64,000 bases of DNA from NCBI RefSeq assembly GCF_963259705.1, contig NC_081851.1, positions 13,614,145 through 13,678,144 on the forward strand, read 5' to 3'. Positions 1-64,000 of the stretch are shown here, piece by piece (position 1 is the first letter of the stretch; the number at the start of each line of letters is the position of its first letter). Position numbers and translations under genes: made by a program. This stretch comes from Myotis daubentonii. Lineage: Eukaryota; Chordata; Mammalia; Chiroptera; Vespertilionidae. The notes under the pieces were generated by a model. It was not told the origin of the DNA and searched no databases. It saw only the letters and a program-made list of their open reading frames with translations.

Positions 1-95
1 TTTCTCTCTCATGGATGTTTCTAACTCTGTATCCCTCTCCCTTCCTCTCTGTAGAAAATCAATAAAACTTATTTAAAAAAAATTCTTTAGAAAAA
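1..95 (+). repeat. Ves-type SINE, 3' tail
   Basis: Only the pyrimidine-rich end and A-rich tail are inside the window (TCTCTCATGGATGTTTCTA, then CCCTCTCCCTTCCTCTCTG and AATCAATAAAACTTATTT). This ending recurs in the other Ves SINEs of the window. The 5' tRNA-like part lies outside. Confidence 0.8.
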
Positions 96-738
96 AATCT
101 TTAGTTGTTTTTTTAAAATGAATTACTGAATCTTCTGAAACTTATTTTGGCTTTTGCAAAAGTTCAAAAAATTCCACATTCTTTTTATAGTTTCTTCCTT
201 CGTTGATTTTTTTTTTCTCCAATACTGGAAAAAGATAAAAAAATAAAGGCATGTTGAAAGAAGAACATAAAAAGTTCTCCGTAATTTCACATCCCACAGT
301 TAGATAATAGTATGATCTTTTCCCTTTGTTTCTTTGTGGTTTTTTTGTTTTTATATAGGTATGTATATGTATGCACAGTATAAAGTTGCCAAATTTGGAA
401 TTATATATTCAAATGTGTATGCACATATATTTATAAAAATGTATGTACACATACTTTTTGCTTCCCCTTGTTCTTAAAATTATACCATAAACTTTCCCGC
501 ATATTCTAAGAGAGTCCTATCTTAATGGCTTTGTAATATTCCAGCATATGTTTAAATCACAATTCAGATAACCAAAATTCTATCAGTGGTCATTTAAGTT
601 TTTCCCACTTGTTCAGTGTTATGAATAATAAAAAGAATCAGCACTTTTTAAACTTTTTCTGTTTTTTGAATTAAAGAAAACTAATTTTAAAATCACTAGA
701 AAATCCTTTGAGAATAGAAATGTTTTATTTTGCACTTT

Positions 739-870
739 GCAGTAGAGTAGCCAGTAGCCGCATATGGCTATTGAGCTCTTGAGAGGTGCTTAGTGCAACT
801 TAGGAGCGTGATTTCACCTTTTACTTCATTTTAAATTAGCCACATGTGGGTAATGACTCCCTTATTGGTC
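739..870 (+). mobile_element. MER5A-like hAT-Charlie remnant
   Basis: The segment contains AGTAGCCGCATATGGCTATTG near its start and AAATTAGCCACATGTGG near its end. These are the inverted-repeat-like ends of the short, ancient, non-autonomous MER5 family. The copy is degraded. Confidence 0.65.
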
Positions 871-904
871 AAAGCAGAACTTGAGAGCGCCGAATCCTAA
901 CCAC

Positions 905-1196
905 TAGACCTCCAGGGACTGTGGTACATAGAATGAACAACATAAACTGATGAACAAAAACAGATCCAGAGACAGAGAAACATCTATCAGACCATCAAAC
1001 CCTAAAGGGAAGGTAGGGGAGGGTGGAGGTAAGAGGGGGAGATCAACCAAAGGACTTATTTGCATGCATATAGGCCTAACCACTGGACATAGACAACAGG
1101 CGGGTGAGGGCATGAGTGGGGAGGGTGCGGAGGGTAATGTGGGGATAAGGACACATATGCAATAACTTAATCAATAAAGAAATTTTAGAAAAACAG
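905..1196 (+). mobile_element. L1 3' end fragment
   Basis: A 3'-UTR-type L1 tail: AACATAAACTGATGAACAAA, a G-rich stretch, GATCAACCAAAGGACTT, GGACACATATGCAATAACTT and a terminal AATAAAG with A-rich tail. The same blocks end the other L1 copies at 6.9, 19.9, 34.9, 35.5 and 50.2 kb. No coding part remains. Confidence 0.85.
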
Positions 1197-1850
1197 ACAA
1201 ACAACAAAGCAGAACTTGAAACTTGGGAGCTCAGTGCACTGCTTTGAGAATTTGCTTGTATGCAGGAATGCCCCCATCTTGTGGCCTTTTAGAATATTGC
1301 TTCTGAAATTTTGGGAACTAAGGTGTATTAGCAAGTATGAGCAAGTATTTTTTCTTGTAACGTCAGAATGTTCATAAACCATAAATGTCACCTGGTAGAT
1401 TATATAAATTATCTGGAAGTTTTAAGACTGGCATGGCTAAAAGACAGTCAGCACACAGGGCAAATGAATTGCAGGGGACAGAAAATATTTAGAAAAACAC
1501 TAAGAATAGACTCACTCTTTTGATTGGGACACAGGGAGGATTTTAAACAGAGGGACCTTGTTATCTCCCAAGTCCAACCATATTACTATGTGCAGATAAG
1601 GCTTTGTATGGTTATTCCTAGAATTAGTACAATTGGGAAATGATCACTTTTAGGCATCAAGGATATCTTTTTCCAAGAATGGCGAAATGTGAAGAGTTCC
1701 TGGAAGTTATTGCATCCTCGAAATTGCCTTGAAACATATTGTATTGGAGATTTATCCCTAAAGCACACCCCTTTGGGGAATGCTAACCAAATATCCAGGA
1801 TGCTACTTTAGTCTTTTTTTTTTTTTGGAACTTTGAAAGATCAGATTTAA

Positions 1851-1950
1851 TGCTGGGGTCCAACCCCAGCAGGTCCAGGGGTCCCCAAAGGTGTGGACGG
1901 AGTTGGCGAAGAAGGAATGACACATAGGCTGCGTTCAGGTGATCATCATA
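1851..1950 (-). mobile_element. Possible LTR end next to a minisatellite
   Basis: The segment starts with the palindrome TGCTGGGGTCCAACCCCAGCA, followed by CAGGTCCAGGGGTCCCC. TG..CA-bounded palindromic ends of this kind are typical of endogenous-retrovirus LTRs. The other end was not found, and the 13-bp tandem array follows directly. The family is unassigned. Confidence 0.4.
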
Positions 1951-1951
1951 G

Positions 1952-2192
1952 CCAGGTTCTGTAGCTAGGTTCTCTTGCCATGTTCTCTCGCTAGGTTCTC
2001 CAGCCAGGTTCAGTCGCCACGTTCTGTCCAGGTTCTCTAGCCATGTTCTCTTGCTAGGTTCTTCAGCCAGGTTCTATAGCCAGCATCTCCAGCCAAGTTC
2101 TGTCTAGGATCTCCAGCCAATTCCTGTAGCCGGGTTCTGTCCAGGATCTTTTGCCATGTTCTCTCACTAGGTTCTGTCTCTAGGTTCTGTCT
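1952..2192. repeat. 13-bp minisatellite, 19 units
   Basis: The tract divides without gaps into 19 units of the type CYAGGTTCTNTAG: sixteen are 13 bp and three are 11 bp (2017-2027, 2093-2103, 2130-2140), which fills the 241 bp exactly. Unit variants recur in order, for example the ccatgttctct type at 1978, 2041 and 2154, so there is also a longer repeat register. No coding role is visible. Confidence 0.9.
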
Positions 2193-2598
2193 ACTTTAAT
2201 CTTTAGGGCTCATTCTAAACTTAGCAGAAGAAATGGGAAAAGGGCAATAAAATGAGGTCCAATGTACTTTGTGAAACAAGGCAGAATGGCCAAACCTCAA
2301 ATCCCCTGCAACAAATGAGGTAAATTATCAAGCATTGGAAAGCTAATCCCATAGCTAGTTACTGGAATTTATTGAGCCATATGTAAGTAATGAGCAGCAA
2401 CTATCTTGTGATCTGTAATGATTGGGAACAATCAAGTTTTTATAAGGAAGCTCAGTTTTTGTTTGGTTTCAATGTCTCACATTGGCCTTGGAACAGTTCC
2501 CTGTTGCATTAGAAGAACTAATACATCTTTTGTGTTTCAATAAAAGCTATTGGCTGTTATTTATTTTTCTTTTAGGATAAGTTAGTCATAAATGACTA
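2193..2598. other. No gene seen
   Basis: AT-rich unique-looking sequence without recognisable exons or repeats. Confidence 0.6.
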
Positions 2599-3012
2599 TG
2601 GTGGGCGCCCTGGGGCTGTGGTCTCTTCTCCACATCCCGCAGGGAGGGGGAGACTTGAACCGGTTCGAGCAAGTTAGGAGGCTCTTTCGGGTTTAAAGAA
2701 TAATGAAAGACAGACATAAAATAGATTAAAAGCTTGGGCTGGGTGTGGTTTCTGACCTCTGATTCCAGGGACAGACAGACAGAGTCTGCCCTCTGGAGGG
2801 AAAGGCACAGAGAGAGCCAGCTCTGAAAGCTGTTTATTATATACTCCAATTACAGGAAGTTACATCACATCTGGGTGGGCCTGAGACATCATGAGATCCA
2901 TCCCCTTAACACTGGGCAGGAGAGTCAGACTGAGTGACATCCAATCTTTTGACTGGTCCCGCCCTCAGGGCATGGCTCTGACCTTGCCCTGAGTCCCAGC
3001 TGATGTCTATTA
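2599..3012 (-). mobile_element. Probable solo LTR, reverse orientation
   Basis: Read on the minus strand the segment has LTR order: unique U3-like sequence, a TATA-like GTATATAATAAACAGC (about 2833-2848), a CT-rich repeat region (CTCTCTCTGTGCC), then a U5-like end finishing in GCGCCCACCA. No internal retroviral sequence and no clear target duplication were found. Class is uncertain, possibly ERV2-like. Confidence 0.5.
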
Positions 3013-3331
3013 AGCCAAGTGTATTCTAAGGGCCCTTAAAAAATAAGTGATTCTCTGATAAGTCATCAGAACCCAATGATTAACATCAATTTTTTATTTT
3101 TATTTTTTGGTGGTATGTGCAGATTTGGTCTGCATTTACACCATTCACATTTCTCTTGTCAACAAATAAAAATAAATACTTCCATAGATATGTTGCCTTC
3201 CTTTTTTATGAAAAGTTATATTTATGGTACAGAAAACATTTAATAGATGTGGAATAAACAGTGTACAATAAACAGCGATCATATCTTGCCCCCTTTCTTT
3301 ATATTTTCATTTTTTAAGAAATAAGGAAACA

Positions 3332-3575
3332 CTAGGGCTGGGTAGCTCATTTGGTTGGAGCATCGTCCCATACACCAAAAGTTTCAGGTTTGATTCCCAG
3401 TCAGGGCACATACCTAGGTTGCTGGTTCAATCCCCAGTCATGGTACATACAGAAGGCAGCATTCAATGTTTCTCTCTCACATAGATGTTTCTCTCTCTCC
3501 CTCTGACTCTCTTTCTCTTTCTCTCACTCTTAAATCAATAAAACTATCAGGTGAGGATTATAAGAAAAAGAAAAA
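3332..3575 (+). mobile_element. Ves-type SINE
   Basis: tRNA-like head (GGGCTGGGTAGCTCATTTGG) with box B-like GGTTTGATTCCCAGTCAGGG, a duplicated GGTTCAATCCCCAGTCA, a CT-rich stretch and an AATCAATAAAACT tail. It lies just 5' of the first large Helitron. Confidence 0.85.
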
Positions 3576-3581
3576 ACATAA

Positions 3582-4804
3582 TCCTTATCTAATAAAAGAG
3601 AAACATGGTAATTGGTGTACAACCGCTACCCTTCCCATTGGCTAATCAGGGGCGATATGCAAATTAACTGTCAGCCAAGATGGCGGCCGGCAACCAGGAA
3701 GCTTAAACTGAACATGAGGCTTGCTTGCTTCAGTGACGGAGGACTGCAACATTCCCCACCTGCCTTGCTGGCCTCTCAGCCTGCAGTTTAAGAAACATAG
3801 TAACAAATAGAAGCTAAAAGAAAACACCCAGAAACCAGCTTTCAGGGAGCTGGGATCTCAGAGCTGGAGTTGATAGAGATGTTTCGATTGTAGAACTGAA
3901 ACAAACCAGATACCGGCTTTCAGAAGTGGAAGCCTCAGAGCTGGAGCCAGGCTAAAGCTGGCCCAGAATAAAAAAAAATAAAAAAAGAATAAAAGGAGCA
4001 GTTGGGAGCTTCAGTCACAGCCTGAAAACAGCCCTCAGCCCCTCACCCAGACTGGCCAGGCACCCCAGTAGAGACCCCCACCCTGAAGGGTGTGTGACCA
4101 GCTGCAAAGAGCCATCATCCCCTCACCCAGGCTGGCCAGGCACCCCAGTGGGGACCCCCACCCTGATTCGGGACACCCTTCACGGCAAACCACCCAGCCC
4201 CCACCCATGCACCAGGCCTCTATCCTATATAGTAAAAGGGTACTATGCCTCCCAGCACCGGGATCAGTGGAGCCGCGAGGCCTCCCGGCACCGGGATCCG
4301 CGTGACAGGGGGCAGTGCCCCAACCCCCTGATCGGTCCTGCTCTGTGTGTGACAGGGGGCAGTGCCCCAACTCCCCTATCGGCCCTACTCTGTGAGTGAC
4401 AGGGGGGAGCTCCTCAACCCCCTGATGGGCCCTGCTCTGTGCTTGACAGGGGGCAGTACCCCAACTCCCCTATCGACCCTACTCTGTGCGTGACGGGGGG
4501 AGCTCCCCAACCCCCTGATTGGCCATGCACTGTGCGTGACAGGGGGTGACACCAGAACCTCCCCATCGACCCTGCCTTGAGAGTGACAGGGGGCAGTGCC
4601 CCAATCCGCCAAACAGCCATAGCCTGAGCCCGACCAGGGGCTGCACCTAGGGATTAGGCCTGCCCTCTTCCACCCGGGAGCAGTCCTAAGCTAGCAGGTC
4701 CTTATCTCCCGAGGGGTCCCAGACTTTGAGAGGGCACAGGCCAAGGAGAGGGACCCTCCCCCTCCCCCCCTGAGTGCACAAATTTTTGTGCACCGGGCCT
4801 CTAG
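3582..4804 (+). mobile_element. Composite HeliBat-type Helitron, 1.2 kb
   Basis: The element begins TCCTTATCTAATAAAAG after an A and ends CTAG (4801-4804) before a T, the A^T insertion rule of Helitrons. Ahead of the end is the perfect hairpin GTGCACAAATTTTTGTGCAC (4774-4793), then CGGGCCT. Inside, at 4212-4223, a decayed end (GCACCAGGCCTCTA) abuts a second start (TCCTATATAGTAAAAGGG), so two Helitrons are joined head to tail. No Rep/helicase coding sequence is present, so it is non-autonomous. The same composite occurs at 11516-12687. Confidence 0.9.
4302..4625 (+). repeat. About 48-bp tandem repeat inside the Helitron
   Basis: Seven units start with TGACAGGGGG or a near variant (about 4302, 4350, 4398, 4446, 4491, 4537, 4582), each followed by a gene-free CCCCAAC...CCCTGCTCTGTG block. 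Open frames across the array on both strands are a by-product of the repeat. The second composite Helitron has nine units. Confidence 0.85.
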
Positions 4805-4827
4805 TACAATAATAAAGAAATATTAGC

Positions 4828-6897
4828 CATTGCAATTAGGCAAGAAGAAGAAATGAAAGGCATCCAAATTGGAATAGAGGAAGTAAAACTGTCCTTATTT
4901 GCAGACGACATGATATTATACATACAAAACCCTAGAGACTCCATCAAAAAGCTACTAGACTTAATACATGAATTTGGCAATGTAGCAGGATACAAAATTT
5001 ACCCCAATAAATCTGAGGCATTTCTATACACCAGTAGTGAACTTTCAGAAAGAGAGATTATTAAAACAATGCCGTTTACCATCGCACCAAAAAAAATTAA
5101 GCTACCTAGGAATAAACTTAAAGAGGTAAAAGACCTCTACTCAGAAAACTACAGGACGTTGAAAAATGATATAGAGGAAGACATAAACAGATGGAAGAAC
5201 ATACCGTGTTCATGGATTGGTAGAATCAACATCATTAAAATGTCCATGCTACCCAAAGCAATCTGTAAATTCAACGCACTTCCCATTAAAATACCAACGG
5301 CATACTTCATAGATCTAGAACGAACTCTCCAAAAATTCATCTGGAATAAAAAAAGACCCTGAATAGATGCAGCAATCCTGAAAAAGAACAAAGTAGATGG
5401 GATCTCAATACCAGATATCAAGATGTATTACAAAGCCACTGTTCGCAAAACTGCCTGGTACTGGCACAGAATAGGCATATAGATCAATGGAATAGAATAG
5501 AGAGCCCAGAAATTGGCCCGAACCAATATGCTCAATTAATATTTGACAAAGGAGGCAAAAACATACAATGCAGCCAAGATAGTCTCTTCAATAAATGGTG
5601 TTGGGAAAATTGGACAGATATATGCAAGAAAATGAAACTAGACCACCAACTTACACCATACACAAAAATAAACTCAAAATGGATAAAGGACTTAAATGTG
5701 CGACAGGAAACCATAAAAATTCTAGAAGAATCCAAAGGCAACAAAATCTCAGACATATGCCGAAGCAATGCCTTCACTGATACTGCTCCTAGGGCACTTG
5801 AAACTAAAGAGAAAATGAACAAATGGGACTACATCAAAATAAAAAGCCTCTACACAGCAAAAGAAACCATCAACAAAACAACAAGAAAACCCACTGTGTG
5901 GGAAAACATATTTGCCAATGTTATATCTGATAAGGGCCTAATCTCCAAAATTTATAGGGAACTCATACAACTTAACAAAAGGAAGGTAAACAATCCAATC
6001 AAAAAATGGGCAAATGACCTAAATAGACACCTTTCAAAAGAGGACATTCAGAAAGCCAAGAGACATATGAAAACATGCTCAAAGTCACTAATCATCGGAG
6101 AGATGCAAATCAAAACAACAATGAGGTACCATCTCACACCTGTCAGACTGGCTATCATCAACAAATCAACAAATGACAAGTGCTGGAGAGGATGTGGAGA
6201 AAAAGGAACACTCGTGCACTGCTGCTGGGAATGCAGACTGGTGCAGCCACTAAGGAAGACACTATGGAGTTTCCTCAAAAAACTGAAAATGGAACTCCCA
6301 TTTGACCCTGTGATCCCACTTGTAGGAATATATCCCAAGAAACCAGAAACACCAATCAGAAAGGATATATGCACAACTATCTTCATAGCAGCACAATTCA
6401 CCATAGCTAAGATTTGGAAACAGCCTAAGTGCCCATCAGCAGATGAGTGGATTAGAAAACTGTGGTACATCTACACGATGGAATACTATGCTGCTGTAAC
6501 AAGGAAGGAACTCTTACCATTTGCAATGGCATGGATGGAACTGGAGAGCATTATGCTAAGTGAAATAAGCCAGTCAATGAAGGAAAAATACCACATGATC
6601 TCACTCATTCATGGATAATAGATACCATTATAAACTCTTGAACAATAATAGATACAGAGGCAGAGCTGCCTCAAACAGATTGGCAAACTGCAGCGCGAAG
6701 GCCGGGGAGGGTTGGGGGGCAGGAGGTAGGGGGGTAAGAGATCAACCAAAGGACTTGTATGCATGCATATAAGCATAACCAATGGACATAAGACACTGGG
6801 GGATAGGGGAGGCTAGGGGACTGTCTAGGGCGGGGGAAAAAAATGGACACATATGTAATACCCTGTGTAATACTTTAAGCAATAAAAAAAAGAATAA
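4828..6897 (+). mobile_element. 5'-truncated L1 (ORF2 C-terminal half and 3' UTR)
   Basis: Starts inside the reverse-transcriptase domain of ORF2 and keeps the catalytic FADD motif (near 4900). After an in-frame stop near 5362 and a shift, a 328-codon frame (5632-6618) covers the ORF2 C terminus, with the cysteine/histidine knuckle C-x3-C-x7-H-x4-C (encoded near 6180-6235). The 3' UTR ends in a poly(A)-like tail near 6890. It begins about 23 bp after the Helitron CTAG. It is a dead copy. Confidence 0.92.
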
Positions 6898-7640
6898 GTA
6901 GTGTGTTATAAAAGTTATATTCTTTGGTTTAAAAAATGAGAAAAATTGTGTGGATCCAAAACTTTACCAATTTTACCCATTTTTAAATAAACTACAGATA
7001 TTCAAACCAATAAAAATAAAATTTACTTACAAAAAAAAAGAAATAAAGGGTATATGATCAAGACAGGGATAAAGGGAAAGGAATATAAATCTTCGTGGTC
7101 GGAAAAAAGGGAGAGGCAAGTTAGGGAGGAGAGGGTGGGTGCATTAAATGCAGCATTTCATGGCGTTAGACCAAGCAGAGCTGGCCACTGGAGGCTTGTC
7201 TTTGACCTCAACATGCTTCTTTCTGCTCCAAAAGGCACTCTTTCGTTGTTCCGTCGCTAAATTGTCATCCCGGATAACCAAGGGAGGAAGGATAAAAACA
7301 CAGAAAACAGCAAGTTAATGAACTGAATAATGGACAAATGACGCTACATTCGCCAAATGTACTTGGGAAGTCAGAATCCAGTCCAGCCCGGGAGAGACAG
7401 CAACATTCCCCCCAGCACAACCAGCATCAGGGCCCGGTGAACCCTTTCTGCTCCGACTCCAGTCAAGTGTTGGAGTGGCAGCTGGAGCCAGGGCTCCACG
7501 TAGCACGAGAGGAGCATTCTGTACTGCTCAAGGAGTCGATGTCTTAGACTGCTTCGCCATTTCCATGGGTTACATTATTAAGCAAGGGTGTTTATTGATG
7601 TAGGGGGCAGCTCTCCTTACTCATCCGCTTTTTTGTCCAA
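6898..7640. other. No gene seen
   Basis: A-rich L1-tail sequence, then unique sequence. Short frames show no recognisable protein. Confidence 0.6.
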
Positions 7641-7644
7641 TGTG

Positions 7645-7830
7645 TTCGTATTGATTTTCAGAGAGGGGGAGGGAGAGGGAGATAGAAACATCAATGACGA
7701 GAAAGATGGATCGGCTGTCTTCTGCACGCCCATACTAGTGTGCCCTGACCGTGAATCAGAAGGTGATCTCCTGGTTCATGGGATGATGCTCACCCAACTG
7801 AGCACACCAGCTGCGCTTACTCATCCATTT
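7645..7830 (-). mobile_element. Ves-type SINE, degraded
   Basis: Reverse-oriented: ATTTTCAGAGAGGGGGAGG, then ACATCAATGACGAGA, then remnants of the tRNA-like head (CCTGGTTCATGGGATGATGC). Confidence 0.75.
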
Positions 7831-7969
7831 TAATGACAGGCTCCCTGACATCCTGTCTCACACACAACTAAATCCTGCTCCTCTCCAAACACTTAGTGGC
7901 ATGTTTCTGGCCTGCTGCATGCAGTGAAACAGTCCACCTGGACTCCTCAGTCATAATACTTCTTTTTAA

Positions 7970-8222
7970 AAAGTCCTCACGGGAGGATATTTCCCATTGG
8001 TCTTTAGAGAGAGAGTGGATGGGAGGACGTAGGTGAAGGGAGGGAGAGAGCAAGAGAGGGAAACATCGATGGGAGAGAGATACATCCACTGGATGCCTCT
8101 CTCACAAACCCCAACCGCGGTCAGGATCAACCCTGCAACCAAGGTATGTGCGCTTGACTGGAAATCTAAGTTGCGCCCCTTCGGTCCTTCGATGCTCTAA
8201 CCACTGAGACAAATGGGCAGGC
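7970..8222 (-). mobile_element. Ves-type SINE
   Basis: Reverse-oriented: purine-rich block with AAACATCGATGGGAGAGAG, then CAACCGCGGTCAGGATCAA and CTCTAACCACTGAGACAAATG, the reverse of the tRNA-like head. Confidence 0.8.
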
Positions 8223-10985
8223 TCACTAAGAATTCTGGTACCTCTCACAGCCTCTTATGGCAGGATGACTTTGCACATAATGAAAATACCTACCTCTATC
8301 TGATACCAAAACATCCTCAAACTCAAGCATTATTCCAGTGTAGATCGCGCCACATCCTCTCCTCTTGGTTTAGCCCTCACAGCCTTTAAGTTCTAGTCTT
8401 ATGAGAGCAGACAATTGGTCTAGGGACTTCCTCAACACGTCAATCCATGAACAGAAGGGATTTCTCCAGTTCTGATGGAGGATTCCAGTGCACAGCTGCA
8501 CCTCTGCTATTTCTTCCCCCACAGCGCCACCTGCTGACACAGCTCACACCACAGAGAAGGGACCCACTCCTCAGTGCTGGGGCCCCAAGTTGGTTGAGCA
8601 TCTTCAGGGACCAAAGCAGCTTGAAGGGCAGGCAGTGCTCACAGCTGTTAAGAGATCGGGCCCCGGAACCTGTCAGATGCGGGTTAGGGTCCCAGCTCCA
8701 ACACTGATTCTCTGGGCCAGTGCTGACCCTGGTCAAGCATTCCTGAGCTCACCTCCCAGCACTGAACAGGGGACAGGAATGGAGCCGACCTCCCACGGCA
8801 GCTAGAACTCAAGGAGACGGATAAAGTGGGTCAACTACCGAAAGGCTGCTGAGCCCAGAAAGCCCCCTTGCACGGCTGTCATTACTAACTGCAGCCCCTG
8901 ACCTGCTCACTCACGGATCCAAACCACAGCGGGGATCTGTCAAACAGTTTTTTCTCAGAAGGTTTTGCTAACTCAATTGGGCTGATTATAGCTCATTCAT
9001 CAACTTAGCCAATCACACCAGTGGACGTGATACATGTCCAAAAGTGAGAGGAGCCAGTATGAAAACCCGAGGCCACAGAACCCTCTGGAGAAAACAAATG
9101 CTAACAAGGCAGTAAGCTTCATGATCATTTACCTGCACGTGAGTGTTTCCCTGACTTCACCTCCTGTGAGACCGGGAATGCAAGCAGCAGCCCCCAGACA
9201 GTGTGCCCGCGTGCGCACACTTCATTTCTGCATCTCGAGTGACACAGCAGGACTTGCAGTGGTGACTGCCACCAGGAACGGCTGGTGCACCCGTCACACT
9301 CACAGGGCACCTTGTCACGGCCCCGGGTCCTGTCAGGGCCTGTCACCCCAGCCCCTGGGAGCCCACGAGTCTCGGGCCTGGCCCGGTCTTCAGAAAGTCC
9401 TAGTGTCCTTCATCAAATTGTTAACTTCCTCAGGGGGCATGTTTGGCAGGTTTATAGGCAAATAATCAATAAAATGATATTTCAAAGTGAATGTGAAAAC
9501 TAAACCACCTTTCAGTCGATGGCTTTGTTTAATTGGTTCTAAGAGAACCCCCCACCCCCCCGCCAACCTTCCATCTCTGAAATCAGGGTGCAGCTTGGAG
9601 CATCCCTCCCAGTCACTTTCTGCTGGTGGCGATTCTGACAAAACCCTCACTGCCACCACCCGATCACTTTCTTTCTATGAGCACAAAATCGGGCAGCTGA
9701 CAGCTGACAGCCTCTTAGATCCCAGGAAACATAGGCAGCACATGCAGCTGCAAATCCACTGTGGACCCAATGGCTCACTCCCATCACAGCCCTCAGTGAG
9801 CAGGTCCAGCGCCCCCTGGTGGGAGGACTCAGGGCCAGGTCAGGTGGGAGAAGAGAACCACACCTGCTTTTCAGAGCCACAGCAATAGCAGAGCCTGAGC
9901 CTGGCTGAAGGCCTGGCAGATGTCCTCGACGGGTTACATGGGGGCTCTCCCGACAGAAATGGCTAATCCGAGGCCTGGCAGAGACCAGGAGCCCCAAACA
10001 CATCCTCTCCTGAGCGTGTCTCCGCGGTAACTGTCTGGAGATCCGCTCTGGATATCCGAGGACCCACCACAGTGTATGTGATGGGGAGGCTCCTCATGCT
10101 GAAGGAACTAAATGGTTCTGGATGAAACTGCCACCACAGTGACGTGGGCTTACATGTTATTCTTGGGTGTTCACACACCTGAGGGGGCAGATGGGGGCGT
10201 GCGGAGCCCCCTTCAGGCTCCAAGCACACGTGTGTGCACCCAGCTTGCATCTCGTTGGTTCTGCCCTGACCTCAAGGAAGGCCTGAGATCCTCCCCTTCA
10301 CTGCCCTCCTGCAGCCAGGCCAGCCCCTCCTACCTTTTGGTGGGGGCACACTGCGGGCGTCTCCCTTCTCCTCCCAGTATGAGCATGATGGGGTAGCCTC
10401 CAGGGGCCCAGGAGGGCTGTCTGCAGGTGACTTGGCTTGTCTTCGTGAGCCATCTCTCTGGCATTGGAACAATTTGAGGAAGGCTCTGGCTCGACTCCAG
10501 CGCTTTTTCCTATTAGGAGTAGAGGGTTAGGACACTGCCAACCCCCACTGCCCCTCCAGCCGGGGAAGCGGCCCTTCACTTGGGGTTCAGCACCAGGTTC
10601 CCCACGAATCTGCATCGCCAGCACCAGGATCATCGCATGTGGCCTCAGGCCGTGGAGCACCATTTGCAGTTCATTCACACAGACCCAGGGACAGGAGAAG
10701 CGTTCTCTGTGGCAGAAACCCGCACTAGCCTCTCGGGAAACAGAACCTCACATGCAGCCTCCACTCTGTGTCACCGGGAGGCACCGGGAGAGGTGCTGTG
10801 CTCATCTAGGTGTGCTGGCAATTGTGCATCCCAGGGCCATGTCAGGGAGAGTCAGGGCCTCCTCATTTCCCGCTGGAGCTCCCAATAGGTGAGACAGCCG
10901 GGCAGACTTAGCCCCTTCTGGGCACTGGGGAGTCTGGGTGAGGGGGGAACAGGGTGGTCCCAATGGGCCATGTGGATGAAAAAGA
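8223..10985. other. GC-rich stretch, no gene recognised
   Basis: Several open frames of 90-140 codons occur on both strands, but they overlap, lack splice-flanked exon shape and match nothing I recognise. High GC explains the openness. It lies downstream of the 3' end of the coiled-coil gene at 15.6 kb. Confidence 0.55.
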
Positions 10986-10987
10986 GT

Positions 10988-11258
10988 GGACACTGGCTGG
11001 TGTGCCCCAGGGGTTAGAGCAGTGGCCCAAGCACTGAAGGGTCAAGGGTTTGATTCTGGGTCAAGGGCTTGTACCTGGGTTGCAGTTTTATCCCTGGACC
11101 CACTGGGGGCGTGTGCTGGATGGCAACCAATCAATGTGTCTCTCATATTGATGTCTCTCTCATTGATGTCTCTCTCTCTTCACCAAAACCATTTGTTCCG
11201 CTCTACTCTCTCCAAAAATCAATGAAAAAAATCCTCAGGTGAGGATTAAGCAAAATTA
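10988..11258 (+). mobile_element. Ves-type SINE
   Basis: Diverged head (CTGGCTGGTGTGCCCCAGGG), box B-like GGGTTTGATTCTGGGTCAAG, CT-rich end and AATCAATGAAAAAAATCCTC tail. A second copy follows within a few bases. Confidence 0.8.
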
Positions 11259-11261
11259 AAA

Positions 11262-11471
11262 TAGCCCTAGCCGGTTGGGCTCAGTGGGTAGAGCATCACT
11301 CTATGGACTGAAGGGTTCTGGGCTCCATTCTGGTCAAGGGCACATACCCGGGTTACAGACTCAATTCCCGGTGGGGGGTGTGCAGGAAGCAGCCAATTAA
11401 TGATTCTCTTTCATCACTGATGTTTCTCTCTCTCACCCTCAGCCTTTTTCTCTGAATTCATTTAAAATATA

Positions 11472-11480
<9 letters not shown>
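11262..11480 (+). mobile_element. Ves-type SINE
   Basis: Good head GCCCTAGCCGGTTGGGCTCA, box B-like region, TGCAGGAAGCAGCCAATTAA and a CT-rich end. Its A/T tail runs into the (AT)n tract that received the second composite Helitron. Confidence 0.88.

Positions 11481-11515
<35 letters not shown>
11474..11515. repeat. (AT)n microsatellite
   Basis: About 20 AT units immediately 5' of a Helitron start. AT repeats resume after the Helitron end at 12688, so the tract was split by the insertion. Confidence 0.95.
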
Positions 11516-11518
<3 letters not shown>

Positions 11519-12687
11519 TATCTAATAAAAGAGAAACATGGTAATTGGCGTACGAGTGATACCCTTTTCATTGGCTAATCAGCGAGATATGCAAATTAAC
11601 TGTCAGCCAATATGGCGGCCGGCAGCCAGGCAGCTTGAAACTAACATGAGGCTTGGTTGCCTCAGTGATGGAGGAAACCAACATTCCCCGCCTGCCGCTG
11701 CCTCTGAGCTGGCAGTTTAAGAAACTCTGTAACAAATACGCCCAACTTCAGCCAGCAGAATCGCAACATTGTAAGCAAAGGCCAGAAACCTACTTTCAGC
11801 CGGAGGCCTAAGAGCTGGAGCCAAGCCTCAAGCTAAAGCTGGCCCAGAATTAAAAAAAAAAAAAGGAAAAAAGGAGCGTTTGGGAGTTCAGTCACCCCCA
11901 GCCTGAAAACAGCCCTCAGCCCCTCACCCAGACTGGCCAGGCACCCCAGTGGGGACCCCCACCCTGATCCAGGACACCCTTCGGGGCAAACCAGCTGGCC
12001 CCACCCGTGCACCAGGCCTCTACCCTATATAGTAAAAGGGTAATATGCCTCCCAGAACCGGGATCAGCGGAGCCGAGAGGCCTCCTGGCACCGGGATCAG
12101 CATGACAGGGGGCAGCGCCCAAACACCCTGATCGCCCTGCGGCTCTATGTGTGACAGGGGGCGGGGCCACAACCTCCCTATCCACCCTGCTCTGTGCCTG
12201 ATAGGGGGGAGCTCCCCCCCCCAACGGGCCCTGCTCTGTGTGTGACGGGGTAGAGCCATAACCTCCCCATCAGCCCTGCCCTGAGTGTGAGAGTGGCGGC
12301 GCCCCAACCCCCTGATCCGCCCTGCTCTGTGGGTGATAGAGGGCAGCACCCCAACCCCCTGATGGGCCCTGCTCTGTGTGTGACAGGGTACAGAGCCCCA
12401 ACCCCCCTGATGGGCCCTGCTCTGTGTGTGACAGGGGGTTGCTCCACAACCTCCCCATCGACCCTGCTTGAGTGTGACAGGGGGTGGCGCCCCAACTCCC
12501 CAATCGGCCCTGCTCTGAGCCCGACCAGAGGCTGCACCTAGGGATTGGGCCTGCCCTCTGCCACCCGGGAGCAGGCCTAAGCCAGCAGGTCGTTATCTCC
12601 CGAGGGGTCCCAGACTGCGAGAGGGCACAGGCCAGGCTGAGGGACCCCCCCCCCGAGTGCACAAATTTTTGTGCACCGGGCATCTAG
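11516..12687 (+). mobile_element. Composite HeliBat-type Helitron, second copy
   Basis: Begins TCCTATCTAATAAAAGAG in an AT microsatellite and ends CTAG (12684-12687) followed by T. The terminal hairpin GTGCACAAATTTTTGTGCAC is at 12657-12676. The inner junction (GCACCAGGCCTCTA then CCCTATATAGTAAAAGGG, about 12009-12040) is the same as in the 3582-4804 copy, so the joined structure was mobilised as a unit. Non-autonomous; no transposase gene. Confidence 0.92.
12103..12520 (+). repeat. 44-49-bp tandem repeat inside the Helitron
   Basis: Nine units begin with TGACAGGG-type motifs (about 12103, 12152, 12200, 12243, 12288, 12334, 12381, 12430, 12475), spaced 43-49 bp. Copy number differs from the sister element, which has about seven. 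Confidence 0.85.
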
Positions 12688-12779
12688 TATATATATACAT
12701 AAAAATGAATCAATGAAAAGAGTGAATTTAAAGGGTAATACAGTGCAGCTAACCGGAAATGGAGGCATTCTAATGTCAC

Positions 12780-12905
12780 AAGAAGAACCGCAGCTGGTTC
12801 TAATCCTGGCTCTGCCACAGAGCGATACTGTGCTGACTCAACTCGAGTACTTTCCTCATCGAGGCCTCAATGTCCCCGCCAACACAAGGGACAGGAGGAG
12901 GGTGG
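12780..12905 (+). repeat. Possible MIR SINE fragment
   Basis: GGTTCTAATCCTGGCTCTGCCAC followed by an ACTCGAGTACTTTCCTCATC-type block resembles the MIR core and 3' part. Degraded. Confidence 0.5.
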
Positions 12906-15602
12906 GAAATTATGTGGTTTTGTGATGGCAACAGAGAGCCCTTGCAGGATTCATGGTGATTTGGCCTCAAGGCTGGGCTGGGGCAGGACAATCTGAAGGC
13001 CCAGCTCCTGGGGCTCAGGCCCGGACGCAGGGGAAGGCCTGCTGGACGGAAGCCCGCAGCCTTGGGGACCGAGCTGCCCACCACCGGGGCTGCTGCTCTG
13101 CAGAAGGGAACGTGTTGGAGAACCACCCTGGGGTCCAGAGACTCCAGAGGAATGGAGGGAAGACCAAGAGGTTCCTGTGACTGAAGACCATGGGTGCTGG
13201 CCCAGGTGTCCTGCCCACGCTTCCTTCCCAAAACAGAAACATGGCTTTCTAGGTGCTGAAACCTGGAGACACAGCCTGATAGTCCTGCTTCAGTGGCTCT
13301 AATCCAGACTCTCTGCCCCTTCAACAGGACATGGCAGCTGGCATTTGCCATCCCTCAGAGGATAACCCCGAGGAAGGCCGGAAAGAAACTCTAAATTCTT
13401 TCAGAGCTGGGAGGGAGGTGCGCACAGGGGACCTGCCATAGAGGGGAAGGTGTGGGCCCCACACACTGGTCACTGCTCCACATGGCTTTCCCCACTCGTG
13501 AAAGAGCAGCTTCCTGTTCTGAGTTGAAGTTCCTGCTGCTGAAATCAACTCACTTCCTAGGAGCAGGACACTGAGCCTCCTGAGGATCCCCAATTCTGTC
13601 CTCTTCCGCCTCTCCTATAGGCATAGTCTGCCGGGTGTCGCTGGAAACAGAGGACAAAGAAGAACAGTCTGGTTTTATATAAAACGTGTAAATGGACTCA
13701 TCGGCCCCGGCTGGGACCTGGCCCAGAAGGGCCGGCATTTTCCTGGGACTCGGGCATCACGGTGCTCATGACCGTCAAGCTCGCCGAGTGGGGAAGATGG
13801 GGAGGGGAGCTTGTGGCGTGGGTCCGGGAACCCTAACACGTGAGGAGACCTGCTGCAGCACCAAGGAGCAGGCTGGACCTCATCTCAGGAGAGCAAGCCC
13901 CGAACCATGTGCAACTCAGAATGGCAAACCCGTGGGCCTTGACGGCAGAGACCCTGGTTTCCTTGCTTGAACGTGAGTCCCCTGGATCAAGGCAGCAGCT
14001 CAGGCTCCTTTGGCCCTGAGGCTGCCGAGGTCCCACCTAAGACACGGGCTTTTCTGAGAGTTCACCGTGAAGTGAGCAGCTGTGAAAAGCCATGACTCGC
14101 AAACCGCTGGGCCCAGGACCACCGACCCTGACCTGCTCCCAGCGGCCTTGGCTCGGGGCATCTGTTCTTCTAGTCTGTGTTCCTCTCTTCCCTCAGCCGT
14201 GCTGCTGGGCCGTATGCTAGAGCGTTTTCCCATCTGGCTCTGACCGACCTCCACCACTAGGTGCACAAATTTACACAAGACAGGCCCCCAACCCGCCCCG
14301 GGCTGGGAAGACTCCACTCGGAACAGCTCAGGAAGCCTGCCCACTCCCTGGCCACCTGCACACACTGTTTAATGCAAAACCATCATCAGATCATCCCCAT
14401 GGGTACCAGGCCCCGATGCTTCTAGTTGGCACCTACCCAACCTCTGCTTGTCATTGGGACCCGCTGCGCTGTAGAGAGCCAACTCAGGCCACGGTCATTT
14501 CCACCCCAAACTACAGTGAGGCTTTCCCTGTAAACCATCCTGGGTAGGTGGCGAGCCAGCTGTAGATGAGCAGAAGAATCCGGATGAACAGTGAAGCAGC
14601 ACCGTGACCCCGGGGGGCTGGGTCAGTGCCCCTGTGGCCACTGTGACCATGTCCCTCTGTCCCTCATGGCCAGCCACTCCCCATCACAAGGAAGGACAGG
14701 CCTGCAGCTCAGCACCGAGGGGTGAAGACCACCCTGGGCCCACCAGATGCATCTCGGGTCACTTGACTTCCAACCCCAAGGTTTCCAGCACCAAGCCTCT
14801 TCCTCCTGCCTCCTCTCTGGCAGCTCCCTCGGCCCTTAGACCAGCCTCCCATAAACACTCACTCCCAGGGAATCTGACTCCTTAGCAAGGCATGGAGGCC
14901 TTCCCCATCTGAGTGCCCCCTGCTCCAGCCTTCCCTCCTGCCACTGCCTGCACCTTCCCTGCACCCCGACCCCCCGTGCTCCACCTTCATGTCCCCCCAT
15001 CTCCCCCCCCCCCGGCTAGCCTTGTCCCCATCCGGGTCAGCTGCAGAACCCCAATTCCCACACCACGCTTCCTTCTCCGCCACCTTGGAGCTCCTCAACA
15101 TCTTTCTGCTGGGCACACAGCTCTGCTCACATGCCATCACCCCTGCGGGTGCGTGGCCACCAGGTCACTGGTTCTGTGCACCTCGCAGGGCCTCTGCCAC
15201 AGCCAGGTCCGTGTCGTGTCAGCAGAGGGAGGACAACCGCGGCACACCCACAACCCTCTCTCCAGACAGAGAACGGGCTCAACCCGCGACCTGGATGGCT
15301 TCCCTAGGTACCTCTCTGTACCTGTGTCATCATTTTTAAACTGAGCTTAATTCCAAAAGCAGATTAAGAAGCGGGAGGCAGTGGGCCATGTCGTTGAAGC
15401 CAGCAAAATCCAACCTCTGCTCCTTGCAGAATTCTAGAGCCATTCCGGGGAAAGGAGAGCAGGGTGCACTGGGAAGATGGTCTGTTCCCTTGCCCTGGGG
15501 ACACCAGTTGGCCCGCGGGCTCTCTGCCCAGAATGTGGAGGCCTGGGTGTGGAGCTGGAAGCCGGCAGCCCTGTGAGGACAGGTGTCGGTCACCCCTCCC
15601 CC
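12906..15602. other. No gene recognised
   Basis: GC-rich unique sequence downstream of the stop codon of the minus-strand coiled-coil gene. Part may be its 3' UTR. I saw no obvious terminal exon beyond 15603. Confidence 0.5.
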
Positions 15603-15731
15603 TTACACGTTCTCAGTGCAGTGCTGGTCACATGCGTCCAGGATGCTCTGGTTCAGCTCTTGCAAGGTGTCTATCTCCCTCCTCAGGCGACATTTATCCT
15701 CTTGCCAGTCCTTCTTCGCACGGGTGAGCGA
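15603..15731 (-). CDS. Coiled-coil gene terminal exon
   Basis: Acceptor TCTGTGTTTCAG, then 42 codons and TAA at 15603-15605. The peptide starts [20 protein letters not shown] and ends CDQHCTENV. Confidence 0.78.
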   Translation of the reverse strand, partial: SLTRAKKDWQEDKCRLRREIDTLQELNQSILDACDQHCTENV

Positions 15732-18700
15732 CTGAAACACAGATCAACAATGTCCTCAACACCACGGGCCCCTGTGACTCCACTGCTGGGAAACTGCTCC
15801 CAAAAGGAAAAAAAGGCCACGTGCATGAACATGGCCATTGCGGCATGAGCTTCACCAGTCGCAAGGACCAACACAGCCAATGACATGGGGATGGCCGAGT
15901 GCACCGGCCAGTCGCGCAGCCCTGCCCACATGTGGCCACTGAGCACTGAAAACACAGCCAGTCTGAGCACAGAGGCGCCATCAGTGCAAAATGTACAAGA
16001 GGCTCTGAGGACTTGACAGCCATTTTTCAAAAGAATGTAAAGTATCTCATTAGGAAGCAGCCCAAAGGGTGTGGCTCAGGTGGTGGAGCGGCCCCCCATG
16101 CACCAGGGGTTCACAAAAGAGATGCCTGGTCAAGGAACACGCCCAGGATGAGGGGTTGATCCCCAGTAGGGGGCGTGCAGGAGGCAGCCCATCACAGGTT
16201 CTCTCTCATCATTGAAGTTCCCATCCCTCTCCCCCTCTCCCTTCCTCTCTCTGACATCAGAAAAATAAATGCTGGGCTGGATAGGAAATAGGGGCTGAGG
16301 TTGCTCAACTCTCCACCCAGAACATCATTGCGCTGGAGTGGCTGGAAAGCCCAAGCTTTGGCTTCAAACAAACTGAGTTCAGACCCAACCTCAGAGGATG
16401 AGGATGGGCGCCAGCTCACAAAAGCATTGTGAGAATTCAGTGAGATGACACGGGGAGCACAGAGCAAAGAGCTCAGCCGCGAGGACAGAATGAAAACAGC
16501 ACTTAGCTGCTTCCATGCACGCCCCCCGGCCCTGCGAAAAGGAAAGGTCAGGCCCTAACCAGTTTAGCACAGTGGAGAGAGCATCGGACTGCAAACAAAA
16601 GGTCCCAGGTTCGAAACCGGTCAAGGACACATGCCCAAGTTGTGGGCTGGAACCCCGCGGGGGTGGTGCAGGAGGCAGTGGAACCACGATTCTTTGTCCG
16701 CATAGATGTTTCTATCTCTCTCTCCGTCTCCCTTGTTCTCTCAAATCAAGAAAAATAGATTTAAAATATACAAAAGCAAAGGTTGTTGAGAGGTCTTTTC
16801 TAACACATCCCCACCAGCCAAGGTGCTTGTCCCCGTTAAATGCCTCTGGCTTCCTCTCGGCCTCTGGGTGACATTCCCACCTAGTCTTTGGGCACAGGTG
16901 CCAATGAGGACCCACTCGGACCTGGCTGAGCCCCAGGCTGTCAGCCCTGGGCTCAGGCCCGGTGTCCTGAGGGCCACCAGCCCCCGGCCTCACCTCACAC
17001 TGCATGCTCAGCTTAGTGAGCAAGTTTTCCTTGGGCAGTTGCTCTGCCTTTAGGTCTTGGTACTCGGCCTGCAAGATCCGCCTCTCCCGCTGTACCTCCT
17101 CCAGGGAGGCCTGCAGCTCCTGGATGTGGGTGCGGAGCTCCTCCTGCTCCGCCTGAAGCAGCTCAGTCCAGGAAGTGAGCCTGCGAGTGGAGAGCCACAA
17201 GGCCCAGGGTCAGGAGCACTCCCAGCCTCTGTCCCATGGACACCTCAATCACACCCCCGTCCTCTCTGGGCCTCAGGTTTTCCCCTGGGAAATGAGGGCT
17301 GAGCACATTCAGAGGTTCTTAAACTGTGTCCGTTGGGGTTCTATGCGGCCACCCCAGCTGCCACACTCTGGGCTGGGACACAGGACAGGCAGGCTCAGAC
17401 ACAATTCAACAGAGCAGCCTGTGAAAAATCCTTCCCGTGGAAGGCTTTGCACGTCTGCCTCCTGGGAAAAAGGGTTCTTCGACTGAAACACTTTTGAAAA
17501 ATATGGAATCAGAATATCTTTGCTCTGAAACTCTGCCTTTGCCCAGCTCTTCTCCCCAATTCCAAGTCCCTTTCTGATCCCAACTCCTGACACAAATAAG
17601 AGATTCTGGAGCATTATGTAAAGCCACTGACATCATCATCATCATTTTCATTGGCATAATTACCCGACTGGCTTTCCAGGGGTAAGGGTTCTACCTGAAA
17701 TCTCAACGACCAGAGGCTCATGGACTCCATGTGAACACAGATGGGCCCTGTGAGGCCCACACAGTCTCCGTGATTTAATTTAAATTAATTAGTTATTCAA
17801 TATTTATAAAAATGTTCCGTTTCACATCAACAATCAGCTACCGAGATTCTGGGAGGGTGGGGAGAAAGCATCAAGCAAAGGCCCTGGCAGGGGCAGCTGA
17901 GCAGTGATAGCATCAGCCTGTGTCCGGAACGGTCACAGGTTGAATTCCCAGTGGCATGTCCCTGGGCTGTGGGATTGCTCCCCGGCATAGAGGGGTGTGT
18001 GCTGTAGGCATCCAATAGATGTGTCTCTCCCATCGCTGTTTCACTCTCTCCCTCCCTCCCTCCCTCCCTCCCTCCCTCCCTGCCTCCCTCCCACCGTCCC
18101 TCTCTCTCAGAAGGGCAATGGAAAAAGTATCCTTGGATGAGGATTATATAATAAGAAGAATAAAAAAGTAGAAAAAAAAGGATGGCCTGGCAGCCTGGGT
18201 CCGCCCCGCAGCTGACCGCCTTCAGAGGGTGTGTATTCTCCAGGAGGGCCTGCCCTGCCGCGGACACTCTCTCCCCAACTCCTGGACCTGCCTGGCCCCG
18301 CAGGCACCTGACTTTGTAGCCCCAAACATATTAAAACAAGGCTGTGCGAAGGAAGGCTTCACGTGGTCAGGCCACTGGGCTGAGACAAGACCTGGATTTG
18401 AGTCCTGACTGGGCCACTACACTCAGGACTGGCCTGAACAAGTTATTGAATCTCTCTGAGCCTCTTTCCTCATCTGTTTGAAAAGAAGGATAAAAACGCA
18501 GTCAATTCTCAGGATTCGCGGTATACTGTCCTATGGAGCCCCCGCGAGCACTGAGCAGTGTAGACTGCAACTGTCCCCACCAGTTCCTGTGAGTCTCTGA
18601 CCACATTTCTGTCAACCAATCAAGACATAAGGACGCTTTGTGCCATATGCTCACTGGGACAGCCAACAGCACCAGACCTCGGGCCTGAACGACCCTCATG

Positions 18701-21700
18701 TGCCACTCGGATATTTTCCCTGAGGCCCAGCGCAGCGTGCACTTGGGACACTAGACAGCACTGCAGCACTCCATCTGGGGGCCGTTTCAAACAGCGAAAT
18801 CGCCACCAAAAAGCAAGAGAAGAGGACTCCATGGCACTCCATGGACCACAGAAGGGACGCTCGTGTGCAGTGTGAGAGCTGAAACAGGCAGGAGTCAGAG
18901 GCCTTGTTCAACCGCAGCTGCAAATGTGCACATCAGGCGATTCCAGGATCTTGCCCGATGGACAGGCCCCTGACAGGCCATGGGGACCAATGAGGGGTGA
19001 CAAGTGCATCTCAGCGAGGAGGTGAGTTCGCCAACAGGGAACGCGGGAATGACGTGGAGCAAGCATATGTCCTTCTGGAATGGCTGGTGAGAGAGGATGA
19101 AGATGCCCGTGCCCAACACAGTCATCACCATCATCCATGTGGGAGGGGCGGTCCCCCACACCTGGACGATGCTCCATCCCAGCCACCAGCTGGAGGCCCT
19201 TCCCTCCTGACCATCAGCTGTGACCGTGACAGTGCGGGTGAAAGGGCACCATGACCAGGGGACTCACCTGAGCTGAGCTCAGCGGGAGCTGAGGGAGTTG
19301 GTGTGAATGAAAGGGGGCAGATGCTGCTGCAGGGGCGGGGCGGTTACCTTTCATTCTCTTGCCGCAGCCTCTCATTCTCTCTGGCGGCGGCGGCAAGGGC
19401 CTTGGCCTCCAGCTCCTGCTTCAGGGCCTCCTGGACTTCGGGCAGCTGCTTCTCCTGCTCCCCCGGCTCCGCCAGCTCCCTCTCCTCGGCCCCCTGTTGG
19501 TTCTGGGGGCCCAGACTGGAAGGTTCCTCCTGCCCAGAGGGAAAAGGTGAGGATGCCTCACTGGGTGCAGGCCCCGGGGAGCAACAGACCCCGTATCCCT
19601 GCACCACCCCCACACGCAGTGAGGGGCCAAGAGCAGGGCAAGTGCAGACCCCAAAAGAGCAGGGACCCTCGGGGCAGGCAGCACTAGCTGTGCTGAGTGC
19701 GGTTCTCCCAGCACTGAAGGAACTGCGCTGGCCGGTCCCACATGGTGCTACAAGAGCCCTGTGCCCTCTCCACAGTCGGGACCCTTAGGGGCACAGGATG
19801 CCCGCTCTCTGGACCAGCTCCTTGGCTGCTCTCTGTGACCACATGTAAAAGCCTATTTTTTTTAAAGTACATAGAGATCAACCAAAGGACTTCTATGCAA
19901 GCTTATAGGCCTAACCAATGGACACGGACAACACGAGGCTGAGAGCATGAGTTCCCTCCCCCCACCAATAGTGGGTAATGTGGGGATATGGACACATATG
20001 TAATAACTTAATCAACTGTGGTGGCTGGTAAGCGAGGAGGCATGGAGGAGTGTGCTTGCCTCTGTGGCTTGGGCTCTTTGCGGGGATGTGGGTGTCCTCA
20101 GGAGCGCCAGGGCCCAGCTGAGACAGCAAAGGCCGAGGGCAAGCGGTGTCCTCAGAAGCACGAGCGCCACGCTGAGAAGGCAGCGGCCAAGGGCAAGCTG
20201 GCCCCGGCAGAAAAGCACCTTGAGGAGGATGCCGCAGCGGGGTGCTGGATGGGGAGTGGAAGAATCGCGAGCCCCAGGCCGCCTCCGCACTGCTAGCTGC
20301 AGGACCTGCAGGTGGAGATGCTGGTGGTTATCTTCGCCTCGCTCCCCGTCACCGACCTGGCCAGCCTGGCCCAGGTCTGCACCTAATTCTGCCACATCCT
20401 GCACATGGACAACATCTGGAGAAGGCGCTTCCGGGAGGAGCTTGGCGTTTGTGAAACTTTGCAGAATCTGGGGGCGGTAGGTACCTCTTACCGAGAAGTC
20501 TATGCGAAGCTGTTCCAGCCATACAGGCACATTTTGGGTTTGTGGGGGCGAGATATTGAGCTCTATAAAACAGTGCTGTATGTAGCGGTGGACGGCTTAG
20601 GCATTACTGGTTGGACGTACAGGCCTTGTCTTAACACCCATGTGGACGGCCCAATGCAATTCAAGCCCGCATTCTGAATCCGCCTGACGGAGTGGAAATC
20701 AGCCAAGGTGGAGTGCATGGAAGGCCGCCACCGCAGGCCCCACCGCCGCCACCTGCAGATTCGGAAGGATAGGCTCACCAGCCAGTGCAAGAAGAGAGAC
20801 CACCCAAGGGATTCACCGATGCGGCTTAGGGAGGAATTCCGGATGGCGCTGATATGGAATGTCACAGTGCAGCATCACTGCTGGACCTACCTCTGCCTCT
20901 ACCTCCCGCCCAGCCATCCGGACGACCTCATCAGGCCAGGCCTCTTCTAAGGCAAATGCGATCGCTTGGGCCTCATGATTTTCATGCTCAGCTTCCACGG
21001 GAAGTGTGCCAGGCTCACACACATCACGGGAATCACATTCCACATATTAGAGATCCACCTCACGCGCCGCATCCAGCTGCGAGATGGCGAGATCTTCCGC
21101 GACTTCCACGAGCTCTCCAGCGTGGTCTGGGAGATGGAGGAGCAGGTGCTCCGGGAGCAGCAGCAGCAGCAGCAAGAAGACGGGACCGAGGAAAGCGAGG
21201 GCCATGGCTGGCAGAGTCCTGCCCAGCCCAGCGTCGGGGAGTCCGGGGCTGCAGCTGCAGAGGAGCAGCCTGTCCCGTTTGTTCTGCCTGTGGGCGTGAG
21301 CCCAAGGGACCAGAACTACCCCCGGACTTGCAGGATGTGTTTCTATGGCGTGGAAACTGTTCCCGTATGTCCCTCAAACTGGCGCTACCCTGGAGTCGTC
21401 ATCCTGTTCGATGAGAACCACTTGGGGTTCATCGATCTGGAGGAGAAATCCTTCATCCTGTTTGGCAGAGTCCAGAACACCTTCCAGAATGTGGAGGCAG
21501 CACCCACGCAGGCCTTCCTGGAGATTCTCAAGAACATTCACCCCCGACCACGTTTACCACCCGAGAGGATATTTGATGTTTAGAGAGGGTGGGGGAGAGA
21601 GGGAAAGAAAGAAAGAATCGATGTGAGAGAAACACATCAGTTGGTTGCCTCCTGCCCAAGCCCGGAACAGGGCCAGGCTAGGTAGGGGCCAGCAATTGAG

Positions 21701-24700
21701 GTCGAAATAAACCTTAGACCAGTGGTTCTCAACCTTCCTAATGCTGTGACCCTTTAATACAGTGCCTCATGTTGTGGTGACCCCGAATTTCATTGTTACA
21801 AATTGAACATAATAAAAGCATAGTGATTAATCACATTAAAAAATAATAACTTAATCAATAAAAATATTTTAAAAATAAAAGAAAAAGAAAACTTACATAG
21901 AACATCAGTCAGGATACAGAATATCTGAACAACACTAGCAGCCAACTGACCCTGATATTTACGGAACAACCATCCTCTGGCACAGCCAGCAGCACCGACC
22001 TCCTCCTCCCCTCAGTCATGTCAACCACCACCAAGATGGCCAGTGTCCCTGGGAGGCAACACCGGCCCCCGCGGCCGGCAGCGGCTGAGAATGGCTGGTA
22101 TGAGCTGCAGCTGAGCGAGGGAACTGGTCACCCAGGAATCACTGATCAATGACCAGGACACGGCTGTGATCCCGGAGGCTCCCTCGGGCAGGCGGGGGCG
22201 CCAGGGGGACATGCGCTCTGGAGGGCCTACCTGCGTGGCCCTGGAGGGCCTCACGGTGTTGGCGATGTTAGACTGGAGTTCTCCCTCCAGCTCTTCCTTT
22301 TGGCTGTTGGCCTTGTCCTGGGTGAGTTGGGTCCCCAACTCTTCCAGCTGCAGAGCCAAAGACCCAGCCCGTGCCACAGTCAGGTCACAGAGTGAACTTG
22401 GCTTGAGAGCAAGCCCCAAACCTGTCACCCCACGGGACACCTGGCCACCGGCTTGCCCGTCTATTCCGGACACGGCCCGCTGTTACCTCTTTCCGGAGCT
22501 GCTGGTTTTCCTCCTGCAGTGTCTTGACTGTGCCCTGGAGGGCATGGGTATTCTCCTCCAAATCGGTGATCCGCGTGCAGGCTGAAGAGCAAAGTGCAGT
22601 CAGAGCCCATCTTCCAGGGCCTCCACTTCCCCTCTCTGACTCTGGCCCCGAGAGGACCATCCCCCCTGACGACCACCCCCCCACCCCGAGGCTTGGGTGT
22701 GAGGGCCGGGGATGGTCAGCTGGGTGTCATTCACAAGGTGCTGTTGCTGTTGGTTGTGGCCACTGTGCTGGCTCAGCTGGGTGCCGGTAGGGGAGCCATC
22801 CAGAGCTTAAGAAGAAGGCAGGTGACCGTGGAGAGGCCAAAGCAGAAGTTCAAGACGGTGGAACTGCTGGAACCACTTTTTACCGAGTTCCAACCTGACT
22901 GTCTATTCAAGGATTTCAGAGACTCACAGAGACGGCAAAGACCTGGCATGGTCCGGGCCAGCCGTCAGAGTAGGGGGGTCTGGGTGGCTCAGCTGGGGAG
23001 TGGGAGGCACGGCAATTGACCAGTATGTCTGCGGGGGGTAGCGGATCTGGGGCGCGTGTGTTGAGGACTTGCCACCCGTGGGTGAGGTCCTTCGGGAGGA
23101 GAGGTCACTGAGCAGCCCCTGCCCAGGGAGACAGAGAGCAGACTGCACCCATCTGCCCGAGGTGGACATGAACGGAGGAAATCAGCCCAGGCCTCTGTTA
23201 TAATGCAGGTGAGTGAGCACTGGGGAAGCTCCTGCCATCCAGAGCTTTCAATCCCCCAAGGACAGATCTAAGACAGCCTCTGGGGTCAGCTTGCTCTCAT
23301 CTGGAAGCTCCCGGGACTGTCCACACGGGCGCTGAGAAATCTGTCAACACTTACTTGTAGTTCATGTCCTGACTTCGAGGCTGCCAGGCCCCTCATGTTC
23401 CCTTGGGGAGAATGGCAATGAAACGGTCCCAAATGGCCCCTGAATCACACCCTACTGACTTGGGCTGAGGGTGGGCTGACCCAGGAGATTCATAGCCAAG
23501 GGGTCAGCTCCCTGGGTGAGGGAGAAGACACAGCCAGGCTGGCTCCCCGGCGCCAGGGGCTGCTGCCTACCTTCTATCAGCAGCTCCGGCTCCCAGCTCT
23601 GGTGGGCGGGCTGGTTCCTCCTCTGGACCTGTTCAGCCTCGAGGGCCATGATGTCCCCCAGCAGCTCCTCAAGGAACTGCTGGGGGATGTGTTCACGATC
23701 CTAGTGCAGGAAGAGGGGTGGGGTGAGGATGCGCACCATGGAACCCGCTGGCCTGGCCCGCCAGGCCCCAGTACAGCTACCCTCATTCCCCAGGATGAAG
23801 GGCCTCCATGCACCTGCTCACTTCCTAGAGCACAGCTGCACAGAAGGGACTCCAACACAGGGTCCTGCTGGGAGACCTACAGCCACTAAAAACATGCTGA
23901 CCCAGTGGTAGGTGATGAAGACCCATGAGGCCTCTGTGGTGTCTGAGCAAAGTGACGCACAGCACAGGGCTGTGACGCAGGTGACAGGAGGACAGGCGGC
24001 TCTCAGGCCCCTTCGCTGGTGTACCATGTCTTGGAAAGGCCGTAGGGACTCCCAAATCACAGCTCAGCCCACATCCTAGTTGCCAGCAGAGACCCTTATT
24101 GCCAGTCACCCACCTACATCCATCCTTACAGAAAGCAACACGGCAGTCAAGCCCTATCCGTTTGTTTTTTGTTTGTTTTTTAACATCCTATAGAATAAAA
24201 ACCTAATATGCTAAGTGTCCGGTCATCCATTCAACCAATGAAAGCATAATACACGAATGATATGCTAAGGCCACTCACCAGCTTGCCATGACGTGCACTG
24301 ACGACCACTGGGGGGCAGACGCTGCAACTGGCAGGTTGGCTTGCTGCTGGGGTCTGGCTGATTGGGGCTGAACTAGACAGCCCTGACATGCCCTGGGGCC
24401 CTCCCAGGTTCCCTCCCCACTAGCCAACCTCCTGTGTCCCTCCCCGCCCTCATCATACACCAATGGAGTCCCACTGCCTCGCCTATGCCCTCTCGCAATC
24501 CGGGACTCCTCAGGGGCTGTCAGAGAGCCAGTTTCAGGCAAATTCCCGCAGGCCAGGCCAAGGGACCCCTATGGGACACGAATTTGTGTACTGGGCCGCT
24601 AGTGTATATATATATAAAATTTCTTTTAAATATACTTTTATTGATCTCAGAGAGGAAAGGAGAAGGAGAGATAGACACATCAATGATGAGAGAGAATCAT

Positions 24701-27700
24701 TGATCGTCTGGTTCCCAAAGCCACCCCTGGGCATGGAGCCCACGACCTGGGCATTGGCCTGGCCGGGCAGGCCCTGTCTCTTTGGAGGGCCTTCACTGCT
24801 GCCCACTTAAGCCACTGAGCTTAGCATATGACTCTTTGCTGGTAGCAGGTCACTGTGTCGGCAGCAGCCCCCGCCCAGTAGCAGAAAATCAGAGAAGGGC
24901 ACCACATAAACCTAAAGTGCCCCCCATCTGTTGTACACAGGATGCGAGAGTGTCTGACATGTACAGCCTCGTCTGGTTGGACGAGCGCACCTGCTGACAG
25001 GTGCGGGACTTCCCTGAGCCCGTTTCCCTAACAAGGAAGGGGTGGGGCTAAGATCTATCCCGGGTGTGAGGGCTGAGCCTCGGCCTCTCAATTCCACGGT
25101 CAGTCCACTGATCGGGGAGCTGGAAATAAATGGCTGTTCTGGTGAGTTTTTGTTCAACACCCAGTTCCTATGTGAACAGGTCACACACAACCTCTTGGAA
25201 AACCAACAGCCCTGGGCAGTTTCCCGGAAACGAGGGCTAAGGCACAGCAAACGGTACTATGGGCTCTTAGGTATCAGGCACATGCTGGGTGTGGGACGCC
25301 ATGGCTGGTCCCTCGCAGGCCCCCTCAGGGGAGGAGTCCGTGGGGCCGATTCCGGTCCCAGGGCCCAGCACACACCGGGAGCCGGTCAGCTCTTTCCCCT
25401 CATCTCTGCTCCCACCCAGGAGCCCTCCCAGAACCACTGGGCTGAGTCTCCCCCGAGCGCCTTCACAGTTTGGGAGCACGCATGCACCAGATGTGTCCCT
25501 TGCTCTAGGTGGCAGTTTCCCAAAGCTGGCCCCACACACGGTTCTAACAACTGGGAGTGGGCGGTAGCTCCTGCTTTTCCATCTTGTGTTCACTTTCCCG
25601 CACCAGCCAGAACCCAAGGTTCTTGGGAGAAGGGAAGCCGTGGACCTGCCGCCAGTGGACACGGTTCTGATCAAAGCCTGGCAGCGGGAAGGGTTTGCTC
25701 ACAGACTTGGGAGTCACCCGGGCACTGTCTCTCTGCCCATCCCCGGCCCTGCGCCAGGTGCCCTCTGTTTTTGCACATTCACTCCTCACATGAGCCCTGA
25801 GAAGGAGGCAGGGACAGTCCCTTCTCACACAGGAAGAGGCTCTGCACTCACCTACTCTACGACCACCGACTCTTCTTACTCCAACTCTTCACACCGACTC
25901 TTCACACACAGACAATTCACACCGACTCCGCACCACCAACTCCGCACCACCAACTCCGCACCCACCGACTCAGCACCCTCCAACTCCACGCCCACCGACT
26001 CCACGCCCACCGACTCCGCACCTAACATTCCACTGTCTCCTTGGCCCCCCAACCAAACTGCTCTAGGCCCAGCATTCTAAACGGCTCTGCCAGAGGCTCA
26101 TGCCCCATGCTAAGTGCTTTAGGAATACACAAAAATTAAGACACTCTCTCCATGAAGATTAAGATCTATCTGGCACATAAAATATAAAGAAACATAAAGG
26201 TTATGTTTATAGATCCTATACCATTATAAATGGAAATTAACCACTTCATTCTGATATGTCTGTCTATGTTTCAAAAAATTATTTTTTCCCATCTGCCACA
26301 TTACAGAAATTTGATTTGTTCCTTTCAGGGAACAACACAATCATTTTATTTTGTGAAGTCTTACCTACAGAGCCCAGCTCGGAAATTCTCCCCATCGACT
26401 GTCAATAGTTCATACATAAGACCCCTCAAGTCCACCAGTCAATTGCCTAAAAAACAATTTGACAGACCACTCACTAATGTGTAGTTTATAAGAAAAATGA
26501 ACAAAGTAAAGCTATATATTTGAAAAATATTTTATATACATATATATTTTTAAAAATATATATTTTATTGATTTTTTACAGAGAGGAAGGGAGAGGGTTA
26601 GAGAGTTAGAATCATTGATGAGAGAGAAGCATCGATCAGCTGCCTCCTGCACACTTCCCACTGGGGATGTGCCCACAACCAAGGTACATGCTCTTGACCA
26701 GAATCAAACCTGGGTCCCTTCAATCCCCAGGTCAGCCCTCTATCCAGTGAGCCAAACTGGCTAGGGCTATACTTTATATATTTTTTAAAAAATATATCTT
26801 TATTGAGTTCCGAGGGGAAAGGAGAGATAGATAGAAAGAAACATCAATGATGAGAGAGAAGCATTGATCAATTGCCTCCTGCACGCCCCATAATGGGGAT
26901 CAAGCCCCCAACCAGGGCATATGCCCTGACTGGGTATCTAATGGTGACCTCCTGGTCATAGTGATACACTCAATCACTGAGCCATGCCGGCCAGACTGGA
27001 AAATATTTTAACAAAAGGACTTTGTATATAGCTTTCTGTGCAAGGAGTACTAAATTAGCACATGCAAGAAAGACATTTAGAGAACAAATATACAGGCGCC
27101 CTCGGAACAGAATTTAAACATTTAGGCTGCCAATCAATTATTTCTAAACTAGTAATGTTTTACTTGGGTTAATTAAAATCTCATTTTTAATTTAAGATAA
27201 ATTCAAATTGTTTAAAGTAGATGAAATCTTTGGACTTAGATTGGGGGTGAGGGGGAGAGTACTGATTAGCATGTCGATTCATTATCCAGCTCCAATGACT
27301 GTTATAAAATTACTGAAAGTGAATCTGGACAAGCAATGGGTCCGGGCTGCTGGTCACTCCTTGAGCCAATGAAGCAGAGACAGGGTTGAGATCATTTATT
27401 CCATGAATGCAGGAGAAGGAGAGAGCAGCAGGTCACCCACAAACGTCTGCTCTACCCCCTGTCCCCTACCCCTGATAAGCCAGCTGCTTATCTTGGGTAG
27501 AAGGACAAAGATCCCATGGGAAAGCAGACATTTCTGGCCTGGGAAAGTAGGAAGGTATAGTGGTTACAGGTTACAGGCAACTCTGGCTGGGGGTTGGCAG
27601 AGGCCGGGTGGCTCCGGGACCAGATTACAGGCAACGAGGTTGCTGATCTAGGCCTTTCTCAGAAAGGAGGGTGGCCTGCATTCCCTTGTTAGCTCCCATG

Positions 27701-29579
27701 TCCCAGGGCGGACAACTCTCCACCAGATCAGAACGTGATTTCCCTCATTAGAACAGAACAATCATGGTTAACAGAGCACCATTAATATTCCTTGTAATCA
27801 TAGCGAGTCCCCAACAGTCTAGTCCTGCCCCGAACAAAAGAACAAAACTGAAAAAAATCCCACCTAAAGTGGTTACTTTTTCATAACTATCTCAATCAAT
27901 TCCTCATACAGAAGCTATTCCATAAATCTAACCGCCTTCATTTGTCGGCAGCATGATGAGATTTCAATTAATGTCCAACGAAATGTGATCTAACCTGGAA
28001 ACAAATTTATAGATGCAGTGACCTGAAGTGAGAACAAAGCAAATAACATGTACTTTAAGGAATCTTGAGATAATGAAAACTATTTATCATTATGCAAATC
28101 AAGATTTCAAGAACAGTTGAATTGATGAGCTTATGCCAAAGGGATATAAACTGGATGATAAAATTTCAAACTCTCTGCTCCCAGTTTTCAGGGCCAACAT
28201 TTTAGAGAAACGATGCAAAATTTATGAACCTAGCGCTATTTTTAAGGAAAATACATAAGAATGAGACAGAAAACAGGATGAGGCCGAGTGAAACCACAAA
28301 AGAGTGAGCACAAGCCTGACACAGTGAAGAGCACATTGTACACATTGCATCTCATTCAATCAACTCAAAGTCATCAAGGTGTCCCATGAACTCCCATGGA
28401 CTGAGCTGTATTTTGGACCACGGATATGCACAAAGGTTAGGAGTCACAGAATGTTTTCTTTTCTAAAAATTGGTCCACGACATGGCCGGTGTGGATCAGT
28501 TTGCTGGAGCATCATTCTCTACACGGAAAGGCTGTGGGTTCAATTCCCGGTCAGGGCAAATACCTAGGTTGGGCATTCAGTCTCCAGGGGGAGTGTGTAT
28601 GAGAGGCAACCAATTGATGCTTTTCTCTCGCATCAATGTTTCTCTCTCTCAAATCAATAAGCACATCCTTGCCATAGGATTTAAAGAAAAAGTGGGTTCC
28701 ATTAGGTCGAAGAAAGTCATTCTCAAATTTTCAGTTATCAATTCTTAGCAACTTCTCCAATAGTTTCAAAGAATACCTTGAAGCTAACTAAACCAGCAAT
28801 ACCATTCTTTTCTTTATACAAGCAGGTTTACCGGCACCCGAGCCTTGTCGGCCTGGTTCAGTGGTTGAGTGTCAACCTATGAACCAGAACCAGGCAGTTA
28901 TGGTTGGCTTCCAGGTCGGGGCCCATGTCCCAGTTGTGGCCTCCATCCCCAGTGCGGGGTGTCCAGGAGAGAGCCAATCAATGGTTCTCATCATTGGCGT
29001 TTCTCTTTCACGCTCCGTCTCCAGTTTTCTGTGAAGTCAATAAAAGTATATGTAAAATAAGAATTCTCCTCAAAAAAATTAACAAAGAAGTAAGGGTAGA
29101 GGATGCCCTGACTGGAGAGGGCGGTGGGTCTCTGCTGTGGCCTCAAGTAAAAATACCTGGGGAGGTTACATAGACAAGCCGCTCTCCTGCTGGGCTAATG
29201 CCTCCGGTCCTGGTGGGCCCTCTTCCAAAGTGATCAGAAGGTCTATGGTGATTCTGCTGCTCAGCCGAGTCCAGCACCACTGGCTAAGTGTGGGGGATGC
29301 TGATCTCACAGGGACTCACTGCACACGGGCCCCTCACAGGGTCTCACCGCAGAAACACAGCTGCCATTTGATCCCTCGCAACTCTTGCTGACCAGGCCGG
29401 GCACCCGACTCACTGCTCCAACTACCTCCCACCCTTCCACGGTGGGTCCACGTTCACAGGGAACTCACTTCCCCTCTTAGCAATTTCCTCAGTTTCTCCA
29501 CAGGCTCAGGCTCACAGCCCGGAATCCTCCGCATGTCAATGTTCTTCAGAACCAACATCGTGTCCAGCACACAGCGAAC
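15603..29579 (-). CDS. Coiled-coil protein gene, seven joined exons
   Basis: Seven minus-strand exons have AG/GT borders and compatible phases: 29579-29469 (111 bp), 23700-23571 (130), 22581-22487 (95), 22347-22231 (117), 19529-19348 (182), 17180-16994 (187) and 15731-15603 (129, ending TAA). Together they total 951 bp, 317 codons with the stop. The protein is rich in Glu, Gln, Leu, Arg and Lys with heptad-like spacing from exon three onward, so a long coiled coil is expected. The 5' part is missing here; a CpG-rich promoter and candidate first exon lie near 40.2 kb. No open-frame damage was seen. I do not recognise the family, so no function is given; a structural or adaptor role is only a guess. 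Confidence 0.75.
15925..16020 (+). repeat. MER5A-like remnant
   Basis: Contains CCCACATGTGGCCACTGAGCA followed by an ACACAGCCAGTCTGAGCA-type block, as in MER5A. Lies in the intron before the terminal exon of the coiled-coil gene. Confidence 0.5.
16061..16272 (+). mobile_element. Ves-type SINE
   Basis: Head GGTGTGGCTCAGGTGGTGGA, then GATCCCCAGTAGGGGGCGTG, CAGGAGGCAGCCCATCA and a CT-rich end with AAAAATAAAT. Confidence 0.85.
16548..16770 (+). mobile_element. Ves-type SINE
   Basis: Head CCCTAACCAGTTTAGCACAG, box B-like CCAGGTTCGAAACCGGTCAA, CT-rich end, AATCAAGAAAAATAG tail. It lies next to the second-last exon of the coiled-coil gene. Confidence 0.88.
16994..17180 (-). CDS. Coiled-coil gene exon
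   Basis: Acceptor CCACTCGCAG, donor GTGAGG, phase 2 to 0. Encodes 62 further codons with [20 protein letters not shown] and repeated leucine heptads. Confidence 0.82.
17880..18165 (+). mobile_element. Ves-type SINE with expanded CCCT tract
   Basis: Diverged head (CAGCTGAGCAGTGATAGCAT), box B-like GTCACAGGTTGAATTCCCAG and a (CCCT)n-like run at about 18047-18092 in place of the usual CT-rich stretch. Confidence 0.75.
18355..18505 (+). repeat. MIR SINE
   Basis: Contains CTGGATTTGAGTCCTGACTG and TGAATCTCTCTGAGCCTCTT with TTTCCTCATCTGTTTGAAA, the core and 3' part of MIR. Confidence 0.7.
18506..18725. repeat. Possible ancient DNA-transposon fossil
   Basis: The block AATTCTCAGGATTCGCGGTA with CTATGGAGCCCCCGCGAGCA looks like the ends of an old mammalian DNA transposon family, but I cannot name it with confidence. 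Confidence 0.3.
19348..19529 (-). CDS. Coiled-coil gene exon
   Basis: Acceptor CCCTCTGGGCAG, donor GTAACC, phase 0 to 2. A Gly/Glu/Gln-rich start is followed by a strong helix with a run of four alanines ([19 protein letters not shown]). Confidence 0.82.
19868..20015 (+). mobile_element. L1 3' UTR fragment, target of the FBXO31 retrocopy
   Basis: GATCAACCAAAGGACTTCTA, GGACACATATG and TAATAACTTAATCAA are the terminal blocks of the local L1 3' UTR. The last 15 bases recur at 21844-21858, followed by the L1's own tail (TAAAAATATTTT). The L1 end was therefore split by the retrocopy. Confidence 0.85.
20001..20015 (+). repeat. Left target-site duplication of the retrocopy
   Basis: TAATAACTTAATCAA, identical to 21844-21858. 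A 15-bp duplication fits L1-driven retrotransposition. Confidence 0.8.
20016..21583 (+). pseudogene. FBXO31: FBXO31 processed pseudogene (retrocopy)
   Basis: The intronless copy follows the FBXO31 protein in one frame from an ATG at 20042 to a stop at 21581-21583: N-terminal [11 protein letters not shown], an F-box part ([20 protein letters not shown]), then HILGLW and [16 protein letters not shown], and the C-terminal PFVLPVGVS and [11 protein letters not shown] blocks. FBXO31 is the substrate receptor of an SCF ubiquitin ligase. Four in-frame stops (20294 TAG, 20384 TAA, 20675 TGA, 20948 TAA) and an in-frame loss of roughly 25 codons before LPPS disable it. No net frameshift is seen. A CAG-type run gives a polyglutamine near 21163. 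The copy lies antisense in an intron of the coiled-coil gene. Confidence 0.95.
21575..21710 (-). mobile_element. Ves-type SINE fragment
   Basis: Reverse-oriented: GATGTTTAGAGAGGGTGGGG, AGAATCGATGTGAGAGAAA, then GGTTGCCTCCTGCCCAAGCC. It directly follows the pseudogene reading frame and lies inside the target-site duplications. Confidence 0.75.
21720..21838 (-). mobile_element. SPIN-type hAT element, truncated
   Basis: Begins with the terminal repeat CAGTGGTTCTCAACCTTCCT and continues AATGCTGTGACCCTTTAATA..., the reverse complement of the right half of the SPIN element at 51972-52196. It breaks off at GATTAATCACA. It lies between the FBXO31 retrocopy and the right target duplication. Confidence 0.88.
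21844..21858 (+). repeat. Right target-site duplication of the retrocopy
   Basis: TAATAACTTAATCAA, matching 20001-20015 exactly. It is preceded by a short A-rich stretch (ATTAAAAAA) that may be a worn poly(A) tail. Confidence 0.75.
22231..22347 (-). CDS. Coiled-coil gene exon
   Basis: Acceptor TTTGGCTCTGCAG, donor GTAGGC, 39 codons, phase 0 to 0. Starts [20 protein letters not shown], continuing the coiled coil. Confidence 0.8.
22487..22581 (-). CDS. Coiled-coil gene exon
   Basis: Acceptor CTCTTCAG, donor GTAACA, phase 1 to 0. Encodes [20 protein letters not shown] followed by EENQQLRKE, with a clear leucine heptad pattern. Confidence 0.8.
23571..23700 (-). CDS. Coiled-coil gene exon
   Basis: Acceptor CTGCACTAG, donor GTAGGC, phase 0 to 1. 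The peptide runs [20 protein letters not shown] and on through [11 protein letters not shown]; acidic and helical. Confidence 0.75.
24186..24602 (+). mobile_element. HeliBat-type Helitron, 0.4 kb
   Basis: Starts TCCTATAGAATAAAAACCTA after an A and ends CTAG (24599-24602) before a T. The hairpin ACACGAATTTGTGT (24576-24589) precedes CTGGGCCG. Non-autonomous, in the intron between the 23.6 and 29.5 kb exons of the coiled-coil gene. Confidence 0.88.
24612..24785 (-). mobile_element. Ves-type SINE
   Basis: Reverse-oriented: ATACTTTTATTGATCTCAGA, ACATCAATGATGAGAGAGAA, then GGGCATGGAGCCCACGACCT. The 5' head is lost. Confidence 0.85.
25856..26030. repeat. Minisatellite of ACCGACTC/CACC units
   Basis: Repeated ACCGACTC, CACCAACTCCGC and CACGCCCACCGACTC blocks of about 12-18 bp, with two adjacent perfect 15-bp copies (CACCAACTCCGCACC type). 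The Thr/Pro/Ser-rich frame across it is a by-product. Intronic. Confidence 0.85.
26545..26768 (-). mobile_element. Ves-type SINE
   Basis: Reverse-oriented and nearly complete: TTTTATTGATTTTTTACAGA, ATCATTGATGAGAGAGAAGC, CTGCCTCCTGCACAC, GCCAAACTGGCTAGGGC. Confidence 0.92.
26778..26998 (-). mobile_element. Ves-type SINE
   Basis: A second reverse copy directly after the first: CTTTATTGAGTTCCGAGGGG, ACATCAATGATGAGAGAGAA, CACTGAGCCATGCCGGCCAG. Confidence 0.9.
27300..27816 (-). mobile_element. Solo LTR, reverse orientation
   Basis: Read on the minus strand it begins TGTTGGGGACTCGC and ends TTTTATAACA, the TG..CA borders of an LTR. A polyadenylation signal (GGAATAAATG) lies near 27395. Length is about 517 bp. 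No internal proviral sequence and no clean target duplication were seen; the class is unassigned. Confidence 0.65.
28485..28690 (+). mobile_element. Ves-type SINE
   Basis: GGCCGGTGTGGATCAGTTTG head, GGTTCAATTCCCGGTCAGGG, GAGAGGCAACCAATTGATGC, CT-rich end, AATCAATAAGCAC tail. Confidence 0.9.
28850..29060 (+). mobile_element. Ves-type SINE
   Basis: GGCCTGGTTCAGTGGTTGAG head, CAGGTCGGGGCCCATGTCCC, AGAGAGCCAATCAATGGTTC and a CT-rich end with GTCAATAAAAGTATATG. Confidence 0.88.
29469..29579 (-). CDS. Coiled-coil gene, most 5' firm exon
   Basis: Acceptor TTTTTAAG and donor GTGAGT flank 37 codons, phase 0 to 0. The peptide starts [16 protein letters not shown] and ends [10 protein letters not shown]. 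It is likely a helical domain ahead of the coiled coil. The acceptor's pyrimidine tract is weak. Confidence 0.65.
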
Positions 29580-29584
29580 CTTAA

Positions 29585-31608
29585 AAACATAAAGAAAAGA
29601 AAGGGAGAGCCATCCATTTCAAATGGCCATCACTTCAACTTGGGAAGAAACAAACCAACTCTGCACGTGGCCACCACTGCTGATAAACCCGATGGTCGCA
29701 GGCAGACCATCCCCACTCCAGCCTCTGCAGCCTTTTAACCTCCCCCGGCACCAGACCCCCGCCAGACCTCCACCGGGGCCTGGACCACTACCCACAGAGC
29801 TCCCCTTCCCTCTCCTGCTCCCCTCCACCCTCGTCCTCCCACTGGTTCCCCCCCCTCCCTGCACTCCTCCCTCCTGGCCCTGGGCTCTGAGCCACCCCTC
29901 CTCTCCACAACATTGGCCAGTCCTTCTCCACCCCTTGCGTGTACACTCTTTAACTTTTCAAGTGGAAAGAATGTCACACTGAGAGAAAAGTTGCAAGCAC
30001 AATTCAGAGACCTCCCAGACAAGCCTGTCTGAGATTTCCCCAAGTATTCACTTTTCAGTGAGAGCATTCTCACATCATCACACCCACCCCTTCACAGTGT
30101 CCACTGTGTATGTTAAGGGCTGTGCGTCCTCAGAGGGCTCAGACCACAGCACATCTCAGTGAGCATTTCGGGTTTCAGAATGGTCGCGTCCTCCCTTTTG
30201 AGCCTGTGTCTCCTGCATGCACTGCTGTCCACTAAAGGCTCAGCTGAGAACATGGGCTGACCCCACCTTCCCTCCCACCCATTCGCCGCCTGGTCAGTTC
30301 CAACTCCCACACCCTCTCCCACACCCACATCCACTACCACAGAGCTAATCCTCCCACCACCGTCTCTGACCCCTGAAGGGGGTCTTCCTGCCTGACCACC
30401 TCCGTCTTCTACGTTGTAGCCACGGTGACCGTTAGCACGAACCCTTCCCAGGCCATTTTCCCACTCAGAACCCTCCAGGTGTCTCCAGGATCAACGCCCA
30501 AGTCCTTGGAACGGCCTCTGCCCTGCTCCCCTGTGGGACCAACAGGCACCCTCTCCCTACTCCTCACACATCCCTCGGGGCTCCCCTGCCCTCCCCTATC
30601 TCTGATCTGCACAAAAGGAAAAGAGGCAGGAGCTCTGCTCAGCCCTGTGTTCTACAAGGGGAAACTGAGGCTTGGAAGACTCAGGTCACATTGCTGTGCA
30701 CTGCTGAGCCAGAAGTCCAGGTCGCTGACACCTGAGCCCCGAGCCACACGGCCTTCCTCAGTGAACATTTGTTGAACAGATGAGTGTGAATTAAATCGAT
30801 TCTTAACTCACAAAATACCCGAGTTTTAGTAAAGGAATAAGGTTTGCTCACACACTCACGATAAAAACATCTTCATCCCCGGAGCAGACGATAAGAGATG
30901 GGCTAGGGCATGGCCCACAGCATTTCCCCACTTATTTCACCTGCTGCTCAGCATCTGCGCACTTAGGCACTTAGGAGGCAGCTCGAGGGACCCACCGTCC
31001 CTGGTCTGGTCCCGGAACGTGCTGCCTGCCCCGCTGGCTTTGCCCTGGTCTCTCTGATCATTGCCAGGGACACAGCATCATGTTTTCTCAATGAAAATCC
31101 CCATTTCTCAGCCTGAACAGGATCAGTTCCTTATCTTTCTCTGTGAAAGTTCCAGTCAGTTTTTCCAACATGTAGGAGATGCGGAGAGACTGTACCAGGT
31201 GGAAGTCATACATCAGTGCAAGGATGGTGAGCCAGCTGCCACCCTCTGTGCCTGGCTTCCCTTTCTATAGACGTCATCGAACTTCCTCAGCGCGGCCTCC
31301 AGAGAGGGAGCTCAGACCTGCAAGAGTGAAACAGACCCAGCGTCATCGCACACACCTGACCATCGTGGCAGCGCGCTCCTCTCAGAGACCCTTCTTGTCA
31401 TCCAGCTGAGGCGTTTATGCTGAAAGAGTCAGTCCTTTTAAAACCAGCGCATCAACTGGTAGGACACTCACGGCCACGGGACATACCCTGTAACACCCGG
31501 TCTGAGTGTGCAGGGTTGGCACAGGGCCACGTGGACTGCTGGCTGCAGCCCAGAGCAACCCGCCACAGCACTGGGACCTGCCTGCGAGCCACCCTCTCGC
31601 CTTCTCAG
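29585..31608. other. Intron-like stretch, possible decayed exon
   Basis: Mostly C/T-rich unique sequence (29.7-30.6 kb) that opens long spurious frames. On the minus strand at about 31060-31310 two short protein-like runs occur in different frames (LEAALRKFDDVYRK, then MYDFHLVQSLRISYMLEK). Neither has clean splice borders, so I do not call an exon. Confidence 0.4.
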
Positions 31609-31611
31609 TCC

Positions 31612-34600
31612 AGTTACCAATGATATCAAAGAAGAAATTAAAAACATCCTGGAAACTAATGACAATGAAAACACAACAATCCAAAACCTATGGGACACAA
31701 TGAAAGCAGTCCTGAGAGGGAAGTTTATAGCTCTACAGGCCTATCTCAAAAAAAAAGAAAAAATGGTAGTAAATCATCTAACTCTACAACTCAAAGAATT
31801 AGAAAGAGAGCAACAAGAAAACCCCAGAGTGAGCAAAAGGAAGGAGATGATAAAGATTAGAGCAGAAATAAGGACACAGAGACCAAAAAAAAACAAAAAA
31901 AAACAATACAGAACATCAATGAAACCAAGAGCTGGTTCTTTGAAAGGATAAACAAGATTGACGAACTGCTAGCAAGACTCACCAAGAAGCAAAGAGAGAG
32001 GACCCAAATAAACAAAATCAGAAACGATAGAGGCGAAATAACAACAGACCCCACAGAAATACAAATGATTGTTAAAAAATACTATGGGCAGCTCTACTCC
32101 AACAAACTAGACAACCTGGAGGAAATGGACAAATACCTAGAAAAATACAACATTCCACAACTCAATCAGGAAGAATCTAAAAATCTCAATAGGCCTATAC
32201 TATGGAAGAAATTGCAGCAGTCATCAAAAAGCTTCCATCAAACAAAAGCCCAGGACCAGACGGCTTCACAGGGGAGTTTTACCAAACATTCAAGGAAGAA
32301 CTAAAACCTATCCTCCTCAGACTACTACAAAAAATTCAAGAGGAAGGAACACTTCCAAGCTCATTCTATGAAGCCAGCATCACCCTAATACCAAAACCAG
32401 GTAAAGACAACACAATGAAAGAGAATTACAGGCCAATATCCCTCATGAACATAGATGCCAAAATCCTCAACCCAATCTTAGCACATCGGATCCAGCAGTA
32501 CATCAGAAGGATCATACACCATGACCAAGTAGGATTTATCCCAGGGATGCAAGGATGGTACAATATCTGCAAATCAATAAACGTGATACATCACATAAAC
32601 AAATTGAAAGAAAAAAACCCATATGGCATATCAGTTGATGCAGAAAAAGCATTTGACAAAATCCAACACGCATTTTTGATAAAAACTCTCAGCAAGATGG
32701 GAGTAGAAGGATCATACCTCAACATAATAAAAGCCATATATGACAGGCCCACAGCCAACATCATACTCAATGGACAAAAACTAACACCATTTCCCCTATG
32801 GACAGGAACAAGACAGGGATGCCCACTCTCAGCACTCCTGTTCAACATAGTACTGGAAGTATTAGCCATTGCAATTAGACAAGAAGTAGAAATAAAAGGC
32901 ATCGAAACTGGAAAAGAGGAAGTAAAACTGTCCTTATTTGAAGACGACATGATATTATACATACAAAACACTAGAGACTCCATCAAAAAACTACTAGACT
33001 TAATACACGAATTTGGCAATGTAGCAGGATACAAAATTAACCCAAGATATCTGAGGCATTTCTATACACCAACAGTGAACTTTCAGAAAGAGAAACTAAA
33101 AAAACAATCCCATTTACCATCGCACCAAAATAATTAAGCTACCTAGGAATAAACTTAACTGAAGAGGTAAAAGACCTCTACTCAGAAAACTACAGGACGT
33201 TGAAAAAAGAGATAGAGGAAGACATAAACAGATGGAAGAACATACCGTGTTCATGGATTGGTAGAATCAACATCATTAAAATGTCCATACTACCCAAAGC
33301 AATCTATAAATTCAACGCACTTCCCATTAAAATAACAACAACATACTTCACAGACCTAGAACAAACTCTCCAAAAATTCATCTGGAATAAAAAAAAGACC
33401 CCGAATAGCAGCAACAATCCTGAGAAAGAACAAAGTAGGTGGGATCTCAATACCAGATATCAAGATGTATTAAAAAAGCCAATGTTCTAAAAACTGCCTG
33501 GTACTGGCACAAGAACAGACATACAGAGCAATGGAATAGAACAGAGAGCCCAGAAATTGGCCCGAACCAATATGCTCAATTAATATTTGACAAAGGAGGC
33601 AAAAACATACAATGGAGTCAAGATAGTCTCTTCAATAAATGGTGTTGGGAAAATTGGATAGATATATGCAAGAAAATGAAACTAGACCACTAACTTACAC
33701 CATACACAAAAATAAACACAAAATGGATAAAGGACTTAAATGTACTACAGGAAACCATGAAAATTCTAGAAGAATCCAAAGGGAACAAAATCTCAGACAT
33801 ATGCCGAAGCAATTTCTTCACTGATACAGCTCCTCCTAGGACACTTGAAACTAAAGAGAAATGAACAAATGGGACTACATCAAAATAAAAAGCTTCTGCA
33901 CAGCAAAAGAAACCATCAACAAAACAATGAGAAAACACACTGCGTGGGCAAACATATTTGCCAATGTCATATCTGATAAGGGCCTAATCTCCAAAATTTA
34001 TAGAGAACTCATACAACTTAACAAAAGAAGATAAACAATCCAATCAAAAAATGGGCAAATGATCTAAATAGACTCCTTTCAAAAGAGGACATTCAGAAAG
34101 CCAAGAGACATGAAAACATGCTCAAAGTCACTAATCATCCGAGAGATGCAATTCAAAACAACAATGAGGTAACATCTCACACCTGTCAGACTGGCTATCA
34201 TCAACAATTCAACAAACGACAAGTGCTGGAGAGGATGTGGAGAAAAAGGAGCACTTGTGCACTGCTAGTGGGAATGCAGACTGGTGCAGCCACTATGGAA
34301 GACACTATGGAGTTTCCTCAAAAAACTAAAAATGGAACTTCCATTTGACCCTGTGATCCCACTTCTTGGAATATATCCCAAGAAACCAGAAACACCAATC
34401 AGAAAGGATATATGTACCCCTCCGTTCATAGCATCACAATTCACCATAGCTAAGATCTGGAAACAGCCTAAGTGCCCATCAGTAGATGATTGGATTAGAA
34501 AACAGTGGTACATCTACACGATGGAATACTATGCTGCTGTAAAAAAGAAGGAACTCTTACCATTTGCAACGGCATGGATGGAACTGGAGAGCATTATGCT

Positions 34601-34928
34601 AAGTGAAATAAGCCAGTCGATGAAGGAAAAGTACCACATGATCTCACTCATTCATGGATAATAGAGACCATTATAATCTTTTGAACAATAATAGATACAG
34701 AGGCAGAGCAGCCTCAAACAGATTGTCAACTGCAACGGGAAGGCCGGGGAGGGTTGGGGGGCAGTAGGGAGTGGGGTAAGAGATCAACCGAAGGACTTGT
34801 ATGCATGCATATAAGCATAACCAATGGACATAAGACACTGGGGAGTAGGGGAGGCCAGGGGATTGTCTTGGGCAGGGGGAAAAAAGGGACACATATGTAA
34901 TACCCTTTGTAATATTGTAAGAAATAAA
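31612..34928 (+). mobile_element. L1 copy, 5'-truncated, most of ORF2
   Basis: Starts within ORF2 ([20 protein letters not shown]), passes through the reverse transcriptase (a 311-codon frame, 32202-33137), the C-terminal part and a 3' UTR ending near 34928 in an A-rich tail. The RT active-site motif reads FEDD instead of FADD near 32937, and several frameshifts break the frame (for example 31900, 33040, 33480). Dead copy. Confidence 0.93.
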
Positions 34929-34944
34929 AAACAAAAACAAAATA

Positions 34945-35572
34945 AAACCTAAAAATGGAACTCCCATTTGACCCTGTGATCCCTCTTCTAGGAAGATATT
35001 CCTAGAAAACAGAAACACCAATCAGAAAGGATATATGCACCCCTATCTTCATAGCAGCACAATTCACCATAGCTAAGATCTGGAAACAGCCTAAGTGCCC
35101 ATCAGTAGATGAATGGATTAGAAAACTGTGGTACATCTACACGATGGAATACTATGCTGCTGTAAAAAAGAAGGAACTCTTACCATTTGCAACGGCATGG
35201 ATGGAACTGGAGAGCATTATGCTAAGTGAAATAAGCCAGTCAATGAAGGAAAAATACCACATGATCTCACTCATTTGTGGATTATAAAGAACAACATAGA
35301 CTGATGAAAAGGGACAAATCCAAAGACTGAGAAACAGCAATCAGGCTATCAATCCCCAGAAGGAAAGTCGGGGAGGGAGGGGGTAATGGGAAGAGATCAA
35401 GCAAAGGACTTGTATACACGCATAGAAGCCAAACCAATGGACATACATGGACAACATGGGGATGGGAGCATGAGTGTGCGGGGAGTGGGGCGTGGAGTCG
35501 GGGGCGGAGGTTGGGGGTTAATGGGGGGGATGAGGACACATTTGTAATACCTTCACTAATAATTTTTTTAAA
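34945..35572 (+). mobile_element. Second L1 3' end directly downstream
   Basis: The ORF2 C terminus starts again at CCTAAAAATGGAACTCCCAT and runs to a different 3' UTR (AACAACATAGACTGATGAAA, G-rich block) with an A/T-rich tail. It is a separate, more strongly truncated insertion at the poly(A) end of the first. Confidence 0.88.
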
Positions 35573-35920
35573 AAATGCAAGGACAATTAGGCAATGCCAA
35601 AAAAAAAATCAAGTACATATATCACTTTAAAAATGATTAACAAAAACAAATTTTACAGGACTTATTTATAAAACAGAAAAGGAACTAATAAAATGAACGC
35701 AGACTCAGATCTTTGCACTAGTAATAAATTACATTAGGTGAGATACATCTGAACTGAACTGGATTCATCAGAAAAGTCAGTGAAATTTCGGGTACCAATG
35801 ACCTTTTAGGACATGTGACCTTGTCAGAGCATTTCACACGTAGTCCCTCACCTGCCCCTCAGACAGACAAGGCAACAACTCAGATACATGCTTCCATCTT
35901 CTTCAAGATCTCAAGGCCCA

Positions 35921-36235
35921 TCCTACATAATAAAAGTCTAATATGCAAATTGACCAAACGGTGGAACGACTGGACACTATGATGCACACTGACCACTTGG
36001 GGGCAGGAACTTCCCCCTGGTGGTCAGTGTGCTCCCACAGGGGGAGCACCGCTCACCCAGAAACCAGCCTCACAGCTGGTGAGCACAGTGGTGGTGGTGG
36101 GAGCCTCTTTGCCTCCGTGGCAGCGCTAAGGATGTCCGACTGCTGACTTCTCCCAAGGGTTCCTGGACTGCAAGAGGGTGCAGGCTGAGCTGAGGGACCA
36201 CCCCCATGCACGATTTTCGTGCACTGGGCCTCTAG
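35921..36235 (+). mobile_element. HeliBat-type Helitron, 0.3 kb
   Basis: Starts TCCTACATAATAAAAGTCTA after an A and ends CTAG (36232-36235) before a T. Hairpin TGCACGATTTTCGTGCA at 36207-36223. Short non-autonomous copy. Confidence 0.92.
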
Positions 36236-36239
36236 TACA

Positions 36240-37400
36240 TTATATTCTTCCTGCAACTTATTTCTTTAAAATGCCACTGTAGAGCTTAGCCCCACAATAT
36301 ACATAAAAGAATGAAACACAACGAAAATTTATGGTCAAAATTGGCATCTTTCAAAGGAATAATCAATTTTTATTTTCAACAAATGTATTTTAGAATCACA
36401 CTTCTAAAACTAAGCTTTAAAAGTAATTAGAAATTACCCCAAACATGTCAGCTTAGGTCAAATTCAATCCACTGCCCTCCAAGCCCCTACTGCTAGGCAG
36501 ATAGCAGTATCTCACGGGCATCCCCGTGGTTTTCCACATACGAAAGTTCCCTTCTCCCTCAACACCTAATACACATGAATTTATTTAAACTCGCCCTAAA
36601 GTAGTATGTATTATCAACCTGGACTCTTGGAGTACAAACTCCTTCTGACTATTATCTTGTGTTTAAGGGGAGACTGCATTTTATTTATTCTAAGGTCCCG
36701 AGGAGAGTTTGGAGCCAGATGTAATAGAGAAAATAATGGCTGAAAAATCCCAAAATCTGGCAAAAGACATAAGCTACAGATTTAATAAGCTACACAAACC
36801 CCAACTAGGATAAACCCAAGAAATCCATGCCGAGATACAACTATTTTACTCACAGTTCAGATGAAAGAACACCACTTTTCTTGAATCATGAGTTTGATGT
36901 CTACCAGGATAAGCTAAGCAAAACCCACCAACCCCTTCAGAGCTTGTCTGCTTTCAGTGTCCTGACCAAAGTGTACATCAGCACCATGGACAGGGCCCAT
37001 TCTCCTTGACCAGCCACATCTCAAAGGCTGACCTCATCTGCATCTCCTAGGGCTGAAAGCAAGCCTGCCCTTTGTTCCAGAGGGTGACATGCTCTTCCAA
37101 AACTGTTCCCTACACACCAAGGAACAAGGGCAGACAGTGCTCTGTGCAAGACAAGCAGAACCATGGGGGAGCCCCAGAGGACTGTCTCCCATCAGGCAAC
37201 ATGTAACTTTCACTTTCAAGAAATTGTGTTATGAATGAGCACCCTCTCCAATAGGAACGTTCTTCTATACAAGTCAACTGAGGACGGAGAACGTGATTTG
37301 ATAAAGGACATGGCGTATATTCCTTGCTGTTATCACTAACCTAGTACACATTCCTGGCTATCTGACAGCTTCTGCAGTCAGGAGCAGGGCATGGCGTAAG
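36240..37400. other. No gene seen
   Basis: Unique-looking, moderately AT-rich DNA without recognisable exons or repeats. Confidence 0.55.
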
Positions 37401-37401
37401 C

Positions 37402-37627
37402 CAGCCGTGGGCAAACTACGGCCTGCAGGGCGGATCTGGCCCATTTGAAATGAATAAAAATAAAAAAAAAAAAAAAAAAAAAAAAGACCGTACCCTTTTA
37501 TGTAATGATGTTTACTTTGAATTTATATTAGTTCACACAAACACTCCATCCATGCTTTTGTTCCGGCCCTCCGGTCCAGTTTAAGAACCCATTGTGGCCC
37601 TCAAGACAAAAAGTTTGCCCACCCCTG
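37402..37627. mobile_element. Non-autonomous hAT element
   Basis: Ends CAGCCGTGGGCAAACTACGG and TTTGCCCACCCCTG are imperfect inverted repeats with the CAG..CTG borders of hAT elements. A poly(A) run (about 37449-37484) lies inside. The flanks GCGTAAGC and GTTAAGCG are similar but not a clean 8-bp duplication. Confidence 0.8.
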
Positions 37628-38794
37628 GTTAAGCGGTCCCTCTGATTTGGGGCTCACAAGACCAGGGTTTTGGCTGAGACTGTGGTCTCCCCTGAGTGTC
37701 CAGGAGGAAAGGAGATGCTTCCAATCTCACCCCAGTTGTGGGCAGAATTCGGTTTCCTGCAGGTGTAGGACTGCGGGGTGGATCTCCTGTGGCTGCGGCT
37801 GCAGGCAACCTCAGCTCCGAGAGGCCACAGGGAGCTTCTTGACCCGTGGGCCACTTGCTGCTGCAGAGCCCACAGAGCAAAGGGCCAGCAACTCCAGCTG
37901 AATGGGCGCTGCAGTCTGTGTGAGGAACCCGTCAATGTGTCCTTGCCCCACGGTGGACATGTGCTCTCCTGCTGTCTTCAGATGTTTTCCTGGATGGGGC
38001 TGGATGGGATCAGAATCAGTGGGGTGGATGCCAGGGTGTCCTACCAAAAGCCACCATTTGGGGTTGAGTGACAGTGTGTGTGTGAGGAGGGTGTGGGCAC
38101 GAGGAGCCTTTGGATTTAGAAACTTGAGAGAAGTGGCCGCTGAATTGTCATTGAGTGATCTGGCTGGGTGTGTCTCTGTCCCACAGCCTGACCATTCCCT
38201 GACCCAAGGCCCTGACGGTCAGCAAGTGGAGCAGGGTCCCAGGACAGGAAGCATTAACTGGGCTTTTCCCCAAAGGCCTCGGCTGGAAGCCCAGCGTCAC
38301 CGCCCATGGAACCACCAGGGAGGAGGCGTGTTCTCCTGAGAGCTGGGGCTGCATCTGTGATTCTTGGGGGCAGGAGTCCTGCAGCTGTGGGTGCCGGGTT
38401 TGCATTTCCTCCAGCTCCCACTCTAGCACCCAAACTAGCCGTCCCTGACCAGGCCCTTCAGGGACTTCCACCCTCTGCCCTGTGCACAGGTGCAGGCCCA
38501 GGTTCATGCAGCTCAGCCCAGGGCCCTGCGGGCCACCGCAGGGAAGTTCCCGTGCCCTTTGCAGGCAGTGGGTGAGAACCTGTGTGGCAGGTGTGCCCAC
38601 TCAGTCACACAGGACAATCTCCTTGCACCCGAGAGAGAAGAAATGAGACTTCACTGGCTCCTTCCTGCCTTATTCCTACAGATCAAACTTTGCCCCCTGT
38701 ATCCTCAGGCCAGGGAAATACGGGGATAGTTTGCTTTTAGGGAAATGACCGTAGAGAACGGCAGGCCACTCTAAATTCTAAGAGTGACTCTGTC
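37628..38794. other. No gene recognised
   Basis: GC-rich sequence with overlapping frames on both strands and no recognisable product. It lies between the CpG-rich promoter at 40.4 kb and the firm exons of the minus-strand gene, so it may be intron. Confidence 0.45.
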
Positions 38795-39130
38795 TCAGTG
38801 TTTGGGCTGCTATGACAAAAATACCATAAACCGCATGGCTTATAAGCAACAATTTATTGCTCATGGTTCTGCAGGCTGGGAAGTCCAAGATCACGGTGCT
38901 GGTAGTTTCAGTGTCTGCTGAGGGCCTGCTTTCTGGCTCATTGCCAACCTTCCCTTCACTGGGTCCTCACTTTGTGGAAGGGGCACGAATGCCAGTCAGG
39001 AATGCTCCACTCTCATGACCTAAGCACCTCCTCCACACACCATCACATACAGCATATGGTTTCCACATGGGAATTTTGGGGCGGGGTGGGGGGGGCAAGT
39101 ATTCAGTCCTCTCAGCACATTCCTTCTTGT
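38795..39130 (-). mobile_element. MLT1-type MaLR LTR remnant
   Basis: GTTTGGGCTGCTATGACAAA, AACAATTTATTGCTCATGGT, GGAAGTCCAAGATCACGGTG and GTGTCTGCTGAGGGCC are the reverse of the MLT1 LTR 3' part. Old and degraded; the forward counterpart is at 60250-60642. Confidence 0.75.
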
Positions 39131-39389
39131 ATTGAAGTCTTCTGAGAAGAGGCATTTCAGCTAAACCCTGAGGGCTGGCATTCCAAATAAAGAAATGAGG
39201 ATGTACCCAGATCCCAAGACCACAAAGTGCAAATTGTGTTTGGGGATGCTCAGGAGATGATCTTAGTGCAGACATAGGTTTCAGCCAATTTTATATTTCT
39301 GGATAAAGAATTTGAACTTGATTTCTTAGGCCATAAGTTGTCTATTGAAAAAAAATATATATATATACAGTTTTCACCTGAGGATATAT

Positions 39390-39595
39390 TTATTTATTTA
39401 TTTATTTATTTAGAAAGAGAGAGAGAGAAAGAGAGAGACATCTATGTGAGAGAGAAACTTCAATCAATTGCCTCCTGCATGCCCCTCACCCGGGATCAAA
39501 CTGCAACCTAGGTATGTGCCCTGACTGGAAATCAAACGCTCAACCTTTTTTGGTTACAAGAGGACACTCAACCAATTGAACAACCGGGTCAGAGC
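39390..39595 (-). mobile_element. Ves-type SINE
   Basis: Reverse-oriented with (TTTA)n at the tail side, GACATCTATGTGAGAGAGAA, CAATTGCCTCCTGCATG and AACCGGGTCAGAGC. Confidence 0.85.
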
Positions 39596-39601
39596 TCCAT
39601 T

Positions 39602-39826
39602 GATATTTTTTAAAAATATATATTTCTTTATTGATTTCAGATAGGAAGGGAGGAGAGATAGAAACATCAATGATGTGAGCGAATCATAGATCACCTGCCT
39701 TCTGCACACCCCCTACTGGGGATGGAGCCTGCAACCCAGGCATATGCCCTTGGCCTGGATTGAACCTGGGAACCCTCAGTCCACAGGCTGACTCTGTATA
39801 CACTGAGCCAAGCCGGCTAGGGCTCC
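39602..39826 (-). mobile_element. Ves-type SINE
   Basis: Reverse-oriented: CTTTATTGATTTCAGATAGG, ACATCAATGATGTGAGCGAA, CTGCCTTCTGCACACC, GAGCCAAGCCGGCTAGGGC. It sits next to the previous copy and shares the flank CTCCATTGATATTTTT. Confidence 0.92.
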
Positions 39827-40059
39827 ATTGATATTTTTAACCTAGACATCCTATGCAGTGGGAGAGCAGAGCTCAGGAAAGTTTTCTAGTTTCCATCAGT
39901 GTGAGATTGTACAGCTAAGTCCACGGAGAGGGAGGGCCGGTAAAGCTGGGGTGCTTCATCCAGGTCTAGGGGTCACCTGGGGGTGTGTCTGTGAAGCTCA
40001 GAAATTGCACACCATGTTTCTGTGAGGACCTCTGTGTCTTTCCTGCACTTTTCACAGGG

Positions 40060-40980
40060 TCTGGCCCTACAGGGTGAAGGAGCACCAGCAGAGAGGAAAT
40101 CAGCGCGCCACTCACCGCCCCAGTCCCACGGGGGAGCGAGCAGAACTGGCCTGGAAGTGCAGCAGCTCCTGGTGGAGGCAGCTCAGGCTCATAGTGACAG
40201 GACCTGGCGCAGATGGAGAGGCCAGGACGGTCCGGTCACAGCTCAGACTCCTGCTGACCGGGTCCTGCTTCCGGGCTCCATGCGGCGCTGGGGATGGAGG
40301 CGGTACCGGTGGGCGGACCCAGCATCCTCCCTGAGTCGAGCTGAACTGGACCAGGGACTGCAGCGCCTCCAGGGAGACCCGGTGCTTCAAGGCCCCGCCC
40401 CCGGACCCCGCGCAAAGCAGGATGGGAAATTCAGTTGGGTCCCATCCTTTGGTTTTGGATCCAGAGCTAATGCCCGCGGTCCTTGGCTGCCGCTCGCTGG
40501 TTCTCAGGAGTGGGGGGCAGAAGGGGAGGAAACGCTGCAGCGGCGGCGGAGTCCCCGTGACCAACTCTGCTGTGGCCCTGGGGGCGCAGCCAGGCTCCCG
40601 CACGCGTCCCGAGTGACTCAGGCGAGGCCCAGCAGGCGGCGCTGCTGGTCGCCGCGTGTCCCTGACCCCGCACAGGACCGCCCAGGGCGGCCTGGCCTGG
40701 GCTCCCTGCTGCCCCTCCCCGCGCCGCCCCCTGGCCTCCTTCCCAGCTGAGCACGGTGTCCCTGCGGCCTCAGCTCAGGGCGGGCCCGCCCAGCGGCCGG
40801 CGCTGCTGAGGCCCATCTCAGCCCGCGGGTCTTGCAGACCCTAAGGCCCTGGACGCGGCCCTTCCGCCCAGACCCAGCGCCGGTGCCTCCTGTGCCTTTG
40901 GGTCCCCGCCAGCTGCCTGGTGTGCTCTTGGCAGGTCCGCAGGTCCGTGTTCCCAGGAAGCTAGGCCGCAGTCTCCCTGC
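40060..40980 (-). promoter_or_regulatory. CpG-rich promoter region
   Basis: High GC with many CpG dinucleotides from about 40.1 to 41.0 kb. GC-box GGCCCCGCCCCCGG at 40391-40404. On the minus strand at 40435-40411 is ACTGAATTTCCCATCCTGCT followed by TTGCG, close to the ZNF143-type promoter motif. No TATA box is obvious. Orientation and position suit the minus-strand coiled-coil gene, but the link is inferred. Confidence 0.55.
40116..40192 (-). CDS. Candidate first coding exon, minus strand
   Basis: ATG at 40190-40192 has A at -3. 25 codons (MSLSCLHQELLHFQASSARS, then PVGLG) and two bases lead to a consensus donor (GTGAGT, 40115 downward). Phase 2 out. No matching phase-1-base exon was found between here and 29.6 kb, so connection to the coiled-coil gene is unproven. 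Confidence 0.35.
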
Positions 40981-41061
40981 CAGCGCATCAGTTCAATGCG
41001 GTGCTGTTATAGGGCCCTGGGAAGCGCGCACACAGCTGGGGCTGCAAAGAACTAAATATAC

Positions 41062-41482
41062 TGAAAGGACAGAGCAGGACTGATGGCTGTGTCCTTAACC
41101 CCTCTTCCAGGAAAAAGCCTCAGGGTGTATCAGTTACTCGGCCTGCCCTTATCGCGGCCAATGGGAAAGCGGGGGAAACTAGCCCAAGGCCAAAAGTATG
41201 CTGCCCCCCCCTGTCTTTGTGTAACCAGACACTAGCTGCACCCTGCCCTTGCTTCACGACCCCCCCCCTCACTCAACCAACCAGAATCGGCCAAATCAGT
41301 GCCCACCCCCTGACCCCAAGCCCTATAAATTCTTTGTTCTCTTGGGATTCCGGGCTCTCTCTTGCACCCAGTAATGGAGGCAAGGGGGGGACCAAGCGAG
41401 CTTGTATAGGAGACCCTCCGCTTTTGCATCGGACTGGCTCCCTGGCGTGGTTTTTTGGGGATCTTGAAATCTGGGCATAACA
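41062..41482 (+). mobile_element. Solo gammaretrovirus-like LTR (ERV1)
   Basis: A 421-bp unit begins TGAAAGGACAG and ends GGGCATAACA, flanked by ATAC at 41058-41061 and 41483-41486, a 4-bp duplication typical of class I elements. A CCTATAAATTC promoter box lies near 41323, followed by a GGGCTCTCTC and CTCCCTGGCGTGG region. No internal proviral sequence, so it is a recombined solo LTR. It lies just upstream of the CpG-rich promoter, in the opposite orientation. Confidence 0.8.
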
Positions 41483-41744
41483 ATACTAATCAGCACAAAG
41501 TGGTCATTGTTCTGTGCAGGCGATTCTTTAATTACCGATTCTGTGGCTTCCTCTCAGAGTTAATAAGTTGGTTAACCCTTGACTAGAACATAGGAAGGCC
41601 GGCTGGATTTTGTGGGTGTTTGGTGTAAGTTTTATAAGGCACTGTGGGGTGCACAGTCCTTCTCTGCCAGGGGCTGTACCCCCCGTGGAAGCCGGGTAGT
41701 AGACAAAGAGGACATGAGAAGACAGAGGCATATAGGAGAGTCTT

Positions 41745-41945
41745 TTTAAAAAAATATTTTCATTTTTTTACATAGAGGAAGGGAGAGAGATAGAGAGTTA
41801 GAAACATCATGAGAGAGAAACATCGATCAGCTGCCTCCTGCAAACCCCCTACTGGGGATGTGCTTGCAACCAAGGTACATGCCCTGGACTGGGACCCTCA
41901 GTCCGCAGGCTGTTCTCTATCCATTGAGCCAAACCGGTTAGGGCA
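41745..41945 (-). mobile_element. Ves-type SINE
   Basis: Reverse-oriented: AGAGGAAGGGAGAGAGATAG, CATCGATCAGCTGCCTCCTG, CCTACTGGGGATGTGCTTGC and GAGCCAAACCGGTTAGGGC. Confidence 0.92.
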
Positions 41946-43560
41946 GGAGAGACTCTTTTGCAGGCCATGTAGCCATTGCTAACAAGGAGCCATCAGACAA
42001 AACGGTGCTTCACAGTAGCTTCACACAGTGGCTGCGCCAAGCAGCCCTTGCTAATACAGTAGCAAACAGGAGCCATACCAAGCAGCCACCCACCGGCTGG
42101 TTAGTAACACGTTTATACTAACTTAGACACAAAGGCTTCCTGCCCAATAGTGACATCAGTATTTGGGTTATAGTAAGGTACCCCTGCCCAGTGTGTACAG
42201 TACAATCTCTGTGTCCTTGCTTAGATTGGCCTTGAACATCCTGATTAGGATTCTTCTGCTCAGATTGGCCTTGAACATCCGGCGTACTCTGATTAGGCTC
42301 CCACAGGCACTATCTCAGTCATGGCCCAAGTTTAAGTGTTCCCAAAACTGACTTATCAGAAGGAGGAAAAAGTGTCATGAATGTGACATAACCGTTATCT
42401 CAGGAATAACACTTAATTCACAGAAAACATAACTGCAACCCTAGAGGAGCTGCATGGGAACCACAGGCTCAGATATTTCAGCCAAGAGAGCTGCTGGTGC
42501 CAAAAAGACCTCAGAGGAGAAACAAAGTCAAATTAAACTGTTTGTGATGTGAAAGCCATTTCAAACACTGTTTTTAAAGGTTGTCTAGTGCTGACATGAA
42601 TGTTTGTTTTGATATCTGAATTTGAGGATTGCAGCATAACCGCTATGCCACAAAACCGTTTTTCATATAAGAGTTGTCTGAGACAGAACTGTCATCCAAC
42701 TTATACAGTGGCCACATTTGACTGGCTGTCAGTTACTGTTCGTAGAAATGTTCTGGAAGTAAGGGGTGAGGGCTCTTTCCACCCACAGCTCATCCACTTT
42801 TTTGTAGTAATAAGCAGAACTGTAGTAGATTATGTTCTTTCAAAGCTAGAACTGTTAAGTTTGCAAACAAGCATGACTGTTCCATTGCCAGTAATTTTGT
42901 TCATGCCTTGGTCTTTTGGGTTTGCACCAGAAATTGGAATTGCTTGCAATTATATGTTTAGGTGGATTGAGGCTCAAAATTAATGATGACATTTAATAGT
43001 TTCTTAAAGCACCAAGTGGTTCAACTTTTGATGAATTAGAAATGATATGTTGTTTTTGTTTGTTTCATTTCAATATGCCAGTGATCTGTTAGGTGTGCTT
43101 TTTAAATGTTGTTCCAGCATTTGAACAGAAATGCCCTTAAATGTTGAGAGCCATTTACTATAAAGTAAAACTTGTCTAAATCCTTAAATGTGAAATGTGG
43201 AGAAATTAGTGAGTAGTCGTAGGAAATGTAGGATCAATATTGTCAGACATAAGTGCTTATCTCTCAGCCCAGTGATTTCCTACAGTTGATTTTGTCAGCA
43301 ACTAACATGTAGCTGTAATGTTAATTATGTACTGATAGTGTAAGGTAACTATGACATGGTAACTAATTACCTGAAAGAATCAGATCTGGAATGCCCTTTG
43401 ATGTTATGATTACTTGTACACCTACAGTGTGATAGGATTGTATGACACTCATCTAAGGATTAATGGCTCTTCTGTAAACTTCTGATAATTTTCTTCTCGT
43501 TTTGATTCCAACAGCTGGCCAGAATGTGATTGAATTCATACAGAAATAATATTGATATCT
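41946..43560. other. No recognised gene; 127-codon open frame
   Basis: Unique sequence upstream of the ANAPC1 pseudogene. A plus-strand frame at 42600-42983 is open for 127 codons but has no recognisable domain, repeat or splice context. It may be old intron or promoter-flank sequence of the duplicated ANAPC1 locus. Confidence 0.4.
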
Positions 43561-43567
43561 GAAAGCC

Positions 43568-43777
43568 CTGTTGAACTTCTCTGAAGAAAGGGAAACAATG
43601 ATTGCAGCTGGGGATTTGCAGGAATTTGTTCCTTTTGGTCGAGACCACTGCAGACACCACCCTAATGCTTTGAACCTTCAGCTTCGGCAGCTGCAGCCAG
43701 CCTCTGAGTTGTGGTCCTCTGATGGTGCTGCTGGCTTGGTGGGATCCCTGCAGGAGGTTACAATCCACGAAAAACAG
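43568..43777 (+). pseudogene. ANAPC1: ANAPC1 first coding exon copy
   Basis: The peptide matches the ANAPC1 N terminus almost residue for residue (DLQEFVPFGRDHCRHHPNAL, then QLQPASELWSSDGAAGLVGS). The initiator ATG is CTG at 43568-43570. The rest of the frame is open to CAG at 43777, followed by a non-consensus GTTTTA donor. Confidence 0.93.
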
Positions 43778-44822
43778 GTTTTATCAAGATTCTCAGTTTG
43801 ATTTTGAAATGTAGAGAGATTCGATATACTTGTAATTTAAAGCTACCCAGATGCAACTGAGAAATGAGTATGATGCTACTTCTAGGGTATAGGTTAAGAT
43901 TTGGTAATTTTTATGAAAGCTAAAAATAATGACCTTAATTGTATTATAGTGATATGGCTGTTTAGACATATAACTCAGGGATTTATAATGAGAGTCACTA
44001 TGATTATGGTCCATTTAAATCTCTTTTTCTTCACTTAGTATTGGGACCAGATTTCATGTTATTTGATGGTTAGATAGTCAAGTTAGCAATGGTCCCTGCT
44101 GCCAGAAACTTACATGTTTCTAGAGGAGAAAAGAAATGCCACATAAGTAGATACAGTACTAGTTTTTAAATAGGGGAATGAGAAGTAAGTGCATGTTAAA
44201 CAGTCAATCTTTCTCATCTTAATTCCATTTCTGTATCCCTTTTGGGATACCAAAATTTCCAGGAGCGGAAGTCTGTAGTTAGGAATCCAAACCTTTCACT
44301 GCCCTGTTCATTTTGATGGTTGGCACAAGGGCAGGAAGGTGAATGTATATGCAGTTGTGAAGCAGGGAAGTCTGCATGGTGGGTAAGCTCCCCCAGTGTC
44401 CCATGTGCACTTCACTGCCCCCTCTGCTTCACCCCCCATATGCTTAATATGTCTTTAGTCTCCCAAGAATGTTGGTTTAATTTTTGGATATATAGGTAAG
44501 GTATAGTTTTTGTTTCTTTATGTTTTTGGCAGCATAAAATGGTAATGTAATAATAAAATACTTAATATAGAGAATTCTTGAGGTAAATTCCCATTTTTGA
44601 AATCCTGTAAGATACAGTATGATACATGCACCCACACCCCCTCCTCTGTTAATCAGTGGCACCAAACCTAAGAGTTGGGCTTGGCCTGAGTTTTACTCCA
44701 CAGACAGAGCAGGAGACTTGTATCTGGATTGCTGTTCAATTTTAATTAATAAATCTTGCTCCATAATGTTGCAAAAGAAACAAAAACCGCTTAAACATGT
44801 CTTACGTATGTAAATTTTTAAG

Positions 44823-44980
44823 GAAAGCTGGCAGTTAAGGAGAGGCGGAAGTGAAATTGGAGAAGTGGATTATGACGAGGAACTATATGTGGCTGGAAAT
44901 ATGGTGATCTGGAGCAAAGGAAGTAAAAGCAGGCATTGGCTCTTTACAATGCCTTTACAATTGATAGTCCTGTTCAACAG
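44823..44980 (+). pseudogene. ANAPC1: ANAPC1 next exon copy
   Basis: Encodes the ANAPC1-like YDEELYVAGNMVIWSKGSKS segment. One base is missing right after it, shifting the rest. One codon is also missing before VDYDEE. Ends at CAG with donor GTGAGT. Confidence 0.9.
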
Positions 44981-45374
44981 GTGAGTTGATTTGAATTTTA
45001 GTATTTGATTAATTATTGAGTAATTTTTTAAAAAACAAAGCTTTTATCCTAAAATTTAACAGAAATAATAAAAACAATATATAATGATTCCAGTAGCTAG
45101 ATGTATGTTTTAACATGTAGTGAAGATAATGGTAGGGAAATAAACATTTCATTTATTTTCTATATCATCATTTTTTGCACTGTTCTTTGTCAATTTCATG
45201 GTAATGTTTAAACACTTGAGTAATTCAATTAGTTATTGCCAAAAAAATTTATAAGACTTAAATTTAAGGGTATAAGAATATATTTGAACATTATTATATT
45301 TGGTTGCAAAGTGTTGAATAAATAAAAATCAAGTTCATAGTAAAAATACTCAGAGAGTAAGGGAAAGGAAAAAA

Positions 45375-46925
45375 AAATCTAATTTGCTGTCATTGCACAT
45401 GCTTGGGTTGCACTCAGGGGGCAGACTCAGTGAGCACCAAAGCCCCATTGAAGCCAGTCTTGCCCCAGAGGGGTGTGTCCAGCACAGAAGTTCTCCCTCT
45501 GCAGACACAGCTGATTCTCACAGCCAATTGGCCTGGAGGTCAATTCCTCCCAGTGATAACTACAACAATCAAGGCTTAACTACAACAAGACTGTGCACAA
45601 AGACCACAAGGGGGTGCACCTAGAGTGTCCTCAGGTAATTGGGGAGGCTCAACCACTGGGCCCTAGTGGACACTCAGCACAGAAAACCACTTTATCAACA
45701 CAGGGAAGCATAAAAATGCGGAGACAAAGAAGAAGGACACAAATGATAGAAATGGAGGAATGCAAACTACTGGATATAGAGTTCAAAACCACACTTTTAA
45801 AGTTTTTCAAGAATTTTCTAGAAACTGCCGATAAACTTAATGAGATCTACAAGAAATCTAAGAAGACCCTCGAGGTTGCGATAAAGGGCCAACTAGAAAT
45901 TAAGCATACACTGACTGAAATAAAGAATATTATACAGACTCCCAACAGCAGACTAGAGGATTGCAAGAATCAAGTCAACGATTTGAAACACGCAGAAGCA
46001 AAAAACACCCAACCAGAAAAGCAAAATGAAAAAAGAATCCAAAAATACGAAGATAGTGTAAGGAGCCTCTGGGATAGCTTCAAGCATACCAACATCCGAA
46101 TTATAGGGGTGCCAGAAAAGAGAGAGAGCAAGATATTGAAAACCTATTTGAAGAAATAATGACAGAAAACTTCCCCTACCTGGTGAAAGAAATAGACTTA
46201 CAAGTCCAGGAAGCACAGAGAACCCCAAACAAAAGGAATCCAAAGAGGACCACACCAAGACACATCATAATTAAAATGCCAAGAGCAAAAGACAAACAGA
46301 GAATCTTAAAAGCAGCAAGAGAAAGAAACTCAGTTACCTACAAGGGAGTGCCCATATGACTGTCAGCTGATTTCTCAACAGAAACTTTGCAGTCCAGAAG
46401 GGAGTGGCAAGAAATATTCAAAGTGATGAATGTCAAGACCCTACAACCAAGATGACTTTATCCAGCAAAGCTATCATTCAGAATTGAAGATCAGATAAAG
46501 AGCTTCACAGATAAGGAAAAGCTAAAGGAGTTCATCACCACCAAACCAGTATTATATGAAATGCTGAAAGGTATCCTTCAAGAAGAGGAAGAAGAAGAAA
46601 AAGGTAAAGATACAAATTTTGAACACCAAATACACATCTATCAACAAGTGAATCTGAAAATCAAGTGAATAATCTGATGAACAGAATGAACTGGTGATTA
46701 TAATAGAATCAGGGGCATAGAAAGCGAGCGGACTGGCTATTCTTGGGGGGCAAAGGGGTGAGGGGGATGTGGGAAGAGACTGGACAAAAATCGCGCACCT
46801 ATGGATGAGGACAGTGGATGGGGAGTGAGGGAGGAGGCTGGGGTGGGAACTGGGTGGAGGGGAGTTCTGGGGGGAAAAAAGAGGAACAAATGTAATAATC
46901 TCAACAATAAAGATGTAATTAATAA
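45375..46925 (+). mobile_element. HAL1-like half-LINE
   Basis: 5' UTR-like sequence leads to an ORF1-type frame from ATG 45716: coiled-coil (LEVAIKGQLEIKHTLTEIKN), then NIRIIGVPEKRES of the L1 ORF1 RNA-binding domain. A shift near 46150 moves it to 46159-46359 (HIIIKMPRAKDKQRILKAAR), then a stop. The C-terminal domain follows, and the 3' UTR ends in AATAAAG near 46910. No ORF2 occurs, as in HAL1 elements, which depend on L1 enzymes. It is nearly full length but inactive. Confidence 0.82.
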
Positions 46926-47340
46926 ATAAAAAAGAACAGTTGTAAAAAGCAAAAAAAAAAAAAAAGAGTCATAGAGGGGGAAAAACGTGGGGCCTATTCT
47001 AGGTTAAAAGAGACTAAAGGACATCACCAAATGCAATATTTTTTGCACCATTTTGAATGAACTTTGAGTCCTGGTTCTAGAAAATTATCTTAAAAAAACA
47101 TTTTGGGGAAATTTTGAAAAAGTTGCAAATGGACTGAATATTAGGTGATGTTAGAAAAATTTTTTCTTAGGCAAGATGATGGTTTTGTCGTGTATAGGAG
47201 AGAATATTTATTTGGGGGAAATGCATGATGAAGTCATGATGTGGGGGATTTTCAGGTAGTCAGCATCCCCCAGTCAAATCCCTCACATGCACATAAGCAG
47301 ATATGGCATAATGGTAACCACAGTTAGATTTACTTGTTTA
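46926..47340. other. Poly(A) tract and unique DNA
   Basis: A run of A (46950-46965) follows the HAL1 end, then AT-rich unique sequence with no gene seen. Confidence 0.6.
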
Positions 47341-47344
47341 TTCT

Positions 47345-47570
47345 TAAAACATTTTTTATTGATTTTAGGGAGGAAGGGAGAGGGAGAGAGAGAGAGAGAG
47401 GAACATCAGTAACATCAATGGTAAGAAGAGAATCATTGATTGGCTGCCTCCTGCATGCCCACTACTAGGGATTGAGCCCGCAACCTGGGTATGTGCCCTT
47501 GACTGGAATCAAACCCAGGAGCAGTCCGCAGGCCGATGCCCTAACCACTGAGCCAAACCAGCTAGGCCTT
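47345..47570 (-). mobile_element. Ves-type SINE
   Basis: Reverse-oriented: TTTTTTATTGATTTTAGGGA, GAATCATTGATTGGCTGCCT, CTAACCACTGAGCCAAACCA. Confidence 0.92.
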
Positions 47571-47934
47571 AACAACTGTTAGATTTAGATGAAACAGGTG
47601 TTCACTGTATTATTTCACCTTTTCTTACTGAATAATTTTAGAATAAAAAGTTTTGGGGCGGGGGAGAATATATTTATAGCAGTTGATTTAATTATTGGGC
47701 TATTGACAAGAGATTTCAAGACTTTTTGACTAATGTTAAATTCCTTAGTGGTAAGCACTGCAATCTTGGTACCTGGACATTGCTTTTTTGTGTTTTCCCC
47801 CATTAACTGTTTCCTGATGAACATTGTACCCTTCTAACAATATACTGGGAACGATAAACTGAATTATTCCTAAACTTGAGGGCATGTGTAAAAGTATTTC
47901 TGTCCAGGAGTGTTGAAGCCAGTGACCATGTTTT

Positions 47935-48150
47935 AAAAAATATATTTATTGATTTCAGAGAGGAAGGGAGAGGGATAGAAAGATAGAAACATCAATGATG
48001 AGAGAGAATCATTGATCGGCTGCCTCCTGCACCCCCCCTACTGGGGATTGAGCCCGCAACCCGGGCATGTGCCCTTGACTGGAATCGAACCTGGGACCCT
48101 TCAGTCTACAGGCTAATGCTCTATCCACTGAGCCAAACCAGCTAGGGCGC
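47935..48150 (-). mobile_element. Ves-type SINE, well preserved
   Basis: Reverse-oriented and close to the window's consensus: ATTTATTGATTTCAGAGAGG, ATCATTGATCGGCTGCCTCC, TTGACTGGAATCGAACCTGG, GAGCCAAACCAGCTAGGGC. It looks younger than most copies here. Confidence 0.95.
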
Positions 48151-48269
48151 CAGTGACCATTTTGATGATATTTCCGCCCCGCCCTCCCCCCCCTCCATGT
48201 AACCATATGGTTAGTGTAGTTGTGAAAGTGGCATGACGATATCCAACAAGTGTTTGGTGTTTTTTTTTT

Positions 48270-48480
48270 AATATGTATTTTTATTTTTCAGAGAGGAAGG
48301 GAGAGGGAGAGAGAGATAGAAACATCAATGATGAGAGAGAATCATTGATTGGCTGCCTCCTGCACAACCCACACTGGGGATCGAGGCTGCAACTCAAACA
48401 TATGCCCTGACATGGAACCAAACTGTGACCTCCTGGTTCATTGGTCAATGCTTAACCACAGAGCCATGCTGGCGGGTCTC
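48270..48480 (-). mobile_element. Ves-type SINE
   Basis: Reverse-oriented: TTTTTCAGAGAGGAAGGGAG, ATCATTGATTGGCTGCCTCC. The tRNA-like half is diverged (TGGTTCATTGGTCAATGCTT). Confidence 0.9.
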
Positions 48481-49305
48481 AAACTAATTCTTTGCTTCTA
48501 TGTTTCCATCTTAAATTCTCCAAAGGATGATTGCATGTTTACTAGATTCCATGGATGTGCAGTTAGATGAATTGTCTCTTTTGTCTCCTTTATCTTAAGA
48601 TTGCTTGTAAATAGAGCGATAAGATTTTTAATTTCAGTCCTTTTGGTCTGGAAAACATATTGTTCTTTAGTCTTCTTACTATATGGGGGAAGATATTTTG
48701 TATTTGGTTAGGAATCAATACCAGGTGCATGTGATTTAGTTGAACAAATAAACAGATAACTACAATGCTGTATGCAGATAAATTAAAATGCCATATAATA
48801 CCTGTGTGTCCACAGTGTGGTGAGAGTCATGGGACTGGCTCTGAAGGAAGGATTTCTCAAAGAAGTTGCTGATTGAACTGGAAGTTGGGAAAAGAAGGGC
48901 ATTCTAGGCAGAGCGAATCAGCCAAATGATTTATGGAAAAACATGATTTTTTCTAATTTCAGAATGGATGTACACAGGGTTTGGGTGTGGAGAGATGCTT
49001 GCAGGTGCTGAGTGGATCCAAACTGAAGGGCCTTGTTTGTACCTGGGAACTTGACATTTAAACTGTACCCAGAAGGAGCCTGTCAAGGCTGTTAAAATGG
49101 AAAGTACATCTTCAGTTCTATATTTTGAGAAGATATGACTTCGGTGGCAGTGTGTAGGATGTGTAGTATTGGCTGGAGAGTAGAGGGACTGTTGTCAAGG
49201 ATACTGTTCTATGATAGTTCAGGGGAAAAAGATTGGCTCTGAAGAGAGAAGACAGAGATGAGAGACAGAGCTGAGGGAATGTGCAAGTCCTGAGACATCA
49301 GGAGT
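48481..49305. other. No gene seen
   Basis: Unique AT-rich sequence, presumably old ANAPC1 intron. Confidence 0.5.
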
Positions 49306-49309
49306 AAGG

Positions 49310-50720
49310 GAGAGTATGAAAATACTATTGGGGTGGGGATGGGAGTGGCCCGGAAGAGATTAATGCGGGGAAAGGAGGACCTATGTAATACTTTCAACAG
49401 TATAGATTTAAAAATAAAAATAAAATACTATCTGCTTTTAGAGACTTGGAGGATGTGATTTCATAAAAGGAAGCTGAGTCAATAATAGGTACAGCATAGA
49501 TTTGGGACATTTCAGGTGGGAGTGCAGCTCTAATGCTTGTTTTTCCTAAATTCAACAACCACAGATCAGACAATTCAATTTAAAACTGGACAGAGGGCTT
49601 GAACGGACATTTCTCTAAATGGCCAATGAGCACATGAAACAGTGCTCAGCATGTTTAATCATTAGGCAAATGCAAATCAAAACCACAGTGAGATACCATG
49701 TCATACCTACTGAGATGACTGATATATTAAACAATGAAAAAAATAAGTGAGGATGTTGAAACTGGAACCCTGTGATTACTGGTGGAAAAGTAAAAAAATG
49801 CCACTACGGGAAACCATTTGCTGTTTCTCAAAATATTAAACCTAGGCAGGGTGGAGGGGATCAATGGGGGATAGAAAGGGACATCTATAATAATTTCAAC
49901 AATAAATTTCAAGATAAATTAGCGGGGGGGGCGGGGGGGTTAGTTAAACCTAGAATTACCATATGATCCAACAATTCCCCTTTTGAGTATATATACACAA
50001 AAGACAGAAGCATTGATCAGATGCTCAACCCTCAGAGGGAACATAGGGGAGGGTGCGGGTAAGGGATAGAGGTCAACCAAAGGACTTGTATACATGCATA
50101 TAAGCATAACCAATGGACACAGACCCAGGGGAGTGAGTTCATGAACGGGAGTGGGGTGGGGGGCAATGGGGGGATAAGGACATATGTAATAGCTTAATAA
50201 AAAAAATGTTGAAATAAAAAGAAAAGATTTGAAAGCAGGGACTCAGTCAAACACCAGTGTTCATAGCAGCATTATTCACAATAGTTGAAATTGGAAACAA
50301 CCCCAGTGTGTATGGAGAGATGACTGGATATACAATATGTGGTATATGCCTACAATGAAATATTTAGCCTTTAAAATGAAGGAAATTCTGAGATGTGCTA
50401 CAACATGGATGAACCTTGAGGATGTTATACCCAACATAACATAAATACTGTATAATTCCACCTTCATGGGGTACTTTGCTTCGAATAGGTAAATTCATAA
50501 GGAGAGAAAATATAATAGAAGCTGAGGGAGGGAGAAAGGGGGAGTTGTTGAATTGGCAGTTTCTGTTTGGGATAATGGAAAAGTTCTGGAAATGGATAGC
50601 ATTGAGGTTACACAACTTTATGAATGAATGTATTTAATGGTACTGAATTTGTACACCACAAAATGGTTAAAATGGTAAATTTTACATTATGTATATTTAA
50701 GCACAATTAAAAAACCCATA
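49310..50720 (+). mobile_element. Mosaic of L1 fragments
   Basis: Several L1 pieces abut: a 3' tail (49310-49425), an old ORF2 C-terminal piece (49545-49800, AAACCACAGTGAGATACCAT), another tail (49840-49920), a 3' UTR (49985-50215, GGTCAACCAAAGGACTTGTA) and a second old ORF2/3' end (50240-50720). Younger L1 tails appear inserted in an older L1. Confidence 0.75.
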
Positions 50721-51315
50721 AAATACCATTAAATAATTTCAAGTGATTGTTAGGCATGCTAGTGAAAGTTGAATGGCATTTCCTAGTTTATGTTTTGCAA
50801 GATGAAAGGGAAAGTTTAGTTTTTCTAAAGATTTTTTTCTGACTGTCTAAGAATGATAAGATCATTAAGAAACCTGTAGGTTATGAATAGCTCTTCTGGT
50901 GATCTCTAGTTTTATAAAGGACATAAGGTCAATACAGGTTGAGCCACGGTTTGAGGTCACTTTTGTGGCAAGGCTTCTATCCAGTAGATTTTTAAAATTT
51001 TGTCTACTCTTTTCTTAAAATTTATTTACACACATAGTTTATCTTTTCGTATAATATTTATCATTAATTTGTTTAATTTTATTTTACCTTTTTTAGTTCC
51101 CATGGTGCATGTGTTGAGCTGGTGAGAAGATAGTATATAGCTATATGTCATAATTATTTATTTATTTTTAAAATCTTTCCTTTTGAAAGTATTATAGATG
51201 TCCCCCCTTTTTTATTGTCCCCTTCTAGCTCACCACAATTCTTATTTAGATATTATTTGTTAATAGGCTATTATTTAGATGCAATTCTTATATAAGCATT
51301 TTGTTTTAATTTTAG
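50721..51315. other. No gene seen
   Basis: AT-rich intron-like DNA leading to the 51316 ANAPC1 remnant. Confidence 0.5.
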
Positions 51316-51360
51316 GCATTTATCATATCACAGGGTAAGTCTGAAAAAGCCTACAATAAG
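51316..51360 (+). pseudogene. ANAPC1: ANAPC1 short exon remnant
   Basis: After a TTTTAATTTTAG acceptor the sequence reads AFIISQGKSEKAYNK, like the ANAPC1 segment following the previous exon, then diverges. It is 6.3 kb from the previous exon because HAL1, SINEs and L1 pieces intervene. Confidence 0.75.
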
Positions 51361-51661
51361 TTTCTTTTTGGAATTTTATTGAACTTTTTTATTCCAAATG
51401 TATACCTCTTTTTTTCTTGTTCAAAACAAAATGAATAATTGTGGTTTTGTCTAAGCATTTTTATATTATTCATTAAAGGAAGAGTCCCACATCTCTTTCT
51501 GGAGAAGGTGCTGTGGAGACTATGGAAATGACAACAAAGAGCCTCAAATCTCGTGGAGAAAGTGCTTTGGAGACTGGACATGACAACAGAGGATTTAGAA
51601 GATCACTAAAGTCATTGAGGTGTTTTGATATTCCTTTCATTTTCCAGCATTGTGATTACTT

Positions 51662-51882
51662 AATTTTTAAAATGTTTTAATTGATTTTAGGGACAGGAAG
51701 GGGGAGGGAGAGAGAGAGAAATATCCTTGATGAGAGAGAATCATCAGTTGGCTGCCTCCTGCACACTCCCTCCTGGGAATAAAACCAGAAACCTGGGCAT
51801 GTGCCCTGGTCAGGAATTGAACCATGACCTCTTGGTTCATGGATTGATGCTCAACCACTGATCCACACCTGCTGGGCCAGCA
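51662..51882 (-). mobile_element. Ves-type SINE
   Basis: Reverse-oriented: AATGTTTTAATTGATTTTAGG, GTTGGCTGCCTCCTGCACAC, CATGACCTCTTGGTTCATGG. Confidence 0.9.
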
Positions 51883-51971
51883 TTGGGATTTTTTTTTCAT
51901 ATTCTTAGATCAACTTAATGTGAAAATGGAACTTGAATTGCTTTAAATGAATTTTTTTTTATTGTTTAAAG

Positions 51972-52196
51972 CAGCGGTTCTCAACCTGTGGGTCGTGAGC
52001 CCTTTAGGGGTTGAAAGACCCTTTCACAGGGGTCGCCTAATACCATGGGAAAACACATATATAATTGCATATTGTTTTTGTGATTAATAACTATGCTTTA
52101 ATTATGTTTAATTTGTAACAGTGAAATTGGGGGTCAACATAACATGAGGAACTATATTAAAGGGTCGCGGCATTAGGAAGGTTGAGTTTAACACTG
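51972..52196 (+). mobile_element. SPIN-type non-autonomous hAT element, complete
   Basis: Begins CAGCGGTTCTCAACCTGTGG and ends with a degraded inverse (AAGGTTGAGTTTAACACTG). The internal blocks GACCCTTTCACAGGGGTCGC and AAATTGGGGGTCAACATAAC fit the SPIN family. Flanks are a perfect 8-bp duplication, GTTTAAAG (51964-51971 and 52197-52204), the hAT hallmark. It has no transposase. Confidence 0.95.
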
Positions 52197-52261
52197 GTTT
52201 AAAGTATTGCATATGTCTCCTTTTCCCCCCATCGACCCCTCCTTGATCACTCCCACCCCCC

Positions 52262-52574
52262 TAATTACAAGGAGGCATGATTTAAAAAATCAATCTGTTT
52301 CTTCTCGGGATTGGGAATATTTACTGAATTCAGACCACCACCAGAAGGTTGAGTCTCACCTTTTGAACAGATCTTTATGTCTGAATCCTTTGGAAAGTTT
52401 CTCAGATGAAGGATGAAGACTTGTTACAGAATCTCAGTCTGGATTCTTCTACACTTCTCTCACATACCTGCAATCTTTTTCCTACTTCACTGGGTCTCTG
52501 AGGAGCCTAAATGGAATACTCTGATGGGAGAAGGAATTCATTCACTTGTTGACCCCCCTTGTTCAGTTGGCAAG
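52262..52574 (+). pseudogene. ANAPC1: ANAPC1 middle exon copy with frameshifts
   Basis: DWEYLLNSDHHQKVESHLLN and later FSHIPAIFFLLHWVSEE with NTLMGEGI match ANAPC1. Small shifts near 52395-52440 and again near the end break the frame. Ends AAG with donor GTAAAT. Left limit is uncertain. Confidence 0.88.
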
Positions 52575-53721
52575 GTAAATACTGTGTGTAGAGTGAAAAC
52601 TTCCAGGAGTGATCAGGTGACTCAGAAATTGGCCTTAAGAACCCAGAGCATTTTTTGCAAAACACAGACTTGTTTGAAGATACTGGCTATGTACGGGCTT
52701 GTGAGTCATCTTTGTCCCAAGACCAGCAGGAAGTCAGGAAACATGGTAAACACTGGGGGTGACCCGAAGAGCATTTCATGTTGACAGGCTGACTGCCTGC
52801 ACTGTGGTGGAAGGTCTATAACAATACCTGCTATGCTGTAACAATACCTACATTCTAGTAGTGCTTACAGTTCAGAGAATTGCAGTTTAGCTACATAAAT
52901 TGTCAATAAGGCCAGGGAATCATGATCCCCATTAGTGATGAGAAAACCTGTCAGAGTGTGTTTCCAAGACCATGACGCTTGGTTAGCTGTGGGCTCTCTG
53001 CTGCACTTGTGCTGTCGCCTTCTGTGTCTGCATTTAAATGGTGCTAACACTGCACTTTCACAGCCTTGCCAGCACTCTGTTTAAACACCGAATTCTAAAG
53101 GTCACACACTTGGGTATTGTGACCCTTGATAATAAAATTGAATGGAATAAAAATATCAACGTCTGAGTTAATATTACAGAACATTTTCTAATCTTTGTGA
53201 TCTTCCTTGAGATAAAGAAGTTGTATTCTGAGACATGGCACTTTTAATTTTTTTATTTCTCTTAGGACAAATCATTACTATGATGAAAACTGTTTTATAA
53301 TGAAATGATTTCCAACCCTAATAACGGGCTCTGGTATTTTTCACATATTTTATTTAGTTTTAAAACTTCACAGTGAATTAACTGGTATTTCCCCATTTTC
53401 TGGAAGAAAATATTGAGGCTCTAGAGATGGTTTGTTGAAGATCAACAACTAATAGGTAATAGAAGAGAACCGAGATCACAGTGTTTTTACAGTAGTTTCA
53501 CCTACATAAAATTTGTCTAGCAAAAGTAGTTGAGATTGCACTTACAATACTGGGCACAGGAAAGTCCAGAAATAGAATAAAGGGGCTTTGGATTTGATTA
53601 TCTTTTTTCTCATGAGTATGTTTTTAAATGGGAAAGTTCTACTGATGAATGCTAACTGTTGGGGGTGAATATTGTAATACCTTCCTAGTTATTTGTATTT
53701 TATATGTTCTTGTTGTTGTAG

Positions 53722-53813
53722 GGACTTGAAATTGGAGTTTTACTTAGATCATTACTGCAAGGATTACACAATGCTTTTCAGAACAACTAAAGAAGTATGC
53801 ACACTTCATCAAG
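53722..53813 (+). pseudogene. ANAPC1: ANAPC1 middle exon copy
   Basis: TGTTGTTGTAG acceptor, DLKLEFYLDHYCKDYTMLFR then TTKEVCTLHQ, donor GTAAGC. Open, but diverged from the family at many positions. Phase fits the preceding exon. Confidence 0.85.
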
Positions 53814-53904
53814 GTAAGCATCTGTGTCATTAAAAGTTTTGTGAACAGTATGGTGACATTTGCTTGTACTTCTGTTATATTTGGACTTTATGTCATAAAC
53901 TCGC

Positions 53905-54405
53905 TTCTAAACAACATAGAGTACAGCCCAGGTGATGGGGTGTCAGGTCCTGTCACTTCTCTGGTACTCTCGTTCTTGAGGTCCCTTCCTTCCTCTTAGC
54001 CTCTCTCTCCCTTTCTCTGTCTGTGCCACTGACCTGTTACTCTGTCTGGAACCTGAGTCTACACCCTTTTCCTTACCGCTTTAGCAAATCTTGGTTTTGG
54101 TATGTTCTTCACTTTGTTCTGAGAGTGTCTTGGTCTGAGAAAAGATACGGCATATCGTGCTACTTTATTGTAACTTCTAGACATAAGCTGTCAAGTCCCA
54201 TGAGTGGGATAGATTTCCACCTTGACATTCCTGATACGATGATTCTAGTGTGAAGCCATCAAGGTGAGCAGCAAGAGTACTAAGCCACTTTGACTTCAGG
54301 GCCTCCTGATCCCATGTGTTCTCTGTGACCTGTCAAACTCTAGTATCGCCAGGTCCCTCAGCATTCCCTGCCGGCAGCCCGAAGGATCTTTTGAAAATGT
54401 CAATA
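53905..54405 (+). repeat. Segmental duplication, copy 1
   Basis: From TTCTAAACAACATAGAG to TTTTGAAAATGTCAATA this segment is matched in the same orientation at 63481-64000, by eye about 95% identical. It starts just after an ANAPC1-like exon. The second copy carries an extra (TG)n-like insert of about 15-19 bp. Confidence 0.9.
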
Positions 54406-54710
54406 TGATCATGTCTCTTCTGAAAACTGACAGTGGTCTCCTATGGCCTTTAGAAATGAGTCCCAAATCCTTAGCGTGTCCGTCCAGGCCCTCCATGGAC
54501 CGACCTTAGCTTCTTTTGCAGTCTTGTCTCTCCCTCACTCCTTTCCTGTGGTCACACTTTGAGATCCTCATTGGCATCACACTCTGCCAGCCCAGCTTAG
54601 AGCTGTGCCATGCCCTGAATCCCGACGTCTCCCTCTGGAGTCCGTGGAAGGCTGGAGTTCTTTCTGGCATCTCCCATCTTTCCCCTGTCCTGCTCTCTGC
54701 TCCCATCGTT
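54406..54710 (+). repeat. L2-type LINE remnant
   Basis: GTGGTCTCCTATGGCCTTTA, CCAGGCCCTCCATGG and CACTCTGCCAGCCC resemble the 3' end of an ancient L2. Degraded. Confidence 0.5.
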
Positions 54711-54789
54711 TTTTCTTTGTGTTTTCGTGTTTGTTGTTGTTGTTTTTTTTGCAATAACATGAAATGCTACACCCTTGTCCACCCTCAGG

Positions 54790-55047
54790 AGTTTTAAGGA
54801 TCTCATTCAGTGTGGAAGCTGAGAATTATAAGCAGCAGAATAGTGATGAAGCTAACAGTAGGGACTCGTCTTTCTCACAAAAGAACAAGTCCACAGCTGG
54901 GTGGATCCAATATTGCATTCAGCTGCTCAGTGATGTCAGGATAAGCTCCCAGCATCAAAGAGGGGAAAAAAATCCTCTCCTCGCTATTGTGCTTTATATC
55001 AGGGAGGAACTTAGTGTCTCAGAAATCAACTATGAGACTCTTGTGTG
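54790..55047 (+). pseudogene. Possible weak ANAPC1 exon remnant
   Basis: An open frame contains W..C and ALYI-like features (AIVLYIREELSVSEINYETL) spaced as in the ANAPC1 segment after the previous exon. Identity is low, so the call is tentative. Confidence 0.4.
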
Positions 55048-55344
55048 AACCCTTGGGCAGAACGGGCCGAATTGCAAGAGACAAGGGGCAGTTTAGTGTC
55101 AAACTGCTCCTGAAGGAGGTGCCTCAGCCCAGGAGGAGGTGGTGAGGGGAAGGGCAGTGGGCACATGTGGGATGGTGAGCTTCCTGTTTCTACTGTGATC
55201 ACTAAGGGCTCCGTACATTTCTTCTGTGTGGACTTGTTGAGGAAAGGTATCCCGAAATTCAGGGATGACTGTTTCACAACGGTTGCCTAGTGTTTTGAAG
55301 TACCCTGTCTCATACTGTCCATATTATCCACATAGAACTGGTTA

Positions 55345-55585
55345 AACATATATGTTTATATTCATCTGAGAGAGAGGAAGGGAAAGGGCACAGAGAGAGC
55401 AGGGGGTGGGGGTAGGGGAGGTGAGGAGGCTGGGGAAGTGGAGAGAGAAACATCAATGATGAGAGAGCATCATCGGTCCCATAGCCCCTAGCGCGCAACC
55501 CTGGTACGGGCCCTGACTGGGAATGAAACGGGGATCTCTTGGTTCTGGGGTCCACGCTCAAGCACTGAGCCACGCCAGCCCGGCA
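55345..55585 (-). mobile_element. Ves-type SINE
   Basis: Reverse-oriented with an expanded G-rich stretch, AAACATCAATGATGAGAGAG, GTACGGGCCCTGACTGGGAA and GAGCCACGCCAGCCCGGC. Confidence 0.85.
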
Positions 55586-55957
55586 GCCTCATATCAATTT
55601 AAAATGAAATTTTTTTTTTAATTCTAATTTAGTAAAACTTAAAATTCACTGAGACATTTAGGTTTCTCTTGTTGGGTACCTGAGGAGTGTTGGCTTGGTG
55701 TATTGACCAGCTAGCTGGTTTGCCTTGAAAGCAAATATGAAATGAAAGAAAGGAAATGTGTCTCCCCTCAGAGCAAGAGTGCTGCTCACATGAGAACGAT
55801 GAGCTTTGGATGATTGGGCCACAGCACTGAACGGATCCCTCTTGCACAGCGTGCCTCCTTTTGAAATACTCACCAGTGGCATTCCTTTGTCCTTTCTGCT
55901 TAGAATTTTCTGACATGGTGGTTTTCGTTTCAATTATAGATTGTTCCAGTGGTGGTG

Positions 55958-56061
55958 TCAGTGAACTATGGCCCCTCCGGTAGAACCAGGGCTGCGTACC
56001 TTGTTTCCCTACCGTCTTGTTCCAGTGGAACCATTGCCTCTCCCTAAGCTGAGTTTGACTG
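55958..56061 (+). pseudogene. ANAPC1: ANAPC1 later exon copy
   Basis: TMAPPVEPGLRTLFPYRLVP followed by VEPLPLPKLSLTG matches ANAPC1 closely. Donor GTGAGT at 56062. Confidence 0.85.
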
Positions 56062-56344
56062 GTGAGTTAAATTCTGGGCTCATGGAGGAAGGGAAATGAT
56101 TCAGGAAGTGTTTAGTGGAGGGAGTTGTTTTGAGTTACTCCTGTTGCAACCAAAGCAATGCTTTTGCTATCCCTAGTGATTTTAAGTATGGTTGAGAGCT
56201 AGTCTACTGGTTGTTTCTGGCCAAATAGCAAATCCAGCTAAACGGCGAGGGAAGTAGAATGCCCCCCATTAAGTAATTTTTCCTTTCATGAGACCATTTC
56301 AAGAGACAAATTGGCACTTGGGAAAGTTTAGAAAGATATGATTG

Positions 56345-56560
56345 AGTCTGGCCAGTGTTTCACGGTGGTCGAGCGTCCGCCTGTGAAGCAGGCAGGAGTG
56401 CACAGTTGGTTTGATTCCGGGTCAGGGCACAGGCCCGGGATGCAGACTGGATCACCAATAGGGGTCATGAAGGAGGAAACCGATCAATGCTTCTCTCTCA
56501 TGGATTACGTTTCTGTCTCGCCCTTTCTCCCTCCCTGAAATCAATCAAAGTGTATTTTTT
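56345..56560 (+). mobile_element. Ves-type SINE
   Basis: GGCCAGTGTTTCACGGTGGT head, TTTGATTCCGGGTCAGGGCA, CGATCAATGCTTCTCTCTCA and an AAATCAATCAAAGTG tail. Confidence 0.9.
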
Positions 56561-56577
56561 AAAATATATACTGAGTC

Positions 56578-56790
56578 TAGCCCCGGCTGATGGGGCTCAT
56601 TGGATGGGCATCTCCCCTTGCACTGAAAGGTTTCCGGATCAGTTCCCAGGGAGGGCATGTGGCAGGGTTTTGCGGTCAATTCCATGGCGGGGGTGGGCAG
56701 GAGGCGGCTGGTGCACCTCTCATCTATGTTCTCTGCCTCTCCCTTCCTCTCTCCACTGTCTATCTATATATTGGAGGTATGATCCTTGTG
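56578..56790 (+). mobile_element. Ves-type SINE, diverged
   Basis: AGCCCCGGCTGATGGGGCTC head, GGATCAGTTCCCAGGGAGGG, GCAGGAGGCGGCTGGTGCAC and a CT-rich end. Confidence 0.8.
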
Positions 56791-57015
56791 TCAACCAGAA
56801 CCTATACATAAAGCAAAATGAGAAGAAACTGTCACTTCTAGTAGTTTCACTTCTGACAGTTCACTAGTGTGAACATTTTGGTGTATATATTTCCAGATTT
56901 TATTTCCCGATTTTATCAGTGTATACGTAGTTATCAGAAGAAATTAAATGTTTCAAAACTTATTTTAAAACTGTACTATACAGTGAGCACCTTCCATGTC
57001 AGCATATATGTGTAC

Positions 57016-57046
57016 TTGTGTGTGTGTGTATGTGTGTGTGTGTGTG
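57016..57046. repeat. (TG)n microsatellite
   Basis: Fifteen or so TG units with one TA interruption. Confidence 0.95.
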
Positions 57047-57223
57047 GAATTATGTATATGTACATGAGAAGACATGGTCTACACGTGTTTTTAATAAACA
57101 TCCTTATTTAATCAAAAGGAGTATTTAACTTAATGGGACATAGTCTACATAAATAGGTAGATACTTTTAGAAATTATCCTTATTTACTATTATAAATGTA
57201 CAGTTGGGATGTATTCCTCTGAA

Positions 57224-57423
57224 TTATTTAAGATAATCGCCTAGAACTCTTCTGACAGCACGAGAGAAGGCTTCCAGCGCAGCCAGTAGCTGGCTCCATA
57301 ATGGCTTCAGGTACTGCCTCGGGCCAGGCCTGGCCAGGGCAGGGCCTCTCGTTGGACCAGGCTCTGGCCCCTGAGCAGACCCTTCCTCTGCCTCAGGAGA
57401 GCTCTGGAGCTCTGGGCGTGGAC
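57224..57423 (-). CDS. RalGDS-like gene terminal exon
   Basis: Acceptor CTCCTGCTCCAG. Pro/Glu/Gly-rich linker (PRPELQSSPEAEEGSAQGPE), then QYLKPLWSQLLAALEAFSRA and a stop at 57224-57226. A possible internal donor (GTACCT near 57312) could instead lead to unseen 3' exons. Confidence 0.6.
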
Positions 57424-60400
57424 CTGGAGCAGGAGAAAGAGACAGATTGACTCACACTCCTGGCTTTCCTGTGACTTAGTGCAGACAGGAAAGATGCCAC
57501 CGCCTTTAAGGGAACTCCAGCCCATGAGCCTGCCCTCCCCCGATGATCTGCCCAGATGATCATTCCGCCTCACCTTGTTGAGTTGCCTCGGTGGGCTCAA
57601 GGTACTGCAGCGCCAACCATAGATTTTGGGCCTGGCCCACCAGGTGTGAGGCGGGGGAGTTGACGGGCACCAAGGCCTGCTCTACCTCGAAGCAGGCGAA
57701 AGGAAGGGGCTGCCCCAAACCCTGGACGTGGTCCAGCCAGGTCCCCACCATCGCAGCAAAGGCCCTGGGGAGAGGCAGGTGGGCAGCAGAGTCTGAGTCC
57801 TGGTGTTTCCTTCCACTCTGCCCTCCCATGGCACACTTGTTTAGATCTGAGCCTCTGTGCAGGCCCCCCTTGCCCACCCAGGGGACAGCCCCATGCCACC
57901 CCCGGCCCCTGTGTGGCTGTCCTGGTTGTAGCAGTTGTGGGATCCAGCAGGTTCAACACGGAGTCTGTGTCAGACTCTTCTTCCCACTGGCAGCTCTCCT
58001 GAAGGTCCAGTGCACTGCCCACCCCCACCCTCCAGGCCCTGGGCATCTGGGCTGAGGACTGAGACAGACTTGTGAGCAGCCTGCTCACCACAGTCCTGTT
58101 CTGAGCCTGGCCACCGTGGTCAGGGGAGATGGATATAGAGGTGGCAGGCAGAGCGGGGTGGGTCTGTGGGGGGTGGGAGGGGACTGTGAGGGACAACTCA
58201 GCACAGCGTCCCCTCTGGGTCTACAAGGCCCGGGACCCCACCCACTGTCATCTTTGACTCCTATCCTCCTGGAATAGAAGACTCCAGAGCCCAGGCCTTT
58301 CTTGGGAATCAGATGATGTATAAGATTAGGGTTCTGCCAGGCACTCTCCACCCTCCACCCACCACAGTCCCCACAATGCTGACTCTGGGGGCCCTCCCTC
58401 TGGACCCGGAGACCACTCACTTTATGACTTGGTCCTGCGGTGTGTCAGCCCGGGCATTGTAAGCAGGTGTGCCTCCAGATGGAAAAATCACTCTGATCGC
58501 ATCAGCCCTGATGGATGGTGGACACGACCTGCGAATGATGGACAGCATGACTGCTGGACTCATTGCCCAGAACTGAGGCCCACGGATTGTGTCTGTTTCA
58601 TTCCTTGAGTCAGGCTAAGTGTCTCCAAAAGTGCGTGCACATTGTCGAGTAAAGAAACTCCAACCAGAAGCATGCCATACATCTGAGTGGGCCTGGGCCC
58701 CTACTCTCCCCAGAAATCCCCAGTGTGGTCCACCAAGGACCAGGACCGGCTAGGTGAAATCTCACACTGCTTAACAGGTTGCTTTGCATGTGCTTTTCCA
58801 ACCTCCGATGCCACAGGCCGCTGATGGGTGTGTCAGAGTTCGTTCCGTGGGACAGAGTGAAAGAATTGCCACCAACAACCGCCGCACATCCAGCTACCCT
58901 GTCTGCAGAGCCAGGGAGCAGGTGAGACCTGCCATGGCTTGTCCCCACAGCAGTGCTATGAGGTTTCCCCCCCAGCAGCCCACTTTTCAGAGGAGCTACC
59001 TTAGACTCGGGAAGATGTGGTGACGTTTCCATGCCTCACAGCTAGCAGTGGGCAGAGTCACGAGTGTGTGCTCACCTAGTTAGAAGCTCGTCCAGGAACC
59101 GTTGGGCTCTGGAGCAGGCCAGCGTGGAGACGTGGGGGACGATTCCCCCCGGGAAAGCTGGTACCATGGCCATGGCCACCTTCTCCGAGGTGCCTTCCTG
59201 GAGGGCCTGCATCCTGCAGGACTCATGCAGGTTACCAGTTCGCTCAGCTGCACACTGGGTGGGAGAAGGAAGGATATCCATGTCAGCGGCATGACCGTGA
59301 ATCCCACAAGGATGGAGGTTTGGAGCTCAGTCGGGAGGTCCCAGCCCCACTGTGAAGAGTGCAAGAGGAGGGAGAGGAGTGCCCCGGCAGGACGAGGTTC
59401 TAGGTCTTCAAAGTGCCACTGAAGTCCCGTACATGTTCATACAATTGCCACCTTCTCAGCATCTCTCCCCCCATCCCCGCCCCACCCCCCCGCCACCTTT
59501 CCTTTAGCTGAGGATCAACCAACCTCCTTGTAGTAATAGTGTATATGAAGAGCCCGGCCCTGTGAGTCCCAATGAAAGGTCCTTGTTATAGAGATGAGAA
59601 CACAGAGGCTTAGGAAATATCAGATGCCTGCTCAAGGGCATGCAGGTCAGAACTGGGTACTGTCCTGCATGACATTCCTTCTCAGGTACCGGGGACTTTC
59701 CTGCTACTGACATGGGTGGAAAGGGTGTGGGAACTTTGTCCCTCCCCAGCGTGGGAAAAGTGTACACGGTATATATGGCCTGTGAAAGCCTTTGACTTCA
59801 AAAGAGCAAGTTATGTTTTATGCTTTTACATTAAAGGGCATTTTAAGACCCTCATTTTGGAGATGGCAGATTCCGCAAGGTGGCAAGTGCCTGGAGACTG
59901 CAGATGGGAGAAAGGCGATCACGGGGCAGGAATCTGACCCGAGGACTCGGGGAGGAGCTGATACATGTGGTGGGTGTAAAGTGACAGGTGCCTCAGTGTC
60001 CCCATGAGGCAATTGCCAGGGACGGAACACTGTGTTTGAGTTGGACACCTTGACGTCGGCCAGGTGAAAATTTCAGTGAGTGAGATTTCCCGGGCCAGGC
60101 TGGGAGCAAGGCAGCAGCCATCATCAGAAACTGCTGGTGACAACGTCCCAGCCACAGCCCTTTGGGTTTGGAATCTGCCTGCAGCCATTCAAATTTTACA
60201 GGTGCTCGTCCTTCCCCCAGCAGTGGGCGTCCATCTCCAGCTGGGGACATTATATGTCCTGTGGTCAGAATTGTGTACCCCTAATCCCATGACTTTTGCA
60301 ACCCCTCGAACTTGATTATGTGTCTGCATTTGAGTTTTAGTCTTCAAGCAAGTCATTCAGGTGACGTGAATTCAGTGGTGTGGGTCTTCATCGAATCTGA

Positions 60401-62384
60401 CCAGTGTCCTTAGAAGAGGAGGGAAGGACACGTGGCAGTGCAGAGGGGAGTCCATGTGACACACAGAGAGAAGACAGCCATCTACAAGCTGAGGAGCGAC
60501 CCCCTCAGGAGATACCAGCCCCGCTGACAGCACCATCTCTCACTTCTAGCCTCCGGAATTGTGAGGAAATGAATGTCTGCTGTTAACACCACCCAGTGTG
60601 GCCCTATGTTATGGCAGCGCAAGCAAGCAACCTAACACAGTCCGTTCCGACACACATCAGTGTTCCGGGCAGCACTGCTGACATGGCAGCTGAACTGCAT
60701 TAGGCCCATGTCCATCAGCACTGAAAGGCCGCATCGCTGGGCAAATGACCTCCCCGACTGGACCAGGTCTGCAAGGACAGTGGAGCTGAGTGCTCCAGAG
60801 GATACGTGGCAAGTGTAGTTTAAGCAACACAAACAGCGAAATGCCCAAGTGCTCATGGTCCACTGTGAAGTCACAGGACATTTCTCTCTCTGATATTGCT
60901 ACAAATATGTGAGGAGCGTCTCTCTACCGTCCCATGTAGCTGGAGGGGGGCGTGGGGGTCCGCATTTCTTTGTCTTGGGGCTGTGGGACACTAGGGAGAG
61001 TCCTGGGAGGGTGCCCTGGGAGTCCCCAGATTTGAGTTAGGGTTCTGGGCACTGCCAGGTTGTGTTGAGGTTGTGGGTGTAGAGACCCTCGAGGCCAGCT
61101 CTCACCTCAGACAGGCACTGGTCTGTGTCTTCAGCCTGGTGCACCTGCACCCTGACCCCGTAGGTGGTGTAGTCGGGTCCATGGGCCAGCACCTCAATGA
61201 TGTCCTCCTTGGAGCTCTGCAAAGACAGAGTGGGTACTGAGCCAGGAGGCATCAGGAACCTTCCACCCAATCTGTGGTCCTGTGTCATGGCAGACCTAGT
61301 CTGTGAGGAAACAGTGAGGATGTTCCTGGCAGCCCTGCTGAGCTAGCAACAATTGATTTGTGTCAAGGTGGAGCCACAGTGAAAGCCTGAACCACTGAGG
61401 AAAACTCTGTCCTTGTTGGGATGATATGGAGTTGGGTCAGGCCACAGCTCCTGAGCTGGCCATGCTGCAATGGTTTGTCGTCCTCTGTGAGGTGATAGGT
61501 TGCAGAGAAAAGTATTCAAGACCTTAATCCCTTCCTATGCCCCTAACCCTACCCCCCCCCTGCTTCCCCCCTCTTTTTTTTCTTTTTTAAATACACAGCA
61601 CTATCAAGTGGGATGATGTGTAAGGCTTGGAGAAGGCCTACAAGGACAGTCGGGCTGGGGCTGGTCCACAGGATACTTGGGGCATGGAGCTCATCAGTTG
61701 AAAGGAGCATGAGGCAAAGAGAGCAACAGATGCCTTCTCTCTGATCCCAAGAAGCACAGGAAGAAAGACTGCTTTCCTCCCCTACCAGGGAGCTGGTCGG
61801 GAGGACTGAAGGTATAGATCACTTTGGGAGTGGGCCTGTGAGAACTTTGAGGCCCCAGATTTGAGTCTGACTTCTGGTCCCACCCCAGTCACCTCAGGGT
61901 CCTGGGTGTGGGCCAGCTCTCACCTCAGTTTGGCACTGGACGGTTCTCCTGTCCTGACGCACTTGTCCTTCGTACCCGTTGAGGGCATACGTGAACCTGT
62001 CAGCCAGCTCCTCGACGCTGCCCTTGTTGGAGCTCTGCAAAGACAGAGCCCGCTACCGTGCCAGGAGGCATCAGGGGCCCCGGGCATTACCAGTGGGGAA
62101 GATGCCCACCACCCATTCTGCTCCCCAGATCAGGCAGAGAGGGGCATCTGCAAAGACCTCCAGGCAGGGAGTGAAGTTGATGACCCCTTGAGCACCCCTG
62201 CGATTTAACAAGTGGGTAGCAGAGCTTCGACCCCAGCACTCAGCTTCCCTTCCTGTGAGCCATGACCTGGGCAGTGAACGTGACACACCCTCCAACACCC
62301 TCCAGACTTCTGACACTTACCAACCTGCTCCTGAGCCCAGGATGAGCATCCCTCATTCCCCGCTTCCTTCCCCTCACCATCCCA

Positions 62385-62429
<45 letters not shown>

Positions 62430-62653
62430 GATGAGGGGTAAGAGGTGTGGGGCTCCCCAGGTGTGACCCCTAATTGACGCCCAAGTGTGAGCTGAAAGGG
62501 CCTGCCCTTGGTTACCTGTGTGTGCCTCGTGCCAGAGGACGAGGGGTATTGGTGGTGGCACTTGCGCCTGTTTCCCCAGCAACAGAAACATCTCTTACCC
62601 TGGGCTTTCTTCTGCCCAGAGCGTCGGAAGAACGGGAAGCAACAGAGAGACAT
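57224..62653 (-). CDS. RalGDS-like gene with REM region, no CDC25 domain
   Basis: Seven minus-strand exons join without a frame break: 62653-62516 (138), 62034-61924 (111), 61216-61106 (111), 59254-59076 (179), 58528-58421 (108), 57764-57574 (191), 57423-57224 (200 with TAA). Total 1038 bp, about 345 residues. The N terminus is Cys-rich. The centre matches RalGDS-family proteins: VRVQVHQAED (RalGDS KVQVHH region), QEGTSEKV..VPAFPGG (AGTLEKLVEHLVPAF region), TPQDQ and VGTWLDH (LGTWLDQ region), parts of the REM/RasGEF_N domain. A Pro/Glu-rich linker then runs to a stop. The CDC25 domain that would activate Ral is not visible upstream of 57224. It may be a functional truncated paralogue, a partial duplication, or have 3' exons I could not find. 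Confidence 0.75.
57574..57764 (-). CDS. RalGDS-like gene exon 6 (REM end)
   Basis: Acceptor CTCTCCCCAG, donor GTGAGG, phase 2 to 1. AFAAMVGTWLDHVQGLGQPL then PFACFEVEQALV matches the RalGDS SILGTWLDQY..DFPCLKQLVAY region. Confidence 0.82.
58421..58528 (-). CDS. RalGDS-like gene exon 5
   Basis: Acceptor CATTCGCAG, donor GTGAGT, phase 2 to 2. SCPPSIRADAIRVIFPSGGT then AYNARADTPQDQVIK; the PQDQ piece matches the RalGDS loop before the second REM helix. Confidence 0.75.
59076..59254 (-). CDS. RalGDS-like gene exon 4 (REM start)
   Basis: Acceptor TTCTCCCACCCAG, donor GTGAGC, phase 0 to 2. Encodes RMQALQEGTSEKVAMAMVPA then FPGGIVPHVSTLACSRAQRF, aligned with the start of the RalGDS REM domain. Confidence 0.8.
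60250..60642 (+). mobile_element. MLT1-type MaLR LTR
   Basis: Begins near GTCCTGTGGTCAGAATTGTG and runs through CCAGTGTCCTTAGAAGAGGA, GAAGACAGCCATCTACAAGC, TCTAGCCTCCGGAATTGTGA to GGCAGCGCAAGCAAGCAACC. Forward MLT1 LTR; intronic in the RalGDS-like gene. Confidence 0.8.
61106..61216 (-). CDS. RalGDS-like gene exon 3
   Basis: Acceptor CTGTCTTTGCAG, 37 codons (SSKEDIIEVLAHGPDYTTYG, then VRVQVHQAEDTDQCLSE), donor GTGAGA. Closest to the RalGDS EELV..VQVHH segment. Phase 0 to 0. Confidence 0.75.
61924..62034 (-). CDS. RalGDS-like gene exon 2
   Basis: Acceptor CTGTCTTTGCAG, 37 codons (SSNKGSVEELADRFTYALNG, then YEGQVRQDRRTVQCQTE), donor GTGAGA. Phase 0 to 0. Same length and flanks as the next exon, so it is a tandem duplicate. 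Confidence 0.7.
62387..62427. repeat. (CA)n microsatellite
   Basis: About 20 uninterrupted CA units between exons 1 and 2 of the RalGDS-like gene. Confidence 0.97.
62516..62653 (-). CDS. RalGDS-like gene exon 1
   Basis: ATG at 62651-62653, 46 codons (MSLCCFPFFRRSGQKKAQGK, then RCFCCWGNRRKC), phase 0 out, donor GTAACC. A Cys-rich start like this occurs in some RalGDS-like proteins and could be lipid-modified. An upstream in-frame ATG (62680) is possible. Confidence 0.6.
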
Positions 62654-62659
62654 CCTGGT

Positions 62660-63480
62660 GTCATGACCTTCTCCTCTCAAGTGAGCTGGAAAGGCAGTTG
62701 TCTCTAGAATGTGGGTACCTGGTTACCACGGTTCCCATTTCTGTTGGGGATCTGTCCCCAGTGAAGTGAGGTCACCCCTTCAAGGTTCCATGACCTGTGC
62801 CCCTTCCTCCAATCAGGGCCACCCAAAGGCCCCTCTGGGCTGCTGACCTCTCACCTTCCTGGCCCATGTTATCTCCATACCTGTCTACAAGCATCCAACA
62901 CAGCCCTCCCCCCACGCTCCCTGGGAAGAAGGAGGCCCCCGGTTTTGGGGGAGAAAGCCGAGTTCACACCTCCTTTTTCTTAGGTGTTCTGTGCCCTGGG
63001 GGAAGCCTCTGTGCCTCTCTGGGCCTCCCCAGGCTCCCAAGCTGCCCAGTGAGGATGATGCTAGGCACCATTTCCCTAGGAAGTCATCAGGTGCAGATGG
63101 GACAAGGCCCCTAACAGCTGTGGGCTGGTGTCCCATGAATCTGGTACACAAACCTAGAGGTGGAAGATGACAAGAACGAGTGGCACACAGCATGCAACAC
63201 TAGACAAAAGAGCCCTGGGCCCAGCCTGTGATCTCAGGGAAGTCACTGCACATGTGCGCCTCATTTTCAAGTCTGTACCTTTAAGGGTTTGCAATGACAG
63301 GAAATTCAGATAGGGTCACCCACTGGCCTAAAACCTCACCGTGGTCTCTTGTTATAAACTTAGCCTCAGACAAGTGCCTCATGTGGGTCCAAGCCTTAGG
63401 GGCCTTCACAGTGGCTTCGAGTGAGTCCAGCCTCCTGGTGGGAACATCCTTGTGTGTCTGCTGAGTGCTCAGGAACTGGC
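62660..63480. other. Upstream flank of the RalGDS-like gene
   Basis: Unique sequence 5' of the candidate start codon. No CpG-rich block or TATA box is evident, so the promoter is not located. Confidence 0.4.
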
Positions 63481-64000
63481 TTCTGAACAACATAGAGGAC
63501 AGCCCAGCTGATGGGGTGTCAGGTCCTGTCACTTGTCTTGTACTCTCCTTCTTGAGGTCCCTTCCTTCCTCTCAGCCTCTCTCTGGCTTTCTGTGTGTGT
63601 GTGCGCGTCTCTGTCTGTGCCACTGACCTGTTACTCTGTCTGGAAGCTGAGTCCACACCCTTTTCCTTACCGCTTTAGCAAATCTTGGTTTTGGTATGTT
63701 CTTCACTTTGTTCTGAGAGTGTCTTGGTCTGAGAAAAGATACGGCATATCGTGCTACTTTATTGTAACTTCTAGACATAAGCTGTCAAGTCCCATGAGTG
63801 GGATAGATTTCCACCTTGGCATTCCTGATACGACGATTCTAGTGTGAAGCCATCAAGGTGAGCAGCAAGAGTACTAAGCCACATTGACTTCAGGGCCTCC
63901 TGATTCCATGTGTTCTCTGTGACCTGTCAACCTCTAGTATCACCAGGTCCCTAAGCATTCTCTACGGGCAGCCCGAAGGATCTTTTGAAAATGTCAATAG
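63481..64000 (+). repeat. Segmental duplication, copy 2
   Basis: Direct repeat of 53905-54405 offset by about 9.58 kb; it continues past the window edge. The ANAPC1-like exon that precedes copy 1 is not seen before copy 2. Confidence 0.9.

What the first reader, a model, noticed from the sequence alone, without database searches (positions are those of the whole stretch)
57224..62653. Intact RalGDS-like gene that stops before the catalytic domain
Seven exons with splice consensus keep one open frame of about 345 codons, with clear similarity to the N terminus and REM region of RalGDS-family proteins, yet it ends before any CDC25 (RasGEF) exon. A pseudogene would be expected to show stops or shifts over seven exons. 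A REM-only protein could act as a regulator or decoy in Ral/Ras signalling.
Basis: partly seen in the sequence, partly recalled or inferred. Interest (0 to 1): 0.8.

Follow-up and report, generated by a model that had tools for sequence, protein, structure and literature searches.

The report
Amplified bat gene from truncated RALGDS
The gene is real and stops before the catalytic domain as reported, but it is one of dozens of similar copies of a bat gene in which the front half of a RALGDS-like gene was joined to an unrelated new tail, and part of its 'REM' core is missing, so a Ral/Ras decoy role is unlikely.

Summary
Confirmed: seven GT-AG exons on the minus strand (62653-57224), one open frame of 345 codons, homologous to RALGDS (BLASTP E 4.7e-29), no CDC25 exon found in the window. 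Similar proteins are automatic gene models in Eptesicus, Myotis, Pipistrellus and Molossus. New here: (1) homology to two catalytic paralogs of the same genome stops at 57319-57321 inside exon 7; the last 31 codons are an unrelated tail, predicted helical, shared by Vespertilionidae and Molossidae, so the truncation looks like an old fusion. (2) The gene sits in a ~9.5-kb tandem unit amplified in this genome: at least 60 exon-7 and 40 exon-1 places, with a 19-unit array on contig C9. (3) dN/dS among the intact copies read is about 1; exons 4-7 vary somewhat less than introns, exons 1-3 do not. (4) Five residues of the REM core are missing and no Pfam family matches at E<=1. The copies are too young for open frames to prove selection; persistence of frame and tail across bat genera is the better argument for coding. 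Best reading: a fast-evolving ampliconic bat gene, not a REM-based Ral regulator. No expression data or cross-species DNA were available.

The parts
57224..62653 (-). Seven-exon gene, 345 codons, RALGDS-like N-terminal half plus new C-terminal tail
62516..62653 (-). Exon 1: MSLCCFPFFRRSG..., Cys-rich basic N terminus (membrane anchoring inferred, untested)
   Evidence: 40 exon-1 places listed in the genome
61924..62034 (-). Exon 2, 111 nt, phase 0; duplicated sister of exon 3
61106..61216 (-). Exon 3, 111 nt, phase 0; aligns to the RALGDS SSTQEIGEEL... segment
59076..59254 (-). Exon 4: start of the REM-derived part; lacks 5 residues where RALGDS has FLCTYRAF
58421..58528 (-). Exon 5 (absent from the Myotis myotis models P0006 and P0020)
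57574..57764 (-). Exon 6: end of the REM-derived part (LEPTEA)
57224..57423 (-). Exon 7: start of the linker plus new tail and TAA stop; 60 places listed in the genome, none of those 60 with an internal stop
57224..57319 (-). New 31-codon tail (RQYLKPLW...GDYLK) and stop, beyond the point where homology to two catalytic paralogs ends (57319 and 57321)
   Evidence: helix predicted for the Eptesicus relative
54407..64000 (.). Part of a tandem-amplified ~9.6-kb unit; next copy at C13:13678145-13687741, 99.8%

Best explanation
It is one copy of a bat-specific, amplified protein-coding gene derived from a RALGDS paralog. A rearrangement cut the ancestral gene inside the linker exon before the CDC25 exons and joined it in frame to unrelated sequence that supplies a 31-residue tail and the stop (the end of homology and the shared tail are shown; a single origin in a common ancestor of vespertilionid and molossid bats is inferred). 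In this genome the gene lies in a ~9.5-kb unit repeated in tandem on several contigs (shown). The product has no CDC25 domain and so cannot be a canonical exchange factor, and its REM remnant has lost core residues, so it probably no longer works as a REM domain (inferred). Most likely mechanism (inferred): a small membrane-associated protein, anchored through the N-terminal Cys/basic cluster and using the C-terminal amphipathic helix for membrane or protein contact, produced in dose from many copies and evolving fast with at most weak constraint on exons 4-7.
For: Open gene with clean splice sites. Similar architecture and the same tail in Eptesicus, Myotis, Pipistrellus and Molossus models; the five vespertilionid tail-bearing proteins in the tree form one clade, 100/99. 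Homology to two catalytic paralogs in the same genome ends at 57319 and 57321. Copies: 60 exon-7 rows and 40 exon-1 rows listed; 23 of the 40 exon-1 rows have a listed exon 7 at gene distance; C9 array of 19 units at 9.51-9.54 kb. Tail helix pLDDT 85-92 in the Eptesicus relative. Nonsynonymous variation in exons 4-7 over nine copies is 0.59 of the intron level, p 0.023; dN/dS against four catalytic paralogs 0.57-0.77 (partial exons for two of them). Simulated neutral survival of the frame at 4-8% change per lineage: at most 6.7% without indels, at most 0.33% with.
Against: dN/dS among copies is about 1, as for free decay. One of five seven-exon copies is broken; four other copies have exons 4-7 only. 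For three copies exon divergence is not below intron divergence to a significant degree (D p 0.42, C13.220 p 0.17 with exons higher, C11.360 p 0.40). Relatives in other species are gene predictions, biased towards open frames. No expression evidence. Membrane anchoring untested. The amphipathic moment of the tail varies from 0.43 to 0.66 between species.
Confidence: 0.55

Rival explanations
1. Non-functional passenger: a relic gene carried in an amplifying ~9.5-kb satellite-like unit, open only because the amplification is recent.
For: N:S between the three distinct intact CDSs is 8.5:0.5, 14:4 and 16.5:4.5 on about 789:249 sites; exons 1-3 vary as much as introns; copies with exons 4-7 only, without a start exon, stay equally open in 4 of 4 read; simulated intactness at 0.5-1% per lineage is 22-72%.
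Against: Tail and frame persist across genera and two families, which neutral drift makes unlikely; exons 4-7 vary less than introns.
Confidence: 0.33
2. REM-only regulator or decoy of Ral/Ras signalling.
For: Homology to the REM-containing half of RALGDS, E 4.7e-29; catalytic paralogs exist in the genome.
Against: No Pfam family at E<=1; five residues missing where RALGDS has FLCTYRAF; no fold match, though the model is weak. From general knowledge, not from a call: REM works by bracing the CDC25 domain, which is absent.
Confidence: 0.07
3. The transcript splices from the linker into CDC25 exons further downstream, so the protein is full length.
For: Close paralogs have that structure.
Against: No CDC25 exon found in about 57 kb downstream in the window or in the flanks read; the PF00617 search lists none on C13 below 22.1 Mb; several models in other bats end at the same tail.
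Confidence: 0.03
4. Copies are an assembly artefact (uncollapsed haplotypes or misjoined repeats).
For: Copies A and B have identical exons and introns apart from four gapped positions.
Against: A and B differ at 7 of 3570 flank positions; other copies differ by up to 4% in introns with distinct ends, lie on several contigs, and reach 19 in regular tandem; in Molossus one 90% cluster holds 13 member records, which may include isoforms.
Confidence: 0.02

Closest known systems
RALGDS (Ral guanine nucleotide dissociation stimulator)
   Same: N-terminal half is homologous from exon 3 into the linker, E 4.7e-29 to donkey RALGDS
   Different: No CDC25 or RA domain; REM core deletion; duplicated exon 2/3; Cys-rich first exon; new tail; multi-copy
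Bat 'ral guanine nucleotide dissociation stimulator-like' gene models (Eptesicus fuscus 343 aa; Molossus molossus and Myotis lucifugus sets)
   Same: Same or similar exons, end and tail; this gene belongs to this group
   Different: Only automatic models; the searches made listed no paper recognised as describing the fusion tail or the amplification
Catalytic RALGDS-like paralogs in the same genome (C13:24.69 Mb, C10:1.17 Mb)
   Same: Share exons 1-6 and the start of the linker exon; the stretch aligned includes intron 6 and part of intron 5
   Different: Continue into CDC25 exons; no tail; keep the segment deleted here
Gene-bearing megasatellites and ampliconic families such as USP17/RS447, TSPY, CT47 (recalled, no call)
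   Same: Kilobase-scale tandem units each holding a gene, high copy number
   Different: Different genes; expression and germline role untested here

Membership tests
RALGDS/RGL Ral exchange factors | Sequence homology to RALGDS | tested here: met
   BLASTP E 4.7e-29, 32% over residues 75-320
RALGDS/RGL Ral exchange factors | CDC25 / RasGEF domain (PF00617) | tested here: not met
   No Pfam family in the product; no exon in window or flanks read
RALGDS/RGL Ral exchange factors | RasGEF_N / REM domain (PF00618) | tested here: not met
   No match at E<=1; among seven relatives four match below the curated cut-off, E 0.008-0.22, three not at all; core deletion
RALGDS/RGL Ral exchange factors | Ras-association domain (PF00788) | tested here: not met
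   No Pfam family in the product; most RALGDS records listed carry it
Bat RALGDS-like truncated-with-tail group | Same end and tail, monophyletic with vespertilionid members | tested here: met
   Tail identity 27/33 Eptesicus, 29/33 M. lucifugus, 20/33 Molossus P0008; clade of five, 100/99
Ampliconic / tandem megasatellite gene family | Similar tandem units of fixed period, many copies | tested here: met
   Unit 9.5-9.6 kb; 19-unit C9 array; 60 exon-7 rows listed
Ampliconic / tandem megasatellite gene family | Germline (testis) expression, typical of such families (recalled) | not testable with these tools
   No expression data available

The most novel reading that the evidence does not exclude
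A bat-specific gene was born by cutting a RALGDS paralog and adding a new helical tail, then amplified into ~9.5-kb tandem arrays on several chromosomes under germline selection (drive, suppression or dosage), with its N terminus diversifying freely while exons 4-7 and the tail are kept.
Probability: 0.15. Interest if true: 0.75.

Novelty: new variant of a known kind. Interest (0 to 1): 0.5.

Why it matters
It shows a signalling gene turned into a multi-copy, non-catalytic gene with a new C terminus in two bat families, a clear case of gene birth by truncation plus new coding sequence. If expressed, its copy number and fast change would make it a candidate for germline conflict or dosage effects in bats, and bat gene models named 'ral GDS-like' should not be read as Ral exchange factors without checking for the CDC25 domain.

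Tried and rejected
REM-only decoy: dropped as leading idea because of the core deletion and the missing Pfam match. Both models are of the Eptesicus protein P0002, not of the window protein. A sequence search of the PDB with the window protein gave three hits, best E 0.44, none a RasGEF. Third repeat exon in intron 3: none found. A first dN/dS run had exon 5 of the window copy out of frame and was redone. Whole-gene alignment of copies lacking exons 1-3 gave false translations and was replaced by exon-wise matching. Exon against intron in the copies with exons 4-7 only (C, C15.945, C16.524, C20.704) looks like strong constraint (p 3.5e-7, 6.4e-9, 8.5e-5, 0.0011), but these four end at the same position 60336 and so may be one lineage, and synonymous changes are few there too (0, 0, 3, 3), so gene conversion or chance is possible and I do not lean on it. 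Cross-species dN/dS could not be done: no orthologue DNA. Copy counts are lower bounds: one search scored 117 of 718 candidates and did not list all 188 matches; one search scored 40 of 91. Literature: six searches, each showing a capped list (10-20 papers), listed no paper that I recognised from title or abstract start as describing a RALGDS-like expansion in bats. Passages were read in PMC3891661, PMC3716681, PMC13003292 and PMC5437515 (the last mentions RGL2 only); the rest were seen only as listings.

Full report
Observation. On the minus strand, seven exons between 62653 and 57224 carry AG/GT borders and join into 1038 nt, 345 codons and a TAA, without an internal stop. Pfam finds no family at E<=1, but the product matches bat proteins, many named 'ral guanine nucleotide dissociation stimulator-like': Eptesicus fuscus 343 aa (75% identity, full coverage), Myotis lucifugus, Molossus and Pipistrellus among them, 30 proteins with E<=1, all of them bats by the names shown. 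A profile search gave 46 proteins, bats again except two without a name. A profile of catalytic relatives then reached RALGDS of many mammals (743 proteins, the best 120 listed). Directly, the window product aligns to donkey RALGDS over residues 75-320, 32% identity, E 4.7e-29. No CDC25 exon was found in the window or the flanking stretches read.

Origin. Catalytic paralogs in the same genome (C13:24.69 Mb, C10:1.17 Mb) have counterparts of exons 1-6; aligned from intron 5 on, homology to this gene runs through exon 6, intron 6 and the start of the linker exon and ends at 57319 and 57321. The last 31 codons and stop lie beyond that point and, among the sequences held, matched only other copies of this gene type; where the new sequence came from is unknown. 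The same tail ends Eptesicus, Myotis, Pipistrellus and Molossus models, so the fusion probably predates the split of Vespertilionidae and Molossidae (about 50 million years, recalled). In a tree of residues 84-279 the five vespertilionid tail-bearing proteins form one clade (100/99), while the Molossus tail-bearing and catalytic proteins group with each other. I read that as gene conversion in the front part after one fusion; two fusions at the same place are less likely. Exons 2 and 3 are duplicates, both 111 nt and phase 0, with similar flanks.

The REM part. Where RALGDS has FLCTYRAF, the window gene lacks five residues (that this is the REM signature is recalled). Vespertilionid relatives P0002-P0007 and P0010 lack them too, as does P0009; Molossus and catalytic bat members whose segment could be read keep it. 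Pfam RasGEF_N matches are below the curated cut-off even in relatives (E 0.008-0.22 in four of seven, none in three). Structure prediction of the Eptesicus relative was weak (mean pLDDT 52.7); the tail helix, residues 310-342, was the one well-predicted part at 85-92, and Foldseek gave no match at E<=0.001. A working REM fold is therefore not shown, and its loss is likely but inferred.

Amplification. The window lies at C13:13614145-13678144 of a 2.13-Gb genome in 121 contigs. Copy B, 9.6 kb away, is identical in CDS; copy C has exons 4-7 only; copy D has a stop in exon 2 and a lost exon-2 donor. A search with the protein listed 60 exon-7 places, 45 of them on C13 between 11.4 and 24.1 Mb, 11 on C9 and one each on C10, C11, C14 and C79, none of the 60 with an internal stop; 117 of 718 candidates were scored and not all 188 matches listed, so this is a lower bound and favours good matches. 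Exon 1 gave 40 places at 94-100% (40 of 91 candidates scored), including 19 on C9 spaced 9.51-9.54 kb. For 23 of the 40 exon-1 rows an exon 7 was listed at gene distance. Of the copies read, five have all seven exons: A, B, C13.220 and C11.360 are intact and D is not; four more (C, C15.945, C16.524, C20.704) have exons 4-7 only in the stretch read, all four open, and all four lose homology at 60336; the C9 edge stretch L039 held only exons 6 and 7.

Selection. Among the three distinct intact CDSs (A and B are identical), N:S is 8.5:0.5, 14:4 and 16.5:4.5 on about 789:249 sites; A against D gives dN 0.025, dS 0.027; A against an orphan exon 6-7 pair gives 0.96 (0.46-2.88). Over nine copies, variable sites in exons 4-7 are 4.2% N, 4.6% S and 7.0% intron (N against intron p 0.023, S against intron p 0.33); in exons 1-3 over five copies 6.7%, 5.2% and 5.5% (N against intron p 0.48). 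These counts include the broken copy D and treat related copies as independent. Copy by copy, exons differ from A significantly less than introns in the four copies with exons 4-7 only, but not in D, C11.360 or C13.220, the last with more change in exons than introns. Against four catalytic paralogs dN/dS is 0.57, 0.77, 0.57 and 0.58, with upper 95% bounds from 0.80 to 1.04; the last two comparisons cover only exons 4-6 and 4-5, and the figures include constraint on the catalytic side. So the recent copies evolve nearly neutrally, with at most weak constraint in exons 4-7. Simulated neutral intactness is 22-72% at 0.5-1% change per lineage but at most 6.7% at 4-8% without indels and at most 0.33% with. 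Open frames of the recent copies are thus weak evidence; persistence of frame and tail across genera is stronger, though biased because annotation favours open models.

Mechanism. Shown: no CDC25 or RA domain, new tail, amplification. Inferred: no exchange activity, no working REM, membrane association through the MSLCCFPFF...CFCC N terminus (resemblance to palmitoylated N termini such as that of GAP-43 is recalled, untested) and through the tail helix. I put 0.55 on a real, fast-evolving ampliconic gene, 0.33 on a neutral passenger and 0.07 on a REM-type decoy.

Known or new. Single bat models of this type exist in public annotation. The searches made listed no paper that I recognised, by title or abstract start, as describing the fusion tail or the amplification; the lists were capped and most papers were seen only as listings. 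I rate it a new variant of a known kind.

Noticed in passing
C9:2109968-2281503 of G000 (19 exon-1 places): Regular tandem array of at least 19 units, period 9.51-9.54 kb, about 2.1 Mb from the contig start; other copies lie 1-2.1 Mb from the starts of C10, C11, C14 and C20, suggesting subterminal spread.
   Followed up: partly
C13:11.36-24.09 Mb of G000: Exon-7 copies recur at ~9.5-kb spacing and several times at ~85 kb (85,680; 85,893; 85,110; 88,627), so a larger unit that includes much of the window may be repeated.
   Followed up: no
L017 (C13:24690001-24700000), 2543-3082: Orphan exon 6-7 pair with tail lies downstream of a catalytic RALGDS-like gene on the same strand; open, about 7% diverged from the window copy.
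   Followed up: partly
61924-62034: Exon 2 is unusually close to exon 2 of the catalytic paralog at C13:24.69 Mb (dS 0.09 against 0.34-0.94 for the other exons), a sign of gene conversion.
   Followed up: partly
62426-62515: Exon 1 can be read on in frame past its donor, as in the longer Myotis lucifugus model P0003; an alternative donor before the GT repeat is possible.
   Followed up: no
20951-21583, + strand: ORF with a Cyclin D1 binding domain (PF12014, E 1.1e-24), FBXO31-like by recall.
   Followed up: no
32193-33137 and 5350-6618, + strand: LINE-type reverse transcriptase remains (PF00078 in the first; the second had no Pfam match at E<=0.1 and is judged by eye).
   Followed up: no
L001 (C1:223408148): RALGDS copy with a 550-residue open frame over several exons' worth of protein, probably a processed retrocopy.
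   Followed up: no
P0038, P0040, P0020, P0021, P0013: A further bat group of RALGDS-like models without a CDC25 domain (92/91), most with a third repeat exon, P0038 with a partly similar tail.
   Followed up: partly
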